Shown: positions 1-64,000 of the stretch, piece after piece | Layout: every line of letters begins with the position of its first letter | Position numbering within the stretch: position 1 is the first letter of the stretch | Source of the DNA: Haliscomenobacter hydrossis DSM 1100 | GTDB taxonomy: Bacteria > Bacteroidota > Bacteroidia > Chitinophagales > Saprospiraceae | DNA: 64,000 nt | Reading direction: 5' to 3' | Assembly: GCF_000212735.1 (NCBI RefSeq) | Contig: NC_015510.1 | Location: 992,001 to 1,056,000, forward strand | Program-made: the position numbers and the translations under genes | Notes under the pieces: generated by a model | Told to the model about the DNA's origin: nothing | Database searches by the model: none | The model's input: only the letters and a program-made list of their open reading frames with translations

Positions 1-873
1 CTGCTCCCATTTCTCCAACATTTTCAAACCTTCCTCTTCAAAAACACCGTTTTGCAGGTCGATGGATTCCATAAATTTGGAAGACATCTGCATGAAATTC
101 TCCATTTCGCCTACTTTATTGGCCACATCTTCGGTAATGGCTTCCATGGCGGCATCAAACATGGCTCGTTTATCTGGATCTCCACTGATGATGCTCATGG
201 CCGACTTCATGGCATTGTTGCTGGCATGGATGGCTTTTTGTTCCTGCTCTTTCACCATGACCTGATCCTGAATGTCTTCGGCCAGAATGTAGGAATTTTC
301 CCGCATTTTGGACAATACCCGATACATCACCTCCATTTTGCGGTCGAGCTCTTCCAGACGCGCATTGGATTCTTGCAAACGGCCCGCTTTCCGGGTTTTT
401 AAGATCATCGAGGCGTCGTCTTTTTTTTCCTTCGCCTCACCCGCCAATATCAGATTGCTCTTGATCTCCTTCTGGTTGTTTTTGATGATTTCGCGCAGTT
501 TGTGCATTTGACCACGCAAGCGGTTGATTTGGCGCTCCATCTCGTGCAGGTTCTTGCGCAGATGGTCTACATAACCTTTCAAGATGGCGATGGGATCAAT
601 TTGCACAAATAAACCCGTCAACCAGCGCATGAAACTTTTGTACATGTACCAAACCAGGTTGCGGGTACGATTGTCCAAAAACACGTACAAAATGCCGACC
701 AACACCATGACCATTGCCGCAAGCGTAAGGGTGTTTTGGGCTAAAAAGAGTAAAAAAGGCAGCAAGGCGCTAAAGCCCATTACAGCCAACACCCCAATAC
801 CAATTAAAAAGATCGCTCCAGTTTTTCCCTCAGGACGACTCCAAAAAGATTTGGGCTTCAATTGCTCAGACAT
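1..873 (-). CDS. membrane-anchored coiled-coil protein, 3' end outside window
   Basis: The minus frame is open from ATG at 873 to the window edge (291 codons, no stop), so the C-terminus is missing. The N-terminus (MSEQLKPKSFWSRPEGK) is followed by two hydrophobic segments at about residues 20-45 and 49-66. A long charged, helix-rich stretch (about 85-260) rich in E, K, Q and M follows and looks like coiled coil. I do not recognise the family; the layout recalls PspA/IM30-like or other membrane-tethered coiled-coil proteins, but no diagnostic motif is visible. It lies 44 bp downstream of the 918-1589 gene on the same strand, so the two are probably co-transcribed. Confidence 0.75.
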   Translation of the reverse strand, partial: MSEQLKPKSFWSRPEGKTGAIFLIGIGVLAVMGFSALLPFLLFLAQNTLTLAAMVMVLVGILYVFLDNRTRNLVWYMYKSFMRWLTGLFVQIDPIAILKGYVDHLRKNLHEMERQINRLRGQMHKLREIIKNNQKEIKSNLILAGEAKEKKDDASMILKTRKAGRLQESNARLEELDRKMEVMYRVLSKMRENSYILAEDIQDQVMVKEQEQKAIHASNNAMKSAMSIISGDPDKRAMFDAAMEAITEDVANKVGEMENFMQMSSKFMESIDLQNGVFEEEGLKMLEKWEQ

Positions 874-917
874 AAAAAACGATTTATGATTTGGTGGGAA
901 AGCATCCCAACACCAAA

Positions 918-1589
918 TTATTTCATGTATTCCTGGATCTTGTTCAGGTCACTTTGAATTTGTACCGCCAAAGATTCGTACGAAGCTACAAAATCATTCT
1001 TGGTTGATTCAATGTGTCGGGTTGCATCTTTGATTTGTTGGGAAAGTTCTACATACTTCTGCTTATTTTGTTCAATTTCCTGCTGAAGTTTTTTGATTTC
1101 TTCTTCCTTGGCCTTGATCGCATTGGCAAACTCTTGCATCTGCTGCTCTTTGTTGCCAATTTGCTGTGCCTTTTGGTTTTTCATCGCTTCATCAAACTTG
1201 CCTTGCTCTGATTTTAGTATTTGCAAGTACTGTTGCCCGGAAGCGACGATGGTTGCCAGAGATGCCCCCATCGATTTGGCCATGGCCATGGCCGATTTGA
1301 TGCGGGTTGCCTCGTCCATGTTCATTTCTTTCAAGGACTGCAAAGAGTTGCGAAACTCCAGGTAATCAAAACCCTCCTGGTTGTTCTTCTCAATGGCGGA
1401 ATATAAGACATTGAGGAACTTATCATTCACTTTGCCTGGAGAAGGAACATCTGAACCAGACTCCTGCGGGGGTGTTACCACCGGTGCTTTGTTGCTGGTG
1501 CTGGGCGTTGGCTTGGCCGTTGCTGGCTGCTTAGGCTCCTCTTCTTGCACAATGAAGAGTGACTTGAATTTGTTGAATCCGTTCGACAT
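918..1589 (-). CDS. conserved coiled-coil protein, function unknown
   Basis: 223 residues. The N-terminus is basic (MSNGFNKFKSLF), followed by a Pro/Thr/Ser-rich linker (about residues 18-50), a helical middle region and a strong E/K/Q-rich coiled coil at about residues 135-200. There is no signal peptide, membrane segment or catalytic motif. It is the promoter-proximal gene of a probable two-gene operon with the membrane-anchored coiled-coil protein ending at 1, which suggests that the two work together. The function is not inferable from sequence alone. Confidence 0.75.
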   Translation of the reverse strand: MSNGFNKFKSLFIVQEEEPKQPATAKPTPSTSNKAPVVTPPQESGSDVPSPGKVNDKFLNVLYSAIEKNNQEGFDYLEFRNSLQSLKEMNMDEATRIKSAMAMAKSMGASLATIVASGQQYLQILKSEQGKFDEAMKNQKAQQIGNKEQQMQEFANAIKAKEEEIKKLQQEIEQNKQKYVELSQQIKDATRHIESTKNDFVASYESLAVQIQSDLNKIQEYMK

Positions 1590-1646
1590 ATTGCAATAAC
1601 TGTATGAAAATGGCCGCTACAATACAACCAAATTAAAATTTTTGTC

Positions 1647-1665
1647 TACAAAGTAACTAAGAATT
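1647..1665 (+). other. candidate left attachment site (attL) of the 8.3-kb element
   Basis: TACAAAGTAACTAAGAATT matches TACAAATCAACTAAGAATT at 9959-9977 in 17 of 19 positions, including an exact 11-bp AACTAAGAATT. The copies flank the block that runs from the tyrosine recombinase to the last HTH/RHH-type genes. Integration between these repeats is inferred, and no empty site is available in the window. Confidence 0.4.
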
Positions 1666-1835
1666 TGGAATTGAAGCAAACGACGGATGAATATCCTTAA
1701 TATCCTTTTTAATGCTCAAGGATGAATGCTTTCAAAAAGTCCCTTTCCTGGATAACATAGGAAGGCTTTAACCTACACCGCGATTAAGTGCGATTTACAA
1801 AATCATCACCCCATTTTGGGTGAAAATTCAAACTT

Positions 1836-3113
1836 ATGGCGGTTCATTTCAACCTTAGAGACAAAAGCGCACAATCAAAAACAAGCATTTTTTTGGTTGT
1901 ACGTCACCATGGGAAAAACTACAAATACTCAACGGGCCTGAGCGTTGACCCTAGTTTGTGGGACGCGTCAAAGAATCGCCCTTTGTCGGGAAAGTTACTA
2001 CCCCTCAAAGCAAAGTTGAATGACCTGGAGTTGAAAGTTGAACGAGCCATGTCAGAGGCCGAATATCTGACAGCACAAGAGTTTAAAGATTTGATGGATC
2101 GCGTTACTGGCAAAGTTGAAGGCAAAGACAAAACCTATTTTCTCCAGTACGTACGGGAATTTTGCGACGGTAAAACGCGGGCTACCCTCAAAAGCACTGC
2201 AACCGCACTTGTAAATTTTATCACTGGCTCCAGCTACACCCAATTTGGCAAGATCGATTGGGCGAAGGTCAACGCAAAGGATATTCGCTTTGATGACATA
2301 GACTTCACCTGGCGGCAACGCTTTTACAATTACTGCACGGACCAGGGTTTGACAGCTCTATACATTCAACAGCGCTTACGTCACATTGCCCAAATGTTGA
2401 ACGCTTCCCGTTTCTCAAAGCTCCATTCAAACGACATAAATAAGATGCGCGGTTGGGCCGATGTGAAAAACAGCGAAGTCCGCCACACTCCCATCACACT
2501 AAGTTTAGAAGAAATAAGCCGTTTGGCAGCCCTGGAGCTGAATGAAGGGGATGCAAAAGTGCGTGACTTGTTTCTGATAGGGGTATACAGTGGCCAAAGG
2601 TGGTCTGATTGCTCCAGGATAAAGCCTGACCAGGTGAAAGGCAATCGGCTTTACTTCGTGCAACAAAAAACCAGCTCCAAAGCTATTGTACCCCTTGACC
2701 TTTGGGCGGGCTTGGTACCTGAAACCCTGGGGGAAATCCTGGAGAGGTACGACAATGCAGCCCCTACCCTCCCCACTTGCCGACCCGACATTTTTTTCAA
2801 CGAAAGATTGCAATTCATTTGCCGACGTGCTGGGATAACTGAGCAGGTACAAGTCATTACCACAGCGGGCGGAAAAGTTGAAACGACCTATGTCGAAAAG
2901 TGGCGGAAAGTGCGGAGCCATACGGCACGGCGCACATTCTGTACAATCTGGTACAAGGGTAAAATGAGCCTTGCCTCCATTGCCCAATTCAGTGGCCACA
3001 AGTCGGTGGATCAACTCAAAACCTATATCGGGTTGACTGATGAAGAGTACCAACAGGCAGCCGAAAGCGAAGCACAAGCGGCGCGGGAACTGCTGTTATC
3101 CAAAGTAATCTAA
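1836..3113 (+). CDS. tyrosine recombinase / site-specific integrase
   Basis: 425 residues, the usual length for Bacteroidota mobile-element integrases. An N-terminal arm-type DNA-binding region (about 1-90) and a SAM-like core-binding region (about 100-205) precede the catalytic domain. Visible catalytic residues are Arg255 in YSGQRWSD, Lys278 in VQQKTSSK, H362-x-x-R365 in HTARRTF, His388 in GHKS, and the nucleophile Tyr397 in TYIG. All are present, so the enzyme is probably active. It sits at the left end of an island bounded by a candidate att repeat and probably integrates and excises that island. It lacks a recognisable IntI-type additional patch and is about 25 kb from the cassette array, so it is not an obvious integron integrase. 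Confidence 0.93.
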   Translation: MAVHFNLRDKSAQSKTSIFLVVRHHGKNYKYSTGLSVDPSLWDASKNRPLSGKLLPLKAKLNDLELKVERAMSEAEYLTAQEFKDLMDRVTGKVEGKDKTYFLQYVREFCDGKTRATLKSTATALVNFITGSSYTQFGKIDWAKVNAKDIRFDDIDFTWRQRFYNYCTDQGLTALYIQQRLRHIAQMLNASRFSKLHSNDINKMRGWADVKNSEVRHTPITLSLEEISRLAALELNEGDAKVRDLFLIGVYSGQRWSDCSRIKPDQVKGNRLYFVQQKTSSKAIVPLDLWAGLVPETLGEILERYDNAAPTLPTCRPDIFFNERLQFICRRAGITEQVQVITTAGGKVETTYVEKWRKVRSHTARRTFCTIWYKGKMSLASIAQFSGHKSVDQLKTYIGLTDEEYQQAAESEAQAARELLLSKVI

Positions 3114-3135
3114 CCACATTCAAGCCCAATTCAAC

Positions 3136-3375
3136 ATGGAAAATTCACCACTGCCTTTGTTCATAGATACCCCCTGCGAATGGCTAGAGAATCTTTTTGA
3201 TAGGGCTAGTATCTTTTTGGCCATGCAATGCCGGGAAAACCTTTTCATAGTTTGTCTTGAGCTATGGCGCGGGTATATGCACCTGAAAGCAACCAAAGAC
3301 CCGATTGCATGGGATTTTTTACAGCTATGGGGCGTGGTAAACAAAGCTTTGCTTGGTGTACTCGCTGAGGCGTAA
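3136..3375 (+). CDS. small hypothetical protein of the integrated element
   Basis: 79 residues starting MENSPLPLFIDT, 22 bp after the integrase stop. It is helical and aromatic-rich, with two Cys and several Trp, and has no recognisable domain. Position and orientation suggest that it belongs to the mobile element's operon. It could be a small regulatory or accessory protein. Confidence 0.5.
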   Translation: MENSPLPLFIDTPCEWLENLFDRASIFLAMQCRENLFIVCLELWRGYMHLKATKDPIAWDFLQLWGVVNKALLGVLAEA

Positions 3376-3407
3376 AGCAACATTATTCACATACAAAATT
3401 CACCAAA

Positions 3408-3641
3408 ATGAACGCATTACAATTTGCTCAAGTGGCCAAAGATCACTTTGAAGCCATTGCACCCAAAAACATTGCCCACGGTTGGGAAAAATTCATCACC
3501 ACGGATGGGGTAAACTGCCTGATCGTCAGGTCCGACTATCGCCCCCGTCCGGGTGAAATTGTCTTTCACTGCTCAATTAAAAATGGCATTCCCTGTGCTG
3601 AATTATACCGCACTGGGAAGACGGAAACGGCGGCGGCCTGA
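3408..3641 (+). CDS. small hypothetical protein of the integrated element
   Basis: 77 residues (MNALQFAQVAKDHFEAIAPK). The composition is that of a compact soluble alpha/beta protein with a strand-like middle (NCLIVRSDYRPRPGEIVFHC). No family is recognised. It is followed directly by the first copy of the CTTGCAGCTAC motif (3650-3660), which recurs behind other genes of this element. Confidence 0.5.
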   Translation: MNALQFAQVAKDHFEAIAPKNIAHGWEKFITTDGVNCLIVRSDYRPRPGEIVFHCSIKNGIPCAELYRTGKTETAAA

Positions 3642-3649
3642 ACGTAAGG

Positions 3650-3660
3650 CTTGCAGCTAC
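3650..3660 (+). repeat. CTTGCAGCTAC motif, copy 1 of 3
   Basis: The exact 11-mer CTTGCAGCTAC lies 9 bp behind a stop codon and 35 bp before the next gene. Further exact copies are at 7718-7728 and 8236-8246, each placed just behind a stop codon inside the same element. The role is unknown; it could be a binding site or a processing signal. Confidence 0.6.
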
Positions 3661-3694
3661 AAACTAATTTTCAAACGAATTCAATTTCAAACCA

Positions 3695-3931
3695 ATGTCT
3701 AAATATCAATTACCACCAGCAGTTTCTGAGCGTCAGTTTGATCATATCTTGAGTCTCTCAGAACATCCAAATATGGAATCTTTCAAGAAGGCTCAAGCGG
3801 TATTCTCTCATTTACTGAGCCTTTATGTCCGAGAACAACAATTGGAAGGGGCCTTTATGGGTGAAGAAAGAGAGATTTACGATGAGGGAATTGAGTTTCT
3901 GAAAAGCTTCCTCATACTGGGATGCATGTAA
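3695..3931 (+). CDS. small hypothetical protein of the integrated element
   Basis: 78 residues (MSKYQLPPAVSERQFDHILS), acidic and mostly helical, with no recognised domain. Its end overlaps the start of the following membrane-protein gene by 10 bp (ATG at 3922, stop at 3929-3931), which suggests translational coupling. It is part of the element's same-strand gene string. Confidence 0.55.
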   Translation: MSKYQLPPAVSERQFDHILSLSEHPNMESFKKAQAVFSHLLSLYVREQQLEGAFMGEEREIYDEGIEFLKSFLILGCM

Positions 3932-5376
3932 AAAAAAATGCCCCCCAAAGTACCGGCCAGGATAACGATGGGGAGCAATTTTTCAAAAGAAAAACAGTCA
4001 AATCTATGAAATCTTTTCTTACGCTGCCCAAAGACAGCGATTTTTTCAATCGTTACGCTCGATTGATCCCTGCGCTTAAAGTATCTGGCTATTTGGCTCA
4101 GATCGTTTCAGCCCTTACCGAATTGGGCGTTTTATTTACTGCGATTCATACCAGTTTGGTATTTTTTGTTCCCGGTTTGGCCTGGGGTGGTGCCGTTGTG
4201 GGTGCTCTTATCGGCGTGGCTATTATCGAAACCGGGCTAAGGGTGCTTCTACCCTTCAGCGTCCGGGCTATCCTCTACCGCCGATTCTCAGGACTTGACC
4301 TACCGCTCACCATCATTGTTTGGGGTGCATGTGTGGTGCTGCTCAGTGCTGGTACGCTCATGAGCTACCACGGAAGCCGGGACGTAGTGGATCGCGTAAA
4401 GCCAAAACCAAAACTGAAAGGGACCATGGCGGCGGATCTGGAATTTCAGAAAGCTGAACAAAAGGTGCTCACTACCTGGAGATCAGATAGTATAGAAATT
4501 GCCACCCGTTACGGTGCCCAGCTCGACGCCATCAAAGCACAGTATACCGCGCTCATTACCCAGGCATCAGGCCAACTTCAACGCATTGAGGCAAAAGAAC
4601 GAGTTGGCCAACGCTTCAGTACAGCCAAAAACCAAGCCCGCGAACGAGTAGCTACCCTGGAAGCAGACCAGGCCGGAAAGCTGGCCACCCTGCAAACGGA
4701 AAAGAGCAAGGAAATGAGCGCCGCCACTGGCCGGAAAACTCAAGCCCTGGCCAGCGCAGCCGCTGCACTGGGAAAGGTCAAAGCACAAACGGAAAAGACC
4801 AACAGCAAAACGGTAATCGAAACCGACCAAAGGTCCAACCGATACAAAGGTGGGTTGAGTTGGTTCACCGTGATATGTCACTTGATACTGATCGTATCGG
4901 TTGCTGTTGATGAAATCCACAAAAAAGGCTCAGGCATTGAGCAAAAGGTAGTACCCACTCAGTACTCTTTTTCCGGCAGCGTTTTGGGTGAACTGCTTCA
5001 CGCCTTGAGTTGCCGATGGAATCAAAAAGTCCGGTCATTCATCCGGGGCATAGAAGAAAGCACACCACCACCACCCCTTCCCCTTTCGCCCAATGAACTG
5101 TACAGCCTGGACAACATGCAGCAACCTGTTTTCAATGTAAATTTTGAACAGCTACCCGCCGCTTACAAAAACATTCTTATTCCCCATCGGGCACCGGGCA
5201 CGGCTACTCCTACTCCAGCACCACCGCCAAACCAACCTGGCCCCAATACCGGAGCGCAGCCACCGACCCAAAACGGAATACCGGGAAACGGATCGGCCCG
5301 GCGCAAGAATGGCCAACAAACGCCGGGGGGCTTGAATGGTTATTCACTGAATGGAAGCGGAGCCGGGAAACCTTAA
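3922..5376 (+). CDS. multi-pass membrane protein with coiled coil and Pro-rich tail (mobile element)
   Basis: 484 residues. Hydrophobic segments lie at about residues 50-110 (two or three passes) and 125-150. A long soluble helical region (about 155-300) rich in Q, E, K and A follows, then another membrane segment at about 310-330 and a Pro/Gly/Asn-rich C-terminus. There is no Walker A motif, so it is not a Zot or VirD4-type ATPase. The function is unknown; an envelope-associated element function is an inference. At 5325-5330 a GGGGGG run lies near the end. A -1 shift there replaces the last 15 or so residues with an open frame to 5636 that looks more protein-like than the annotated tail. Confidence 0.65.
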   Translation: MHVKKNAPQSTGQDNDGEQFFKRKTVKSMKSFLTLPKDSDFFNRYARLIPALKVSGYLAQIVSALTELGVLFTAIHTSLVFFVPGLAWGGAVVGALIGVAIIETGLRVLLPFSVRAILYRRFSGLDLPLTIIVWGACVVLLSAGTLMSYHGSRDVVDRVKPKPKLKGTMAADLEFQKAEQKVLTTWRSDSIEIATRYGAQLDAIKAQYTALITQASGQLQRIEAKERVGQRFSTAKNQARERVATLEADQAGKLATLQTEKSKEMSAATGRKTQALASAAAALGKVKAQTEKTNSKTVIETDQRSNRYKGGLSWFTVICHLILIVSVAVDEIHKKGSGIEQKVVPTQYSFSGSVLGELLHALSCRWNQKVRSFIRGIEESTPPPPLPLSPNELYSLDNMQQPVFNVNFEQLPAAYKNILIPHRAPGTATPTPAPPPNQPGPNTGAQPPTQNGIPGNGSARRKNGQQTPGGLNGYSLNGSGAGKP

Positions 5377-5636
5377 ACCCGATACCCTTTATAGCACACG
5401 AAATTGACCTCAATGACTGGCAATTGCGCCAACGATTGAAGATGTACAAAAAGCGACATGCCCGATTCGTTCAGCAACGTTTGGCCAATGAACGAGCCGG
5501 GCGAAAGACAACAATCCGAACATTGCAAGCGGAAGCCAATAACCTGGAATGGGTGCTTTTCTATACGGCTGCATTAAACGAAAGGAAGGCCAGCGGGAAA
5601 ATAATTTCAAATCCAAACCTCTGTCTATCAGTTTAG
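5331..5636 (+). CDS. small ORF, or -1 frame extension of the preceding gene
   Basis: The frame is open here with no ATG before the internal Met codons. TTG at 5424 would give 70 residues (LRQRLKMYKKRHARFVQQRL and onward). The frame reads sensibly upstream of that start (LEWLFTEWKRSRETLNPIPF), back to the GGGGGG run at 5325-5330 in the upstream gene. It is therefore either a small basic protein with a non-ATG start or the true C-terminus of the 3922 gene, reached by a -1 frameshift or interrupted by an indel. No domain is recognised. Confidence 0.4.
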   Translation, partial: LEWLFTEWKRSRETLNPIPFIAHEIDLNDWQLRQRLKMYKKRHARFVQQRLANERAGRKTTIRTLQAEANNLEWVLFYTAALNERKASGKIISNPNLCLSV

Positions 5637-5724
5637 TACCAGCGACCTACAAAAAACCAGTACGCGGGATTCGTTAGGCACTATCTGAACCTGACTATTT
5701 TTGAATAACAAACCAAGATCAACC

Positions 5725-5913
5725 ATGGTATCTAAAATTGAACAAAGGTATTTGACTTATCGACAGGTTGCCACATTGCTTGGAGTAGGCCTGTCAACTG
5801 TTCATCGTTTACGCCGATCAGGGAGGATTACACCAAAGGTGTGGTCAAAGCGCCTGGTCCGTTTTGATGCTAATGAAATTTTGAAAGTAGCGGATTCAAT
5901 GCCCAAGGCATAA
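5725..5913 (+). CDS. excisionase-like helix-turn-helix protein
   Basis: 62 residues from the ATG at 5725; an upstream TTG at 5701 is possible but less likely. The core LTYRQVATLLGVGLSTVHRL, followed by RRSGRITPKVW and VRFDANEIL, has the layout of the HTH_17/excisionase (MerR-like winged helix) family found in integrative elements. It probably acts as a recombination directionality factor or regulator for the integrase at 1836-3113. Confidence 0.75.
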   Translation: MVSKIEQRYLTYRQVATLLGVGLSTVHRLRRSGRITPKVWSKRLVRFDANEILKVADSMPKA

Positions 5914-6274
5914 TTGAAAAATAGGCTCGGTAGAGTAACAACCCGCTGAATAGTTTTTGGCGATTCTGGACAGCGGGTCGAACTCAAGATGTACGAGCGC
6001 GGTGTTGAGGAGTTCACCGTGAAACAAATAACTCCTCACTTTTTTTCCTTTGTCTTGGTGGCGGGTTAATACTCGGTACTAAGATTCGATATTAAAAAAT
6101 CGCCATGTCGCTGCGGTAGCCAACGCCTTTCACTACACCGCAATTCTTCAACAGGGAAATGAACTACTGAATGATTCTACCCCATTGGGCAGGTATCGTA
6201 ATTTTATTGTTATTGATCAGTGTAAAAAATAGGCCAGACAAAAGAACTTGCTGGCCTATTCAAAGACGTTTAAA
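5914..6274. other. non-coding stretch upstream of rep gene
   Basis: About 360 bp without a convincing gene. The right end carries a perfect inverted repeat, annotated separately at 6228-6260, that overlaps the possible TTG start of the rep gene. Otherwise the stretch has mixed composition and no tRNA or promoter that I can defend. It is a plausible place for an element origin or the rep promoter. Confidence 0.4.
6228..6260. promoter_or_regulatory. perfect 10-bp inverted repeat before rep gene
   Basis: AATAGGCCAG (6228-6237) and its exact complement CTGGCCTATT (6251-6260) are separated by 13 bp. The site is 15 bp before the ATG at 6275 and could be an operator, a replication-origin hairpin for the encoded Rep protein, or a terminator. 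It has no T-tract, which argues against a terminator. Confidence 0.5.
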
Positions 6275-7708
6275 ATGCAACCAAATTTACGGAAATCTCA
6301 AGGAGATTCAAAGCAATCAAACAATTATTCTTTAGGAGGCCATTCCGGCGCTTCCCAGGGCATTATATCGGGCAATGGCAAGGAAATGCCAAATCGGGTA
6401 AACCTTGCAGCTTCCCCTCATCCAAACCATCACAATAGGAATAAGCACTCAAGGGAAAAAATCACTTTTGCGCCAATGGATAAAATGCGCAAAAACGGGA
6501 CAATTCCAGATGTAACCCCAAACTCCAAATCTCTAATGGGCCTGGATTACCTGGAGTTACTCCTATCAACCGGCAACCTCTCCCGTGAATGCTTCAATCA
6601 GAAGGGAATTGCTATTTTCTATCACAAAAATGAGTGCTATAAACTTGAGTTATTGCCTTTCGGTGGCAAAAAATGGAGAAGTGCTGCCAACGTCTACTAT
6701 GGAAATGAGCTTTTGGGTATTATTCATTTCAACAGCATCTACGAAACCCTATCAGATAAGGTAAAATTCAAGCTGGAGAATACTACATTTTACGATGATT
6801 GGGCGGCTATCACCATAGGTACCATCATTTCCAATTTTGTCAAATCCTTTGGCGGACAGGTGCTTTCGGTGCTGCGTGCTGACATTGCGCTCGACGGATG
6901 CAAGTATGGAGAATTTGCCCACAAAGTATACTATCACGAACTCGTTCCCATTCGCCCATCGTCGCTAAAGGGTGGTCACTGGGCAACAGATAAACAGACC
7001 TGGCAGCGCATCAATACGGGTTTTGGGTATGGCTCAAGGCAGGGCGGGCGCTATTTCCGTTGTTATGACAAGTCGCTCGAAATCTCTGAAAAATCAAAGC
7101 ATAAGGGGTACATACTGGACTACTGGAAAATCAACAACCTGGATCAATCTGGGGGGCATGTGTGGCGATTAGAAGCTGAGCTGAGGAGTGATTTTCTAAA
7201 AACGGTTGAAGGCTTCACATGGGAACATTTATTCGACAAAAAACGGCTTTTGAGCCTGTTCCAAGTTGCTACAAAGAACTATTTCGAGTTTGTGGACGAA
7301 ATACACGTCAGAGGCACAAAAAACGCTGAACAGCTTAAAAAACGGCTCCAGCGGGCAGAAAAAATCCAAGTTATTGACTTTAGCGAAGTCAATACGGAAA
7401 CCTACCAACGCATCAAAGCCGAAAAGAAGCCCAAAACCGACAGGACGGCCAAAATAATGATAAAACAACTCGCTTTATCGGCTGCCTTGACCGCTGAAAA
7501 CGAACCAGAAAAAGCCCTGAATTACGCAAAAGCAGCCGGTTTACTGATGGAAGAAAACAGCTTGGAAGACTACGTAATGAAGAAAACCCACTTTTGGGCA
7601 TCACAGATTGAGCGTGAAGCCTGGAGGGCTGGAAAATCGGTAAACTCGCTGGTGAATTTGGTGAACCTGGCAACCTCATTACAAACCCTGCAAAACGTGT
7701 ACGTGTGA
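6275..7708 (+). CDS. replication initiation protein, Rep_trans-like
   Basis: 477 residues from ATG 6275; TTG at 6248 would add nine residues. The disordered N-terminus (about 1-80) is rich in Asn, Ser and His. The conserved part contains VLRADIALDG, GFGYGSRQGGRYFRCYDKS and WRLEAELRSDF. This matches my memory of the replication initiation factor (Rep_trans) family of rolling-circle elements such as phage RstA/Tn916 Orf20-type proteins. It would nick an origin and start replication of the excised circle. The assignment to the family is by motif pattern only. Confidence 0.7.
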   Translation: MQPNLRKSQGDSKQSNNYSLGGHSGASQGIISGNGKEMPNRVNLAASPHPNHHNRNKHSREKITFAPMDKMRKNGTIPDVTPNSKSLMGLDYLELLLSTGNLSRECFNQKGIAIFYHKNECYKLELLPFGGKKWRSAANVYYGNELLGIIHFNSIYETLSDKVKFKLENTTFYDDWAAITIGTIISNFVKSFGGQVLSVLRADIALDGCKYGEFAHKVYYHELVPIRPSSLKGGHWATDKQTWQRINTGFGYGSRQGGRYFRCYDKSLEISEKSKHKGYILDYWKINNLDQSGGHVWRLEAELRSDFLKTVEGFTWEHLFDKKRLLSLFQVATKNYFEFVDEIHVRGTKNAEQLKKRLQRAEKIQVIDFSEVNTETYQRIKAEKKPKTDRTAKIMIKQLALSAALTAENEPEKALNYAKAAGLLMEENSLEDYVMKKTHFWASQIEREAWRAGKSVNSLVNLVNLATSLQTLQNVYV

Positions 7709-7717
7709 GGCTTAATC

Positions 7718-7728
7718 CTTGCAGCTAC
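7718..7728 (+). repeat. CTTGCAGCTAC motif, copy 2 of 3
   Basis: Exact copy of the 11-mer, 9 bp behind the rep stop codon and 13 bp before the next ATG at 7742. The match extends to CCTTGCAGCTACCA in this copy and in the copy at 8236. Confidence 0.6.
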
Positions 7729-7741
7729 CAATTATCAGTTA

Positions 7742-8233
7742 ATGAGTACAGCCATGAAAGAGTTTGAAGAGTTACTTAAGGTAGGTGAAGTTGGTGAGAA
7801 AATCGTAGATCGAATCTTAAAAGACAATGGGATGTCAATTTTCAGGCCCGTATTTTCTGCTGAATCAAATGTGATTGACAGGATTGCTTTTACCCCTACT
7901 GGGGCCATGCTTTTCTTTGAGATAAAGACCTACCCCCGGCGATGGCTCAAACCGGATCAAGGGATTGATTATTCAGATCATGAGAAATACCGGCAGATTC
8001 TTGATAAATGCCCAGGGGCTAAGTTTTTCATTTTTTTTGTCGATCCGTTCGAGGAAAGAGTTTTATCACTGAATTTTAGAAAATATGCGGGTTCGGGCAC
8101 TCGGGAGGGAAAAAAGATGTATTTCGACCTGAGCCTTTTGAAACCTATCCGTGATTTGACCAACCACGACTTAAACCGGATCGGTTGGGTACCAAGAGCA
8201 CAATACAAGAGACTGCCTAAGTTTTTCACTTAA
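7742..8233 (+). CDS. predicted PD-(D/E)XK nuclease-like protein
   Basis: 163 residues; the ATG at 7742 is the first in frame, with a second Met five codons on. The segment NVIDRIAF, then LFFEIKTYPRR, fits the PD-(D/E)XK pattern (Asp followed by E-x-K in adjacent strands), and an early GEVGEKIVDRIL helix fits this fold. It could act on DNA as a resolvase or restriction-like enzyme. I do not recognise a named family. It follows the rep gene by 33 bp and is probably element cargo or a replication accessory. Confidence 0.5.
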   Translation: MSTAMKEFEELLKVGEVGEKIVDRILKDNGMSIFRPVFSAESNVIDRIAFTPTGAMLFFEIKTYPRRWLKPDQGIDYSDHEKYRQILDKCPGAKFFIFFVDPFEERVLSLNFRKYAGSGTREGKKMYFDLSLLKPIRDLTNHDLNRIGWVPRAQYKRLPKFFT

Positions 8234-8235
8234 CC

Positions 8236-8246
8236 CTTGCAGCTAC
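8236..8246 (+). repeat. CTTGCAGCTAC motif, copy 3 of 3
   Basis: Exact copy directly behind the stop codon of the nuclease-like gene, within CCCTTGCAGCTACCATTG. No + strand gene follows for about 1 kb, so the motif does not mark a start. Confidence 0.6.
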
Positions 8247-8278
8247 CATTGTCTTTTCTCCCTATGAGTCAAGAGCAG

Positions 8279-8572
8279 TTACTTTTTCTTGTTGATGCTC
8301 AGGATAACGCCAGATACAACGATGAAATAAAGCGGGTAGAAGATGTAGATAGTTTTCTCAGGTAAGGAGCCAAAGTAATGAATTTGGGTATTTCGGTAAA
8401 GGTCTGCTTTGTACCAAGGTTGCTTTGCGGCCTTTACCACTTCCTTGTATTCCAGGGTAGTGAGGCCCCACATTTTGGTTCCGTTTATGTTGTACCGCTT
8501 ATTGGCATTGAAATAGAGGTGTAGCGTGATTACGGTGGCCAAAGAGATAGCCCAGAATTTGACGTTTTTCAT
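8279..8572 (-). CDS. small membrane protein, hypothetical
   Basis: 97 residues from ATG at 8572; the frame is open upstream to 8638. A hydrophobic segment near the N-terminus (FWAISLATVITLHLYF) and one near the C-terminus (IYIFYPLYFIVVSGVIL) flank a soluble loop. It is convergent with the nuclease-like gene and AT-rich. No family is recognised. It is probably real because it has a coherent two-pass topology. Confidence 0.45.
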   Translation of the reverse strand: MKNVKFWAISLATVITLHLYFNANKRYNINGTKMWGLTTLEYKEVVKAAKQPWYKADLYRNTQIHYFGSLPEKTIYIFYPLYFIVVSGVILSINKKK

Positions 8573-8639
8573 GTCTTTGAATTTTGAGGGGTGGTTGGTC
8601 ACTACGGATATTTGCACACAAAATAGAAAATAAATCAAA

Positions 8640-9259
8640 TTACGCTATTCGTTAATGTAAATTGTCTTTCAGATCAGACTTAAATAATTGTTTGTCATTG
8701 AAAAACATGTTATTACCTATTAAATTTTTTCTTTCTTTAAAATTACAGCTTGAAAAAACATTCCACCTGCTGATTGCAGCTCGATTTTGGTTTCTTTTCA
8801 GGGATCGCTTTCTATGCCTGGGAAAAGCCTTTCTTTTTTCGATTTCGATATTGTGCCGCCACCCGGTCGCGGTTTCGCAAAAAACCCAGCGCGATTTGCA
8901 TGCCCGCATCGTTATACTTTGACAATCCTTTCACCTCCACAAAAATTTTTTCATTTTTTTTTCAGAAAATAATACCCTGTGCATCAGAGTCTTAAAAACA
9001 ATGTTTTAAATAAATACTAATAAATCTAACTTCACAATAATTTGTAAAACAATATTTTATGCGCTGATGGTTAATTGTTATTAACTATCAATCAACGCAA
9101 GTAATTGATTTTTAGATCATAAGTAATAGTTATGGGTTCATGTTCACTCATTCGTGACTGACTGCCTGATTTACAAGTACTTGCATTTGCATTAGTGCAT
9201 TTTGATGCATAAACTTGCATTGTAGTTCACGATTAAACGATCATTTACAAAATATTCAT
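8640..9259. other. AT-rich non-coding stretch with TGCAT iterations
   Basis: About 620 bp without a supported gene. Near its right end (about 9180-9222) TGCAT occurs five times at short intervals directly before the HTH gene at 9260. It may be the regulatory region of that gene or an element origin. The rest is A/T-rich with no tRNA. Confidence 0.4.
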
Positions 9260-9559
9260 ATGAGCATTGAAGAAGCATTGCGGTCAATTATTGAGGAGCA
9301 AATGGAAGCCTTAAAAACGGAGCTTAAATTGGTTCGTAAGACTTTAGCTGCAAGCTCGGATTTTGATGTATGGCTAAAAGTTGGTGAAGCAGCCAAGCTG
9401 TTAGGCTGTGACCCAAAGCACGTAAATAAATTGATCGAAAATGGCTTTTTGAGCCTGTCGTTTCTACCTGGGACCGATCGGGGGGATAAAAGGATAAGCA
9501 AAAAAGAAGTCCTCGAATTGAAAGAAAAATTCACCTTGCTGAAGCGGTCAAGGCTCTAA
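9260..9559 (+). CDS. HTH_17-type DNA-binding protein
   Basis: 99 residues from ATG 9260; a TTG at 9215 would extend into the TGCAT region and is unlikely. The helical N-terminus (about 1-40) is followed by VWLKVGEAAKLLGCDPKHVN, then LIENGFLSLSFLPGT and a basic tail. That is the layout of excisionase-like winged-helix proteins common next to Bacteroidota integrases. It is likely a regulator or recombination directionality factor of the element. It is the second such protein here; the first is at 5725. Confidence 0.7.
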   Translation: MSIEEALRSIIEEQMEALKTELKLVRKTLAASSDFDVWLKVGEAAKLLGCDPKHVNKLIENGFLSLSFLPGTDRGDKRISKKEVLELKEKFTLLKRSRL

Positions 9560-9667
9560 GCCAATACCGTTCATCTATCAAATGACTCCGTTCCAAAAAC
9601 GATACAGCACATTTCGATTTTTAGTTTGTATGTTCAGGTTTTAACGTCTAAACTTGTACACAAGATT

Positions 9668-9877
9668 ATGAAAAAGTTAATTGTTCGAGTGTATCAAAGG
9701 GGCAATGCCCGAAAGTACAAAAGCTGTCGCCTCGATACCACGACCCACGAAAATTTGCAAAAGCTATCTGAACTTTGGGACATGTCGATTTTGCAGATCA
9801 TCGAAAAATTAACCAATGAAGCATTGGCAAAAGTGGCCAATGATGACCAGAAAAGCAGCAAAGAAACGCGCTTTTAA
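9668..9877 (+). CDS. small DNA-binding-like protein, possible ribbon-helix-helix
   Basis: 69 residues from ATG 9668; a TTG at 9626 is possible. The basic N-terminus (MKKLIVRVYQRGNARKYKS) and CRLDTTTHENLQKLSELWDM, followed by a helix, resemble a ribbon-helix-helix protein with a strand followed by two helices. It is the last gene before the candidate right att site, so it likely belongs to the element. The assignment is tentative. Confidence 0.45.
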   Translation: MKKLIVRVYQRGNARKYKSCRLDTTTHENLQKLSELWDMSILQIIEKLTNEALAKVANDDQKSSKETRF

Positions 9878-9958
9878 TCGCGGTCAAAATTAACGGAAGT
9901 GCACCTCCTCTCTATCGCATTGAAAAACAAGCGATTGCCTCACCAACATTTTCTTGGT

Positions 9959-9977
9959 TACAAATCAACTAAGAATT
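9959..9977 (+). other. candidate right attachment site (attR) of the 8.3-kb element
   Basis: TACAAATCAACTAAGAATT matches the 1647-1665 sequence in 17 of 19 bases in direct orientation. It separates the mobile-type genes from the chromosomal arginine deiminase gene. Confidence 0.4.
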
Positions 9978-10050
9978 ACTTTTACCGCAAAAAAATCCGC
10001 AAGGCTTGTTAAAAGTTCCTGTTTAAAAAGCCCATAACCCATTTTGATCT

Positions 10051-11301
10051 ATGCAAGTTAACAATGAAATTGGCCGATTGCAACGGGTAATTGTACACCG
10101 CCCCGATGAAGGCATCGCCAGAGTATCACCCAAACGCTCGGAGGAGCTATTGTTCGATGACATCGTCTTTTTGCCACAAATGCAGGAAGAACATGATGTA
10201 TTCACTGCGGTGCTGCGCGCTTTTGTCGGTGAAGCAAATGTACATGAAACCGAGCAGTTGTTGCTGGAATCGCTGCTGGCCGACTCGGAGAACTGCGAAA
10301 CATTTTTGGAAGAAATTGCCGATTATGAAGAGCTACCCAGCTCTGCACTCAGCTTCCTGAATGGTTTGCCTCCAAAGGAATTAACGAAAGTGCTAATCAG
10401 CGGTTATTACGCACCCGATGACTACATCCTTTTTGATCCTATCCCCAATTTCATTTTTACCCGCGACATTGCCGTAGTCGTCAACGATCACGTCATCATC
10501 ACCAAGGCGGCCAAAGAAGCCCGGCACCGCGAGAATCACCTCACCCGCTTTATTTTTGGCCATCATCCCCTGTTCAAAAAATGGTACACAGAAGGCAAAC
10601 TCATCAACCTCAACAACATCGATAAATTTCCACCTTCGCGTAAAGGGGAATATGTATCCATTGAAGGTGGAGACATGATGATCCTCAATCGCGATTACCT
10701 GCTCATCGGCTGTAGTGAACGCACCACTCGGCACGGCATTCAATCATTGACCAAAGTGCTGTTTGAAAAAGGTGTCATCAAAAACGTAGCCTTGATCAAC
10801 ATTCCCAATGATCGTTCTTTCATGCACGTGGATACTGTTTTTACCCAAATCAATCACCACCATATTGTAGCCTATAAGCCCCTGGTAGTGGATGGCATTA
10901 GTTCAACCGTTGAATTGTACCGCGATAACGGCAGCAACGAATACTACCCCTCGGTTCACGATTTCATTCGTTCAGAAATTGACCCCGAGATGAAATTCAT
11001 TTACAGTGGCAATGGAATATCTCCGTATCAAGAACGCGAACAATGGACGGATGGTTGTAACTTGGTGGCCATGAAACCCGGCGTTGCCCTCACCTATGAC
11101 CGCAACCCGGTGACGGAACAGGCCTTCAAAAAAGCGGGGTACAAAATTTTGCACGCCCGTGATTTTTTGGCTGCCTATCGCGCAGGCAAACTCGATCCCG
11201 AAAAAATTGAAAATACCATCATCACCTTGCCTTCTAACGAGCTTTCAAGAGCAAGAGGGGGATCGCATTGTATGACGTGCCCAATGGAAAGGGGGGCGTA
11301 G
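10051..11301 (+). CDS. arginine deiminase family protein
   Basis: 416 residues, typical for ArcA-type arginine deiminases, which hydrolyse arginine to citrulline and ammonia through a cysteine thioester in the cytoplasm. Visible signature parts are NFIFTRDIAVVVND, the substrate-binding SIEGGDMMIL, FMHVDTVFTQI with the catalytic His, and the C-terminal RGGSHCMTCPM with the nucleophilic Cys. All are intact. The start MQVNNEIGRLQRVIVHRP is typical. No arcB/arcC neighbours are present, so it may serve arginine catabolism or another guanidino substrate. A GTTCGGGG palindrome begins at the last base of its stop codon. Confidence 0.88.
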   Translation: MQVNNEIGRLQRVIVHRPDEGIARVSPKRSEELLFDDIVFLPQMQEEHDVFTAVLRAFVGEANVHETEQLLLESLLADSENCETFLEEIADYEELPSSALSFLNGLPPKELTKVLISGYYAPDDYILFDPIPNFIFTRDIAVVVNDHVIITKAAKEARHRENHLTRFIFGHHPLFKKWYTEGKLINLNNIDKFPPSRKGEYVSIEGGDMMILNRDYLLIGCSERTTRHGIQSLTKVLFEKGVIKNVALINIPNDRSFMHVDTVFTQINHHHIVAYKPLVVDGISSTVELYRDNGSNEYYPSVHDFIRSEIDPEMKFIYSGNGISPYQEREQWTDGCNLVAMKPGVALTYDRNPVTEQAFKKAGYKILHARDFLAAYRAGKLDPEKIENTIITLPSNELSRARGGSHCMTCPMERGA

Positions 11302-11416
11302 GGTTCGGGGGTTCGGGGGTTCGAAGGTTCGGGGGTTACACACAATCCTGCCCGAACCCCCGAACCCCCAAACCTTCGAACCCCCGAACCCCCGAACCCC
11401 CAAACCTTCGAACCCA
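11301..11416. repeat. iterated-word palindrome (GTTCGGGG type)
   Basis: The left arm 11301-11336 has repeats of GGTTCGGGGG with one GTTCGAAGG. The right arm 11351-11416 has the complementary CGAACCCC and CTTCGAAC words in more copies. The arms would form a long imperfect hairpin filling the whole gap between two same-strand genes. It is related to the palindromes at 21965 and 45425. Confidence 0.85.
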
Positions 11417-11421
11417 AAAAA

Positions 11422-11835
11422 ATGTACACACACGATTTTCAAAAGCGGGTCAGATACGGTGAAACCGACCAAATGGGCTACCTCTATTATGGGAATTACG
11501 CCCAATATTATGAAATCGGTCGGGTGGAAATGCTGCGCTCGTTGGGCTTAACCTACAAAGCAATGGAAGAAGAATGGGGAACCATGATGCCCGTTTTGTC
11601 TTTACAAATGCGCTACGTAAGGCCAGCTTATTACGACGAGTTGTTGACAATTCGCACCACTTTACGCCGATTACCGGATCAATTTATTACCTTTCACGTT
11701 GAAATTTTCAACGAAAAAGCCAAATTGGTCAATGGTGGAAATGTTCGCTTGTGCTTCATTGACATCAAAAGCAAACAAGCGGTTCCTACACCAGATTATT
11801 TGATTGAAAAACTCAGACCCTTTTTCGAGCCGTGA
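11422..11835 (+). CDS. acyl-CoA thioesterase, YbgC/4HBT family
   Basis: 137 residues forming a single hot-dog domain. FQKRVRYGETDQMGYLYYGNY contains the conserved Asp (TDQMG) and the Y-x-x-Y-x-E-x-R region typical of YbgC/FadM-like thioesterases. It hydrolyses acyl-CoA or acyl-ACP thioesters in the cytoplasm; the exact substrate is unknown. The start ATG 11422 is only a few bases behind the GTTCGGGG palindrome, with no Shine-Dalgarno. Its stop overlaps the GTG start of the next gene by 4 bp (GTGA), so the two are coupled. Confidence 0.88.
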   Translation: MYTHDFQKRVRYGETDQMGYLYYGNYAQYYEIGRVEMLRSLGLTYKAMEEEWGTMMPVLSLQMRYVRPAYYDELLTIRTTLRRLPDQFITFHVEIFNEKAKLVNGGNVRLCFIDIKSKQAVPTPDYLIEKLRPFFEP

Positions 11836-12866
11836 AGATAAAATTACCAGATTTTGCAAAATGGGAAACTTGGTTCTGGGGGAGCCCCCTGTGGACCAAA
11901 TTGATTGGTTGGGCACAAAACCGATCTTTCCCCGGTTTTTTTGGCGTTTCCATTTACAATGTGGTGAAATTTTTCATCCAGGAAGTCCAACGCTTTGACC
12001 TGTTTACGCGAGCGAATTCTATCGCCTACAGCTTTTTTTTATCGCTGTTTCCGTCACTCATCGCTTTGTTTACTTTGATTCCCTGGTTGAAACGCACTTT
12101 TTTGCATTATTTGCCGGAGGGAGAAAATTTTGACCATTTTTTACAAAACGAGATTCAAAAAATCATGCCCGGTGACGCGGGTAAACAATTGTTTGGATTC
12201 ATTGAAGACATTACCAATAATCCACGGATTGCCTTACTTTCCATCGGTTTTGTATCGGCCATTTATTTCAGTTCCAATGGCATCCTTTCCTTGTTGCGCT
12301 CCTTCGACAAAACCTATGAAGACTTTGCCAAATGGAATTCATGGAAGATGCGCTGGGTAGCGATACTGCTGACCTTCCAACTGAGTGGTTTGTTGATTGC
12401 TTCCGTCATCCTGGTGATTTTGGGTCAATCTTTCATCAAAACCATCAACAACTGGCTCAATTTGAGTTTTCTTGCGGAACAATCCCTCAACATGGTGCGT
12501 TGGCTGGCCATCATTGCGCTGTATTACGTTTCCATTGCCCTGATTTACCGCAATGGCGCAGCGATGATCCGCAAGTTCAAATTTTTTACTCCGGGAGCAG
12601 CGCTGGCTTCAACCTTGTGCTTGCTCTCCTCGGTGATTTTTTCCATGTACGTCGACATGTTCAATACCTACAACCGTCTGTATGGCTCCATTGGTGCCAT
12701 TATTGTGCTGATGCTCTGGATTCAAATGAACGTCATGTCCATTTTGATTGGCTTTGAACTCAATGCCAGCATCGTCATCAACAAGCGGATTTTGGGCATG
12801 ACGGAAAAAATTAAAGAAACCAGTCAACAATTGGAAGCGGAAGAAGATCATTATGGTGGAGCGTAA
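11832..12866 (+). CDS. YihY/virulence factor BrkB family membrane protein
   Basis: 344 residues from a GTG that overlaps the preceding stop. At least six hydrophobic segments between about residues 55 and 310 fit the YihY/BrkB family, and FTRANSIAYSFFLSLFPSL is the typical first-helix motif. The family is conserved but its molecular role is poorly known. The charged C-terminus is cytoplasmic. It is in an operon with the thioesterase. Confidence 0.85.
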   Translation: MKIKLPDFAKWETWFWGSPLWTKLIGWAQNRSFPGFFGVSIYNVVKFFIQEVQRFDLFTRANSIAYSFFLSLFPSLIALFTLIPWLKRTFLHYLPEGENFDHFLQNEIQKIMPGDAGKQLFGFIEDITNNPRIALLSIGFVSAIYFSSNGILSLLRSFDKTYEDFAKWNSWKMRWVAILLTFQLSGLLIASVILVILGQSFIKTINNWLNLSFLAEQSLNMVRWLAIIALYYVSIALIYRNGAAMIRKFKFFTPGAALASTLCLLSSVIFSMYVDMFNTYNRLYGSIGAIIVLMLWIQMNVMSILIGFELNASIVINKRILGMTEKIKETSQQLEAEEDHYGGA

Positions 12867-12976
12867 CAGCAATCAGCTATGAGCTATGAGCTTTCAGCAA
12901 TCAGCTATGAGCTTTCAGCAATCAGCAGTCAGCTTTTAACGTTTGGCTGATTGCTGAAAGCTCATAGCTGATTGCT
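12864..12976. repeat. iterated-word palindrome (TCAGCAATCAGCTATGAG type)
   Basis: The left arm (12864-12923) repeats AGCTATGAGCTTTCAGCAAT; the right arm (12943-12976) carries the exact complement of one such unit. It forms a hairpin of about 30 bp immediately behind the BrkB-family gene and ends 15 bp before the PorV/PorQ gene. Confidence 0.8.
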
Positions 12977-12990
12977 CAAAAACCAAGGAA

Positions 12991-14073
12991 ATGAATTTGA
13001 TTTATCGGGTTTTAATAGGCATTGTTCTGATCTGTACAGTTAATGCTGTACATGCGCAAAAGTACAGCAATGAATTTTTATCCATTGGTGTTGGGGCAAG
13101 GGCACAAGCCTTGGGCAACGCCGTAGTGGCTCAAACCAACGACGTTACCGCCGGGGTTTGGAATCCAGCGGGCCTGGCCGCCAACGAAGACGCTAGCGGC
13201 ATCCAGATTGGCGCCATGCACGCCGAATGGTTTGCCGGGGTGGGAAAATTCGATTATTTGGGGATTATGTTGCCTTCCAGCAACGACAAGCGTCGGCTGG
13301 GGATCTCGCTGATTCGTTTTGGCGTAGACGAAATCCCCAATACCCTGACCCTGTACGAAAGTGATGGCACCGTAAATTTTGACAACCTCCGTGAGTTTTC
13401 GGCGGCTGATTACGCCTTGTTGCTTTCTTACGCCCAAAAAGGCCAAAAGCGGGAAGGACAGTGGTTTTGGGGTGGAAATGTAAAAGTCATCCATCGCCGC
13501 ATTGGCCCATTTGCCAATTCCTGGGGGTTTGGACTGGACGGGGGGGTGCAGTATCGGCGGGGAAAATTCCGCTTTGGGGCGCTGGCCAAAGACATTACGA
13601 CCTCTTTTAACGCCTGGTCCTTCAATTTTACGGCGGAGGAAAAACAAACCCTGGAATTGACCAACAATGAAATCCCCATCAATAGTCTGGAGATCACCAA
13701 ACCGCAACTGGTGCTGGGGTTTGCCCAACGGTTTCAGTTCAAGAAGATCGGCCTTACCCCGGAATTGGATTTCATCGTTTCCACCGATGGCAAACGCAAC
13801 ACCCTCGTTTCGGCCAATCCCTTCAGCATTGATCCCGCGATCGGGATTGAAGCGGATTTGAACCAAACGGTTTTTCTACGGGTGGGCATGAACCAGTTTC
13901 AAAAAGAAACTTCTTTTGAAGGCAAAAGTGTGTTGTCTCCGCGTCCAGGACTTGGAGTGGGGCTAAAAATCTCCAACTTGCAAGTGGATTATGCCTTTAC
14001 GGATTTGGCTGCGCAGGAAAATACGTACTCGCATATTATTTCTTTGTTGTTGAACCTCAAACCCAGGAAATAA
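12991..14073 (+). CDS. PorV/PorQ family outer-membrane protein
   Basis: 360 residues. The signal peptide (MNLIYRVLIGIVLICTVNAV, cleavage after HAQ) is followed by KYSNEFLSIGVGARAQALGN and VWNPAGLA, which are hallmarks of the PorV/PorQ (UPF0164-like) beta-barrel family. Members shuttle or dock T9SS cargo at the outer membrane. The remainder is predicted beta-strand-rich, ending in a strand (IISLLLNLKPRK). It is monocistronic between a palindrome and the tricorn-protease gene. The precise paralogue is not determinable. Confidence 0.85.
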   Translation: MNLIYRVLIGIVLICTVNAVHAQKYSNEFLSIGVGARAQALGNAVVAQTNDVTAGVWNPAGLAANEDASGIQIGAMHAEWFAGVGKFDYLGIMLPSSNDKRRLGISLIRFGVDEIPNTLTLYESDGTVNFDNLREFSAADYALLLSYAQKGQKREGQWFWGGNVKVIHRRIGPFANSWGFGLDGGVQYRRGKFRFGALAKDITTSFNAWSFNFTAEEKQTLELTNNEIPINSLEITKPQLVLGFAQRFQFKKIGLTPELDFIVSTDGKRNTLVSANPFSIDPAIGIEADLNQTVFLRVGMNQFQKETSFEGKSVLSPRPGLGVGLKISNLQVDYAFTDLAAQENTYSHIISLLLNLKPRK

Positions 14074-14210
14074 GTAGCTGAATTACCCCTTTTTGCATGG
14101 ATACAACCAGGTCAAAATTACTGACAATTGCCCCCTCTATATTAATTTAGCTGATCGTTAAAGGGGGGATTTTCCCTATTCACCTGATTGTAAATTTTCA
14201 AGACCTAACC

Positions 14211-17200
14211 ATGCACAAACTAGGTACTATGCTGGCTTTGGCGCTTTGCTCATTAGCGTTAAATGGCCAATCCAATCTTTTGCTGCGCCATCCAGCGATC
14301 AACAATGATGGTTCTCAGATTGCTTTTTCTTTTCAAGGCGACATTTGGACCGTGGCGTCCAGTGGTGGTAAGGCCACCCGTCTCACCATCCACGAAGCCT
14401 ATGAAGGCAATCCTATGTACAGTCCCGATGGCAAAAAAATCGCCTTTTCGGGTGCACGTTATGGCAACAACGACGTATTTGTCATGCCTGCCGAAGGGGG
14501 AAGTCCCAAACGGCTCACCTACCACTCGGCTGGAGATAACGTAGCGGGCTGGGCATCCAACAGTCAGATTGTATTTTCTACTAATCGCGAATTCCGCCAA
14601 ATTGGTGGCCATCCTGAAATTTATGGAATCAACGCCAGCGGAGGTACCGAGTCCAGACTGCTCGACATCGAAGCATACGATCCGAGTTATTCTCCCGATG
14701 GCCGTTTCATCGCCCTGGTGCGCGGAAGCATCAACCCCGTTTTCCGCGAAGATTACAAAGGCTCCGCCAACCGCGAAATCTGGATTTACGACACCAGGAA
14801 CAAAAAGTACAACAAACTGCCATTGTTTAACACCAATGACATTTTACCCCGTTGGGGCAACAACCGTACCTTGTATTTTTTGAGCTCCGAGGCGGGTACG
14901 TACAACCTGTACCGCATCAATTTGAACGAAAACGGCCAAGCCCAGGGCGGTCCCGAAAAATTGACCACCTTTAAGGACGAAGCCATTCGCCACTTCAGCA
15001 TTTCCAGTGACGGGTCTACCATCGTTTTTGAAAAAGACATGAACCTCTACCTGCTGAAAGCGGGCAAAGGTGCGGGCACCAAAATCAATGTTCAAATCAG
15101 CGCCGATGACCGTTTTGACCCGGAAGAATTAAAAACCTTGAGTACCGGTGGCAGCGAACTGGCCATTTCGCCCAATGGGAAATTAATGGCGTACAGCATT
15201 CGGGGTGAAGTATTCATCAAAGAGGCCGACAAGGAAAAAAACCGCAGCGTCAATGTCTCTGATCACCCCAATCGCGACATGAATCCGACCTGGTTGAGCG
15301 ATACTTCACTGGTGTTTTGTTCCGACCGTGCCGATGGCAACTTTGAATTTTACATGCTTCGTTCGGCTGACCGCAGCGAGCCCAATCCATTTAAATCACT
15401 CAAACATGAGTTGATTCGTTTGACCCAAACCAAAGAAGATGAATCTTCGCCAGTGGTTTCTTCGGATGGCAAAAAAATCGCCTACAGCCGGGGTCGTGGC
15501 GATTTGATTGTGGCCGACATCGCCAGTGATGGAAAACTCAGCAACGAAAAAGTACTGGTTGATGGTTGGGCAGGTGCCAACGGGGTAAGCTGGAGCCCCG
15601 ACAACAAGTGGTTGGCTTATTCGATGACCGACCTGTATTTCAACAACGAAGTATTCATCCACGCTGCGGACAATTCCAAACCAGCCGTCAACGTGACCAT
15701 GCACCCGCGTACCGATGGGCAGCCTTTCTGGAGTGCGGATGGCTCTAAATTGGGCTTCATTTCCGAGCGCAACAACAACCGCAACGCCGATGTTTGGTTT
15801 GTGTGGTTGAAAAAAGAGGACTGGGAAAAAGTGAGCCAGGATTGGTTGGAAAAAGACGGTCCCGCAGAAGGGGCAGCTGCACCTGGCGGTGCCAGAGCCA
15901 ATGCCAAAGCCGAACCCAAACCCGTTCAAATTGATTTTGCCGACATCCACGAGCGGGTAGTCCAGGTGACCAGTTTCGCTGGTGATGAAGGCAATGTCAC
16001 CATTTCAAAAGATGGCCAAACCTTCTTCTACACCGGAAACAGCAGCACGGCCCGCGGCCGTGACCTGTACAGCATCAAATGGGATGGCAAGGATTTAAAA
16101 GAAATCACCCGCGGCGGCAGCAACCCATTTGGTCTACAAATGGACCGGGAAGGCAAATACATCTATTATACCCGTCAAGGTGGGTTTTCGCGCATCGATG
16201 TCAAATCCAGCGCACCCGAAGGATTGCCCTACGCTGCCAAGATGAAAGTTGACTACCCGGCCGAGCGTTTACAGATTTTTGAAGAGGCCTGGCGCACCAT
16301 CCGCGATGGGTTTTATGATCCCCAAATGCACGGATACGATTGGACTGCGCTGGGGCAAAAATACCGCGAGCGCTGTGTAAACGCCTCGACCAACAATGAT
16401 TTCCGCGACATGTTCAATTACCTGCTCGGCGAAATCAATGCCAGTCATATGGCCCTCACTGCTCCGGATCGTGCGGAGACGCAGCAGGAAGCAACGGGGA
16501 TGTTGGGCGCAGAATTGATGCCCACGAGCGCAGGTATGCGGGTAAATCACGTCATTCCAGAAAGCCCTGCCGCCAAAACGGGTAGCCAACTCCGCGAAGG
16601 TGACGTGATCACTGCCGTGAATGGAGAAACCGTCAACGAAACCAGCAATTTTTACGAAAGCCTGAACGGACAGGTGAACGAAAAGGTATTGCTCAACGTC
16701 CGGGGCAGTGATGGCCAAAACCGCGAGGTCATTATTCGCCCTACAGCCAGTTTGGCTCAAAACCTGTACGATGAGTGGGTAGACAATCGGAAAAAACTGG
16801 TCGATGAATGGTCTAAAGGCCGGTTGGGGTATATCCACATCCGGAGTATGGACTTTCCTAGTTTTGAAGAAACCGAGCGCGAATTTACGGCTGCGGGTTA
16901 TGGCAAAGATGGGCTGGTGATCGATGTGCGCTTCAATGGCGGTGGGTCAACTGCCGATTACCTGATGACGGTGCTCAACTACAAGCAGCACGCCTACACG
17001 GTTCCACGCGGCGCGAGTGAAGACCTGGAAAAAGACAAAAACAAATTCCGGGACTACTACCCTACTGGCGAACGCCTGGTGTTTTCAGCCTGGATGAAAC
17101 CTTCCGTTGCCCTTTGTAATGAAGGCAGTTATTCCAATGCGGAGATTTTTTCTCATGCCTACAAAACCCTGGGGATCGGCAAATTGGTAGGCCAAACCAC

Positions 17201-17420
17201 CAACGGCTCCGTGATTTCTACTGGCGGCCGTGGATTGATTGATGGTTCATTTGTACGCTTGCCTTTCCGGGGTTGGTTTACCAAAGCAACCGACAAGAAC
17301 CAGGAACTTGGGCCTGCTGTTCCGGATATTATCGTGGACAATTCTTTGGATTACACCGCTAAAGGGACGGATGAACAGTTGAAAGCAGCGGTTGAGGCGC
17401 TGCTTAAGGATTTGAAGTAG
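14211..17420 (+). CDS. tricorn-type protease (PD40 propeller, PDZ, S41 peptidase)
   Basis: 1069 residues with a signal peptide (MHKLGTMLALALCSLALNGQ). WD40-like PD40 repeats fill about residues 25-650 (YSPDGK-, SWSPDNKW- and WSADGSKLGF-like units), followed by a PDZ domain at about 765-845. The C-terminal S41 domain contains VRFNGGGSTADYL and the nucleophile segment NEGSYSNAEIFSHAYK. It is probably a periplasmic oligopeptide-degrading protease. The length matches bacterial tricorn homologues. A bidirectional hairpin starts in its stop codon. Confidence 0.92.
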   Translation: MHKLGTMLALALCSLALNGQSNLLLRHPAINNDGSQIAFSFQGDIWTVASSGGKATRLTIHEAYEGNPMYSPDGKKIAFSGARYGNNDVFVMPAEGGSPKRLTYHSAGDNVAGWASNSQIVFSTNREFRQIGGHPEIYGINASGGTESRLLDIEAYDPSYSPDGRFIALVRGSINPVFREDYKGSANREIWIYDTRNKKYNKLPLFNTNDILPRWGNNRTLYFLSSEAGTYNLYRINLNENGQAQGGPEKLTTFKDEAIRHFSISSDGSTIVFEKDMNLYLLKAGKGAGTKINVQISADDRFDPEELKTLSTGGSELAISPNGKLMAYSIRGEVFIKEADKEKNRSVNVSDHPNRDMNPTWLSDTSLVFCSDRADGNFEFYMLRSADRSEPNPFKSLKHELIRLTQTKEDESSPVVSSDGKKIAYSRGRGDLIVADIASDGKLSNEKVLVDGWAGANGVSWSPDNKWLAYSMTDLYFNNEVFIHAADNSKPAVNVTMHPRTDGQPFWSADGSKLGFISERNNNRNADVWFVWLKKEDWEKVSQDWLEKDGPAEGAAAPGGARANAKAEPKPVQIDFADIHERVVQVTSFAGDEGNVTISKDGQTFFYTGNSSTARGRDLYSIKWDGKDLKEITRGGSNPFGLQMDREGKYIYYTRQGGFSRIDVKSSAPEGLPYAAKMKVDYPAERLQIFEEAWRTIRDGFYDPQMHGYDWTALGQKYRERCVNASTNNDFRDMFNYLLGEINASHMALTAPDRAETQQEATGMLGAELMPTSAGMRVNHVIPESPAAKTGSQLREGDVITAVNGETVNETSNFYESLNGQVNEKVLLNVRGSDGQNREVIIRPTASLAQNLYDEWVDNRKKLVDEWSKGRLGYIHIRSMDFPSFEETEREFTAAGYGKDGLVIDVRFNGGGSTADYLMTVLNYKQHAYTVPRGASEDLEKDKNKFRDYYPTGERLVFSAWMKPSVALCNEGSYSNAEIFSHAYKTLGIGKLVGQTTNGSVISTGGRGLIDGSFVRLPFRGWFTKATDKNQELGPAVPDIIVDNSLDYTAKGTDEQLKAAVEALLKDLK

Positions 17421-17493
17421 GTTTTTTATTGAAAATACATCCCTTGCGCCTCGGCTCCGCTCGGCGACCGGGATGTATTTTCAATAAAAACCT
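17419..17493. terminator. bidirectional hairpin terminator
   Basis: Arm 17419-17443 (AGGTTTTTTATTGAAAATAC plus ATCCC) pairs with 17470-17493. The hairpin overlaps the stop codons of the convergent tricorn and patatin genes, and A/T tracts at both ends suit both directions. Its loop contains the GC-rich word CTCGGCTCCGCTCGGCG, which recurs in the hairpin at 46716-46807. Confidence 0.8.
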
Positions 17494-19367
17494 CACAGCT
17501 CAATCATCCCCCGCTCCCTAAAGTCCAACAGAATCACCTTAATGGCCCGTTTGGCGATGTTTTTCCCCAAAATTCGCGTCAAAAAGGTTCTCCAGGCCCA
17601 GAGGATTATCCTGGTCCAAAACGATTTTTTGCCCGAGGCCTTTGGTTTGTCACCATAATAATTGGCCATCAATTGATCCACATCTGCGTGTACCTCTTTG
17701 TTGTAATGGCTATCTGGAGGCGTATTGAGGGCAAAAATGTGATCCAGTACGGTTTTGAAACGTTGACCCATCAGCGGATCCAACCGGAATATCTCGCTGG
17801 CGCGGATTTTTTGTTTGACGGGCTCTGGCAAATACGCTTCGTGGTACACACTTTCCGCCATATTGGCGATGCCCATATCTGGAATAATGGGATAAAAGCC
17901 TGGTCCACCCAGTTCATTGGGGATAAAAAAACGTTGGTGCTTCGGATCTGATGCGTCATTTTTCCAATCGCCAAACACCTTGGCATTATCGAGTTTATCC
18001 AGTGGAATGGTAAAGTGTTTGCGCAGAAATTTTTGACAGTTGTACCGCCCGAGATGAAAATCGTGTTCCCGAAATTCGCGGCTAAAAAAGCCCCCAAAGC
18101 CATCCAGCGCTCCACAAGCAATGGGATAAGGGTCATCTTTCTTTTTGGGAAAAACCATCCGACGCGTCACATCCCCCGATAATCCCCGCATCAGGTCGTT
18201 TTCTTTCACCATGGCCTGGGCGCGAATGGCTCCAAAAATATTGGGAATCAAGTCCAGCAAAGACGTCGGCTGCTTGTATTTTTTGGTTTTGTCCTCCGCA
18301 AAGTTGGGAAATGGATCAATCATGATGATGGCATAGGGACTGCCTTCATTTTTGCATTTTTCCTCCACCGCTTCGATGATTTCCCCAAATGGCTCATTGT
18401 TGATGGTACCTCCATCGATGGCCACGAGGTCAAAAGGGTCTTGTTCCGCAGTGATTTCGATGGCCTGCTCCATTTTCGGTTGGTTTTGCAGGCCAAACAT
18501 GCGGTAAATCATGGCTTTGATGTAGGGCAAACCAATGTTGCTGAGAGGTCGGGCCCGTAAACCCAGCGGAAATGCCCCCGTAGCCTTGGCACATTCCAGG
18601 AGCATTTTGCGGTCTGCCTCCTGTTCCGGTTGAAAAGGAACGACATGCGGAGCTTGGTATTGACCGGGGGTGCGCATCACCATAAAATGAGCAATGCCTT
18701 TGTGGACGTACATGCGGTGGGCGGGTTGGTCTTTGGCATCCGAGGCAGAAAAGGCATCCTTGGACTTTTCGGCCTGTTGTTTCAACTCTTCCCGCATTTT
18801 GTTGTCAAAAAAATTAACCGCTACGGGTACGCCACGCAAACTTGTAATGGTAAGAATGATCTGCAAATTGGGCGAAACATACTCCGGTAAATCCTTGATT
18901 TGAGCCATAATTCCGGCGTTGTCGGCAATGGCATCGATGGGATCCGAATTGAGCAAAGACTGCACTTCGTTATTCAAGGCAATGTCTTCGGTTCCCAACA
19001 TCTGCTCCAGGGTAGGCACACCCACATGGTCATTGAGGTTGACCCAGGAATCGTACAATTTATTCTGCTGCCTTTCAGGATTGTATTCATTGATGGGATT
19101 GACTCCTTCAAACATGGCCAAAGCAGCAATGGCGGCGGTCATTCCGCCTGCGGAGGCACCACCCATCACCTCAATGACCACATCGTGCATGGGAACGGAG
19201 TGATCGTACATGGGATTTTCCTCGCCAAGTTCTTCATTGAGTTTCTTGGCGCGGTCCCATTTTTCGAGGGTTTCCAATAGATAATCGATTACGCCCGCGG
19301 TGTAGGCTCCGGCAGAAACGGCGCCTGCCATAGCGATGCCGATTTTGAATGTTTTGCGCGTTTTCAT
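17493..19367 (-). CDS. patatin-like phospholipase family protein
   Basis: 624 residues from ATG 19367. An upstream ATG at 19463 would translate the palindrome and is rejected. KIGIAMAGAVSAGAYTAGVI is an oxyanion-loop-like start, GGASAGG holds the serine-lipase elbow (G-x-S-x-G), and IDGGTINNEP holds the Asp of the catalytic dyad. It likely hydrolyses acyl esters of lipids, and no signal peptide is evident. It is larger than minimal patatins, with an extra C-terminal 250 residues. It is convergent with the tricorn gene and separated from it by a shared terminator. Confidence 0.87.
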   Translation of the reverse strand: MKTRKTFKIGIAMAGAVSAGAYTAGVIDYLLETLEKWDRAKKLNEELGEENPMYDHSVPMHDVVIEVMGGASAGGMTAAIAALAMFEGVNPINEYNPERQQNKLYDSWVNLNDHVGVPTLEQMLGTEDIALNNEVQSLLNSDPIDAIADNAGIMAQIKDLPEYVSPNLQIILTITSLRGVPVAVNFFDNKMREELKQQAEKSKDAFSASDAKDQPAHRMYVHKGIAHFMVMRTPGQYQAPHVVPFQPEQEADRKMLLECAKATGAFPLGLRARPLSNIGLPYIKAMIYRMFGLQNQPKMEQAIEITAEQDPFDLVAIDGGTINNEPFGEIIEAVEEKCKNEGSPYAIIMIDPFPNFAEDKTKKYKQPTSLLDLIPNIFGAIRAQAMVKENDLMRGLSGDVTRRMVFPKKKDDPYPIACGALDGFGGFFSREFREHDFHLGRYNCQKFLRKHFTIPLDKLDNAKVFGDWKNDASDPKHQRFFIPNELGGPGFYPIIPDMGIANMAESVYHEAYLPEPVKQKIRASEIFRLDPLMGQRFKTVLDHIFALNTPPDSHYNKEVHADVDQLMANYYGDKPKASGKKSFWTRIILWAWRTFLTRILGKNIAKRAIKVILLDFRERGMIEL

Positions 19368-19388
19368 GACAGTGTTAGGTGTTGTGGG

Positions 19389-19545
19389 TAGTTGAGAAGG
19401 TTGAGGAGTTGAGAAGGTTGAGGCTGCCGCAAGCGACAGCGCTACCGCATAATTTTGACTCACAATCAGAATGCGTCCTTGTCAAATCGCTTTTGAATGA
19501 CTCGCGGCAGCCTCAACCTTCTCAACTCCTCAACCTTCTCAACTT
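19389..19545. repeat. iterated-word palindrome (GTTGAGAAGG type), H1 copy 1
   Basis: The arms are runs of GTTGAGAAGG/GTTGAGGAG (19389-19435) and the complementary TCAACCTTCTCAAC words (19503-19545). The centre carries CTGCCGCAAGCGACAGCGCT, an AATTTTGAC stretch and CGCTTTTGAATG, all shared with the copy at 51955-52113. It fills the gap between the patatin and DUF5683 genes. Confidence 0.85.
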
Positions 19546-19548
19546 AAC

Positions 19549-20139
19549 TTATTTTACCATAAAAACGATCCCAATTCCCGGTCCGCCCATTCCCAATCGT
19601 GGATCACTTTGAAAGGTAGGTTTTATTCTCCAACTTAAATCTTCACTGATGTCAAAATTTTGCAAATGGGCATCTACAAATGCTTCGATGGCCACTAGCC
19701 CATAGGCAGCAACTACGCCCACGTACGACAGCTGCCGGTTTTTATCGTAAGAATCCCGGTTGGCCCTCAGCCCATTTACGCCGAGGTTCAGGTTGCTAAA
19801 CTCGTGGGGTTGCTTTAGCAATTCAAGTTCCAAGGCCGTTTTTAACCTTTGGAACAATCCATTGTTGTATTGTACCAGGTAAACCATGCCGCCAATGGCA
19901 CCTACCGCGAAGGGTGCTTTCCACCAATGTCCATTGTACACCTGGCCCGATCCGGGCAAAACGAAGGAATAGAGCAAGGCTTTTTTGGGAACAGGCAGCC
20001 GGTTTTTACGGGCCAGTTTTACACTGTCCATAAAAATCATTTGGACCTTCTCTTGTGGCGCAGCGGGAATAGAATCACTTTGCTGGCTGTACAACTGACC
20101 AGAACAAAGGAACAGGGCAACTATAAAAAGAGCCTTCAT
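19549..20139 (-). CDS. DUF5683 domain protein
   Basis: 196 residues from ATG 20139, which gives a clean signal peptide (MKALFIVALFLCSGQLYSQQ); the frame is open to 20178. The conserved part KKALLYSFVLPGSGQVYNGHWWKAP matches the DUF5683 family of Bacteroidota, small membrane or periplasmic proteins of unknown role. A second hydrophobic segment (YVGVVAAYGLVAIEAFVDAH) follows. It lies closely behind parB on the same strand, an arrangement that recurs in Bacteroidota. Confidence 0.8.
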   Translation of the reverse strand: MKALFIVALFLCSGQLYSQQSDSIPAAPQEKVQMIFMDSVKLARKNRLPVPKKALLYSFVLPGSGQVYNGHWWKAPFAVGAIGGMVYLVQYNNGLFQRLKTALELELLKQPHEFSNLNLGVNGLRANRDSYDKNRQLSYVGVVAAYGLVAIEAFVDAHLQNFDISEDLSWRIKPTFQSDPRLGMGGPGIGIVFMVK

Positions 20140-20194
20140 TAGCAGTCGGTTTGTATCCATAGAGGCCGTAAAAGGCAAAAATGCTTCTTGGAAC

Positions 20195-21127
20195 TTAATC
20201 TTCCAGTCGATCCAGCAAGCTGTTCAAATCTTTGGTATTGCCAAAAGGGATGATGATTTGCCCTTTGCCTTCTGCATTGACTTTCAGCTGGAGTTTGCCT
20301 GCGCCAAAAAATTCCCGAAAACGTTTTTGTACGTCTTCGTATTCGTCGGGCAATCTGCTGGCTTTTTTGCCACCCTCTTTAACAGTCGAACTCTTTTCAG
20401 ACGCAATCAGGTTTTCCAAAGCGCGCACCGACAAATGGTTTTCCATCGTCAGGTCAAAAAAACCTTTACTTTTTACATAATCGTCTACCGAAGCCAAGGC
20501 TCTGCCGTGACCAAAAGTAATGATCCTGTCTCTAAGTGCGGTTTGCACCGTATCCGGCAATTTGAGCAAGCGCAGGTAGTTGGTAATGGTGCTGCGGTCT
20601 TTGCCCATGCGGCTCGACAATTCGGCATCGGTGAGTTTGCATTCGTCCTTCAAGCGGGCATAAGTCAGCGCTACTTCTATCGAATTGAGGTCTTGCCGTT
20701 GAATGTTTTCAATCAAGGCCATCTCCAGCATTTCGGTGTCGTTGGCCAAACGCACATAAGCGGGTACTTCCTTGATGCCCGCCTTTTGTGAGGCCCGAAA
20801 ACGACGCTCGCCGGAAATGATCTGGTATTTATTCGGCTCCAACAAACGCACCGTAATGGGTTGAATCAAGCCGTGTACTTTGATGGAGTTGGCCAATTCA
20901 TCCAGGGCTTCTTCATCAAACTGGTTGCGTGGCTGAGCGGGGTTGGGTGCAATCTGCTCAATGGGAATCATTGGCGTAAAATGCGTCAGCTCCTTGACCA
21001 CTGCTTCCTGATCGGCGGCGATGGCCTCGTTGAGGGTATCGGCATTAAAAACGGCACGGAGGCCGGCACTGAGGTTATCCCGGGTCACTTTTTTTCCTGC
21101 TTCGGTTCGGATTACTTTCTTTGCCAT
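20195..21127 (-). CDS. parB: chromosome-partitioning protein ParB
   Basis: 310 residues. Residues about 50-140 hold the ParB/Srx CTPase domain (IPIEQIAPNPAQPRNQF, and GERRFRASQKAG as the arginine-rich box). Residues about 150-210 hold the HTH (LSSRMGKDRSTITNYLRLLK). The C-terminal part is the dimerisation region. It binds parS and spreads in a CTP-dependent way to direct origin segregation with ParA. It starts 11 bp after parA ends, in one operon with DUF5683. I saw no canonical parS in the window. Confidence 0.95.
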   Translation of the reverse strand: MAKKVIRTEAGKKVTRDNLSAGLRAVFNADTLNEAIAADQEAVVKELTHFTPMIPIEQIAPNPAQPRNQFDEEALDELANSIKVHGLIQPITVRLLEPNKYQIISGERRFRASQKAGIKEVPAYVRLANDTEMLEMALIENIQRQDLNSIEVALTYARLKDECKLTDAELSSRMGKDRSTITNYLRLLKLPDTVQTALRDRIITFGHGRALASVDDYVKSKGFFDLTMENHLSVRALENLIASEKSSTVKEGGKKASRLPDEYEDVQKRFREFFGAGKLQLKVNAEGKGQIIIPFGNTKDLNSLLDRLED

Positions 21128-21138
21128 GTTGGTATGGG

Positions 21139-21945
21139 TTAATCGGCTACGGGTTCGTTAATGGATTTGTTCTCACTTTGATCACCGTTGCGTGCCAGGA
21201 ATTCCTGGGCCAGGTTGAGGTAGTTGATGGCCCCTTTACTGCCCGCATTGAGCAATACCACTGGCATGTGCATATTGGGGGCTTCACCAATCCGGGCATT
21301 GCGGTGGATGATGGTGTCAAAAACCCGTTCTTTAAAAATGTCTTTTACTTCCTTGACCACCACATTGGCGAGGCGCAAGCGGGGATCGTACATGGTCAAA
21401 ACGATGCCCTCAATGGTCAATTTGGGATTGAGGTTGCGTTTTACCAAATTGATGCTGTCCTGTAATTTAGCCAAACCTTCGAGGGCAAAAAACTCACATT
21501 GTACCGGAATCAAGACCGAATCCCCCGCACAAAGGGCGTTCACCGTCACCATACCCAGGGAAGGCAAACAATCGATGAAGATAAAATCGTAGTATTCGCG
21601 GAGTTGCTCTACCACACCTTTCATCACAAATTCCCGGTTGGGTCGGTTTACCAGCTCCACATCGGCGCCAACCAGGTTGATGTCCGATGGCAACAAATGC
21701 AAATTGGGGGTATCGGTTTCGTAGATGGCATCCATGGGATCCATGCCATTGATCATACAGTCGTACAAAGTGGCTTCGGCTTCCCCTGGCAAAATTCCAA
21801 CTCCTGAAGAGGCATTCGCCTGGGGATCAGAATCAATCAACAGTACCTTTTTTTCTAAAATGGCCAAGCTAGCCGCCAAGTTGATTGCGGTGGTGGTTTT
21901 ACCTACCCCGCCTTTTTGGTTGGCAATGGTGATTACTTTTCCCAT
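21139..21945 (-). CDS. parA: chromosome-partitioning ATPase ParA
   Basis: 268 residues of the Soj/ParA type. The deviant Walker A motif is at the N-terminus (NQKGGVGKTTTAINLA), Walker A' is LLIDSDPQANAS and Walker B is FIFIDCLPSLG. There is no N-terminal HTH, as expected for chromosomal ParA. It is a nucleoid-associated ATPase that moves ParB-parS. First gene of parA-parB-DUF5683. The start is 17 bp from a GTTCGGGG palindrome that separates it from the UPF0173 gene. Confidence 0.95.
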   Translation of the reverse strand: MGKVITIANQKGGVGKTTTAINLAASLAILEKKVLLIDSDPQANASSGVGILPGEAEATLYDCMINGMDPMDAIYETDTPNLHLLPSDINLVGADVELVNRPNREFVMKGVVEQLREYYDFIFIDCLPSLGMVTVNALCAGDSVLIPVQCEFFALEGLAKLQDSINLVKRNLNPKLTIEGIVLTMYDPRLRLANVVVKEVKDIFKERVFDTIIHRNARIGEAPNMHMPVVLLNAGSKGAINYLNLAQEFLARNGDQSENKSINEPVAD

Positions 21946-21964
21946 GTGGATGGAGCGGTTTGGA

Positions 21965-22047
21965 GGAGTTCGTGGGTTCGGGGGTTCGGAAGTTCGGGAG
22001 TTCGGAGGACAAAACCTTCGAACTCCCGAACCTCCGAACCCTCGAAC
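21965..22047. repeat. iterated-word palindrome (GTTCGGGG type)
   Basis: The left arm 21965-22009 consists of GTTCG(G/T)GGG and GTTCGGAAG words. The right arm 22014-22047 has CTTCGAACTCCCGAACCTCC and related complements. It touches the stop of the UPF0173 gene and the start region of parA. Same word family as 11301-11416 and 45425-45545. Confidence 0.85.
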
Positions 22048-22051
22048 TAAC

Positions 22052-22744
22052 CTATCCTAAGTTCGTGCTTTCATTAAGCGGCAGCAAAATTAACTCTTTT
22101 CCTTTAGCTGAAAAAGCTTTTTGCGCGGAAGGGTGATCGATTTTAATGTAACCGAAGGTATCGTAGTGGCAACCGATGATTTTAGGGCACTCAATAAAGT
22201 CGCTGGCGATCAAGGCATCGCTGATGCCCATGGTAAAATTATCGCCAATGGGCAGGATGGCAAAATCGAGTTTGGGGCAGGTCAGCGGGATGAGTTTCAT
22301 GTCGAGGGTAAGTGCGGTATCTCCAGCGATGTAGAAAGTTCCTTCGGCATTGGTGATGACAAAACCGCCGGGATTGCCGGCATAAGTTCCATCGGGCAAT
22401 ACGCTGGAATGCACCGCAGTGACCATTTTGAGTTTGCCAAAATCAAAAGTCCAGGAGCCGCCCAGGTTCATGGGGTGGCCTTTGAGGCCTTTGGCCTGGT
22501 AATACGTTACGATTTCGTAATTGGATACAATCGTGGCATCACAACGTTGGGCGATGCTTTCGGCGTCGGCTACGTGGTCGCCATGGCCGTGGGTCAAAAG
22601 AATGTAATCAGCCTGAATGCTCGCCACAATTGCGGCAGCCTGCTCCGCTTGTAAGGGATTGTGCGAAATAAACGGGTCAACCAAGAGTTTTTTGCCCAGG
22701 GTTTCGATCAAAAAACAGGATTGTCCGTAGTAGGTAATTTTCAT
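22052..22744 (-). CDS. metal-dependent hydrolase, UPF0173 family
   Basis: 230 residues. The start MKITYYGQSCFLIE and the metal-binding LTHGHGDHVAD (H-x-H-x-D-H) define the UPF0173 branch of the metallo-beta-lactamase superfamily. Later HSSVLPDGTYAGNPGGF and YIAGDTAL carry further ligands. It is a cytoplasmic hydrolase whose physiological substrate is unknown. Single gene on the minus strand, divergent from the S9 peptidase gene. Confidence 0.88.
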   Translation of the reverse strand: MKITYYGQSCFLIETLGKKLLVDPFISHNPLQAEQAAAIVASIQADYILLTHGHGDHVADAESIAQRCDATIVSNYEIVTYYQAKGLKGHPMNLGGSWTFDFGKLKMVTAVHSSVLPDGTYAGNPGGFVITNAEGTFYIAGDTALTLDMKLIPLTCPKLDFAILPIGDNFTMGISDALIASDFIECPKIIGCHYDTFGYIKIDHPSAQKAFSAKGKELILLPLNESTNLG

Positions 22745-22821
22745 GCTTGAATAGATTTGAGTTCTTCATGCTAATTTAATGCAGTATCTTGGTTTGGTCT
22801 AAGATTCCTAACCACAATTGT

Positions 22822-24981
22822 ATGAAAAACATCCACACTACGCTACTGCTGATCCTTTTTTTTGCCCAGGTCATCAGCAGTTCGGCCCAAAATGGCAGCC
22901 AAAAGATCCAAGTCACTGACCTCACCCGCATCAAACAAGTGGTTTCGGTAGCTGCATCACCCGATGGCACCAAAGCCATGTATGTGCTCCGTACCATCGA
23001 GCCCAATGCTGACAACAAGTTGGAGTATGACTACCGCAACCACCTATATCTGGTTGACCTACAAGCCAATGCTGTTTCCAAAGCGTTGACCCGTGGCAGC
23101 GAAAGCATTTCCGGTCCGGTTTTTGCGCCCGATGGAAAATCCATTGCTTTTGTGCGTGCGGTAAAATCCAAACCACAAGTGTTCATCATGCCCCTGGATG
23201 GTGGCGAAGCCTGGCAATTGACCGATGTTTCCTACGGTGCGGGCAATCCACGGTTTTCACCGGATGGGCGAAAAATCCTTTTTAGTGTATCCCTCAACCT
23301 GAGTTCCCTGCTAGCCGATACCCTGCTCAATCCCAGCAAAGGCGTCCCCGCCTGGTCGATGGAAAAACCCGGTTTTCCCAAAAACGAATTTTTAAACCGC
23401 GATAAAAAAATCAAACCCAATCCCGACGGCAACCTGGATGAAATCCGCGCCTACCTGGATAAAGATGTGGAAGACCGCAAAGCCAAAGTTTTCAACCGCT
23501 TGAATTTCCAGGGAGAAGCAATGGTTGAACCCGAGATTTCGTTCAACCACCTCTTTGTAATCGAAGTAAAAGAAGGTGCCAAAGCCACGCCCCTCACCAA
23601 AGGATTTTGGTCGTATGGCCAAGGCGGCTGGTCGCCCGATGGCCAACGCATCTGGGCCGTGACGGGTAAAGACCGTACCCAACACCCCGACCGGGAACAA
23701 GAATCCACCATCGTCAGCATGAACCTTAATGGTGGGGACGAAAAAACCATCCTGGCCGAAAAGGACAAATCCTTCGGTGGGTATGACCTTTCGCCCGATG
23801 GCAAAACACTGGTGGCCATCATGTCAACGCCCAATTTATTGTCGTTTAGCCAAATTGTAATGGCCGATGCGAGTGGCGCCAATCTGCAAACCGTCGCTTT
23901 TGACCGCACTGCCAATGGGGCTAATTGGTCGCGTGATGGCAAATACGTTTACCTGACTGCCCCTTCCAATGGCGGCGTTCCGGTGTACCGCATCGACGCC
24001 AAAACCCGCAAAGTGGAACAATTGGGTGATTTTGAATCGGGCGTCAGTGCGTTTGACCTGACCAGCAGCAAGGTGGTGTACGCCAAAACCGATGTGCTCA
24101 ATCCTTCGGATCTCTACTTTGCAGATTTGACCCTAAAAAACCCGGTACAACTGACCCGCCTCAACGAGGCCTGGTTGAAAGACAAAAAACTCAGTCTGCC
24201 CGAAAAACGGGTGTACACCAACTCCAAAGGCCAAAAAGTGGAGTACTGGATCATGAAGCCAAGCTTTATGGAAGCGGGCAAAAAGTACCCGCTGGTGCTG
24301 CAATTGCACGGCGGCCCAACGGCCATGTGGGGCCCGGGCGAGTTTTCGATGTGGCACGAATTCCAGTATTTCTGTTCCCAAGGCTACGGCGTGGTATACC
24401 CCAACCAGCGGGGCTCGGGTGGTTATGGCAAGGATTTTCAGTTTTCCAATTACCGCGACTGGGGGCCTGGCCCACAGGAAGATGCCCTCGCTGCTTGTAC
24501 CGATGCCGCCAAAGCACCTTGGGTAGACACGTCCAAACAGGTGATCACCGGTGGCTCCTACGCGGGTTACCTCACCGCCTGGATCATCGCGCAAGACCAT
24601 CGTTTCAAAGCGGCTTTTGCCCAACGGGGTGTATATGACCTGACTACTTTTATGGGTGAAGGCAATGCCTGGCGCCTGGTGCCCAACTACTTCGGCCTGC
24701 CTTGGGAGGATGAAAAAGTGACCGAAATCGACGCGGAATCACCTTATTCTTATGTGCAAAAAATCCGCACCCCGTTTTTGATCAAACACGGCGAAAATGA
24801 CTTGCGCACCGGGGTGATTCAATCGCAGATGATGTTCCGCAGTTTGAAATACCTGGAAAAAGACGTGGAATACGTGCTGATGCCCGGGGGAACGCACGAG
24901 TTGAGCAGATCGGGGAATGTGCGGCAACGGATTGATCGGATGCTGCGGATTTATGAGTTTTTTGAGCGGTATATACGGTAG
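22822..24981 (+). CDS. S9 family (prolyl oligopeptidase-like) exported peptidase
   Basis: 719 residues from ATG 22822; the frame is open from 22789. The signal peptide (MKNIHTTLLLILFFAQVISS) and PD40-type propeller repeats (about 40-430) precede the alpha/beta-hydrolase domain. Catalytic elements are GGSYAGYL (nucleophile Ser), KHGENDLRTGV (Asp) and GGTHELSR (His). It removes peptides from oligopeptide N-termini in the periplasm; the exact specificity is not inferable. The GxSxGG motif has Y instead of the final G. Confidence 0.9.
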   Translation: MKNIHTTLLLILFFAQVISSSAQNGSQKIQVTDLTRIKQVVSVAASPDGTKAMYVLRTIEPNADNKLEYDYRNHLYLVDLQANAVSKALTRGSESISGPVFAPDGKSIAFVRAVKSKPQVFIMPLDGGEAWQLTDVSYGAGNPRFSPDGRKILFSVSLNLSSLLADTLLNPSKGVPAWSMEKPGFPKNEFLNRDKKIKPNPDGNLDEIRAYLDKDVEDRKAKVFNRLNFQGEAMVEPEISFNHLFVIEVKEGAKATPLTKGFWSYGQGGWSPDGQRIWAVTGKDRTQHPDREQESTIVSMNLNGGDEKTILAEKDKSFGGYDLSPDGKTLVAIMSTPNLLSFSQIVMADASGANLQTVAFDRTANGANWSRDGKYVYLTAPSNGGVPVYRIDAKTRKVEQLGDFESGVSAFDLTSSKVVYAKTDVLNPSDLYFADLTLKNPVQLTRLNEAWLKDKKLSLPEKRVYTNSKGQKVEYWIMKPSFMEAGKKYPLVLQLHGGPTAMWGPGEFSMWHEFQYFCSQGYGVVYPNQRGSGGYGKDFQFSNYRDWGPGPQEDALAACTDAAKAPWVDTSKQVITGGSYAGYLTAWIIAQDHRFKAAFAQRGVYDLTTFMGEGNAWRLVPNYFGLPWEDEKVTEIDAESPYSYVQKIRTPFLIKHGENDLRTGVIQSQMMFRSLKYLEKDVEYVLMPGGTHELSRSGNVRQRIDRMLRIYEFFERYIR

Positions 24982-25030
24982 GATGGATGGAGTTACTTCA
25001 AATTCCTGAGGTGATTCCTTGAGTGTCTTA

Positions 25031-25188
25031 GGGACGGGTTCAGAATAAAGTAACAAAATTGAGTCGACTATTTTTTTGATTTGGCAAGGCGCGAGGAAGG
25101 CGCATAGTGAACTATGTAACTGAGGAGCAACGCAGCAAAATCAAAAAAGAGTCCAGTCAAATTGTTACTTTATTTTGAACCCGTTCCT
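25031..25188. repeat. MITE-like palindromic repeat of about 160 bp
   Basis: Terminal arms 25031-25060 (starting GGGACGGGTTCAGAATAAAG) and 25158-25188 are inverted with few mismatches. Inner arms TTTTTTTGATTT and AAATCAAAAAAG also pair. The centre holds GGCGCGAGGAAGGCGCATAG. There is no ORF. It could be a non-autonomous element or a complex terminator for the S9 peptidase gene. Confidence 0.75.
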
Positions 25189-25189
25189 A

Positions 25190-25252
25190 AGGTTGCTTAG
25201 GTGGTAAAAAAATGCCCTGCAAGCAGTTTCTTTTTCACCACCTAAGCAACCT
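25190..25252. repeat. perfect-arm hairpin
   Basis: AGGTTGCTTAGGTGGTAAAA (from 25190) pairs with the complementary arm 25231-25252 around a short loop ATGCCCTGCAAGCAG. It lies directly between the MITE-like palindrome and a nested 250-bp palindrome. Confidence 0.75.
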
Positions 25253-25256
25253 GAGA

Positions 25257-25504
25257 CCTGTCAATTACCCACAAAACCACAGATTAGATTTTTTGATGCA
25301 GCTTCGCTGCTTGATTTTAACACGACGACACAACGCAACGACGACACGACGTACTCAGCGCTGCGCGCCGAGTGTCCCCAACGCTTGCCGTTGGGTGGTA
25401 GCGGTAGCTAATCGTCGTGTCGTCGTTGCGTCGTGTCGTCGTGTTAAAAAGATTTGGCGAAGCCGAATCCAATTAATGTGTGCGGTTTTGTGGGTAATTG
25501 ACAG
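25257..25504. repeat. nested 250-bp palindrome (ACGACGACAC words)
   Basis: Outer arms 25257-25281 and 25478-25504 are complementary over about 25 bp (CTGTCAATTACCCACAAAAC). Inner arms 25315-25350 and 25413-25449 are long runs of CGACGACACGAC and the complement. A third layer flanks the centre. There is no ORF. The word-iteration style matches the other intergenic palindromes. It sits just left of the AT-rich cassette region. Confidence 0.8.
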
Positions 25505-25589
25505 ACCTGAGACACCTTAGGGTCACCTGGGATTATGCATAGTTGCGCGCTATCCGACTTAACTTTGAACTAAGCAAAATCATAACTAA

Positions 25590-25919
25590 ATGTGGAATAC
25601 AGATTCTCTTTGGTTCGAAATAGCCGTAGTCAGTATAATTTATGCGTTGGGCAATATATTGATGGGTCATTTTGAAGAACGGACACCGAAAATCCGCAGG
25701 GTGGGTAAATATCTGTTGACGCTTTTAATCGTTTGTAGTATTTCGTATTGCTTTGGCAGAGTGGCATCCATGAGTTTTTTAGCAATTTTCATTATCCCTT
25801 TGTTGTATGTTCACGCTTATTATTTACCAAAGAAAAAAGGAATAAATGGTTGGACAGGAGAGCCCAAAAGCAAATATTATGATTTTCGCAAGTGGGACAA
25901 AGACATATTTTCTAAATGA
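25590..25919 (+). CDS. small membrane protein, eroded cassette cargo
   Basis: 109 residues with three hydrophobic segments (about 8-25, 42-58 and 60-78) and a charged C-terminus (KKKGINGWTGEPKSKYYDF). The family is not recognised. It is AT-rich compared with the genes to the left. A left-arm remnant of the cassette-type repeat (25936-25958) starts 17 bp behind its stop, so it may be an old cassette gene. Confidence that it is translated is moderate. Confidence 0.5.
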   Translation: MWNTDSLWFEIAVVSIIYALGNILMGHFEERTPKIRRVGKYLLTLLIVCSISYCFGRVASMSFLAIFIIPLLYVHAYYLPKKKGINGWTGEPKSKYYDFRKWDKDIFSK

Positions 25920-25935
25920 ACGGGTAAGTGGCGAA

Positions 25936-25958
25936 AGCCCGAACCGCGAACAGCGGGT
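25936..25958 (+). repeat. attC-like left-arm remnant
   Basis: GAAAGCCCGAACCGCGAACA, followed by GCGGGTT, closely matches the start of the intact site at 35941-35967 (AAGCCCGAACCGCTAACATC). No right arm follows, so the site is probably degenerate. It extends the cassette-type signal left of the intact array. Confidence 0.5.
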
Positions 25959-25992
25959 TATAGGGCATTATTTAAAAAACGACTCAACGACA

Positions 25993-26484
25993 ATGATAAA
26001 TCAACTACTAAAAGGATTGGTTGACCTAATTTATGGGACTGGACGAACAAGGCGAAGGTTTGAACTTGACCACCCGAATGAAAAGGTTTTGGCGGCAGAC
26101 GCAAGTAAAGGTATCGTGACAACTACAAATCAAGACATTCAGCGTGGGCTTGATTGGGTTACTTCACAAAGAGCGGTTGTTTTGTTGACAGATCAGAAAA
26201 TTATTTGCGGCAAATGGACAATTCCTCTTGACACAATCTCAAGGGCCCAGTTATTCAAAATCCATTCTTTGTTTGGCAGTGGACAAGTTTTAAAAGTCCA
26301 AACAACTGACGACAAAAACTATCAATTCGGAATGCAACTAAATCCTGAATGGACAAATCAGCAACGACTTCCTTTGACACTTGAAAAAGGACAAGTAAAG
26401 TATTCCGCTTTTAGTGTTGTCGTTAGAATAATTGCAGTTGGGTATTTAATTTACTGGCTTTATGAACGCTTCATTGCCTACTAA
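25993..26484 (+). CDS. hypothetical protein with C-terminal membrane segment
   Basis: 163 residues from ATG 25993; the frame is open from 25846, but that part translates the preceding gene's end and the repeat remnant. The soluble N-terminal 135 residues include a PH-like strand pattern (GLDWVTSQRAVVLLTDQKII, then CGKWTIPLDTI). They are followed by one hydrophobic segment (VVVRIIAVGYLIYWLYE). A PH-like (bPH) membrane-anchored domain is possible but unproven. It lies between two attC-like remnants. Confidence 0.5.
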   Translation: MINQLLKGLVDLIYGTGRTRRRFELDHPNEKVLAADASKGIVTTTNQDIQRGLDWVTSQRAVVLLTDQKIICGKWTIPLDTISRAQLFKIHSLFGSGQVLKVQTTDDKNYQFGMQLNPEWTNQQRLPLTLEKGQVKYSAFSVVVRIIAVGYLIYWLYERFIAY

Positions 26485-26498
26485 AACAATTTCTACGT

Positions 26499-26537
26499 AT
26501 GAACATTTGTGCTGATAAGCTCGGCCATCGCAAAGTG
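26499..26537 (+). repeat. attC-like loop and right-arm remnant
   Basis: ATGAACATTTGTGCT (26499-26513) is identical to the loop of the intact site at 29407-29421. CCATCGCAAA shortly behind it equals the right arm of the site ending at 32460. The left arm is missing, probably deleted with the end of the preceding cassette. Confidence 0.5.
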
Positions 26538-26648
26538 TCGTCATCTGTCGATAAAGATGAAATACTTGAACATCTACTTAAAGTAAGAAACACAGCACCC
26601 TCGAATTTGAATTAATTACCGAAAATCGTACCGAAACAAACTTGTAAA

Positions 26649-27116
26649 ATGAAAAGCAAAACAGACCTTTTTTTGGAAGCTTGGATAGAATCCAGAACAC
26701 GATTTTCCAACCAGCTAGAAAACATCAATTCCGAAGATTTACAAAAGAAATTAGGCAACGCGCCAAATTCAGTAGGATTCCTCATTCGTCACATAGGTGA
26801 TGTAGAATTACTTTTTGCTAAAAATGTTTTTGGCGACAGCACGGTAAAAGTATCGGCAAAAACGGTGATTGAAAAACGTGATACCGGCGAATGGACAGAC
26901 TTGGAAGCATTGAAAATTTATGTATCTGAATCTTTTGAAAAACTGAAATCAATTGTTGAATTGCAAACCGGAGAAGATTGGGAAACCATTATCACAACCA
27001 AAGAATTTGGCACGAAAACTAAATCAGAAGCGTTCGGACGGATTATTTCGCATACTGCATACCACGCAGGTCAAATAGCGCTGATTAAAAAATACGGAGA
27101 AACGTTTAGTAAATGA
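26649..27116 (+). CDS. DinB-like protein
   Basis: 155 residues, the usual size of DinB/YfiT-like four-helix metal proteins. Potential metal ligands are His in LIRHIGDVE (helix 2) and the two His in HTAYHAGQI (last helix), which are the hallmark positions. Members are thiol-dependent transferases or of unknown function. It is AT-rich and same-strand with the cassette array, and may be an older cassette gene whose attC has eroded. Confidence 0.75.
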   Translation: MKSKTDLFLEAWIESRTRFSNQLENINSEDLQKKLGNAPNSVGFLIRHIGDVELLFAKNVFGDSTVKVSAKTVIEKRDTGEWTDLEALKIYVSESFEKLKSIVELQTGEDWETIITTKEFGTKTKSEAFGRIISHTAYHAGQIALIKKYGETFSK

Positions 27117-27245
27117 AAGATGGGCAAAGGCATAACCCCCTGCAACCCCAGGATTGTTAAGTTCTAAAGTAGCGCCAAAATCCAACCTTAAATAAAAGGG
27201 AGAATCTTTTAACTACCAAAAATAAGAGTCGCGTAGCGACGAACG

Positions 27246-27405
27246 ATTTTGTAGCGGTGGGTTTTAACCCGCCGATGAAAATGGTCGATCTTGTTTTTAA
27301 TAGCGTGCCGTAGGTACGACCAATTTTGACTAATTTAGGGTACCTACGGCACTCCATAACCTGATCACGCAACTGACGGCGGGTTGAAACCCGCCGCTAC
27401 AAAAT
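27246..27405. repeat. nested palindrome (GTAGCGGCGGGTT type)
   Basis: Outer arms 27246-27274 (ATTTTGTAGCGGTGGGTTTT) and 27377-27405 are inverted complements. Inner arms GTGCCGTAGGTAC (27305-27317) and GTACCTACGGCAC (27340-27352) are perfect. No ORF of substance is present. It lies behind the DinB-like gene. Confidence 0.8.
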
Positions 27406-27409
27406 GGGT

Positions 27410-27851
27410 CATCACTACGCGATTGCATTTGGAGAAAATGAACCTTTATCCACTATGATTCGATACGGTTTTTGAGCCACTCTATTTTTCTTTGACGGCT
27501 GCTTAAGATCAGCGATTAATACCAAAATTTTAGCGGTTTTAGAAGGGAGATCCTACGCTTTCGAATACAAGCAAGGGGTCAAATGATGTGTGGCTGAAAT
27601 TATCGGTGCGCAAGTCTTGTTACTGGGCAATAAAAGGGTCGTAGAAGACTGCGCATTTTGTATTGTCCGCAAGAGGGCTTTTAAATATTGCGTACTTCGC
27701 ATTTTGTATTGTTGCTAAAGTCACGAAGCGGTGCATCTTCAATCAATCTATTCATTATCAGATTGATGAAATTAAAAATTACAGATGTTTGAAGGTTTAG
27801 TGCGCATGGTTTATCTTTACCAAGCGGCGCAATAAGTGCGCATATTTCCGT
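27410..27851. other. non-coding stretch left of the intact cassettes
   Basis: About 440 bp with no supported gene. It contains a direct repeat of CGCATTTTGTATTGT (near 27654 and 27700). GCGCAATAAGTGCGCATATT, immediately left of the first cassette core, could be half of a very diverged site. I cannot resolve an attC or attI here. The small minus ORF 27681-27917 crosses the first cassette start and is not supported. Confidence 0.4.
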
Positions 27852-27880
27852 GTTATAGCCAATTTTAAAACAGACACAGA

Positions 27881-28534
27881 ATGAAGAGAATTTTAACACT
27901 ATTAGCCTTTTTCCCATTGACCTTAATGGCTCAACAAAGCGACTTTGGTAACTGGTTAATCTATTTTGGCGACAAAAAAATAAACAATCGTTGGAACTGG
28001 CATCACGAAGTACAGTACCGAAACTTCAACTTTATTGGGGACACTGAACAATTACTTTTAAGAACAGGTATCGGCTACAACCTAACAGAAAATAATAACA
28101 ACATTCATCTTGGTTACGGTTTTATTTATAGCGAACCCTACATTGCAGGTACTGAGAATAAGGCTAACTTCAATGAGCACAGAATTTATCAACAGTTCAT
28201 CACCAGACAGAGTTTTGGTCGAATTTCATTACAACACCGCTATCGTTTTGAACAACGATTTTTTGAAGACGATTTTAGACTTCGGTTAAGATACTTCTTG
28301 TCTACAAACATTGCCTTGAATCACAAACAAATGCAGGACAAGACTGTTTATCTCTCTATTTACAATGAAATTTTCGTGAATACAGAGCAAACCTTTTTAG
28401 ACCGCAATCGATTCTATGGTGGTGTTGGGTATAGGTTTTCCAAAACTGTACGAACAGAAATTGGCGTAATGAATCAAACAACTAACAGTGTGTCAAGAAA
28501 CCAATTGAATCTAATAACATTCGTAAACTTTTAA
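27881..28534 (+). CDS. DUF2490 family outer-membrane protein
   Basis: 217 residues with a signal peptide (MKRILTLLAFFPLTLMAQQS). NWLIYFGDKKINNRWNWHHE is the usual N-terminal motif of DUF2490 beta-barrels. Aromatic-alternating strands continue to a terminal FVNF. Presumed outer-membrane protein of unknown function. It begins 20 bp behind the cassette's first base, typical of cassette genes. AT-rich. Confidence 0.8.
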   Translation: MKRILTLLAFFPLTLMAQQSDFGNWLIYFGDKKINNRWNWHHEVQYRNFNFIGDTEQLLLRTGIGYNLTENNNNIHLGYGFIYSEPYIAGTENKANFNEHRIYQQFITRQSFGRISLQHRYRFEQRFFEDDFRLRLRYFLSTNIALNHKQMQDKTVYLSIYNEIFVNTEQTFLDRNRFYGGVGYRFSKTVRTEIGVMNQTTNSVSRNQLNLITFVNF

Positions 28535-28544
28535 AAAAAGCGGA

Positions 28545-28575
28545 AAAGCCGAACACCGTTTTACAAAGTAGGCAA
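28545..28575 (+). repeat. attC-like scar inside cassette Y
   Basis: AAAAGCCGAACACCGTTTTA and the following CAAAGTAGGCAAA resemble the left arm of the intact repeats. They are nearly identical to the leader of cassette A (30530-30557). It precedes the carbonic anhydrase ATG by about 20 bp and may mark a fusion of two cassettes or serve as a shared leader. Confidence 0.5.
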
Positions 28576-28593
28576 AATTAAACAATAAACATA

Positions 28594-29334
28594 ATGACAA
28601 AAAAGTTTTTAATCATTCCAGGGCTTGCTCTCGCTTTTTTAACAGCTTGTAACAACCCAAAACCGAGTGAGACCTCGGCAAATGAATCAGCAGTGAATCA
28701 AGCCAAAGCATTGGTACAAGAAGTGCTAACCAAAGAACAAAGAGACGCTTTAACACCAGATGAAATTATTCAAACATTCAAAGAAGGAAACGAACGGTTT
28801 GTAAACAACGACTTAACAGCAAGAGACCATTCTGCTCAAGTGAGAAAAAGTGCAACAGGACAATTTCCAAAAGCAGTTGTTCTATCTTGTTTGGACAGTA
28901 GAGTTCCAGTAGAAGATGTTTTCGATAGGGGAATCGGTGATATTTTCGTTGGCAGAGTTGCAGGTAATTTTGTAAACGAAGACTTACTTGGAAGTATGGA
29001 ATTTGGTTGCAAAGTAGCAGGTGCAAAAGTTATTCTTGTACTTGGACACGAACATTGTGGGGCAGTAAAATCTGCCATTGATGACGTAAAGTTGGGCAAC
29101 ATCACTGCGATGTTATCTAAAATTCGTCCAGCAGTTGAGAAAGTTACTTACGAAGGCGACCGTACATCAGGTAATCCAGAGTTCGTGCATCAAGTATGTG
29201 AGAGTAATGTAAAAAATACCATCGAACAAATCAGACAAAATAGTCCAATTTTAAAAGAAATGGAAGATAATGGACAAATCAAAATTATTGGAGCTGTTTA
29301 CGATATGGATACTGGTAAAGTAACATTTTTGTAG
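28594..29334 (+). CDS. beta-class carbonic anhydrase, exported lipoprotein
   Basis: 246 residues. The lipobox-type signal peptide (IPGLALAFLTAC, Cys19) means it is probably anchored in the periplasm, unlike the usual cytoplasmic form. The beta-CA zinc site is visible: SCLDSRVP (Cys and Asp-Arg dyad) and GHEHCGAV (His and Cys). It interconverts CO2 and bicarbonate. Length is family-typical plus a roughly 55-residue exported N-terminal part. It is last in cassette Y. Confidence 0.9.
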   Translation: MTKKFLIIPGLALAFLTACNNPKPSETSANESAVNQAKALVQEVLTKEQRDALTPDEIIQTFKEGNERFVNNDLTARDHSAQVRKSATGQFPKAVVLSCLDSRVPVEDVFDRGIGDIFVGRVAGNFVNEDLLGSMEFGCKVAGAKVILVLGHEHCGAVKSAIDDVKLGNITAMLSKIRPAVEKVTYEGDRTSGNPEFVHQVCESNVKNTIEQIRQNSPILKEMEDNGQIKIIGAVYDMDTGKVTFL

Positions 29335-29342
29335 GAGAAAAC

Positions 29343-29481
29343 TGGCTATAACAGCGGTTTTGCGTCAGGCGGGGTTTCGTGCTTCGTCTGACGCTTTTGT
29401 GGTTTAATGAACATTTGTGCTTCGTATGAATTTTTGTGGTAAAAATCCCGCCCGAACGCAAAGCCGCCAAACGTTGGCTGT
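29343..29481 (+). repeat. attC-like site of cassette Y
   Basis: 139 bp. The left end TGGCTATAAC, then AGCGGTTTTGCGTCAGGCGG, pairs with a right arm CCCGCCCGAACGCAAAGCCG before the core AACGTTGGCTGT. The loop contains two direct copies of a motif like GTGCTTCGTxTGA-TTTTGTGGT (29375-29404 and 29413-29441). Recombination is expected after G29473. Confidence 0.8.
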
Positions 29482-30447
29482 AATGGCATCGCAGACACTC
29501 AAAAGTTTAGCAGGACAAAGCAACGATTCTTAATTTTTAATTGTCATCAATACTATGCGAAAAATTATTTTTTTGACACTACTGATATTTTCAGTTACCT
29601 CATACGGACAAAGCCATAAGTGGCAGTTATCTATTCAGCTACAGCCTGAACTTACTTTCCATAAAGACAGTTATCCATGGTGGAAGGAAAGTAATGATAA
29701 ATCAACATTAAATATTGGTGTTGCTTCAATAGTTCAATATGACATTAACAAAAGCCTTTTTGTAAGTTCTGGAGTAGGCTTCATATCACGGACGTTACAT
29801 ACAGCGAATTTTTTAAACCAAGCAGCATTACCACCACCAAAACAAAGTTTTACGAACGAACTGGTAACAACAAAATCAGTTTCGTATAGGGTCATTTCTT
29901 TTCCAGTTATTATTGGATACAACTTTATATCGACCACCAAGTTCAAGAGTTTTATTACGACAGGTTTTTCAGGAAACTACTTATTGAACACAGCCTACAA
30001 ATCTAATTTTTCAAGGTATGACGGAGCTTATAAAAAAAGTTATTGGCAAGGATATTCACTGACAGTTGGCTTAGGAACTGACTTCAAATTGACAAAGAAA
30101 CTTCAAGCGACATCTTCTTTATCATATGCGTATAAACATCTTGTGAAAGAAGATGAATATATCTTAAATCAAAATGGTAACGGTTTGACATTGGGACACA
30201 ATTATTTAAGTCTAAGTGTAGGTATTAAACTTTCCTTGTAGGACAAAAAGCCACTACAGCCAACATTGGGTTTTGTGCAAGTTGGGCAGACGTAATAACA
30301 ATGAGCATTTGTAATTCTGCTCAGCTTTTGTTTGGGCTTGACAAACAACATTGAACATTAGTTCTTAACTTCAACTTTATATTTTCAATCAGCAGCGGTT
30401 TCGGGCAGACGGAATTCTATTTCCCAACCTGCACAAAACCCTGTACG
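29474..30447 (+). mobile_element. gene cassette Z (outer-membrane barrel)
   Basis: Core GTTGGCTGTA (29473-29482) equals the complement of TACAGCCAAC (30255-30264) at the left end of its own terminal repeat, 10 of 10 bases. The next core, GTTAGGTGC, does not match. Length 974 bp, one gene, + orientation. Confidence 0.8.
29555..30241 (+). CDS. outer-membrane beta-barrel protein (PorT/OMP_b-brl-like)
   Basis: 228 residues. The signal peptide (MRKIIFLTLLIFSVTSYGQS) is followed by alternating-strand sequence with FSGNYLLN, GLGTDFKLTKKLQATSSLSY and a terminal strand LSLSVGIKLSL ending in a hydrophobic residue. It resembles the small PorT-like barrel proteins of Bacteroidota. No catalytic function is expected. 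Sole gene of cassette Z. Confidence 0.7.
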   Translation: MRKIIFLTLLIFSVTSYGQSHKWQLSIQLQPELTFHKDSYPWWKESNDKSTLNIGVASIVQYDINKSLFVSSGVGFISRTLHTANFLNQAALPPPKQSFTNELVTTKSVSYRVISFPVIIGYNFISTTKFKSFITTGFSGNYLLNTAYKSNFSRYDGAYKKSYWQGYSLTVGLGTDFKLTKKLQATSSLSYAYKHLVKEDEYILNQNGNGLTLGHNYLSLSVGIKLSL

Positions 30448-30455
30448 TTAGGTGC
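30255..30455 (+). repeat. attC-like site of cassette Z (long variant)
   Basis: About 200 bp. The left arm TTGGGTTTTGTGCAAGTTGG (from 30266) and the right-arm complement near 30421-30443 pair over about 20 bp with one mismatch. Core ACGTTAGGTGC follows at 30445. The loop is longer than in the other sites and lacks the clear two-copy motif. Confidence 0.75.
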
Positions 30456-30529
30456 AAGCGTAATGACCGACCATCAGACAAACCAAACATTTAGAGCAAT
30501 AATTTGTTCTTGCAACAATGCGGACAAGC

Positions 30530-30557
30530 CGAACACCGTTTTAAGAAGTAGGCAAAT
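30530..30557 (+). repeat. attC-like scar or shared leader in cassette A, copy 1
   Basis: AAGCCGAACACCGTTTTAAG and AAGTAGGCAAAT match the leader in front of the carbonic anhydrase gene (28545-28575). In both places a lipoprotein gene follows within about 20 bp. Repeated identically in copy 2 at 32535-32562. Confidence 0.5.
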
Positions 30558-30573
30558 TTTAAATTATCAAAAT

Positions 30574-30930
30574 ATGAGCAAACAGTTTTTGTTTTCAATC
30601 TTAACAGCGGGAGTTTTGGCTACTTCCTGCAATCAAGTTACTGAAAAAGCCAAAGAAGAAACCCAAAACGTTTTAAACCAAACCAGTAAGGACGTTCAAA
30701 AAGTTATTGACGACCTAGGACTTGTTTACGTAGAAGAAGGGGCCCAAAACATCATCACTTATGAAGAAGTAAACGCTGCACAACAAGCGTGGTGCGATGC
30801 TTTGGTTAAAATTGGCAAACTTAAAGAAGAAGGTGGCGATTACAAAGGATTTGCAGAACAGGTTCTTACTAAATTATATGAAACTGTTGATGTAATAGGG
30901 CAGAAAAGAGAAAAATCGCATAAATCATAA
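30574..30930 (+). CDS. small lipoprotein, hypothetical (cassette A copy 1)
   Basis: 118 residues from ATG 30574. The frame is open from 30463, but the lipoprotein signal (MSKQFLFSILTAGVLATSCN, Cys19) argues for the internal start. The mature part is acidic and helical (KAKEETQNVLNQTSKDVQKV). The family is not recognised. The MscS-like gene follows after 6 bp, so the two are co-expressed. An identical copy is at 32579-32935. Confidence 0.7.
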   Translation: MSKQFLFSILTAGVLATSCNQVTEKAKEETQNVLNQTSKDVQKVIDDLGLVYVEEGAQNIITYEEVNAAQQAWCDALVKIGKLKEEGGDYKGFAEQVLTKLYETVDVIGQKREKSHKS

Positions 30931-30936
30931 ACCGTT

Positions 30937-31449
30937 ATGGATCCTTACAAGATACAAATTACAGAAAGCTTAATCGTTACTGTAATATTATTGATTTCTA
31001 AGTTTACGTTAAGATATTTTGTGAATCTCAAAATATTGAACTCATATTTTAAAAACACCGTAAAAAAGGATGTCCTAAAAATAATCAATCTCTTATTATT
31101 CGTGACATTTAGTATAATACTGGTGGCCATTTGGAGTGTAAAGCAGGAAAATATATTAGTTGTTGCAAGTTCACTCTTTACCGTCTTAGGTGTTGCACTC
31201 TTTGCAGAAATGTCTATTCTTTCGAATGTCACCGCCTGTTTAATACTCTTTTTCCAACATCCCATAAAAGTTGGGGATACTATTGGAATTACACATGAAG
31301 GCAAGGATATTGAAGGCGAATTGATTGAGATTACGTACTTCTTTGCATTCATAAAAACTCCTAATAGCGGCACTTTAACAATACCTAATGCTTTGTTTCT
31401 AAAAAGTTCATTTCGAATACTTGAAAAATCTTCAAAATCAGAGTATTAA
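30937..31449 (+). CDS. small MscS-family mechanosensitive channel (cassette A copy 1)
   Basis: 170 residues. Two or three membrane helices (about 10-27, 47-66 and 70-90) are followed by a pore-helix-like segment (GVALFAEMSILSNVTACLIL) and the MscS beta-domain signature (HPIKVGDTIGI, then EGELIEITYFFAFIKTPNSG and TLTIPNALFLKS). It is truncated relative to E. coli MscS (286 residues), lacking most of the C-terminal alpha/beta cage, as in small MscS paralogues. It probably releases osmolytes. Confidence 0.82.
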   Translation: MDPYKIQITESLIVTVILLISKFTLRYFVNLKILNSYFKNTVKKDVLKIINLLLFVTFSIILVAIWSVKQENILVVASSLFTVLGVALFAEMSILSNVTACLILFFQHPIKVGDTIGITHEGKDIEGELIEITYFFAFIKTPNSGTLTIPNALFLKSSFRILEKSSKSEY

Positions 31450-31507
31450 CATGCCAAAATAACACGCACTAATGAATTCTACAATTTCCTCGAACAAAGG
31501 AACGCCA

Positions 31508-31643
31508 GCACCTAACAGCACCTACCCAAAAGGCGGGGTTTCGTGTTCCACAGACAGTTTTGTGGTTAATCAAACATTAGTTTTTCAAATCAATTTTTGT
31601 GGTAAAAGGCCCGCCCTTCGGGTAGCTGCAAAACGTTATATGC
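31508..31643 (+). repeat. attC-like site of cassette A, copy 1
   Basis: 136 bp. Left end GCACCTAAC, stem left AGCACCTACCCAAAAGGCGG, right arm CCCGCCCTTCGGGTAGCTGC and core AACGTTATATGC. The loop has two copies of the TTCGTGTTCCACAG-TTTTGTGGT-type motif; the second copy is diverged. Confidence 0.8.
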
Positions 31644-32452
31644 AACCCTACCAGACCGACAGTGCAACATTTAAACAACAGAAAAGACAACAATGAAATT
31701 AACGAGTAACATAGACAAATTGGGGACGGCTGGACTTTTCTTGACCGCAATATTTTCACCTTGTTGTTTTCCACTTTTTGCATTTGCAGCATCGGCACTT
31801 GGACTTGGTAGTTTTGAACTTTTCGGTGGGTGGACAATGTGGATTTTTCAAGCAATGGTTTTAATATCTGTTGGCGGACTTTACATTTCGTATCGCAGAC
31901 ACCGTTGTATGTATCCGTTAATGGTTGCTATTCCAAGCGGACTTTTAATTTTTTACGCTTACCACATAAACGACAGCGACTACTGGACATATTTTCTTTA
32001 TGCTGGTATGTTCGGACTTCTCATAGCGACAATTTGGAATTATAAACGAAACAAAATGAACGGAACTTGCGACACTTGCACAACCTACAACGGTAAGACC
32101 GTTGAAACACAATCAACTTTGACCTGCCCCAACTGCGGACACAAGAAAACTGAAATTATGCCGACAGACGCTTGTGTATATTTCTATGAGTGTGAAAAAT
32201 GTAAAACACGACTGAAACCATTACAAGGCGACTGTTGTGTTTATTGTAGTTACGGGACAGTTAAATGTCCACCAATTCAAGCAGGAGAAAATTGTTGCTA
32301 ATGGACACGACAGAAAAAAGGGCAGCATATAACAGCACATTTGCAATAGGCGGGGTTTCGTGCTCCGCAGACAGTTTAGTGGTAGCCGAAAGTTTTGTGC
32401 TCCGCATCAAGTTCAGTGGTAAAAATCCCGCCCATCGCAAATCTGAAAAACG
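31636..32452 (+). mobile_element. gene cassette B (MerC-GDCCVxC)
   Basis: 817 bp. Core GTTATATGC (31635-31643) is the complement of GCATATAAC (32325-32333) in its own repeat. The adjacent downstream core GTTAGGTGC does not pair with it. It is inserted between two identical copies of cassette A. Confidence 0.82.
31693..32301 (+). CDS. MerC-domain protein with C-terminal GDCCVxC metal motif
   Basis: 202 residues. The N-terminal membrane part has four hydrophobic segments, with the metal-binding pair in FSPCCFPLF as in MerC mercury importers. The C-terminal cytoplasmic part is Cys-rich: CDTCTTYN, CPNCGHKKTE, CEKCKTRL and GDCCVYCSYG, the last being the GDCCVxC domain. It likely transports or senses Hg or another soft metal. 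Sole gene of cassette B, starting 57 bp behind the core. Confidence 0.85.
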   Translation: MKLTSNIDKLGTAGLFLTAIFSPCCFPLFAFAASALGLGSFELFGGWTMWIFQAMVLISVGGLYISYRRHRCMYPLMVAIPSGLLIFYAYHINDSDYWTYFLYAGMFGLLIATIWNYKRNKMNGTCDTCTTYNGKTVETQSTLTCPNCGHKKTEIMPTDACVYFYECEKCKTRLKPLQGDCCVYCSYGTVKCPPIQAGENCC

Positions 32453-32460
32453 TTAGGTGC
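32325..32460 (+). repeat. attC-like site of cassette B
   Basis: 136 bp. GCATATAAC, then left stem CACATTTGCAATAGGCGGGG, right stem CCCGCCCATCGCAAATCTG and core AACGTTAGGTGC. The two direct copies in the loop (32356-32384 and 32393-32421) share the private variant GTGCTCCGCA, more alike to each other than to other sites. Confidence 0.82.
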
Positions 32461-32534
32461 AAGCGTAATGACCGACCATCAGACAAACCAAACATTTAGA
32501 GCAATAATTTGTTCTTGCAACAATGCGGACAAGC

Positions 32535-32562
32535 CGAACACCGTTTTAAGAAGTAGGCAAAT
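32535..32562 (+). repeat. attC-like scar or shared leader in cassette A, copy 2
   Basis: Identical to 30530-30557. It precedes the second lipoprotein gene by about 20 bp. Confidence 0.5.
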
Positions 32563-32578
32563 TTTAAATTATCAAAAT

Positions 32579-32935
32579 ATGAGCAAACAGTTTTTGTTTT
32601 CAATCTTAACAGCGGGAGTTTTGGCTACTTCCTGCAATCAAGTTACTGAAAAAGCCAAAGAAGAAACCCAAAACGTTTTAAACCAAACCAGTAAGGACGT
32701 TCAAAAAGTTATTGACGACCTAGGACTTGTTTACGTAGAAGAAGGGGCCCAAAACATCATCACTTATGAAGAAGTAAACGCTGCACAACAAGCGTGGTGC
32801 GATGCTTTGGTTAAAATTGGCAAACTTAAAGAAGAAGGTGGCGATTACAAAGGATTTGCAGAACAGGTTCTTACTAAATTATATGAAACTGTTGATGTAA
32901 TAGGGCAGAAAAGAGAAAAATCGCATAAATCATAA
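32579..32935 (+). CDS. small lipoprotein, hypothetical (cassette A copy 2)
   Basis: 118 residues identical to the protein at 30574-30930, with the lipobox Cys19 (VLATSC). Same start choice. The identity at nucleotide level shows a recent duplication. Family unknown. Confidence 0.7.
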   Translation: MSKQFLFSILTAGVLATSCNQVTEKAKEETQNVLNQTSKDVQKVIDDLGLVYVEEGAQNIITYEEVNAAQQAWCDALVKIGKLKEEGGDYKGFAEQVLTKLYETVDVIGQKREKSHKS

Positions 32936-32941
32936 ACCGTT

Positions 32942-33454
32942 ATGGATCCTTACAAGATACAAATTACAGAAAGCTTAATCGTTACTGTAATATTATTGAT
33001 TTCTAAGTTTACGTTAAGATATTTTGTGAATCTCAAAATATTGAACTCATATTTTAAAAACACCGTAAAAAAGGATGTCCTAAAAATAATCAATCTCTTA
33101 TTATTCGTGACATTTAGTATAATACTGGTGGCCATTTGGAGTGTAAAGCAGGAAAATATATTAGTTGTTGCAAGTTCACTCTTTACCGTCTTAGGTGTTG
33201 CACTCTTTGCAGAAATGTCTATTCTTTCGAATGTCACCGCCTGTTTAATACTCTTTTTCCAACATCCCATAAAAGTTGGGGATACTATTGGAATTACACA
33301 TGAAGGCAAGGATATTGAAGGCGAATTGATTGAGATTACGTACTTCTTTGCATTCATAAAAACTCCTAATAGCGGCACTTTAACAATACCTAATGCTTTG
33401 TTTCTAAAAAGTTCATTTCGAATACTTGAAAAATCTTCAAAATCAGAGTATTAA
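32942..33454 (+). CDS. small MscS-family mechanosensitive channel (cassette A copy 2)
   Basis: 170 residues identical to the channel at 30937-31449. Both copies are intact, which fits a recent duplication with either no selection against dosage or too little time for decay. Confidence 0.82.
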   Translation: MDPYKIQITESLIVTVILLISKFTLRYFVNLKILNSYFKNTVKKDVLKIINLLLFVTFSIILVAIWSVKQENILVVASSLFTVLGVALFAEMSILSNVTACLILFFQHPIKVGDTIGITHEGKDIEGELIEITYFFAFIKTPNSGTLTIPNALFLKSSFRILEKSSKSEY

Positions 33455-33512
33455 CATGCCAAAATAACACGCACTAATGAATTCTACAATTTCCTCGAAC
33501 AAAGGAACGCCA

Positions 33513-33648
33513 GCACCTAACAGCACCTACCCAAAAGGCGGGGTTTCGTGTTCCACAGACAGTTTTGTGGTTAATCAAACATTAGTTTTTCAAATCAATT
33601 TTTGTGGTAAAAGGCCCGCCCTTCGGGTAGCTGCAAAACGTTAGCGGT
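33513..33648 (+). repeat. attC-like site of cassette A, copy 2
   Basis: Same as 31508-31643 up to the core, after which the sequence becomes GTTAGCGGT (start of cassette C). The change of the six bases after GTTA between the two copies shows that the 3' core half belongs to the next cassette. Confidence 0.82.
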
Positions 33649-33674
33649 CAGGCTAAAAGACAACCCGAAACAAA

Positions 33675-34142
33675 ATGGAATACCTAGCAAAAGACGAAAT
33701 ATTAGAATTGAAATATGAACACGGCAAAGGTGCGTGGACTTATCATATTCAAATCCCAAACACCAAACATATTGTCGGAAAATGGGGTTCATTAAAAGTA
33801 TCAGGTACTATTGACGATTACAAAATTGACAGCATCAACCTATTTACAATTACGGGACAAGACAAACTAATTTCTATCAACGACAAAATCAGAAAAGCAA
33901 TTAATAAAGGCGGTGGCGACAAAGTTATAGTGACTCTCTACCTACTGACTTCAAAGGAACAAATTACCGAAAAGGAAATTTTAGAAACATTCAAAGAATC
34001 AGGAGTTTTGAAAGCATTTAAAAAGTTGCCTGACGAAGAACAAAAAGAAATCATTGGAAAAATTGCTTCTACAAAATCGGAAGAAAAACAGATTAAAGTG
34101 ATTTTGAAATTTATTGACCAATTAAGCAAAAGCAATGATTAA
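33675..34142 (+). CDS. DUF1905/YdeI-like (OmpD-associated) protein
   Basis: 155 residues. The N-terminal beta-rich part (LELKYEHGKGAWTYHIQIPN and KVSGTIDDYKIDSINLF) fits DUF1905. The C-terminal part (FKKLPDEEQKEIIGKIAST, KSEEKQIKVILKFIDQL) resembles the YdeI/OmpD-associated helical motif. The function is unknown. Its stop overlaps the ATG of the DUF2461 gene (AATGATTAA), so the two were coupled. Confidence 0.75.
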   Translation: MEYLAKDEILELKYEHGKGAWTYHIQIPNTKHIVGKWGSLKVSGTIDDYKIDSINLFTITGQDKLISINDKIRKAINKGGGDKVIVTLYLLTSKEQITEKEILETFKESGVLKAFKKLPDEEQKEIIGKIASTKSEEKQIKVILKFIDQLSKSND

Positions 34143-34293
34143 GCAGACTTCACTTGATTTCCTTTCAAAACTAAAAAAGAATAACTCAAAAGATTGGTTT
34201 GAACAAAACCGAGATTTATACGAGCATTACAAAACTGACATTCTAGAATTGACAGAAAACCTTTTGACAGGATTAACGCAATTTGACCAAACT

Positions 34294-34302
34294 ATTTCAC
34301 AT
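34294..34302 (+). repeat. 9-bp target-site duplication, left copy
   Basis: ATTTCACAT here and at 35421-35429 directly abut the terminal inverted repeats of the IS. A 9-bp duplication fits the IS903 group of the IS5 family. Confidence 0.85.
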
Positions 34303-35420
34303 GGCGTTGTTGCATGAATAAAAAGCCAATATCTAAGACCGTTGCTAGGCAAGCTAAGCAGTCATTTTCGGTTTAGAAACAGGCATACCTTGGGCTGTCA
34401 TGATATTGAGGAGCTTAATTTTTATATTGGTTTCTTTTTGCTGGGTTTCAAATTTTCGGGAGAAAAAGCTGGGGCCGTGGATCGTTTTGAAACGGAACAT
34501 GGTAGTCTCGGCTAAACTTCGTCGATGGTAATTACTCTCCTTTTTCCAGTTTGCCCGATCTACTTCATGGATCCGTTCGATGGCCATATTTCGAGGGTAG
34601 TAGGGGGAATCATCAGGCTCCTTGGCATACCAAATCACAGCATCGGCACGTGGGGGAATGACCGGATTGATTTGTTGCTTAATCAAAGTTTCCCAGCATT
34701 CAAAGTGGTCGTAGGCTCCATCGAGGTATCCTTCTTTGACTTTAGGCTTGATCTGTCCAATCAAATCTTTGAGTTGGGAACCATCATCAATGTCATTAAG
34801 GGTTAAGGTATGGCAATGGATATAGCCAGTTTGAGGGTCAACACCCAAGTGCAGCTTACGCCAGGTTCGACGCTTGGAATACCCATGTTTGCGTACTTTC
34901 CATTCTCCTTCCCCAAACACTTTGATCCCGGTAGAATCGATGGCAATAGTGATAGAGCCTTTTGTTTTGATGACCATAGGTTGAATATCCAGTTCCTTGA
35001 CCCGACGGCTCACTTGGGTGTAACAAGGTACTTTAAGTTCTTTACAACCCATTATTACCAACAGACTTTGAGTAAAACCGGTGGCTTGACGATACGCCAA
35101 CTTGAATACCGTCTTGAGCATGAAGATCGTTTCTATGCATATATCACTGTATACATATTGCCCGCCACGTGCTTTGGGGCCAGTCTCATTCCAACTTTTT
35201 ATGGCTGCGTCCGAGATGTATAAGGTGATATTGCCTCGATTAACTAAGCTCTGATTGTAGCTTGACCAGTTTTCAATCTGGTATTTTTGCTTTGGCTTAT
35301 TGCTTCCCTGATCTGCTTTAGTTACCTTTGACATGGGCTGGTTGGGTTGGGTTGTTCTTCGCAAAAGCAAATTTAACCGGATCAGCCTATTTTTTTAGTG
35401 GAGATTCATGCAACAACGCC
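34303..35420 (-). mobile_element. IS5-family (IS903-like) insertion sequence, 1118 bp
   Basis: Perfect 17-bp terminal inverted repeats: GGCGTTGTTGCATGAAT at 34303-34319 and its complement at 35404-35420. They resemble the IS903 ends (GGCTTTGTTGAATAAATC from memory). One complete transposase on the minus strand and a 9-bp target duplication indicate a recent and possibly active insertion. Confidence 0.9.
34354..35334 (-). CDS. IS5-family transposase
   Basis: 326 residues from ATG 35334; the frame is open from 35370. DDE residues are visible in IAIDSTGIKV (D), YLDGAYDHF (D) and RRSLAETTMFRFK (E), with the IS5-typical WRKLHLGVD between the first two. It cuts and pastes the surrounding 1118-bp element. 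No frameshift is seen. Confidence 0.92.
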   Translation of the reverse strand: MSKVTKADQGSNKPKQKYQIENWSSYNQSLVNRGNITLYISDAAIKSWNETGPKARGGQYVYSDICIETIFMLKTVFKLAYRQATGFTQSLLVIMGCKELKVPCYTQVSRRVKELDIQPMVIKTKGSITIAIDSTGIKVFGEGEWKVRKHGYSKRRTWRKLHLGVDPQTGYIHCHTLTLNDIDDGSQLKDLIGQIKPKVKEGYLDGAYDHFECWETLIKQQINPVIPPRADAVIWYAKEPDDSPYYPRNMAIERIHEVDRANWKKESNYHRRSLAETTMFRFKTIHGPSFFSRKFETQQKETNIKIKLLNIMTAQGMPVSKPKMTA

Positions 35421-35429
35421 ATTTCACAT
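35421..35429 (+). repeat. 9-bp target-site duplication, right copy
   Basis: ATTTCACAT, matching 34294-34302 directly left of the IS. Confidence 0.85.
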
Positions 35430-35948
35430 GCCAATTTAGACCCCAAAAAGTGTTTGACAAGAGTAAACAGAGATTTGCGATTTTCAAAAGACAAGACACC
35501 CTACAAAAACTATGTTTTAATTGTATTTAACAAAAATGGTTTTCACGGCAACACGGCAGGATATTATATTCAAATTGAGCCAAATGCTAACTTTTTAGGT
35601 GGCGGAATTTGGCAGACAACACCTGAACTTCTTAAAAAAATACGTCAAGAAATAGACTACTCATTTACTGACATTAACAAAATTATAACATCACCAAAGT
35701 TTAAAACGACCTTTCCAAGCGGAATACAAGGTGTAGGTAAACTAAAAAAAATGCCAGACGGCTATGACGAAACAAATCCAGCAAGCGAACTTTTGAAAAT
35801 GAAAGGGTTTTGTACTAAGGAAATCGTAAGCGACAAAATGCTAACAAGCAAAGACTGCGTTGCGAAAATCTTGGACAGTTTTAAGGCTTCAAAACCTCTC
35901 ATTGACTATATAAACAAAGCAATAGAGTATGACGAGTAAAAAGCCCGA

Positions 35949-36085
35949 ACCGCTAACATCGGTTTTGCATAATGGCGGGTTCAGTTCTTCGTATGACAAT
36001 TTAGTGCAAGGTTCAAGTGCAGTTCTTCGATTGAACTTTTGTGCTATAAATCCGCCACTACGCAAAGCCGAGAACCGTTAGCAGC
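35949..36085 (+). repeat. attC-like site of cassette C (right end of array)
   Basis: Left end ACCGCTAAC, stem TCGGTTTTGCATAATGGCGG, right stem TCCGCCACTACGCAAAGCCG and core ACCGTTAGCAGC. Two loop copies share the private TTCTTCG variant (35979-36008 and 36016-36046). No complement of the next core (GCTGCTAAC) follows within the flanking gene region, so the array appears to end here. Confidence 0.8.
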
Positions 36086-36249
36086 AATTTTAGACAGATC
36101 GTATATGACAATATTTAGTTGACAATGCCAACAAAATTGAAGGTAAAAAAAACTAAAACCAAACTGGCACACCCCCTCCAAAAAGTGTATGTTTACACAC
36201 AATACACCGCACCAAAAGGACAAGATACCACGCAACTTAAAAAACCAAC

Positions 36250-36792
36250 ATGAAAAACAACTTCAACCCTTGGCACCACGTTTCGCCAGGCGATAATTTG
36301 CCCGGCGTCGTCAACGGCATCATTGAAATTCCCAAAGGAACCCGCGCCAAATATGAGCTCGACAAAGAAAGTGGCTTGTTGCGCCTCGACCGCGTATTGT
36401 ACTCCTCGGTGTATTATCCGGCCAATTACGGGTTTATCCCCCAGAGTTATTGTGAGGACAAAGACCCGCTGGACATCCTGATTTTGTCGCAAATCGATGT
36501 GGTGCCCATGTGTATTGTTCCCGGAAAAGTGATTGGGGTCATGCGCATGCTTGACAACGGCGAGGCGGATGATAAAATCATTGCCGTGGCTGAAGGCGAT
36601 CCGAGTGTAAGCCACATCAATGACATTTCGGAACTACCTGCCCATTTTATCTCCGAGATGCGGAGCTTTTTTGAGGATTACAAGAAATTGGAAAAGAAAA
36701 CGGTGGTGGTGGAAGAATTTCTGGATCGGGAAACTGCGATCAAAATTTTGCAGGACAGCTTCAAAATGTATGACGACATCTTCAGGACCTAA
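36250..36792 (+). CDS. ppa: inorganic pyrophosphatase
   Basis: 180 residues, type-I soluble pyrophosphatase. Signature [11 protein letters not shown] (metal-binding D-x-D-P-x-D), plus [14 protein letters not shown] and [20 protein letters not shown]. It hydrolyses PPi in the cytoplasm to drive biosynthesis. First chromosomal gene right of the cassette array; the ClC gene follows after 21 bp. Confidence 0.93.
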
Positions 36793-36813
36793 CCCGCATT
36801 TGATCCGTAAAGC

Positions 36814-38121
36814 ATGTCGACAAAACCACCCAACGTTTTCCTCAAAAAGATCAGCCTACCCTTCCGTCTATTTTTCAGGCATTACCCGGCCATGCCCTAT
36901 ATCTTTAAATGGCTGTTCATCAGTTCATTGATTGGCGTATGCGTGGGTTCGGCTTCGGCAGGTTTTTTACAATCCTTGAATTGGGTGACGGATTATCGGG
37001 AAAACCATTTGTGGCTGATCGCCTTGTTGCCCCTTGGGGGGCTGGCCATCGGGCTGTTGTACCACTATTTTGGCCAGGATGTTGAAGCTGGCAACAACCT
37101 GCTGCTGGAAAATATTCACAAACCCGGAGCCACCATTCCTTTTCGTATGGCGCCCTTTGTGTACATCGGCACCATGGCGACTCATTTGTTCGGCGGTTCA
37201 GCCGGGCGTGAGGGCACCGCCTTACAAATGGCCGGGGCCATTGCCGACCAATTCAGCAAACCCTTTCGCTTGAGCGAAAGTGAACGCAAAATTTTGATCA
37301 TTGCCGCTATTGCCGCCGGTTTTGGTTCCGTGTTTGGGACACCATTGGCGGGTGCCATTTTTGGGTTGGAAGTTTTTTTGATTGGTCGGTTAAAATACGA
37401 TGCCATTTTTCCGACGTTTGCAGCGGCCATCATTGCTGACCTGGTCACCAAACTTTGGCAGACACCCCATACCCATTACCACATCGATCTGGTTCCCGAG
37501 CTTTCGGTGCTCAACATCCTGTATGCAGGTCTGGCGGGGATCGCATTTGGTTTGTGTGCAGCGGCGTTTAGCAAATCCATCCATTTTACGGGTTCTATTT
37601 TCAAATCTAGGATTGCCTTTCCTCCTTTTCGTCCTTTGGTCGGTGGGGTGATCGTGGCCCTTGCGGTTTGGGCCATTGGTACGACGAAATACATTGGTTT
37701 AGGGATTCCGACCATCGTCGCTTCTTTTGAGCAACAACTGCCCGCTTATGATTTTGCCCTAAAAATGGCATTTACCATCCTTACTTTGGCAGCGAGTTTC
37801 AAGGGTGGTGAAGTAACGCCCTTGTTCTTTATCGGTGCCGCTTTGGGCAATGCACTAGCGTACTTTATTCCACTGCCCATGGGGCTTTTGGCGGGGATGG
37901 GTTTTGTGGCGGTGTTTGCCGGGGCCACCAATACCCCGCTGGCTTGCAGCGTGATGGCGATGGAGTTGTTTGGCAGTGCGTGCGGGGTATATGTTGCCAT
38001 TGCCTGTGTGGTTGCTTATTTGTTATCAGGACACAACAGCATTTATGGCAAACAGGTGATCGGGGAGCCGAAGCACCGCCGGTTCATCAGTGATATGGGG
38101 AAGCGATTGAATGAGCTTTGA
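36814..38121 (+). CDS. ClC-family chloride channel/antiporter
   Basis: 435 residues with about ten hydrophobic segments. FGGSAGREGTALQMAGA corresponds to the G(K/R)EGP region, with Thr in place of the Pro. FGSVFGTPLAGAIFGLEVF is the second conserved ClC stretch, and GGEVTPLFFIGAALGNALA the third. There is no CBS domain. It moves chloride or another anion across the inner membrane. The 3' end is overlapped on the other strand by the readthrough end of an IS110 ORF. Confidence 0.88.
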   Translation: MSTKPPNVFLKKISLPFRLFFRHYPAMPYIFKWLFISSLIGVCVGSASAGFLQSLNWVTDYRENHLWLIALLPLGGLAIGLLYHYFGQDVEAGNNLLLENIHKPGATIPFRMAPFVYIGTMATHLFGGSAGREGTALQMAGAIADQFSKPFRLSESERKILIIAAIAAGFGSVFGTPLAGAIFGLEVFLIGRLKYDAIFPTFAAAIIADLVTKLWQTPHTHYHIDLVPELSVLNILYAGLAGIAFGLCAAAFSKSIHFTGSIFKSRIAFPPFRPLVGGVIVALAVWAIGTTKYIGLGIPTIVASFEQQLPAYDFALKMAFTILTLAASFKGGEVTPLFFIGAALGNALAYFIPLPMGLLAGMGFVAVFAGATNTPLACSVMAMELFGSACGVYVAIACVVAYLLSGHNSIYGKQVIGEPKHRRFISDMGKRLNEL

Positions 38122-39571
38122 AGGGTTAATAACTCGCCTAAAACTAGGGAATTTGGCGCGGCACACAAATCTCCCCTAGAAGCCAGAGATGACTTAACTC
38201 CAAATGCCCCATAATGTAAAAGCGGTTCAGGCAAAAACGAGTTCATGCTCATGAACCTCGAGGTTTCGAATGGTTCTTTGAATTTGCTTGATTTTTTGAG
38301 TACGTACTTTTTGTTGATAATCTTCCAATTGTTGTGGTTGATAAGCCTCTTTTTTTGAAGCATATGGTAGACAATGACGGCTATCTTTCTGGCCGTTGCG
38401 GTAATAGCGGTTCCTTTGCCATGTTTAGCGGCCATTTTTCGATAGAAATGAGCCAAGACGCAGTCTTTCTTTCTGCACACTCCGATAGCCGTTTGCTTAA
38501 ATGCTTTGCGTAATCGAGACTTATTTTTGCGCGTACTGGAAGAGAGTACTTTACCTCCGCTCACCTTTTTATTGGGACAAAGACAGAGCCAGGATGTAAA
38601 GTGTTTCGCACTTGGGAATTGGGTTAAATCCAAACCTACTTCGGACAGCAAGGTCAAAATCAGGTTTAAACCCACCCCATCCACTTGGAGCAAGTCTACC
38701 CCATCGCTTAATTGATAGGCGTAGGTAGCTAGTTGAAAACTCGGATCATTTTTGCCTCGGCTTTTTTTTGATCGTAGGCTAATTCGGCTTGACCAGTGAC
38801 TTGCACGCGGCTTTGTAACACCTCCTCAATTTTTTGATCACACTGCGCTAAGTGCTCTTGATAATGGTGATACATCTTCCAATGTTGATCCAACTCAAAC
38901 AAGTGGTCAGCCCGCCAAAAACCAGTTAAAGCCTCGCTAAGGGTGGCTTTATCCGCTTTGAGTCGGTAATCGGCCAGTTGAGCCAATTTCGATCCATCGC
39001 GTTCCCCATTGAGAATAGCTTCAATGATGGCCTTTCCGCTTTTACCACTTATGTCGCTTACCACAATGGGTAATTGGAGATTCATTAAAGTGAGGCATTT
39101 CTGCATCCGATTGACACATTGAGCTGCGCCTTCAATGAGTCGATTGCGATGACGAACATACGTACGTAACTCTTCGGTGAAAGAATCAGGTTGAAAACTG
39201 GCCGGTAATAAGCCAACACTGTGCATTTTCCATATCCATTGACTATCCGACAGATCAGAGGGTTTTCTTCCTTGGATATTCTTGGTAAAGGAGGCATTGA
39301 CCAGGTAGACTTCCATTCCATAAGACTGTAACATTACAAATAGCTGCTTCCAGTAAAACCCGGTACTTTCCATCGCTACCGTTCTGATCCCAAGGGAAAC
39401 TAGCCATTGGCATAAAGCATGCAAGTCCTTAGTAAACACCCCAAACTGTTTACTTTCTCCTGCCTCTTGCCCTACGCTTACCCAATGAAAGCGGCTGCCT
39501 ACATCTATTCCCGCTGCCTGTGGATGAACAATCGAAAACTTGGCACTGGCTGATTCTTTTGCCATCTTCAA
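38043..39571 (-). pseudogene. IS110-family transposase in two frames
   Basis: The N-terminal part 38729-39571 (280 codons; RuvC-like DEDD domain with AGIDVGSRFHWVSVG and AMESTGFYWKQLF) ends at a TAG. The C-terminal transposase_20-like part (VDGVGLNLILTLLSEVG, FTSWLCLCPN) continues in another frame to a stop at 38043. The break coincides with an A8 run (minus strand, 38762-38769), and a -1 slip there reads through (SRGKNDPSFQLATYAYQL). It may be a disabled transposase or one made by slippage. The frame runs past the likely IS end into the clc gene. Confidence 0.8.
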
Positions 39572-39721
39572 CCTGTTTTGGCCTAATTACCTTCGATCAA
39601 GTCGGATTTTAGGTCTGTTTAATCTCGCCTTCGGGATAGAATGGCGCAGCATTCTTCACCAATATGCATCTTTGCAAGATCCAACTCGGATTAGACTCAC
39701 ATTGGGGTTGCTTAACTCCAA
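38193..39721 (-). mobile_element. IS110-family insertion sequence, approximate limits
   Basis: Limits are suggested by the 11-bp CTTAACTCCAA present at 38193-38203 and again at 39711-39721 in direct orientation, around the transposase region. IS110 elements usually lack terminal inverted repeats, so the true ends cannot be fixed here. About 1.5 kb. Confidence 0.45.
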
Positions 39722-39834
39722 TTAATTAGTGCAATCTCTCATCGAACGTAACTTAGACTGGTTAACTAACTCTCCAAAGGTAGCGCCAAGTTCCCAGTTT
39801 TTCTGGCATCTTTGCAATGTGCCGTTAGGTGGGA

Positions 39835-40175
39835 CTCACATTATGCAGCAAGCAGCTTTGCTGCTCGGTTTTCATTTTACCACGACGACTTTTGTGCGCT
39901 TCGCGCTTTAACGCCTTGGGCGTAGAGCGGCAGGATTGGAAAACGGATGAAACGGATTGAACGGATTGGAACGGATTTTTTATTCCGCCTGCGGCGGATA
40001 AGGACGAGCCGAAGGCGAGTCAAAGTCCGTTTTCATCCGTTCAATCCGTTTCATCCGTTTTCCAATCCTGCCGCTTTTAGCAAAGAGAGGCGAAGCCTCA
40101 AAATACACTAATTACAAAAATCGACATCGTGGAAAATAATTAGGCAGCGAAGTTGCCTGCTGCGTAATGTGAGTT
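39835..40175. repeat. nested palindrome (AACGGATTGAACGGAT type)
   Basis: Outer arms ACTCACATTATGCAGCAAGC (39834 onward) and the complementary GCCTGCTGCGTAATGTGAGT (40158 onward). Inner arms are GGCAGGATTGGAAAACGGAT, followed by AACGGATTGAACGG words (39931-39971), and their complement (40034-40074). Between them lies CCGCCTGCGGCGG. There is no supported gene in 39722-40256. Iterated-word style as at the other gene borders. Confidence 0.75.
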
Positions 40176-40256
40176 AATAATTATCCAGTAGCTAAGATCT
40201 TTTGTAAAAGTTCAGCACCCCGACGAAGCCCAGGGCCGTTCAGTCCTGATTTTCTT

Positions 40257-41534
40257 TCAATACCCATACTTCTTCTTCCAAAGCCCCCGCAGCCAGCCCC
40301 GTGTCTTTTCCTCCGCCGGATTCTCTGCCGGCTCAAACAACTTCGTTCCACTCAATTTTTCGGGTAAATATTCCTGCTCCACGAAATTTTGCGGGAAATC
40401 ATGGGCGTATTGGTACGCCTTGCCATAATCCAGTTTTTTCATCAATTGGGTTGGCGCATTGCGCAGGTGCAGGGGTACGGGTTGATTGCCCTGCTGGTGA
40501 ACCAGTTCCTGCGCCTTGTTGATGGCCATATAAGCAGAGTTGCTCTTGGGCGAAGTCGCCAGGTAAATGACCGCCTGCGACAAAATGATCCGCGCTTCGG
40601 GCAGACCCACCGCCTGTACCGCCTGGAAGGCTGTAGTGGCCATCAGCAAAGCGTTGGGATTGGCCAGGCCAACGTCTTCGGCAGCGGCGATGACCATGCG
40701 CCGGGCAATGAATTTCACCTCTTCCCCCCCTTCAATCATGCGCGCCAGCCAATATACCGCTGCGTTGGGGTCGCTACCGCGAATCGATTTGATGAAGGCC
40801 GAAGCAACATCGTAATGCTGTTCTCCCCCTTTATCGTATGCCGTAATGTGTTGTTGCAGGATATTGGTAACCAGGGCATCGTCCACCACAATTTCACCAT
40901 TGACATTGGGGGCCTGGCTGGTGATCAATTCCAGGATGTTGTACAACTTTCGGGCATCGCCACCGGAATAATGCAGCATGGCGTCGTAACTTTCAAAACG
41001 CACTTTTTTATCCCGCAGGTACTCATCCTTTTGCAAGGCCTCCTGGATCAGTTGCAGCAATTGATCGGTTTCCAATAGTTTCAACACATACACCTGACAA
41101 CGCGACAACAGGGCGGGAATCACCTCGAAAGAAGGATTTTCAGTGGTGGCACCCATAAGTGTAATCACCCCTTTTTCCACCGCACCCAACAAAGCGTCTT
41201 GCTGGGATTTACTGAAACGATGGATTTCATCGATAAACAAAATAGGGTTCGGTCGATTAAAAAAACGCTGTTGTTCTGCTTTTTGGATGGTATCGCGTAC
41301 ATCTTTCACCCCTGCCGCGATGGCGCTCAGGCTGTAAAATGGCCGACCCAACTCGCTAGCCAAAATATTCGCCAGGGTGGTTTTGCCTACTCCCGGAGGG
41401 CCCCATAAAATGATGGAAGGCAAAAAACCAGCCGCCAGAGCCTGGCGCAACACCGACCCCTCCCCTACCAGGTGTTCCTGGCCCAGATAATCCGCCAGGC
41501 GGGTGGGGCGCATTCGTTCAGCAAGAGGCTGCAT
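40257..41534 (-). CDS. rarA: replication-associated recombination protein A (RarA/MgsA)
   Basis: 425 residues from ATG 41534 (MQPLAERMRPTRLADYLGQ); the longer frame to 41597 has an atypical N-terminus. AAA+ ATPase with Walker A (GPPGVGKTTLANIL) and Walker B (LFIDEIHRF), then sensor MGATTENPSFEV, followed by the family's C-terminal tetramerisation region (SAFIKSIRGSDPNAAVYWLA). It acts at stalled replication forks. Single gene on the minus strand. Confidence 0.93.
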   Translation of the reverse strand: MQPLAERMRPTRLADYLGQEHLVGEGSVLRQALAAGFLPSIILWGPPGVGKTTLANILASELGRPFYSLSAIAAGVKDVRDTIQKAEQQRFFNRPNPILFIDEIHRFSKSQQDALLGAVEKGVITLMGATTENPSFEVIPALLSRCQVYVLKLLETDQLLQLIQEALQKDEYLRDKKVRFESYDAMLHYSGGDARKLYNILELITSQAPNVNGEIVVDDALVTNILQQHITAYDKGGEQHYDVASAFIKSIRGSDPNAAVYWLARMIEGGEEVKFIARRMVIAAAEDVGLANPNALLMATTAFQAVQAVGLPEARIILSQAVIYLATSPKSNSAYMAINKAQELVHQQGNQPVPLHLRNAPTQLMKKLDYGKAYQYAHDFPQNFVEQEYLPEKLSGTKLFEPAENPAEEKTRGWLRGLWKKKYGY

Positions 41535-41783
41535 GTTTGTACGTTTAGTGTCAAAATCACAATAAGCATGAAAATTATCACAAAAATCAGGAATCACAAC
41601 AAATTTTGTTGTACTTTAGCACTTGTAATGTAGTTCTGAGTCCTGTTCAGCAGGATCATTTTATTCGAGAGCATCTACCTATCTAAATCGTCTACCCTCC
41701 TTATTGTTGGTTTCATTTTGATGAACTGTACAGCCACCAAACTGTCCCTCTGGTGTCGTGCAATACAAACTATGTAGAAAACT

Positions 41784-42671
41784 ATGGCTGCTAACATCAG
41801 TCACTTAAAAGTGATGGGGCAAAGCGCAGCGCTAGCGGATGATACTATCTTGCGTTGGCTGCCCAAACAACAATTGTGGGTTGACCCCACCCGGCTCAAC
41901 CAATTGAGCGGAGAAAATGGGTTGAGGATCATCATTTTGCCAGGTTCTTTTGTAGACCATTATGGCAAAATTGTCACCGAAAAAATCAGCCTGGAATTGG
42001 TCGAGATTGTGCACAAAGCGGGCATGTTGCTCGCCGCTCGACCGACCACCTCCCGCGACGGTGTATTTGAATCGGCTGGGATGTTCAGCTTGACGGCCAA
42101 AAAGGGGACGGAACTGCTCGAGCTCATCAAACCCATCCACATTGAATGGCCCATCAATACCCTGCATACGCGCCCGGCTGCCCTACAAATGGTCACTTTG
42201 GCGCCAGCCAGCACCCGTCCATTCAGCACCCAAGCCGAGCAAGATTGGATTCCTTTTTTCAACAAACCGAGTCCAGTGCTAAAGCTACAGGGGCAACGAT
42301 GGCTCAAGTTTGACATCGATCGATTGGGTTGGTTCAGCGCTCAACAGCCTTTGGCCAGAGAGGGACTCAAATCCATGTTGAGTGTGCGGTACCAGGATCA
42401 GGGTTTTGAACACAAACAAGCGTTTTTGGTGTTCCGCAACCACCAGGCAGTTGTCAAACTTTTTCCTTACGAAAACAAGTTTTGTGCGTTTAATATACCT
42501 CGCCGTGCCGCCGCTTGTGTGGTAATGCTGGGGGTCAAAAATGGACGATATTACCTCGGACATACTTGTTTTGACGGGCATTACGCCAGCAATTTAGCAC
42601 TGAAACTTGATGAGGTAGAAGCGGAGATGGTGCCGCAGTTGATTTATGCGCTGATTAACCTGCAAAAATAA
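41784..42671 (+). CDS. hypothetical protein, 295 residues
   Basis: Soluble protein with no signal peptide or membrane segment. It has a mixed alpha/beta look with regular strand-like pieces (LRIIILPGSFVDHYGKI, AFLVFRNHQAVVKLFPYEN, CVVMLGVKNGRYYLGHTC). No domain is recognised. The start MAANISHLKVMG is preceded by a 185-bp non-coding stretch that separates it from the divergent rarA. It is probably a lineage-specific gene. Confidence 0.7.
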   Translation: MAANISHLKVMGQSAALADDTILRWLPKQQLWVDPTRLNQLSGENGLRIIILPGSFVDHYGKIVTEKISLELVEIVHKAGMLLAARPTTSRDGVFESAGMFSLTAKKGTELLELIKPIHIEWPINTLHTRPAALQMVTLAPASTRPFSTQAEQDWIPFFNKPSPVLKLQGQRWLKFDIDRLGWFSAQQPLAREGLKSMLSVRYQDQGFEHKQAFLVFRNHQAVVKLFPYENKFCAFNIPRRAAACVVMLGVKNGRYYLGHTCFDGHYASNLALKLDEVEAEMVPQLIYALINLQK

Positions 42672-42686
42672 AACCAAGTCAAAAAG

Positions 42687-42795
42687 TATTCACCACGGAT
42701 TTTTACAGGTTTTTTATTCACCACAGATAACGCGGATTTGCACAGATTTTCACATAAAAATCTGTGCAAATCTGTGTGAATCTGTGGTGAATACC
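42687..42795. repeat. iterated-word palindrome (CACAGAT type)
   Basis: The left arm 42716-42752 (ATTCACCACAGATAACGCGG, then TTGCACAGATTTT) pairs with the right arm 42756-42793 built from AATCTGTG words. A partial extra unit (TTCACCACGGATTTTTACAG) precedes it. It touches the stop of the CCA enzyme gene. Related words occur at 58850-58933. Confidence 0.85.
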
Positions 42796-42796
42796 C

Positions 42797-44212
42797 TCAC
42801 ACCTTCCCCAAACCAATTTCCGCCGCCTTTTCCATCATCAAGGCGTAAGCGGCCTCATACTGATTGGGAATGATGCCATCGAGAATGGCTTCGCGTACAA
42901 AGTTTTTGATCTCACCCACTTCGCGCGATGGCCCAATGCCAAAGGCTTCCATGATGACTTCGCCAGTAATGGGTGGTTGCCAATTGCGCAAGTGATCGCG
43001 TTCCTCTACTGCTTGCAGGCGCTGGCGCACCAGTTCGTAGTTTTCAAGGTAACGTTTGACTTTATCCGGATTTTTGGAAGTGATGTCGGCTTCACAGAGC
43101 AGCATCAGGTCTTCCAGGTCATCTCCGGCGTCGACCAACAAGCGGCGCATGGCCGAATCGGTAATTTCTTCTTTGGTAAGGCTGATGGGACGCAAATGTA
43201 ACCGAACCAATTTTTGAACGTATTTCATTTTTTGGTCCATCGGCAAACGAAAACGTCGAAAGATCGTCGCCGTCATCGTGGCCCCCATCACTTCGTGCCC
43301 ATGAAAGGTCCAACCCTGTTCTGGATGAAACCGTTTGGTGGGCGGTTTGGCGATATCGTGCAAAATGGCCGACCAGCGCAGCCACAAGTTTTCCGTTTTT
43401 TTGCTGAGGTTGTCCAGTACCTCGAGGGTATGGTAAAAATTGTCTTTGTGCGCCCGACCATTGCGGATTTCAACCCCGTGCAGGGCAGTCATTTCAGGAA
43501 AAATGAGTTGCAGAAGTCCAGAATCAAACAACAATTTGAAGCCCACCGAGGGTTTCGGCGCTTGAATAATCTTGTTCAATTCCGTCGCAATCCGTTCCGC
43601 AGAAATGATCTTGATGCGCTCTTTATAGGTATCAATCGCCTTAAACGTAGCGGGTTCAATCACAAAATCAAGCTGGGTAGCAAAACGAATGGCCCGCATC
43701 ATGCGCAAGGGGTCGTCAGAAAAGGTTTTTCCCGGATCCAGAGGCGTGCGGATGATTTTGCGTTCGAGGTCACCCAGGCCGTCAAACGGATCGATGATGT
43801 TGCCAAAATCAGCTTCGTTCAGACTAACGGCCAGGGCATTGATGGTAAAGTCACGGCGATTTTGATCGTCTTCCAAACTGCCATCCTCTACGGCTGGCTT
43901 GCGCGAATCGTGGCGATATGACTCCTTGCGAGCCCCTACAAATTCCACTTCCAAATCGCGGTGTTTGATCATTGCGGTACCAAAACGCTGAAAAACGGTA
44001 ATGCGTGGTACCGGGTGCAATTCTCCAGCCACCCGTTGTGCCAGTTCTATGCCACTGCCTACACAAACGATATCGATGTCCTTGGAAGGTCGGGCCAACA
44101 AGCGATCACGCACGTAACCACCCACCACATAGGCAGGAACCTGCATTTTTGCAGCCGCTTGACTAACGATCTCCAGGATCTTGCGTTCGGTATCTTGTAT
44201 CTTAAAAACCAC
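42797..44212 (-). CDS. tRNA nucleotidyltransferase / poly(A) polymerase family, HD domain
   Basis: 471 residues. Class II nucleotidyltransferase head VVGGYVRDRLLARPSKDIDI (GG-x-V-R-D and D-x-D), the RRDFTINALAVS motif, and an HD domain (ILHDIAKPPTKRF) in the C-terminal half. It most likely adds or repairs CCA at tRNA 3' ends; PcnB-type polyadenylation cannot be excluded. Together with dusB, 26 bp downstream on this strand's far side, it forms an RNA-modification pair. Confidence 0.9.
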   Translation of the reverse strand: MVFKIQDTERKILEIVSQAAAKMQVPAYVVGGYVRDRLLARPSKDIDIVCVGSGIELAQRVAGELHPVPRITVFQRFGTAMIKHRDLEVEFVGARKESYRHDSRKPAVEDGSLEDDQNRRDFTINALAVSLNEADFGNIIDPFDGLGDLERKIIRTPLDPGKTFSDDPLRMMRAIRFATQLDFVIEPATFKAIDTYKERIKIISAERIATELNKIIQAPKPSVGFKLLFDSGLLQLIFPEMTALHGVEIRNGRAHKDNFYHTLEVLDNLSKKTENLWLRWSAILHDIAKPPTKRFHPEQGWTFHGHEVMGATMTATIFRRFRLPMDQKMKYVQKLVRLHLRPISLTKEEITDSAMRRLLVDAGDDLEDLMLLCEADITSKNPDKVKRYLENYELVRQRLQAVEERDHLRNWQPPITGEVIMEAFGIGPSREVGEIKNFVREAILDGIIPNQYEAAYALMMEKAAEIGLGKV

Positions 44213-44238
44213 TACGTTTCAGGTTAATGTGCCAGTTG

Positions 44239-45240
44239 TTACACCAGTTCCGAGACTTCGATGGCACTGTATACGTCTTCCATACGATCGAGGATTTCAA
44301 AAAGAATGGCCGGATTTTCTTCAGTGACCAATTGGCTACGGAATTCTTTGATGCCTGGAAACCCACGGAAATAATTGGTATAGTGCCGGCGCATTTCAAC
44401 GACTCCGAGTTTGGCCCCTTTCCAATCGATGGAATGTTGCAGGTGTTGGCGCACCGCATCTACCCGTTCGTGGATGTCTGGAGGAGGCAACAGTTCACCG
44501 GTGGCCATGTAATGTTTGATTTCGCGAAAAATCCAGGGATAACCAATGCTGGCGCGACCAATCATAATGCCATCTACGGCGTAACGTTCACGGTATTCGA
44601 CAGCCTTTTGTGGCGTATCAATGTCTCCATTGCCAAAGATCGGAATGTGAATGCGCGGGTTGTTTTTGACCTTGGAAATCCAGCTCCAATCCGATTCTCC
44701 TTTGTACATCTGTACACGGGTACGTGCGTGGATGGAGAGGGCCTTGATGCCAATGTCTTGCAAACGTTCGGCTACTTCTTCAATAAAGATGGTATTGTGG
44801 TCCCAACCCAAACGGGTTTTGACGGTAACCGGCAGGTTGGTAGATTTTACCACGGCTTGAGTCAGTTCAACCATTTTTTTGACATCGCGCAGAATACCTG
44901 CGCCAGCCATTTTGCACACCACCTTTTGCACCGGGCAACCGTAGTTGATGTCCAGTACCTCTGGGTTGGCGGCTTCCACAATTTCGGCAGCGCGCATCAT
45001 GGAATCCAGTTCGGCTCCAAATATTTGCACGCCAATGGGGCGTTCTTCATCGTAGATGTCCAGTTTTTGCAAACTTTTGGTCGCATCTCGAATCAGCCCT
45101 TCCACGGAAATGAATTCGGTATACATCATGTCCGCGCCTTGCTTTTTGCACAATGCCCGAAAAGGTGGATCACTCACATCTTCCATTGGTGCCAGCAATA
45201 AGGGGAACTCACCCAACTCTATGTTCTCGATTTTTACCAT
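44239..45240 (-). CDS. dusB: tRNA-dihydrouridine synthase
   Basis: 333 residues from ATG 45240 (MVKIENIELGEFPLLLAPME); the frame is open to 45297. A TIM barrel with FMN site; LAPMEDVSDPPFRALC is the family signature. The catalytic Cys lies in NYGCPVQKVVCK, and the phosphate-binding part is IFGNGDID and DGIMIGRASIGYPWIF. It reduces specific uridines in tRNA with NADPH. The closest subgroup is DusB. It ends 26 bp before the start of the CCA-type gene on the same strand, so the two may be co-transcribed. Confidence 0.9.
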   Translation of the reverse strand: MVKIENIELGEFPLLLAPMEDVSDPPFRALCKKQGADMMYTEFISVEGLIRDATKSLQKLDIYDEERPIGVQIFGAELDSMMRAAEIVEAANPEVLDINYGCPVQKVVCKMAGAGILRDVKKMVELTQAVVKSTNLPVTVKTRLGWDHNTIFIEEVAERLQDIGIKALSIHARTRVQMYKGESDWSWISKVKNNPRIHIPIFGNGDIDTPQKAVEYRERYAVDGIMIGRASIGYPWIFREIKHYMATGELLPPPDIHERVDAVRQHLQHSIDWKGAKLGVVEMRRHYTNYFRGFPGIKEFRSQLVTEENPAILFEILDRMEDVYSAIEVSELV

Positions 45241-45424
45241 ATCCCTTGCGCGTTCAGCAGACGTATTGCCTTTATTGGCAATCCATCCGCGGAGCAAAAA
45301 TAGATTGATTTAACCATTTGTAACCCAAAAAAATTCCAATTTGAGGAATAAAATCAGCTTTTTGCTTAAAATCGTGTTAATTCTCACCTTGATGAACACC
45401 TGGGACTGTACTTTTGTGTTTTCA

Positions 45425-45545
45425 TCCAGGGTTCGAGGGTTCGACGTTCGGGGGTTCGGGGGTTCGGGGGTTCGAGAGTTCGAGGGTTCTTGGAAGCGGA
45501 GGGCCATAACCCACGAACCCTCGAACTCTCGAACCCTCGAACGTC
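45425..45545. repeat. iterated-word palindrome (GTTCGAGGG type)
   Basis: The left arm (45428-45487) is a run of GTTCGAGGG, GTTCGGGG and GTTCGAGAG words; the right arm (45517-45545) is GAACCCTCGAACTCTCGAAC and onward. It lies 35 bp before the lipoprotein start at 45580. Same word family as 11301-11416 and 21965-22047. Confidence 0.85.
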
Positions 45546-45579
45546 TCCCCCCTTTCATACACTTACAACTTACTTCGTG

Positions 45580-45954
45580 ATGCATAAAATTGTTGTTGTT
45601 CTGACTTTGTTGATTGCTTTGGGTTTCAGCTGTTCTCCTTATCGCCACAAAGATTTGGTTGGGGAGTGGCAGGCGACCGCGATCGTACAGGAAGGAGATT
45701 CCTTGGCCATTGACCCCAAAGTGGTGCAGTTTACGTTTAGCAAAAATGAAGGGTATACTTACCGCAGTACGCTGAATTATCATGAATCGGGTACCTACTA
45801 CATCATCAATAAAAAGCTGTTCACGATGGATACGCTGAACCGCGCCTCCACGGAAAAAGCCGTTGAAATCCTCATGCTTACCCCGGATTCGCTGCATTTG
45901 AAAATGAGTGATGGAGGAAAAGGGCGGCTGATGAAGTTGGCTAAAATGAAGTAA
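45580..45954 (+). CDS. small lipoprotein, lipocalin-like
   Basis: 124 residues from ATG 45580; the frame open upstream translates the palindrome. The lipobox signal MHKIVVVLTLLIALGFSC puts the Cys at residue 18. The mature part begins KDLVGEWQATAIVQEGDSLA, then alternating strands as in small lipocalin-like periplasmic proteins of Bacteroidota. It has no catalytic motif and is single between palindromes at 45425 and 45955. Confidence 0.75.
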   Translation: MHKIVVVLTLLIALGFSCSPYRHKDLVGEWQATAIVQEGDSLAIDPKVVQFTFSKNEGYTYRSTLNYHESGTYYIINKKLFTMDTLNRASTEKAVEILMLTPDSLHLKMSDGGKGRLMKLAKMK

Positions 45955-46077
45955 AGTTGAAAAGTTTAGGGTTGAAAAGTTGAAGAGTTTTAGGTAACGC
46001 AAGAATTGAACCTTGGGATACAAATACTGCATTACCCGCAACTTTTCAACCCTAAACTTTTCAACTCTTAAACTTCT
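45955..46077. repeat. iterated-word palindrome (GTTGAAAAGTTTAGG type)
   Basis: The left arm (45955-45992) repeats GTTGAAAAGTTTAGGGTTGA. The right arm 46038-46077 repeats AACTTTTCAACCCTAAACTT. It is the spacer between the lipoprotein gene and the convergent miaE gene and could act as a bidirectional terminator. The copy at 46716-46807 uses the same word. Confidence 0.85.
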
Positions 46078-46078
46078 A

Positions 46079-46699
46079 TCAATGCATGCGGTCTCCCCGC
46101 AATTCCAGATTTTCCAGAATTTCGGCCTCTTTGCGCAGGTATTCGCCCCAGCGTTGTTTCACTTTCTCCTCGTTGCTGTACAATTTGGCCAAATCGATGA
46201 ACAAGCGGTAGTGCCCCGCTTCCGAGACCATAAATTTGTAGTAAAAATCCCGGAGTTTTTCTTCGCCAATGTGCAGGGAAAGCAGGCGAAAACGCTCGCA
46301 GCTGCGCGCTTCGATGAGCGCACAAGTCAACAACTTTTCAATCAACCGGTCTTCCCTGGAGCCACCGCTGTTTTTTTGAAAATTGAGCAGTTCATTGACG
46401 TAGATGTCTTTGCGTTGCAGGCCTAATTTTAGTCCACGTTTGTCCAATTCACTCAACACCATGCGGAAATGCCCCCACTCTTCGGTCACGATTGGAGCCA
46501 ATTCCCGTACCAATTCCTCTTTGTCTGGATAACCCTGAATGAGCGAAATACAGGATGTTGCCGCTTTTTGTTCACAATAAGCATGATCAGTCAGGATCTC
46601 CGCCAAATCCATTTCCGCGAGGTTTACCCAACGGGGGTCTGTGGGCAGTTGTAAGCCCAACATGCGTACGGTATAGAGTTCTCTTGATTGCTGATCCAT
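46079..46699 (-). CDS. miaE: tRNA-(ms2io6A)-hydroxylase MiaE
   Basis: 206 residues from ATG 46699; an internal Met at 46663 (MLGLQLPTDPRW) is also plausible. Ferritin-like di-iron carboxylate fold with ligands in EILTDHAYCEQKAA, IVTEEWGHF (E-x-x-H), ALIEARSCERF and VSEAGHYRLF. It hydroxylates the isopentenyl group of ms2i6A37 in tRNA using O2. Flanked by two palindromes of the same GTTGAAAAGT word. Confidence 0.9.
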   Translation of the reverse strand: MDQQSRELYTVRMLGLQLPTDPRWVNLAEMDLAEILTDHAYCEQKAATSCISLIQGYPDKEELVRELAPIVTEEWGHFRMVLSELDKRGLKLGLQRKDIYVNELLNFQKNSGGSREDRLIEKLLTCALIEARSCERFRLLSLHIGEEKLRDFYYKFMVSEAGHYRLFIDLAKLYSNEEKVKQRWGEYLRKEAEILENLELRGDRMH

Positions 46700-46715
46700 A
46701 ACACTAGTAGTTTAG

Positions 46716-46807
46716 CGTTGAAAAGTTTAGGGTTGAAAAGTCGAAAAACGCACCTCGACTTCGCTCGGCGACCGTTTTTCAACTTTTCAACCCTAAACTT
46801 TTCAACT
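46716..46807. repeat. iterated-word palindrome (GTTGAAAAGTTTAGG type) with GC-rich loop
   Basis: The left arm 46716-46749 and right arm 46773-46807 are complementary (TTGAAAAGTTTAGGGTTGAA). The loop word GCACCTCGACTTCGCTCGGC matches the loop of the terminator at 17419-17493 in all but a few bases. It overlaps the end of lolD. Confidence 0.85.
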
Positions 46808-47455
46808 CAACAATAGTCCATCTTTCATTTCCAAACGGCGATCACTCATCCTGGCCAGCTCTTCATTGTGGGTGACGATGATGAAGGTTTGTTGGAAATC
46901 CTTGCGCAGATTAAAAATCAATTGGTGTAAATCCTGAGACGAAGCCGAGTCCAGATTTCCCGAAGGTTCATCGGCAAAAATAACTGCCGGTTGGTTCATC
47001 AGGGCGCGGGCTACCGCTACCCTTTGTTGCTCACCTCCGGAAAGTTGTGCCGGTTTGTGGGTAGTGCGAGCAGCTAAACCCAGATAATCCAACAGTTCGT
47101 GCGCTCGCTTTTTGGCGATTGCATCCGAAGTGCCATTGATGAATGCCGGAATACAGACGTTTTCCAGGGCGTTGAACTCGGGCAACAAATGATGAAATTG
47201 AAAAACAAAACCGAGGTTCTTGCTGCGAAAATCGGCCAGTTTTTTCTGATTCAGCTTAGATATTTCTTCGCCAGCAATAAAAATCTGGCCACTATCGGCT
47301 GTATCGAGTGTGCCCAGAATATGGAGCAGGGTGCTTTTCCCTGCTCCTGATTTTCCTACGATGGAAACAATTTCGCCTTGTTGTATACTCAGGTCCACCC
47401 CTTTGAGCACACTCAATTTCCCGTATGATTTTTGGATTTGTTTTGCTACAATCAT
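46802..47455 (-). CDS. lolD: ABC transporter ATP-binding protein, LolD-like
   Basis: 217 residues from ATG 47455 ([20 protein letters not shown]). Walker [16 protein letters not shown]-loop [19 protein letters not shown] signature [15 protein letters not shown] and Walker [14 protein letters not shown]. The LEN/SGNLD features are typical of LolD/MacB-like ATPases that power lipoprotein release from the inner membrane. The permease partner is not in the window, so the specific role is an inference. Confidence 0.85.
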
Positions 47456-47519
47456 GCGGGCAAAATTAAACAAAAAGCAATTGGAGCCAGCCGAAAATAT
47501 AGGCTTTTGTGGAAAAAGT

Positions 47520-48227
47520 TTATTTCAGGCAATCCATAAACTCCCGGCGCATGTCGTTGTTTTCAAAACAACCACTGTACTCCAGGGTGAGGGTGGTGCT
47601 TTCATCGTGCTGAATCCCCCGATGACTGACACACATGTGCTTGGCATCCACCACAATGATCACATCTTTAGTGTCCAGCGCTTCTTGCAATGCCAGCAAA
47701 ATTTGTTTGGTCATGCGCTCTTGCACTTGGGGGCGCCGTGCATAATAATCAACAATGCGGTTCAACTTGGACAAGCCGATTACTTTACCATTCGACACGT
47801 AGCCAACATGGGCCTTGCCGGTAATGGGCAAAAAGTGGTGCTCACAGAAGGTTTTTACCGTAATGTTTTTTTCCACCAACATCCGTTTGTAATCGTAGCT
47901 GTTGTCAAAAGCCGATATTTCCGGTTTATTGGCAGGGTTAAGCCCATGAAAAATTTCTTGAACAAACATTTTAGCTACCCGTTTGGGCGTATCCTGCAGA
48001 CTGTCGTCGTTTAGATCCAGGCCCAGGGTATCCATGATGGCAGCAAAATGATGGGCGATGATTTCCATCTTCTCTTTGTCGTTCATATCGAACGCATCAG
48101 GCCGCAATGGGGTTTCTACCCCCGTACTGATATGGTTGTCGCCCATAGTTTGAGCTTTTTGACCCAATACCAAGTCGAGGGTATTATCCGTAGTCACCAT
48201 ATTGGAATGAGATTTTTTGTCGTGCAT
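47520..48227 (-). CDS. folE: GTP cyclohydrolase I
   Basis: 235 residues. The C-terminal core is [16 protein letters not shown] with zinc and active-site Cys/His, followed by [15 protein letters not shown] and [13 protein letters not shown] (second zinc Cys region). It converts GTP to dihydroneopterin triphosphate for folate. The N-terminal 40 residues are variable; the start at 48227 is the first ATG, and an internal Met at 48200 is possible. Single gene, divergent from NDH-2 across a 386-bp spacer. Confidence 0.93.
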
Positions 48228-48613
48228 TTTGACGTGCTTACCTATTGAAGTAACATCTGCTCCTCAACTGTAGTTCGGTAGGGTAAGTTATGCCAATTTG
48301 GATGAGAAAATCAAATATCGGCATTCTAACAAAAGTGAAACCAAATAGGTTTTGGTAAAGCCAAAATAAAAACAAGGATACAGATTATTCTACCTGGTAC
48401 AATTTGTTATTTGTAAAGTTGGAGAAATTCAGCAATAAAATACGGCTTTTTTGTCCAAATAAAGTGAAGCATATCGTCATATCTATTTGATTTAGTGGAA
48501 AGTATTTTATTTTCAATTAAAATTGAAAATTTTGAAACTTTACTTGACTGGTAACTTGGATTGGCCTACCTTTGACTTAGTTTTAAATCTAAACATAGAT
48601 AAACACACCCGAT
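48228..48613. other. AT-rich spacer with NDH-2 promoter
   Basis: 386 bp between the divergent folE and ndh genes. It holds a promoter of the Bacteroidota type, listed separately. TTTTCAATTAAAATTGAAAA is a near-perfect palindrome near 48510-48530 and may be an operator. No RNA gene or other conserved signal is visible. Confidence 0.5.
48544..48574 (+). promoter_or_regulatory. Bacteroidota-type promoter (TTG-N20-TACCTTTG)
   Basis: TTG at 48544-48546, 20-bp spacing, TACCTTTG at 48567-48574, which fits the -33 TTTG/TTG and -7 TAnnTTTG elements known for the Bacteroidota sigma factor. The transcript start would lie about 30 bp before the NDH-2 ATG at 48614. Confidence 0.65.
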
Positions 48614-49921
48614 ATGGATGCCAACCTTCCCATTTTGCCCAATCACCCCAGAGTGGTGATCATCGGTGGCGGTTTTGCCGGACTGGCCATGGCCAAAAAG
48701 CTGCGTAAACAGCACTTTCAAGTGGTTTTACTCGATCGAAACAACTATTATACGTTCCAGCCTTTATTGTATCAAGTAGCAACCGGTGGACTGGAACCCG
48801 ACAGCATCGCTTACCCCTTGCGCAAGATTTTTCAGGGCAATCCGAAGTTATCTTTTCGCATGGCCGAAGTGTTGCACATCAAGCCAGAGCAAAAAGTGGT
48901 AGAAACTACCATTGGCGACATCTCCTATGATCACCTTGTAGTGGCTACGGGCAGCCAGACCAATTTTTTCAGCTTTGCCGACCAGGAAGAACACATGATG
49001 GGCTTAAAATCGGTACCAGAAGCCCTCAATTTGCGCAGTTTTATTCTGCAAAACTTTGAAAAAGCGACCGTTTCGCTCTCTACTCAGGCTCAGGATTCGC
49101 TGATCAACATCGCTATTGTGGGTGGAGGCCCCACTGGTGTAGAACTGGCGGGCGCCTTGGCAGAAATGAAAAGATTTGTCTTCCCCAAAGATTATCCCGA
49201 TCTGGATATGCAGCGGATGCGCATCGTTTTACTTGAAGCGACGCCCAAGTTGTTGGGTGGTATGAGTGAAGCAGCCAGTGCCCGTGCCTTAAAAGACCTG
49301 CAAACCCTCGGCGTAGAAGTGAACTTGAATGCCAAAGTTTCCTATTACGATGGTTCGATCCTGATCACTGAAGATGGATTTCGGCTACCTACTGAAACGC
49401 TGATTTGGGCGGCAGGGGTAAAAGGTCAATTTCCCAGCGGGATTAGTAAAGATAAAATTGTGGGTGGAAACCGCATCCAGGTTGATGCATTCAACCGGGT
49501 GAGCGATCATGAAGGAGTATACGTCCTGGGCGATGCCGCCGCCATGATTACGCCCGAAACACCCCGGGGCTACCCCATGATGGCCCCCGTAGCCATCCAG
49601 CAAGGGCAACAACTGGCGGCCAATTTGATCCGAAGCCAAAAAGGACAAGATTGGAAACCATTTAAATACCTCGACAAAGGCACGATGGCCACGATTGGCC
49701 GCAACCGCGCCGTGGTCAACTTTTTGGGTCAAACCTTTCACGGGATCGTAGCCTGGTTGATGTGGATGTTTGTGCACATCATGTACCTGGTTGGTTTCCG
49801 CAATAAAATTGCCACCCTCATGGGTTGGATATACAATTACCTGACTTACGACCGGGCGCTGCGCTTGATCATTCGTCCTTTTGCCAGGAGCAAAAGCCCA
49901 CAGGTATACACCAAAGTTTAA
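48614..49921 (+). CDS. ndh: type II NADH:quinone oxidoreductase
   Basis: 435 residues. First Rossmann motif VVIIGGGFAGLAMAKKL (FAD), second NIAIVGGGPTGVELAGAL (NADH) and the conserved VYVLGDAAAM near residue 300. The C-terminal part is amphipathic and hydrophobic (IVAWLMWMFVHIMYLVGF) and anchors the enzyme to the inner membrane. It oxidises NADH and reduces quinone without proton pumping. The start is supported by the preceding promoter. Confidence 0.92.
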   Translation: MDANLPILPNHPRVVIIGGGFAGLAMAKKLRKQHFQVVLLDRNNYYTFQPLLYQVATGGLEPDSIAYPLRKIFQGNPKLSFRMAEVLHIKPEQKVVETTIGDISYDHLVVATGSQTNFFSFADQEEHMMGLKSVPEALNLRSFILQNFEKATVSLSTQAQDSLINIAIVGGGPTGVELAGALAEMKRFVFPKDYPDLDMQRMRIVLLEATPKLLGGMSEAASARALKDLQTLGVEVNLNAKVSYYDGSILITEDGFRLPTETLIWAAGVKGQFPSGISKDKIVGGNRIQVDAFNRVSDHEGVYVLGDAAAMITPETPRGYPMMAPVAIQQGQQLAANLIRSQKGQDWKPFKYLDKGTMATIGRNRAVVNFLGQTFHGIVAWLMWMFVHIMYLVGFRNKIATLMGWIYNYLTYDRALRLIIRPFARSKSPQVYTKV

Positions 49922-49934
49922 ACTGTGTTTTCAA

Positions 49935-49976
49935 GCCGTAAAATCTTGGAGGCAGGACGCTCCAAGATTTTACGGC
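49935..49976 (+). terminator. hairpin terminator between ndh and kup
   Basis: GCCGTAAAATCTTGGA (49935-49950) and its perfect 16-bp complement (49961-49976) around a 10-nt loop. It is followed by GAATTTTC and not a strong T-tract. Placement 13 bp behind the ndh stop suits termination. Confidence 0.7.
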
Positions 49977-50054
49977 GAATTTTCAGGAGAATTTGTCAAT
50001 TCGTTTACCTTTGTTGCTTTCAGGTAAAATTTATTCAACCAAGTTGAACAACCC

Positions 50055-51953
50055 GTGAAAGAGCAACAACACAAAGTTACTTTTGGAAGTCTCATCGTAA
50101 CCCTGGGAATTGTATACGGCGACATTGGAACCTCACCGCTTTACGTATTTAACGCCATCGCCGGGCATGATATCCTCACCAAGGAACTCATCTACGGTGG
50201 TTTGTCCCTGATTTTTTGGACACTCAGCCTCCAGGCTACCTTCAAGTACATTTTCATCACGCTCAATGCCGACAACAATGGCGAAGGGGGTATCTTTGCC
50301 TTATACTCGCTAGTCAGGAGAAGAGCACCAAAATGGACCATTTACGTAGCTATGGTAGGTTGTGCGGCCCTGATTGCGGATGGGATGATCACGCCAGCAA
50401 TCTCTTTGACCTCCTCATTGGAAGTTGCTGAAAAAGCCCTGCCTGGGCTGCCTATCGTTCCCGGCGTAATTGCCATTTTGGTGGCGATATTTATGTTTCA
50501 GCAATTTGGGACCGATACGATTGGTAAGTTTTTTGGACCGCTGATGCTTGTCTGGTTTACCATGCTGATCGTCCTTGGTGTTGGTTCAATTATTGGCCAC
50601 CCGGAAATCTTTGCGGCGTTGAATCCTTATTATGCGGTAAAACTCTTTCAACACCACCACAACGCCTGGTGGGTGGTGGGCGCTGTTTTTCTGTGTGTGA
50701 CAGGAGCCGAGGCCTTGTATTCTGATCTGGGTCATGTAGGCAAACGCAATGTGCAAATTTCCTGGATTTTTGTCAAAACGGCATTGATGCTCAATTACCT
50801 GGGCCAAGGTGCCTGGATGATGGGGCACATAGGGCACGAATTGCCATCCAATCCTTTCGGTGGCTTGATGCCCGATTGGTTTGCACCGTTTGGGTCAGCT
50901 ATTTCGACCATAGCGGCCATCATTGCCAGCCAGGCTTTGATTACGGGGTCATTTTCACTGATTCACGAAGCCATTAGGCTGAAAACCTGGTTCCGCACAG
51001 TTGTGTACCATCCTTCACGACACCGTTCGCAGATGTACATTCCTTTTGTCAATTGGCTGTTGTTTACCGGTTGTGTATATGTCGTCCTTTATTTCCAAAG
51101 TTCGGCCAAAATGGAAGCTGCGTACGGCATTGCCATCACGATTGCGATGTTGTCTACCACCATGCTTTTGTATTTTTACCTCAAGAGCCGTAAGGCCATG
51201 CCCTCTGCGGCCATCTATCTACTGATTCTGTTGTTTTTGGCCATTGAAGGCACATTTTTTGCTGCAAATGCGCAAAAAATCGCCCACGGTGCGGGTTTTG
51301 CGCTCATTCTGGGTGGGGTATTTTTCCTGGTCATGTTTACGGTATATAACGCTAAACTGATCACCAAACAAAAACGGAATGTAATTATGTTGGGGAGGGT
51401 GCTCCCCACCATTCGAGCGGTGAGTCAGGATGAAAAAATTCCACTTTACGCTTCTCATTTGGTGTTTTTGACCACTACCCGCAAAAAAGACCTGATCGAA
51501 GAAGCCATTCCACAATCCATCTACGAACACCGCCCCAAACGTGCTGATGTATATTGGCTGCTGCACTTTTCGGAGGAAGACGAACCGTACACCAACTATT
51601 ACAAGTTCACCGAAATTGAAGCGGGTTTGATGTACCGATTGGACTTCCATCTCGGGTACAAAATTCACCCGGACGTGAGTGAATTTTTCCCACGGGCCAT
51701 CAACGAACTTGCCGCCCAGGGTAAAATCCAGTTGAAAAACCATTATGCTTCTTTACAAGAGCGCGAGGTGGGGCCCGATTTCCGGTTTGTTTTACTGGAT
51801 ACGGCTTTCCTGATTTCACCAGTAATGCCCATCCGCGAGCAATTGTTGCTGAAAGGTTATTTGTTACTGAAAAAAATTGGGGTATCCGCAGAGTCGCATT
51901 TTGTGCTTGAACCCGGAAGTTGGGTCAAGGAGGAGGTCATTGTGAATGATTGA
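50055..51953 (+). CDS. kup: KUP-family potassium transporter
   Basis: 632 residues from GTG 50055. About twelve hydrophobic segments occur in residues 10-430, starting with TLGIVYGDIGTSPLYVFNAI, the hallmark of Kup/HAK proteins. NADNNGEGGIFALYSL and GAEALYSDLGHVGKRN are two further family motifs. The cytosolic C-terminal domain is about 190 residues. It imports K+ with protons. A TACCTTTG element (50006-50013) precedes it. Confidence 0.92.
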   Translation: MKEQQHKVTFGSLIVTLGIVYGDIGTSPLYVFNAIAGHDILTKELIYGGLSLIFWTLSLQATFKYIFITLNADNNGEGGIFALYSLVRRRAPKWTIYVAMVGCAALIADGMITPAISLTSSLEVAEKALPGLPIVPGVIAILVAIFMFQQFGTDTIGKFFGPLMLVWFTMLIVLGVGSIIGHPEIFAALNPYYAVKLFQHHHNAWWVVGAVFLCVTGAEALYSDLGHVGKRNVQISWIFVKTALMLNYLGQGAWMMGHIGHELPSNPFGGLMPDWFAPFGSAISTIAAIIASQALITGSFSLIHEAIRLKTWFRTVVYHPSRHRSQMYIPFVNWLLFTGCVYVVLYFQSSAKMEAAYGIAITIAMLSTTMLLYFYLKSRKAMPSAAIYLLILLFLAIEGTFFAANAQKIAHGAGFALILGGVFFLVMFTVYNAKLITKQKRNVIMLGRVLPTIRAVSQDEKIPLYASHLVFLTTTRKKDLIEEAIPQSIYEHRPKRADVYWLLHFSEEDEPYTNYYKFTEIEAGLMYRLDFHLGYKIHPDVSEFFPRAINELAAQGKIQLKNHYASLQEREVGPDFRFVLLDTAFLISPVMPIREQLLLKGYLLLKKIGVSAESHFVLEPGSWVKEEVIVND

Positions 51954-51954
51954 G

Positions 51955-52113
51955 GAAGTTGAGAAGGTTGAGAAGTTGAGAAGGTTGAGGCTGCCGCGAG
52001 CGACAGGGCTACCGCACAATTTTGACCCTCAATCAGAATGTGTTCTTTTCAAGATCGCTTTTGAATGTCGCTCGCGGTAGCCTCAACCTCCTCAACTTCT
52101 CAACCTTTTCAAC
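51955..52113. repeat. iterated-word palindrome (GTTGAGAAGG type), H1 copy 2
   Basis: The left arm (51955-51990) and right arm (52079-52113) hold GTTGAGAAGG and CTCAACCTCCTCAACTTCTC words. The core between them (CTGCCGCGAGCGACAGGGCT, CACAATTTTGACCCTCAATC, GATCGCTTTTGAATGTCGCT) is nearly identical to that of 19389-19545. It separates the convergent kup and DUF721 genes. Confidence 0.85.
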
Positions 52114-52116
52114 TGA

Positions 52117-52407
52117 TTACCGAATGATCACCTCTTCCAGGTATTCTTCGCCAAGGTCTTCGTTGAGCATTTTGCGGATTTTTTCACGGCCATAAAAAAG
52201 TTCCTGGCGCAGGGAGGGAGAATCGATGAGTAGGTATAGTTTGCGGCGAATGACCCGCACCTGCGTGGTATGTTGCGCAATGGAAGGCCCCATCATGGTG
52301 CTCCAGGCAGCTTTGATGCGCGCTTCACTGATCCCTTGTTTGAGGCGAAATTGGTTGACCATTTCCAGTAGGGCCTCCTTCAATGTTTTTTCATCGTACT
52401 TGGACAT
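52117..52407 (-). CDS. DUF721 (DciA-like) protein
   Basis: 96 residues, a typical small DUF721 protein (KAAWSTMMGPSIAQHTTQVR, KLYLLIDSPSLRQELFYGRE). The family includes DciA, which assists replicative-helicase loading; short Bacteroidota members are assumed to act similarly. Divergent to the LOG-like gene across 55 bp and convergent with kup. Confidence 0.8.
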   Translation of the reverse strand: MSKYDEKTLKEALLEMVNQFRLKQGISEARIKAAWSTMMGPSIAQHTTQVRVIRRKLYLLIDSPSLRQELFYGREKIRKMLNEDLGEEYLEEVIIR

Positions 52408-52462
52408 GCAACGAATTTACGGGATTTTTTGAAATCCGTCACATCATAAATAGATATAAGTC

Positions 52463-53044
52463 ATGCGTGCATTAACCGTTTTTTGCGGAGCGAATACTGG
52501 TTCCGATCCAATCTACACCGAAGTAGCCCGCCAAATGGGACATTTATTGGCCTCCGAGGGCATCGCGCTGGTGTATGGCGGCGGAAAAGTAGGCTTGATG
52601 GGCGTGATTGCCGATGCCGTTTTAGAAAAAGGAGGCAAAGTCATCGGAGTGATTCCTCACTTTTTGGCGCATAAAGAGGTCGAACACCTCGGAGTAAGCG
52701 AAATGCACTATTCCGAAACCATGCACGAGCGCAAAATGAAGATGTTCGAGCTCTCGGATGGTGCCATTGCCATGCCAGGTGGTTTTGGTACGCTGGATGA
52801 GTTGTTTGAATTGTGTACCTGGGCGCAATTGGGGCATCACGAAAAACCCCTCGCCATCCTCAACGTCAATGGCTTTTACGATGCGCTGCTGCAGTTCCTG
52901 GACCGTGCGGTGAGTGAGGCATTTCTAAAAACCGAAAACCGCGGCATCATCCTGGACGCTACACAACCCGCCGAAGTTTTGAAAAAAATGCGTAACTACC
53001 AGCCTGTTCATGTTCCGAAGTGGATCCGGAAGGAAGAGATTTAA
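52463..53044 (+). CDS. LOG-family protein (TIGR00730, phosphoribohydrolase type)
   Basis: 193 residues. Rossmann start VFCGANTGSDPIYTEVARQM, nucleotide-site GGGKVGLMGVIADAVL and PGGFGTLDELFE (PGGxGTxxE) of the LOG/lysine-decarboxylase-like family. Known members cleave nucleoside 5'-monophosphates, including cytokinin precursors. The SLC13 gene follows 25 bp after the stop. Confidence 0.9.
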   Translation: MRALTVFCGANTGSDPIYTEVARQMGHLLASEGIALVYGGGKVGLMGVIADAVLEKGGKVIGVIPHFLAHKEVEHLGVSEMHYSETMHERKMKMFELSDGAIAMPGGFGTLDELFELCTWAQLGHHEKPLAILNVNGFYDALLQFLDRAVSEAFLKTENRGIILDATQPAEVLKKMRNYQPVHVPKWIRKEEI

Positions 53045-53069
53045 GCATTTCTACAAAAAATCGATTGAT

Positions 53070-54833
53070 ATGGAGTTGTATTTCACCATGATCATTATTG
53101 CCATCGGCATTTTTTTATTCATTAAAGAATATTTTAGCATTGATACAACTTCCATTTTAATCATGGCACTTTTCATAGTGTCTGGCGTGTTAAACCCTGA
53201 AGAAGGAACTTCCGGCTTTAATCACCCCGCTACACTTACGCTAGGCTGTATGTTTGTGGTAAGTGCAGCGGTATTTAAATCAGGATTAATTGACGGCTTG
53301 AGTGACAAAATTGTAAAAATTGCAGGTACTCATTACATCATCGCACTGATCGTTTTTTGTTGCATTTCAGCATTAATTTCAGCTTTTGTAAATGATTCTG
53401 CGGTCGTTGCATTGCTTATTCCGATGGCACTTTCGGTTTGCCGAGATACCGGAATTGCACCTTCCAGGCTTTTAATCCCCATTTCATTTTCCGCACTTTT
53501 TGGTGGTACTTGTACACTTATTGGTACTTCTACAAATATTTTGGTAAATAGCATTGCTGAAAAACAAGGTTTTCAACCTTTTGGAATGTTCGATTTTTCA
53601 TTGGCCGCGTTGTGTTTGTTGGGGGTTGGGTTCAGTTATTTATTTCTCATTGCACCGCTTATTTTACCCAAAAGAAACACTACAGTCGAGAATGAATTTA
53701 CCAACACACAAGATTATACTTCGGAAGTCACCATTGTCCAGGGCAACAAAGACATCGAAAAACCTATCCACAAAACGGCCTTATCCACCGATTTTTCGGC
53801 ACAAATAATTTCTATTAAAAGGAATGGAGACAACCTATTGATTTTTGATCGATACACCACACTTAAAGAGGGTGATGTTCTAAAAATAGTGATCAGCCCA
53901 GACAAATTGATCAAGCTGGAAGCCATGAACATGTATAAGATTTCTGGCAATAAAAAAGGATTAAACGACGCTGAACACCCAAAGATTTTGTTTGAAACCA
54001 TGATACCAGTAGGATCTGATTTAGCAGGAAGCTCGCTTAAAGAATTTAAATTCAGAAACATATACAACTGTTCTGTTTTAGCCATCAGGCACCGGGAGGA
54101 AACCATTCACGAAAACTTATCCGAAGTAACCATCAAAGAAGGTGACTTGCTTTTGATCTATGCGACCAAAGAAGAATTGAACCAGCTCATCCAGGAAAAA
54201 TTAGTTATTCTGCTGTCAGAGTATACCAAAGCGAAGATCAATTACAAAAAAGCCATTCCGGCCCTGGTCATTGCGGTTGGAGTGGTGGCGGTTGCCGCAT
54301 TTGGACTTACCTCCATACTCATCAGCAGTATGGTTGGCTGTTTATTGTTGGTCACCACTTCAATCCTGAAACCTAAAGAAGCCTATGAGGCCATTGAATG
54401 GAAAGTAATATTCATGATGGCGGGCGTCTTATCCATGGGTACAGCATTAAAAAAGACTGGCGGTGCCGATTTAATTTCGGATTTCGTTTACAATACGATC
54501 GGAGGGCTGAATCCACAAATTACCCTTAGCCTGGTTTTTCTCGTTACATTTTTATCAACCAACGTTTTATCCAGCAAAGCAACTGCTGCATTAATGACTC
54601 CAATTGTGATTAGTTTGGCTACTGCCATGGACCTGAGCGAAAAACCTTTTTTGATCGCCGTAATGTTTGCGTGTTCATTGACCTTTATGACGCCGGTTAG
54701 TTATCCAACCAATACCATGGTGTATGCTCCCGGAAATTATAAATTCAACGATTATTTAAAAGTGGGCACGCCGCTCAATGTCATCATTTGGATTGCGGCA
54801 TCCTTTATCATCCCTTATTTTTTTCCATTTTAA
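53070..54833 (+). CDS. SLC13-family permease with RCK_C (TrkA_C) domains
   Basis: 587 residues from ATG 53070 (MELYFTMIIIAIGIFLFI). Membrane blocks lie at about 5-215 and 410-585, with the DASS/SLC13 motifs ALISAFVNDSAVVALLIPMA and FGGTCTLIGTSTNILVNSIA. Two TrkA_C-type soluble domains are inserted at about 235-400. It transports an anion such as sulfate or a dicarboxylate with sodium; the exact substrate is not inferable. A hairpin follows the stop. Confidence 0.88.
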   Translation: MELYFTMIIIAIGIFLFIKEYFSIDTTSILIMALFIVSGVLNPEEGTSGFNHPATLTLGCMFVVSAAVFKSGLIDGLSDKIVKIAGTHYIIALIVFCCISALISAFVNDSAVVALLIPMALSVCRDTGIAPSRLLIPISFSALFGGTCTLIGTSTNILVNSIAEKQGFQPFGMFDFSLAALCLLGVGFSYLFLIAPLILPKRNTTVENEFTNTQDYTSEVTIVQGNKDIEKPIHKTALSTDFSAQIISIKRNGDNLLIFDRYTTLKEGDVLKIVISPDKLIKLEAMNMYKISGNKKGLNDAEHPKILFETMIPVGSDLAGSSLKEFKFRNIYNCSVLAIRHREETIHENLSEVTIKEGDLLLIYATKEELNQLIQEKLVILLSEYTKAKINYKKAIPALVIAVGVVAVAAFGLTSILISSMVGCLLLVTTSILKPKEAYEAIEWKVIFMMAGVLSMGTALKKTGGADLISDFVYNTIGGLNPQITLSLVFLVTFLSTNVLSSKATAALMTPIVISLATAMDLSEKPFLIAVMFACSLTFMTPVSYPTNTMVYAPGNYKFNDYLKVGTPLNVIIWIAASFIIPYFFPF

Positions 54834-54857
54834 ACACACGTTTGAGCGCGTGTTTAA
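54829..54857. terminator. bidirectional hairpin terminator
   Basis: TTTAAACACACG pairs with CGCGTGTTTAAA around TTTGAG with one mismatch. It sits between the convergent SLC13 and photolyase genes and overlaps both ends; A/T flanks support both directions. Confidence 0.7.
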
Positions 54858-56218
54858 ATTACCTCCGATTCATGCACCTTGTCCGCAGGTAAATCTGCCA
54901 ACTCTGGCAACCAGTGTTTGACGTAATCACCATGTGGGTCGTAGCGTTTGGCCTGAGTCAGGGTATTGAAATAACGATCCTCCCGAGGATCTGACCCCAC
55001 GCCAGCGATGTAATTCCAGTTGCCCCAATTGCTGCACACGTCGTAGTCGATCAGGATAGATTCGAAGTATTCGGCACCCATTTGCCAATTGATGTTGAGG
55101 TCTTTCACCAAAAAACTGGCCACATTCTGCCGGCCCCGGTTGGACATAAATCCGGTGTGCTTCAATTCCAGCATATTGGCATCAATAAAAGGCACTCCCG
55201 TGGTGCCATCGATCCATTTTTGCAACACTTGCGGGTTTTCCGTCCAACGCGGATCGGCCTGCCCCCGAGTGCCCCCAATTTGAAAAATTTTATTGCCGTA
55301 TTTTTTGCCCATAAACCGGAAAAAATCCCGCCAGAGTAGTTCAAAAAACAACCAATAGGTTGATTCATTGGCACCGCGCTGGGCCTCGTATTTTTTCAGT
55401 TCGTGGTAAATCAATTTTGGAGAAAGACAACCCTGCGCAAGCCAGGGACTAAGCTTGGAAGAATAATCTCCTCCCAACAAACCATTGCGGGTCTCCTTGT
55501 AGTTTTTGATCAGGTCCGTTTCCCACAAATAATACTGCAAGCGTTTGATGCCTTCAGTTTCGCCCCCCTTGAAGGAAAGTACCGCCCTTGGATCCTTAGC
55601 AAAATCATCGACGTTATGTCCCAGTTCCTCCAGGGAAGGGATGTCACCTGCTGGAAATTCAAAAGAAAGTGGATTAAAGGTTCGATCGGGTTTGGACAGC
55701 GGTTCTCTCACCGGAACGATCCGTTCTACTTCTTTGCGAAACTGCGTAAAAACATCGGGCGTATGTTGGATGGGGAAAGGTAAATCTGCGGTGTAATACA
55801 ACATTTTGCCCCGGTTGTAACGCATTTCCTGACCAATGCTCCAGAGCCTGTTTTCTAACTCATCTTGTATCCTGGCTTCCTCTGCGGTGCGTTCGCGATT
55901 GCAAAAAATCCAGCTGGTTTTACATTCTTTCGCCATCGAAAAAAGAATGTCTTCCGTTTTCCCCACCCGCACAATCAAGTCACTATTGAGTTTGCGCAAA
56001 GATTGACGCAAATCCGCTACCGACTCGATGATGAATTGCGCGCGATATTTTCCGGTTTTAGGGAAACCGAACGAAGTTTTTCCCTTGAATGTACGCTCAT
56101 CAAAAATGAAAACCGGGATTACTTCATAGGCATTGCGCAAGGCATCTTGCAAAGCCTCATTGTCATGCAAACGCAAATCCTGGCGAAACCACACAATTGC
56201 TCTTCTCTTCATGGTCAT
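54854..56218 (-). CDS. cryptochrome/photolyase family protein, DASH type
   Basis: 454 residues. N-terminal photolyase domain (RRAIVWFRQDLRLHDNEALQ) and a C-terminal FAD-binding domain with GCLSPKLIYHELK, SNRGRQNVASFL and WGNWNYIAGVGSDPREDRYF, the last typical of Cry-DASH. It repairs UV photoproducts, probably in single-stranded DNA, using blue light. Start at 56218; the internal Met at 56212 is also possible. Confidence 0.9.
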   Translation of the reverse strand: MTMKRRAIVWFRQDLRLHDNEALQDALRNAYEVIPVFIFDERTFKGKTSFGFPKTGKYRAQFIIESVADLRQSLRKLNSDLIVRVGKTEDILFSMAKECKTSWIFCNRERTAEEARIQDELENRLWSIGQEMRYNRGKMLYYTADLPFPIQHTPDVFTQFRKEVERIVPVREPLSKPDRTFNPLSFEFPAGDIPSLEELGHNVDDFAKDPRAVLSFKGGETEGIKRLQYYLWETDLIKNYKETRNGLLGGDYSSKLSPWLAQGCLSPKLIYHELKKYEAQRGANESTYWLFFELLWRDFFRFMGKKYGNKIFQIGGTRGQADPRWTENPQVLQKWIDGTTGVPFIDANMLELKHTGFMSNRGRQNVASFLVKDLNINWQMGAEYFESILIDYDVCSNWGNWNYIAGVGSDPREDRYFNTLTQAKRYDPHGDYVKHWLPELADLPADKVHESEVI

Positions 56219-56350
56219 TGGTTAAAAACCCGAAAGTACAACAAAAGGCAGTAGGGCTAGTTTACGCCAAATTGTAATTTTTTTTTCAAATTCAAAGGTT
56301 CTGACGAAATTTGTCCCGTTGGGTACGATTCAAATCCCAGCATTTGAGCC

Positions 56351-57700
56351 ATGTTGAAAGAATTTCAGGAATATTTGACCAAACTGATCGGAGATTTGCC
56401 CAGCAACTATCAATTCCTGCTGGCGGTAAGTGGAGGAAAAGACTCGGTCGTGTTGGCCGATTTGTTCTATTGCTCGGGTATTCCTTTTGCCATTGCCCAC
56501 ATCAATTTTCAGTTGCGGGGAGAAGAATCTGATGGAGACGAACGTTTTGTAAAAGCCCTGGCCAAACGCTGCGAGGTGGAATGTTTCACCATGCTCGCCG
56601 ACACCAAAGCTTACGGTGCCGAGCACAAGCTGTCGACCCAAATGGCAGCCCGAACCATCCGCTACACCTGGCTGGAGCAAACCCGTGCTACCCATAACCT
56701 GGATTACATTGTCACCGCGCATCACCTCAACGATACCGTTGAAACCATCCTCTACAACCTGGCCAAAGGCAGTGGCATCAAAGGAAATCTGGGTATTCCG
56801 GCTATCAATGGCCGCGTCATCCGTCCTTTGTTGTTCGCCACCCGCAAGTCCATCGATGCCTACTACACCCAGGAGCAGTTGGCACATCGGGAAGACGCCA
56901 GCAATGCCCAGGTGGGGTATGCCCGCAACTGGATTCGGCACCAGGTCGTGCCGGGGCTGCAAAAACTCAACCCCTCTTTGGAACTGACGATTGGCCGCAA
57001 CATGGTCTATTGGCAACAGATTTATGCCTGGTTTGAGCAGGAAGCGGCTCAACTTAAACACCATACCTGGCACAGCGATGCACATCGGCATACCATTGAA
57101 CTGGATTCAATCCAGGACCATCCGGCGCTACACACCCTGCTTTTTCATTGGTTGCAAACATTTGGCTTTGGCGCAGAACAAATTGCCGGGATCAGTGCCG
57201 CGGTATTGGCACAAAAACAAGGCAAACTTTTTTTGAGCAAAACCCATAAAGCATTGCTGCACCAGGGCAAAATAATCATCGAAGCCCAAAGCACTCAGGG
57301 TCAGGAAGCTGTACTTTGGCCTGAAGGCGAATCTAGCCTGTCGCTACACGGACAAAAAATAACATTTTCCATATATTCGAAAATCCCTATGCCTATTCCC
57401 AATCAACCCGATATCGCCTGGGTAGATGGTAGCGCATTGCAGTTCCCCCTTAAACTGCGTCACTGGCAGCATGGCGATGCCTTTTACCCCTTGGGAATGT
57501 CCGGAAAACCTAAGAAAATCCAGGATTATTTCACCGATGAAAAAATCGATCGCTTTGCCAAAGAACGCATTTGGTTGCTCGTAAATGGGGATGGACGCAT
57601 CATTTGGGTGGTCGGTTTTCGGGTCGATGATCGGTTCAAAATCGCTGAAAGTACTACCCAATTTACCCGGTTCAATATTTCCCCCCTGATGCAATTTTGA
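56351..57700 (+). CDS. tilS: tRNA(Ile)-lysidine synthase
   Basis: 449 residues. The PP-loop motif LAVSGGKDSVVLADLF is at the N-terminus, FAIAHINFQLRGEESDGDER follows, and the family's TilS C-terminal domain is present (RHWQHGDAFYPLGMSGKPKK, DYFTDEKIDRFAKERI). It makes lysidine at C34 of tRNA-Ile(CAU), an essential modification. Divergent to the photolyase gene. Confidence 0.93.
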   Translation: MLKEFQEYLTKLIGDLPSNYQFLLAVSGGKDSVVLADLFYCSGIPFAIAHINFQLRGEESDGDERFVKALAKRCEVECFTMLADTKAYGAEHKLSTQMAARTIRYTWLEQTRATHNLDYIVTAHHLNDTVETILYNLAKGSGIKGNLGIPAINGRVIRPLLFATRKSIDAYYTQEQLAHREDASNAQVGYARNWIRHQVVPGLQKLNPSLELTIGRNMVYWQQIYAWFEQEAAQLKHHTWHSDAHRHTIELDSIQDHPALHTLLFHWLQTFGFGAEQIAGISAAVLAQKQGKLFLSKTHKALLHQGKIIIEAQSTQGQEAVLWPEGESSLSLHGQKITFSIYSKIPMPIPNQPDIAWVDGSALQFPLKLRHWQHGDAFYPLGMSGKPKKIQDYFTDEKIDRFAKERIWLLVNGDGRIIWVVGFRVDDRFKIAESTTQFTRFNISPLMQF

Positions 57701-57748
57701 ACAGAATAAACTAATTTTGGAATGTAATTAACATCCAACCTACCGATT

Positions 57749-58813
57749 ATGAAAAAGACGATCTACCTGTTATTGATTTTGGGGTTTGCCGCAACCAATG
57801 TTCAAGCCCAAAACATTACCGTGCCCAAAACACAACGTGGTGTAGTGACCAAACTTGCCGCCACCTGGTGCCCTTTCTGTGGAGCGGAAGCCTGGGATGC
57901 GTATAAAAAAATGGTTGACGATTTGAGCACCAAATCCCTGGTAATGGTGGCTCACCGCAGCACCAGTAGTCGCCTCTACAGCGCCACTGCCGAAAAAATC
58001 CTGAACGCTTACGAACCCGTATTTTATCAACCTTATTTCTTTTTCAATACCAAAGTGATTGGTGAAGGGGATGCCAAAACCAGCACTGAAATGCAAAAGC
58101 AAGTGGACAACTTTGCAGTTGCAGCCACACCTACGGCTCAAACGGGTCTAGTGGTCAATTACAATACCACCAAGCGGGAATTGGAAGTAAGCGCCAAAAC
58201 CGAGTTTTTCAAAACCGCAACTGGCGAGTTCTATACCGGCATTTATTTAATTGAAAAATCGGTCATTGCCCAGCAATCCAATCGCGGCAGTATGGCGAAT
58301 CACCTCAACGTTTTGCGCAGCCATTTTGGCACCAGTGAATTTGGGTTTGAAGTGGGCAACGGCACCATGTCGAGTGGCTTTTTTAAAGTTACGACCACCA
58401 AGTATACCTTGCCAGCTACCATACTTCCTGAAAACGTCATCATCGCCAGTATCATTTGGCAAAAAAATGGCAACGCCTATACCATGGTTAACTCCAACTG
58501 GACCGATCAGGTGAAATCAGTGACCGTGGGTGTACGTGAAAACCAGGAGTTGAAAGCAGGTTTTAATGTTGCGCCAAACGTAATCAGCAGCCAGGCAGTG
58601 CTCAATTTCAATTTGCCAAAGGCGGGCAAACAAGTGTTGGTTCAAGCCTATAACGTCCAGGGGCAGGTGGTGGCCACCATTTTTCGGGGAAGTTTACCCG
58701 CCGGCAAGCACCAATTCCAACTCAATCGCCAACAATTGAACAGCAAAGGTTTGTATTTTGTACGTTTACAGGTCGACGGGCAGTTTGCTACGCGACAGGC
58801 TGTTGTACAGTAA
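57749..58813 (+). CDS. Omp28-like thioredoxin-fold protein with T9SS C-terminal domain
   Basis: 354 residues. A signal peptide ([20 protein letters not shown]) and a thioredoxin-like motif [15 protein letters not shown] near residue 43 fit Omp28-like or thiol-disulfide proteins. The C-terminus ([20 protein letters not shown], then the terminal [20 protein letters not shown]) is a type A sorting domain for secretion by T9SS. It is probably cell-surface attached or secreted. Confidence 0.85.
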
Positions 58814-58820
58814 ATTGTAA

Positions 58821-58976
58821 AAATTTAGCACCCGCCTGCGGCGGATTATTTTCACCACAGATGGCCACAGATTCACACAGATTTTATAGATATGACTTAA
58901 AATCTGTGCGAATCTGTGGCCATCTGTGGTGAAATCATCTCTATCCATTTTCGCCGCAAGCGGGTGCTAAACTTTT
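58821..58976. repeat. nested palindrome (CACAGAT words) with GCGGG-type outer arms
   Basis: Outer arms 58821-58845 (AAATTTAGCACCCGCCTGCG) and 58951-58976 complement each other. Inner arms 58850-58885 (TTCACCACAGATGGCCACAG and onward) and 58898-58933 form a long stem. The words match those at 42687-42795. It fills the gap behind the T9SS protein gene. Confidence 0.85.
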
Positions 58977-58995
58977 ACTCGAATTTTAGAATTCT

Positions 58996-59430
58996 ATGAT
59001 CAACTTTTTGCCCTTCTCCGAGTCGCTTCAAATCAAAAAACAAGATCAAAAGCGCTACATTTTTGATCCCATTCGCAAAAAATGGCTGGTATTACTGCCC
59101 GAAGAACTGGTTCGGCAGCTGATTGTCCAATATTTGGTGCAAGAAAAAGGCTACAACCGCAACCGCATCGCCATTGAACGGGGCATCAAAGTCAATGGGC
59201 TCTCCAAACGTTGTGATATTTTGGTATTTGATCAAGACATGCAGCCCTTCTTGTTGATCGAATGTAAAGCCCCCGAAATCTCCTTGAGTGCCGATGTTTT
59301 TCACCAAATGGCCGTTTACAACATGCAATTGCGGGTTCCCCACCTCATGATGAGCAATGGCGAAACTTCTTATATCTGTAAAATCGATGTCAAAAATCAA
59401 GAATATACCATCTTAGAAGACTTGCCATAA
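58996..59430 (+). CDS. HSDR_N_2-like nuclease-fold protein
   Basis: 144 residues. The region RCDILVFDQDMQPFLLIECK (Asp, then E-x-K) is the PD-(D/E)XK site of the type I restriction HsdR N-terminal family (HSDR_N_2). No helicase or methylase genes adjoin it, so it is an orphan, as often seen in Bacteroidota. The function is unknown; it may be a standalone nuclease. Confidence 0.78.
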   Translation: MINFLPFSESLQIKKQDQKRYIFDPIRKKWLVLLPEELVRQLIVQYLVQEKGYNRNRIAIERGIKVNGLSKRCDILVFDQDMQPFLLIECKAPEISLSADVFHQMAVYNMQLRVPHLMMSNGETSYICKIDVKNQEYTILEDLP

Positions 59431-59452
59431 CGCCCGCCACATCCTACCTTTG
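59422..59452 (+). promoter_or_regulatory. Bacteroidota-type promoter (TTG-N20-TACCTTTG)
   Basis: TTG at 59422-59424 and TACCTTTG at 59445-59452 with 20 bp between, matching the -33/-7 pattern also seen at 48544. It would drive the threonine dehydrogenase gene at 59528. Confidence 0.6.
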
Positions 59453-59527
59453 CTAAAATATCCACAGACTTGTGGCGAGGAGTAACTGCCTGGCTCAAGT
59501 CTATTGGCGCAAACAAGCCTAACCAAA

Positions 59528-60490
59528 ATGACCAAAAAAACCATCCTGATTACCGGTGCCGGTGGGCAGATCGGCTCGGTATTGTCTAAAGCACTTCGAC
59601 AAGCCTACGGAGCCAACGCAGTTGTGGCCACCGACATCCGTAGCGCCGAACTTGGCGAGGGTCCTTTCGAGCTTCTGGACGTACTCAATGGCAATCGACT
59701 GCATGAGCTGGTAAAGCGTTACCGGGTTACCCAGATTTACCACCTGGCCGCCATTTTGTCCGCACGAGGGGAGCAAAACCCCAAAATAGCCTGGGACATC
59801 AACATGGACAGTTTGTTCAATGTCCTGGATGTAGCCAAAGAGCACAAACTCAAGGTGTTTTTCCCCAGTTCTATTGCTGCATTTGGCCCGAATACACCCA
59901 AACAAAACACGCCCCAGGAAACCATTACTCAACCCACTACTGTATATGGGATCAGCAAAGCAGCGGGCGAAAACTGGTGTCAATACTACCACCTCAAATA
60001 CGGAATCGACGTGCGTTCGGTGCGTTTTCCTGGCATCATTGGTTATCAGTCTTTGCCCGGAGGAGGTACGACCGATTATGCCGTTGACATTTACCACAAA
60101 GCCGTATTGGGAGAATCCTTCAGCTGTTTTTTGCGCGATGATACCCGTTTGCCCATGTTGTACATGGACGATGCCATCCAGGGGGTATTGCAACTGATGG
60201 ATGCCCCCAGTGATCAACTGAGTGTGCGCACCAGCTACAATTTGGCGGGTGTATCTTTCACTCCTGCCGAAATTACTGCCGAAATTCAACGACATATCCC
60301 CACTTTCAGCATCACATACAACCCAGATTTCCGACAAGCCATTGCCGATTCCTGGCCACAAAGTATTGACGACCAGGCCGCCCGGGCTGACTGGAAATGG
60401 CAACCTCAGTTTGATTTGGCGCGCATGACTACGGATATGCTGAGCCATTTGCAAGAAACGTATCTGGCGGAGAAGTTGATGGAAGGTTGA
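59528..60490 (+). CDS. L-threonine dehydrogenase, extended-SDR/epimerase type
   Basis: 320 residues from ATG 59528 (MTKKTILITGAGGQIGSVLS); the frame is open from 59504. NAD-binding GAGGQIG, the catalytic Tyr/Lys in VYGISKAAGEN (Y-x-x-x-K) and LPMLYMDDAIQGV fit the Bacteroidota NAD-dependent threonine 3-dehydrogenase (UDP-galactose epimerase-like). The product 2-amino-3-ketobutyrate is cleaved by the downstream KBL. The order tdh-kbl supports threonine catabolism to glycine and acetyl-CoA. Confidence 0.88.
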   Translation: MTKKTILITGAGGQIGSVLSKALRQAYGANAVVATDIRSAELGEGPFELLDVLNGNRLHELVKRYRVTQIYHLAAILSARGEQNPKIAWDINMDSLFNVLDVAKEHKLKVFFPSSIAAFGPNTPKQNTPQETITQPTTVYGISKAAGENWCQYYHLKYGIDVRSVRFPGIIGYQSLPGGGTTDYAVDIYHKAVLGESFSCFLRDDTRLPMLYMDDAIQGVLQLMDAPSDQLSVRTSYNLAGVSFTPAEITAEIQRHIPTFSITYNPDFRQAIADSWPQSIDDQAARADWKWQPQFDLARMTTDMLSHLQETYLAEKLMEG

Positions 60491-60600
60491 TGAAGGTTGA
60501 TGGGCGTTGATAAACTTGCCATCAACCCTTATCAACCTTCATCAACTTTCATCAACCCTTATCAACCTTCATCAACCCTTCTCAACGTTCTCAACTTTCC
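60482..60600. repeat. iterated-word palindrome (GTTGATGAAGG type), ORF-free
   Basis: The left arm GAAGGTTGATGAAGGTTGAT (60483 onward) is short; the right arm is six or so CATCAACCCTTATCAACCTT words to 60600. It lies between the threonine dehydrogenase and KBL genes of one likely operon. Uses the same words as the repeats around the four-helix-bundle gene at 61928. Confidence 0.8.
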
Positions 60601-60604
60601 ACCA

Positions 60605-61792
60605 ATGTATACAGCAAAAAACGCTTTAACCCAAGAGCTTCAAGACCTGCGCGAAGCGGGCCTGTTCAAATCGGAACGCATCATCACCAGTCCACAAGGT
60701 GCCGAAATTGAATTGAACACGGGCAAAGAAGTGCTCAATTTTTGCGCCAACAATTACCTGGGGCTTTCGGCGCATCCAGACGTGATCAAGGCAGCCAAAG
60801 AGGCCATCGACACCCATGGATTTGGCATGTCTTCGGTGCGCTTTATTTGTGGCACCCAAGACATTCACAAGGAATTGGAAGCAAAAATATCGGAATTCCT
60901 GGGTACCGAGGATACCATTTTGTACGCTGCCGCCTTTGATGCCAATGGTGGTTTGTTTGAACCCCTCCTGGGTGCTGAAGATGCCATCATTTCTGACGAA
61001 TTAAACCATGCTTCCATCATTGATGGCATCCGTTTGTGCAAAGCCCAGCGCCACCGCTACAAGCACAACGACATGAATGACCTGGAGGACAAACTCCGCG
61101 AAGTTGCGGGAGCGCGTCGCATCCTGATTTCCACCGACGGTGCTTTTTCGATGGATGGCACCATTGCGCAATTGGACAAAATTTGTGATTTGGCGGAAAA
61201 GCACAATGCGATGGTCATGATCGACGAATGCCATGCCTCCGGCTTTTTGGGCAAAACCGGACGAGGTACCCACGAATACCGCAACGTCATGGGACGGGTC
61301 GACATCATCACCGGCACTTTTGGCAAAGCCCTGGGCGGTGCTTCGGGTGGATTTACCGCCTCTCGCAAAGAAATTGTAGAAGTCTTGCGCCAGCGTTCAC
61401 GGCCTTATTTGTTTTCCAATACCCTGGCACCCGCCATTGCCGGAGCTTCCGTCAAAGTGTTGGAACTCTTGAGTAGCTCTACTGCCCTGCGCGATAAACT
61501 GGAGGTCAACACCAAATATTTCCGCACGGCTATGACTGCAGCCGGGTTTGACATCATCCCTGGCGAGCACCCTATTGTACCGATCATGTTGTACGATGCC
61601 AAACTGGCGCAACAGTTTGCTGCACGCCTCCTGGATGAAGGCATTTATGTGATCGGGTTTTTCTTCCCGGTCGTACCCCAGGGTAAAGCGCGGATCAGGG
61701 TACAACTTTCTGCCGCCCATGAGTTGGAACATTTGGAAAAGGCGGTGGCGGCATTTACGAGTGTGGGGTATGAGTTGGGGGTGTTGAAATGA
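60605..61792 (+). CDS. kbl: glycine C-acetyltransferase (2-amino-3-ketobutyrate CoA ligase)
   Basis: 395 residues from ATG 60605 ([20 protein letters not shown]). PLP enzyme of the alpha-oxoamine synthase family: [33 protein letters not shown] and the PLP lysine in [14 protein letters not shown]. It cleaves 2-amino-3-ketobutyrate with CoA to glycine and acetyl-CoA. It pairs with the upstream threonine dehydrogenase. A longer frame upstream crosses the palindrome. Confidence 0.93.
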
Positions 61793-61905
61793 GTTGATGA
61801 GGGTTGATGAAGTAGTTGATGAGGGTTGATGAAGTAGTTGATGAGGGTTGATGAAGTAGTTGATGAGGGTTGATGAGGGTTGATGAAGGTTGATGGGGGT
61901 TGATT
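61793..61905. repeat. GTTGATGAGGG word array, left flank of the S23-type gene
   Basis: About ten words of GTTGATGAGG(G) and GTTGATGAAGTA in direct order, starting right behind the kbl stop. The complement words lie at 62284-62355 on the other side of the four-helix-bundle gene, so the two blocks are a long inverted repeat enclosing one ORF. Confidence 0.88.
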
Positions 61906-61927
61906 TTTACTAAAAAAAATTATTGCG

Positions 61928-62281
61928 GTGAGTTACAATTATTCTTTTGAGAAAATGGCGGTTTGGCAAATGTCTAGAGTTTTTGCAAAAAAGCTCTACC
62001 AGGTCACGCGTGAATTCCCTAAAGAAGAATTGTTCGGCTTGACTTCTCAAATCAGGAGAGCCACAATTTCAGTTAGTTGTAATCTAGCCGAAGGAAGCGC
62101 TCGCATGTCTGCTAAAGAACAGCAGCGTTTTTACGAAATTGCTTTTTCCAGTGCGGTTGAAGTTGTCAATTTGCTGATTTTGTCAAACGATTTTGGGTAT
62201 CTCTCGGATCAGTCATATGTTGACTTACGAGACGAAATAGAAAAAATCACCTGGCTTATCAACAAACTCTACAAAAAGTAA
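61928..62281 (+). CDS. four-helix-bundle protein (S23/IVS type)
   Basis: 117 residues from GTG 61928. FEKMAVWQMSRVFAKKLYQV, FGLTSQIRRATISVSCNLAE and GSARMSAKEQQRFYEIAFSS are the hallmark helices of the S23 ribosomal intervening-sequence protein family (TIGR02436-like), related to bAvd of diversity-generating elements. Members bind nucleic acids. The flanking inverted arrays of GTTGATGAGG words are as in rRNA IVS elements, where an ORF lies inside a stem. Here it is intergenic, so it may be mobile. Confidence 0.88.
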   Translation: MSYNYSFEKMAVWQMSRVFAKKLYQVTREFPKEELFGLTSQIRRATISVSCNLAEGSARMSAKEQQRFYEIAFSSAVEVVNLLILSNDFGYLSDQSYVDLRDEIEKITWLINKLYKK

Positions 62282-62283
62282 CC

Positions 62284-62355
62284 CCATCAACCCTTATCAA
62301 CCCTCATCAACCCTCATCAACCCACATCAACCCTCATCAACTTCTATAAAACCCT
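62284..62355. repeat. CATCAACCCT word array, right flank of the S23-type gene
   Basis: CATCAACCCTTATCAACCCT and four or five further CATCAACCC words, inverted relative to 61793-61905. It begins directly behind the gene's stop. Confidence 0.88.
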
Positions 62356-62422
62356 TATCAACCCCTCAAAATAAGGTTGCCCCGGCTGCGTTGTAAAGCT
62401 ATACACCCACAATTCATATCCC

Positions 62423-63043
62423 ATGAACCATTTGTACGCCGCTTTGACGACCTTGTTTCTTTTTTTTCAAATGGCGATACTATCTAGTCAAACCTTGACT
62501 TTTATTGGATTAAACGGCTCTGGGTGGCCAAGAAACTTACAAGTTCGTGGGGTCTTGCAAGGCAGTATAGAAAAGAAAAACATTGCCCAACAAGTTGAAT
62601 TGGGCTACGTACGCCGCGAAAATTTCTCCATCCGCAATCCCATCTCCGGTGCGGCTTATTACTATCAACCACTAATTGGCGCATTTGAGCTCAGTGCTTT
62701 TTGGAAGATGAGCGTCAATTTCGATGAATTCCGATTTTTTGGACTGATTGGGCCAGCAATTTCACACGGCATTGAAGCCGAAGCATTCATCGTCGAGGAG
62801 TCTGGTCGTTCCTACCAAGCCATCATCCCCTGGGAAAAGCTGGGCATCAATCGTTGGGAATTGGGTGCCTATGCTGGCATGGGCATTGAAAGCATCACGA
62901 CAAAGGGGGTAAAAATTCAAATCGATTTCCGCTATTATTTTGGGCTAAGTGATCTGTTGCCCGGAGAGGCCTCTGCCTACAATGAAGGTGCCCTGTTGGG
63001 CATGGGGATCGGATTGCCTCTAGGGAGACGAATTGCGCATTAA
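62423..63043 (+). CDS. hypothetical outer-membrane-barrel-like protein
   Basis: 206 residues with a signal peptide (MNHLYAALTTLFLFFQMAIL, likely cleaved after SSQ). Strand-rich body (VELGYVRRENFSIRNPISGA, AGMGIESITTKGVKIQIDFR) and glycine-rich C-terminus fit a small outer-membrane or periplasmic barrel. The family is not recognised. It lies between palindromes at 62284 and 63046. Confidence 0.65.
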   Translation: MNHLYAALTTLFLFFQMAILSSQTLTFIGLNGSGWPRNLQVRGVLQGSIEKKNIAQQVELGYVRRENFSIRNPISGAAYYYQPLIGAFELSAFWKMSVNFDEFRFFGLIGPAISHGIEAEAFIVEESGRSYQAIIPWEKLGINRWELGAYAGMGIESITTKGVKIQIDFRYYFGLSDLLPGEASAYNEGALLGMGIGLPLGRRIAH

Positions 63044-63045
63044 GA

Positions 63046-63232
63046 AGGTTGAGGAGTTGAGGAGTTGAGGAGTTGAGGCTACCGCGAGCGACATCTGAGC
63101 CGATTTTGACAAGACAACAATGTCGCTTTGGTTTGGCGCTCGCGGCAGCCTCAACTTCTCAACCTCCTCAACTATCTCAACCTTCTCAACTATCTCAACC
63201 TTCTCAACTTCTCAACCTCCTCAACTTTTTCA
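63046..63232. repeat. iterated-word palindrome (GTTGAGGAG type), H1 copy 3
   Basis: Left GTTGAGGAGTTGAGGAG words (63046-63078), GGCTACCGCGAGCGACATCT core and GCGCTCGCGGCAGCCTCAAC, then many CTTCTCAACCTCCTCAACTA words to 63232. Flanks and GC core relate it to copies at 19389 and 51955, but the middle differs. Confidence 0.8.
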
Positions 63233-63275
63233 GGAAAAATTCCCATCTTAGCCTTTCCTACTAAAATGATAAGCG

Positions 63276-64000
63276 ATGAAAAAAATAGCACGCAGGAAAT
63301 TCCTGGAGCAAATGGCGATTGCCACGCCTATTGCTGCCATTCAGCCTTTTCACCTGATTAAAAGTATGAAAACCAGTCCGGCAGATAAGATCCGGATTGC
63401 CACCATTGGCATGGGCATTCAAGGGCATTACGATACCCGTTCTGCCCTGAAAGATCCCGGGGTTGAACTGGTAGCGGTAGCCGACTTGTACCAGGGACGG
63501 CTCGACCGCGCCAAGGCGGATTATGGCAACCAGCTTTTTGTGACCCGCGACTACCGCGAGGTTCTGCAAAGAAAAGATGTAGACGCCGTACTCATCGTCA
63601 CTTCCGACCACTGGCACGGACGAATTGCCCTCGACGCACTCGCTGCGGGCAAACACGTCTATTGTGAAAAACCGATGGTCAAACAGATTTCGGAAGGTTT
63701 AGTCGTGATTGAAGCCTGGAAAAAATCGGGCAAAACCATGCAAGTTGGCAGCCAACGCATCAGTGGTTCCGATGCTGCGGAGGCACGGCGCATGATTGCT
63801 GCAGGCGACATTGGTGCCATCAACTACATGGAATCCAACAGCGACCGGTTCAATTCGATCGGTGCCTGGAACTACTCCATTCCACCGGATGCTTCGCCGG
63901 CTACCGTAGATTGGGATACCTTTTTGGGCAATGCGCCCAAGCGGCCTTTTGATGCCACCCGCTTTTTCCGCTGGCGGAATTACCGCGACTATGGCACCGG
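63276..64000 (+). CDS. Gfo/Idh/MocA-family oxidoreductase, 3' end outside window
   Basis: 241 codons are visible, with no stop before the window end. The N-terminus (MKKIARRKFLEQMAIATPIA) resembles a twin-arginine or lipid-free export signal, common for Bacteroidota sugar oxidoreductases. The Rossmann motif IATIGMGIQGHYDT, a later SDHWHGRIALDALAAGKHVYCEKPM (EKP motif) and RFFRWRNYRDYGTG follow. It probably oxidises a sugar or inositol derivative in the periplasm with tightly bound NAD(P). ATG at 63276 is the first reasonable start. Confidence 0.85.
   Translation, partial: MKKIARRKFLEQMAIATPIAAIQPFHLIKSMKTSPADKIRIATIGMGIQGHYDTRSALKDPGVELVAVADLYQGRLDRAKADYGNQLFVTRDYREVLQRKDVDAVLIVTSDHWHGRIALDALAAGKHVYCEKPMVKQISEGLVVIEAWKKSGKTMQVGSQRISGSDAAEARRMIAAGDIGAINYMESNSDRFNSIGAWNYSIPPDASPATVDWDTFLGNAPKRPFDATRFFRWRNYRDYGT

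Follow-up and report, generated by a model that had tools for sequence, protein, structure and literature searches.

An integron-like cassette array in Haliscomenobacter hydrossis, probably served by a distant tyrosine recombinase without the IntI insertion

The window analyzed here, that is, the whole stretch of 64,000 nucleotides from Haliscomenobacter hydrossis DSM 1100, harbors six consecutive units that are very probably the cassettes of an integron-like system, which would be moved at folded attC-type sites by an IntI-like, insertion-less tyrosine recombinase encoded 367 kb away. As judged from the sequences, the system appears to be integron-like with a recombinase class and a site type of its own. 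The preliminary description had equated the array with an integron; this stands for the cassette logic (own-end pairing, attI-like head, recombinase-headed array, and copies with exact borders) but not for the classical integron, from which the system departs in the missing insertion, in a score of 183 bits versus 265 for the integrase model, and in its boxes, which are off the consensus. The features of the array are the following:

27610..27852, +, attI-like region heading the array, a copy without recombinase; its likeness to the other copies ends at the core GTT
27788..27819, +, predicted cassette promoter (TTTG, 20 nt, TATCTTTA)
27853..29473, +, cassette 1, 1621 bp: DUF2490 protein (Pfam PF10677) and beta-carbonic anhydrase (PF00484)
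29343..29475, +, attC-type site of cassette 1, own-end pairing 10 bp
29474..30447, +, cassette 2, 974 bp: outer-membrane beta-barrel protein (PF13568), own-end pairing 10 bp
30255..30449, +, attC-type site of cassette 2, long-loop form of about 195 nt
30448..31635, +, cassette 3, 1188 bp: 155-aa protein and MscS-type channel domain protein (PF00924)
31508..31637, +, attC-type site of cassette 3, own-end pairing 9 bp
31636..32452, +, cassette 4, 817 bp: MerC / GDCCVxC domain protein (PF03203, NF041374)
32325..32454, +, attC-type site of cassette 4, own-end pairing 9 bp
32453..33640, +, cassette 5, copy of cassette 3, identical at all 1188 bp
33513..33642, +, attC-type site of cassette 5, own-end pairing 9 bp
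33641..36077, +, cassette 6, 2437 bp: DUF1905 protein (PF08922) and a DUF2461 gene (PF09365) split by an IS5-family element
34301..35422, -, IS5-family insertion within cassette 6, with inverted ends (14 bp or longer); transposase at 34354-35370 (-), NF033579, 297 bits
35949..36079, +, attC-type site of cassette 6, the last site of the array, own-end pairing 9 bp

The site of cassette 2 was missed by site model R1 and gave a weak match to R2 (36 bits); the Rfam search of the window retrieved no family above threshold.

Every cassette is bounded by two cores (G/TT), and its last 130-195 nt or so form an imperfect palindrome, the outer 9-10 bp of which pair with the first bases of the same cassette and not with the next core. 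The six plus-strand units are cut exactly where they had been placed before, with the core GTT beginning at 27852, 29473, 30447, 31635, 32452, 33640, and 36077, and the own-end pairing claimed for them was recovered in all six (10, 10, 9, 9, 9, and 9 bp in units 1 to 6), whereas the same arms pair with the following core over 3, 3, 4, 4, 5, and 6 bp only. The earlier count of six out of six has nevertheless to be lowered as far as independence is concerned: units 3 and 5 are exact copies of 1,188 bp, and the window therefore provides five independent units. Among the 720 possible start-to-end matchings, only two reach the score of the true one, the second being the swap of the identical units, and random GTT/AAC pairs drawn from the window reached a pairing of at least 9 bp in 127 out of 200,000 cases. 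The pairing is also present in all five units of a second array of the same genome (11/11 in the two arrays together, nine of them distinct). In the sites of this and other loci, it reaches at least 9 bp in 34 out of 58, versus 46 out of 1,133 control arms; in the genome-contig scan of recombinase loci, the corresponding values are 50/59 and 47/1,157. As for the isolated sites of the genome, the own end is absent in two, and in a third the arm is unreadable.

The classical integron boxes have the consensus RYYYAAC / GTTRRRY. The attribution of the present boxes to this consensus has to be withdrawn: out of 182 distinct arms, only 8 fit RYYYAAC and 14 GTTRRRY, the near-constant part being YAAC/GTTR. 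The fold is conserved by covariation, with 92.4% of the cells paired versus 30-41% when slid, and with both sides changed in 18 out of 21 pairs. In the sense of imperfect palindromes whose R'' and R' boxes come from one cassette, the sites are attC sites, according to the 11/11 units and to the covariation. When a classical attC is folded, its bottom strand exposes extrahelical (bulged) bases and an unpaired spacer; the folded site described here has a one-sided spacer of 4-5 nt and, at position 15/16, a non-Watson-Crick pair rather than a bulge (46/61 sites). The folding energy shows a weak strand preference, the bottom strand being the more stable one in 112 of 198 inner sites, and it was thus discarded as a proof of bottom-strand use; all five distinct circularised window sites, by contrast, favour the bottom strand. 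The search of relatives with a covariance model, as the preliminary description had advised, retrieved sites from 179 out of 395 Bacteroidota genomes (99 of 171 genera) and from none of 12 genomes of other phyla.

The same description had advised searching the rest of the genome for an IntI-type recombinase, and an IntI-like one does lie 367 kb away, where the second array begins. The order at this locus is a 355-aa tyrosine recombinase, a gene for a single-stranded DNA-binding protein (SSB), an attI-like region of about 210 bp, and then the cassettes, all co-directional. The window array starts with a copy of this attI-like region: positions 27557-27875 share 77.9% identity over 321 bp with the second array's counterpart, around the SSB-gene end and the first core. 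The region is common to three loci of the genome and to other genomes. In an alignment of 11 copies, from genomes of Haliscomenobacter and of its relatives, conservation drops after the core, which is GTT in nine of them, GTA in L241c, and GCT in L240 (for L101, the contig ends there), and this GTT would represent the cassette insertion point. The Bacteroidota promoter consensus is TTTG/TAnnTTTG, and TTTATCTTTA is kept in 10 of the 11 copies. The SSB gene was considered as a general partner of the recombinase and rejected, since just 4 of 81 loci, the present one among them, have it next to the recombinase gene. In a check for defence functions, a GmrSD-type protein from the second array matched PADLOC models, and the six other tested proteins did not.

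The alignment of the recombinase family revealed that the IntI-specific insertion is absent from all 79 aligned members. The additional domain around patch III that marks classical integrons is thus missing, the spacing from KDR to HxLRH being 63-66 residues in 79/79 members versus 106 in IntI1 and in the IntI of G028, and 70 and 73 residues in the XerC and XerD of the genome. The catalytic R, R, H, and Y are invariant in the 79 sequences and the first H is present in 77; the recombinase also carries an N-terminal extension of about 85 aa. With the integron integrase model TIGR02249 it scored 183 bits in two pieces, below the cut-off of 265, and the best NCBIfam model, NF040815 (XerA), gave 196.4 bits, also below its cut-off (220). 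A C-terminal SP[LF]D-type tail is shared by 68 of the 79 members and by both aligned IntI sequences. The predicted structure has IntI4 (2a3v) as its best PDB match, with XerA a close second, while by sequence score an archaeal Xer protein stands slightly above IntI4. A placement of the recombinase as sister of IntI was tried and is not asserted, because the tree, with XerC/XerD as the sole outgroup, placed IntI insecurely.

Where sites occur at recombinase loci, they lie downstream of the recombinase gene and co-directional with it in 55 out of 59 cases in the genome-contig scan and in 20 out of 22 in the family sample. Among close relatives (at least 56% identity), the sites are downstream in three of five cases, on the other side in one, and in one the contig ends; in other Bacteroidota families, the recombinase heads the array in 5 of the 15 genomes whose arrays were fetched. 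Counting by loci, the genome-contig scan revealed a downstream site at 18 of 30 Bacteroidota loci, versus 0 of 33 in other phyla, leaving 12 Bacteroidota loci without one, and the family sample a recognised site at only 9 of 43 loci (at least 1 kb of downstream DNA being required). The site-less loci may have site types that escape model R2, or part of the recombinases may serve another function. Moreover, R1 sites occur in 91 family genomes: with a recombinase threshold of E <= 1e-60, the recombinase is present in 38 of these and missing from 53, and a further 52 family genomes carry it but no R1 site (odds 2.1, P 0.006). Since this co-occurrence is only moderate, the integron-like reading rests on the physical adjacency where sites occur and on the copies of cassettes.

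As for these copies, cassette 1 (1,621 bp) has a 100% identical copy in the second array (G000:C1:657044-658664), with other neighbours and an identity that ends at the core, and cassette 4 shares 95.5% identity over 822 bp with a copy in another genus (G174), from core to core and between unrelated flanks; an array was also found on a plasmid. These comparisons suggest that cassettes are exchanged as precise units, as in integrons. In the same genus, the right flank of the window was found in two of four genomes, where the adjoining stretch fetched has no sites and about 520 bp are shared, and the left flank had no match in any of the four; no clean empty site can therefore be demonstrated.

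We can depict the following possible course. In a free circular cassette, the fully paired attC would be restored; one strand of the site, presumably the bottom one by analogy with integrons, would fold and be bound by the recombinase, and strand exchange at the GTT with attI would place the cassette first, behind a putative attI promoter, excision being the reverse of insertion. For the window array, the distant recombinase gene would act in trans, and a putative role of the SSB would be to help in handling the single-stranded substrate.

The same recombinase might instead act in an Xer-like manner, on double-stranded DNA or extruded cruciforms and not on a folded single strand. This we hold to be unlikely. 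The lack of the insertion throughout the family, the bare strand preference of the inner folding energy, and Xer proteins that score about as high as IntI4 by sequence would all agree with it; on the other hand, the own-end boxes vary beyond YAAC/GTTR and so offer little sequence readable on double strands, covariation conserves the folded form, and the non-Watson-Crick pair sits at a fixed position in most sites. Much less probable is that the array is an ordinary attC cluster without integrase, belonging to canonical integrons, with its cassettes moved by a classical IntI encoded at another site of the genome or in relatives, even though the overall cassette logic and the GTT core are alike and the 53 family genomes with sites and without the recombinase would fit. 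No protein of the genome exceeds the TIGR02249 cut-off, and among 298 family genomes a single one has such a protein and no R1 site; moreover, another recombinase heads the arrays, and the R boxes are off the consensus. The preliminary description had named the lack of any IntI-type recombinase as evidence against its reading: to the letter this holds for classical IntI in the family sample, and it does not for the IntI-like recombinase described here. That the units are non-autonomous, MITE-like transposons, with the 9-10 bp pairing as terminal inverted repeats for a transposase, is hardly credible, since, despite inverted ends on each unit and copies of some units, these ends vary from unit to unit where constant ones would be expected, one border is common to neighbours, the units end about 120 nt or more past the second arm, and the compared copies join at cores without common flanks.

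The reading of folded-site cassettes moved by an insertion-less recombinase bears on how integrons are recognised. The IntI-specific domain serves as their hallmark (PMC9668308, PMC2426708), and the insertion is called necessary or essential for recombination (PMC9668308, PMC8138268), in the passages of these papers that treat it. Complete integrons are rarely reported in Bacteroidota; because the domain is used as the hallmark and sites occur in 179/395 genomes, this rarity may be largely a detection gap. Some of the present sites may be among the integrase-less clusters of the IntegronFinder survey, and our search of the open-access literature found no description of this recombinase and site system. 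If the recombinase works, a domain deemed necessary for integron recombination is dispensable, the reading of a folded site by a shorter enzyme can be tested directly, and a large phylum has a precise route of gene exchange; one cassette is common to two genera, and one array is plasmid-borne. We lean, with some reserve, towards the broader view that Bacteroidota have an integron lineage of their own: a second class of cassette-shuffling recombinase without the supposedly required insertion, with its own attC type, serving arrays and dispersed attI copies phylum-wide, from chromosomes to plasmids, and possibly a sister or precursor state of the classical integron.

Among known systems, the integron-like subgroup of simple tyrosine recombinases is one whose IntI insertion is not fully conserved, according to the part of PMC8138268 that describes it; insertion-less relatives had thus already been seen there as sequences, whereas integron function is said to require the insertion and the members without it are, in that part, tied to no cassettes. 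XerA, or NF040815 ("site-specific tyrosine recombinase/integron integrase"), is alike in being the best NCBIfam model and in a comparable spacing of the catalytic domain, but the recombinase remains below its cut-off; from the XerC and XerD of the genome, the recombinase family differs in the SP[LF]D-type tail, which both lack. Sedentary chromosomal integrons, such as that of Vibrio cholerae, share with the present system the core-to-core cassettes, the attC-like palindromes with own-end boxes, the exact cassette copies, the attI-like head with a likely promoter, the recombinase gene at the head, and IntI4 as the best structural match. The present system differs from them in a recombinase without the IntI insertion and with the N-terminal extension, in the position of its gene, upstream of the array and co-directional with it, in boxes that are not RYYYAAC, in sites with a one-sided spacer and a mismatched pair in place of the bulges of classical attC, and, in some loci, in an SSB gene between recombinase and attI.

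The genome of H. hydrossis comprises 8,771,651 bases in four contigs, and the window corresponds to positions 992001-1056000 of contig 1. The preliminary description had cut the region 27852..36077 into six units and claimed that the start of each pairs with its own end; the positions of the cuts proved right, and each of the six units begins with 9-10 bases complementary to its own terminal palindrome, against only 3-6 bases that pair with the core following it. Units 3 and 5 are identical across all 1,188 bases, and when starts and ends were matched in all 720 possible ways, the observed score was reached only by the true pairing and by the one that exchanges these identical units. The last unit is interrupted by an insertion sequence:

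Window 34301-35422: IS5-family element lying within the DUF2461 gene of cassette 6; its inverted ends measure 14 bp or more.

Visual inspection revealed inverted repeats (GTAGCGG...GGTT with its complement) in the intergenic DNA immediately to the left of the array, at 27220-27410.

Four sites served to build a covariance model (R1), which was run on the whole genome and retrieved 13 sites at E <= 1.2e-9, i.e., five in the window, five clustered at 654.9-674.7 kb and three isolated; the 92-kb contig C4 has a further, weaker site (31 bits). R1 missed the long-loop site of unit 2, which is detected weakly (36 bits) by R2, the wider model based on 67 sites. The cluster represents a second array (stretch L036, 367 kb from that of the window), in which a tyrosine recombinase gene, an SSB gene and some 210 bases of further sequence precede the sites, which lie directly behind:

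L036:11375-12442: tyrosine recombinase gene, 355 aa, at the head of the second array.
L036:12466-12804: SSB gene (PF00436).

Own-end pairing of 9-10 bp was also found in five units of the second array up to 666.9 kb, so that in the two arrays together it is present in 11/11 units (9 distinct). In a set of sites from own and other loci, an own end of at least 9 bp was detected in 34 of 58 sites vs 46 of 1,133 control arms; this set corresponds to 59 of 67 sites, after dropping eight duplicates (same place or cassette), of which 58 have at least 600 nt upstream and about half only ~1.4 kb. In the recombinase loci of the named-genome collection, the values are 50/59 sites vs 47/1,157 control arms. 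Own-end pairing is an independent test of the site, beside the count of paired positions, which leans towards structure since the alignment had been fitted to it. According to that count, made on 61 distinct sites, 92.4% of the pairs in both inner helices and at the AAC/GTT ends are kept (30-41% after sliding), and 18 of the 21 pairs show changes in both partners. The arms carry Y-AAC in 180 of 182 distinct cases; the RYYYAAC consensus of the preliminary description did not hold, as only 8 of the 182 fit it. Between box and inner stem, only one side carries a spacer. Classical attC sites have bulged bases, whereas exactly one non-Watson-Crick pair occurs at position 15/16 in 46 of the 61 sites. 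In classical sites it is the bottom strand that is used; here, folding energy favours this strand in 5/5 distinct circularised window sites and, for the inner part, in only 112 of 198 sites.

The ~210-base attI-like stretch is copied at the head of the window array (window 27557-27875, 77.9%), at 672.9-673.2 kb (83.5%, including the tail of the SSB gene) and, partially, at 646.8-647.0 kb. Eleven copies from Haliscomenobacter and related genomes were aligned, revealing conservation up to the core and divergence after it, as would be expected of an insertion point. The core is GTT in 9/11 copies, including that of L101, whose contig stops there. The sequence TTTATCTTTA is present in 10/11 copies, and in that of the window 32 bases separate its end from the core; by its resemblance to the Bacteroidota promoter consensus, TTTATCTTTA is a putative promoter. 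In another Haliscomenobacter genome (L241, G199:C277), three attI-like copies lie within 5 kb (~1280, 4353 and 6222, - strand); therefore, attI copies seem to proliferate by themselves. As for the isolated sites of H. hydrossis, no own end was detected at G000:C4:8792-8926 and L039:8469-8601, and the pairing arm of L040:8446-8576 is unreadable; these three are perhaps decayed remnants. The isolated site of L038 has a 10-bp own end.

Unit 1 (1,621 bases) has an identical copy in the second array, with different neighbours on both sides, the identity extending one base further to the left and two to the right (shared core). Unit 4 recurs in G174, a family member of another genus, at 95.5% over 822 bases, core to core, with both flanks unrelated to those of the window. 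Matches of unit 1 in the remaining family genomes (51/297) are partial, with 65-79% identity only. To judge from these copies, cassettes move as whole units. Regarding their content, the first cassettes of the second array (L036:13065-16895) code for a GmrSD-type protein (PADLOC PDC-M55C, 125 bits) and a protein with an Mrr-type endonuclease domain; some cassettes may therefore be anti-phage genes. On a plasmid of Chryseobacterium sp. SNU WT5 (L324, 8974-19014), a recombinase precedes four complete attC-type sites and a fifth truncated by the end of the stretch; the cassettes include RidA, metallophosphoesterase and GLPGLI-family genes. On a mobilizable plasmid of Flagellimonas marinaquae (L327, 6919-7763), a gene annotated as dihydrofolate reductase family lies between two attC-type sites, near erm(F).

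The search over this genome and its relatives suggested by the preliminary description found the sites widespread within the phylum: R1 sites (E <= 0.01) occur in 91/298 family genomes, and R2 sites (E <= 1e-4) in 179/395 Bacteroidota genomes and 99/171 genera; R2 retrieved none in 12 genomes of other phyla (E <= 0.01). A classical IntI scored over the cut-off in one of the 298 family genomes, in which no R1 site was found. Relatives of the H. hydrossis recombinase (E <= 1e-60) are present in 90/298 family genomes, own included, yet in only 38 of the 91 site-bearing ones, which counts against a simple picture.

Among the family loci examined (80 out of 94 listed recombinase matches besides the own one), 12 contain R2 sites (E <= 0.001), 22 in total, 20 of them downstream and co-directional and two (L104) on the opposite side; a downstream site is present in only 9 of the 43 loci whose downstream stretch reaches 1 kb or more. 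The five closest relatives (at least 56% identity) have sites downstream in three cases (L102, L103, L105) and on the other side in L104, while the contig of L101 ends. A contig end lies within 1.5 kb of the recombinase 3' end in 46/80 loci vs 2/80 for the 5' end, a clustering expected if a repeat-rich array follows. In other Bacteroidota families (20 array stretches from 15 genomes), a recombinase relative lies within the stretch in 5/15 genomes (L212, L213, L216, L223, L224), being in two pieces in L213 and having the sites on its other side in L223; none was found within the stretches examined from the remaining 10. The named-genome collection, searched from the recombinase, gave 80 loci (by record title, 40 from Bacteroidota, 38 from other phyla and 2 unplaced). 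They contain 59 R2 sites (E <= 0.01), found exclusively in 21 of the 40 Bacteroidota loci; 55 of these sites lie downstream in the same direction. Where at least 1 kb downstream was available, a site in that position was present in 18/30 Bacteroidota vs 0/33 other-phyla loci (P 3e-8); site-bearing examples are Flavobacterium enshiense, F. aciduliphilum, Algoriphagus ornithinivorans, Seonamhaeicola aphaedonensis, Algibacter onchidii and Winogradskyella ursingii. The SSB gene adjoins the recombinase in only 4 of 81 loci, that of H. hydrossis included, and is thus an accessory at most. In L127 (G067:C88, 9498-10662), an SSB gene (65% identical) lies directly behind a recombinase 46% identical to that of H. 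hydrossis.

The preliminary description had proposed looking for an IntI-type recombinase elsewhere in the genome; the 355-aa enzyme heading the second array resembles IntI but is shorter than IntI4 (2a3v) at the insertion, where 21 of its residues stand opposite 64. We aligned 79 members, i.e., 74 of 85 recombinase ORFs (270-430 aa length filter, own included) and five database proteins. The stretch from KDR to HxLRH measures 63-66 residues in 79/79 members, 106 in IntI1 and in the IntI of G028, the only classical one in the family sample, and 70 and 73 in the own XerC and XerD, respectively. All members have the catalytic R213, R305, H328 and Y337, and 77/79 have H302; a tail of the SP[LF]D type closes the C-terminus in 68/79 members and in both IntI, and is absent from the own XerC/XerD. 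The predicted structure (mean pLDDT 81.6, pTM 0.50) has IntI4 as top PDB match, with XerA a close second; by sequence score, an archaeal Xer protein slightly exceeds IntI4. Among 8,000 scored database candidates, 7,815 match the recombinase at E <= 1e-30. Plasmid tyrosine recombinases of Acinetobacter and others (H23-H27, one named TnpF) are 48% identical over two thirds of it. The window harbors another tyrosine recombinase gene (2511-3044; G000:C1:994511-995044; 429-aa frame) with weak similarity to XerA, near which the own-genome R1 search retrieved no site.

Cassette borders, own-end boxes, the attI-like head, the adjacency of the recombinase and the cassette copies are all seen in the sequence. 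We hold it highly probable that the six units are cassettes of an integron-like system, moved likely by an IntI-like recombinase without the IntI insertion. Circularisation of a cassette would restore a fully paired site, on one folded strand of which the recombinase would act at GTT; attI would supply the promoter and the entry point for cassettes, and dispersed attI copies and arrays might be served in trans.

The preliminary description equated this with integron cassette logic, and the system probably works like an integron, outside the classical integron family: it is not placed there because the recombinase lacks the defining insertion and scores under the curated cut-off, and the sites depart from the box consensus. 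In the literature, one complete integron is named for the Bacteroidetes proper (PMC9024848), and Bacteroidota are listed among integron-bearing phyla (PMC8618304, PMC9668308). The additional domain of IntI is stated to be necessary in PMC9668308, and in PMC8138268 the insertion is called essential, yet incompletely conserved in an integron-like subgroup. An older survey records intI for the group Bacteroidetes/Chlorobi, but its selection used the additional domain or patch (PMC2426708); none of the eleven taxon-specific attC models dating from 2021 covers Bacteroidota (PMC8352920). No description of this cassette system was found in the open-access literature searched; some relatives of the recombinase already bear, as a name, the NCBI designation "site-specific tyrosine recombinase/integron integrase". 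On balance, we lean towards a Bacteroidota integron lineage of its own, with a recombinase lacking the IntI insertion and its own attC type.
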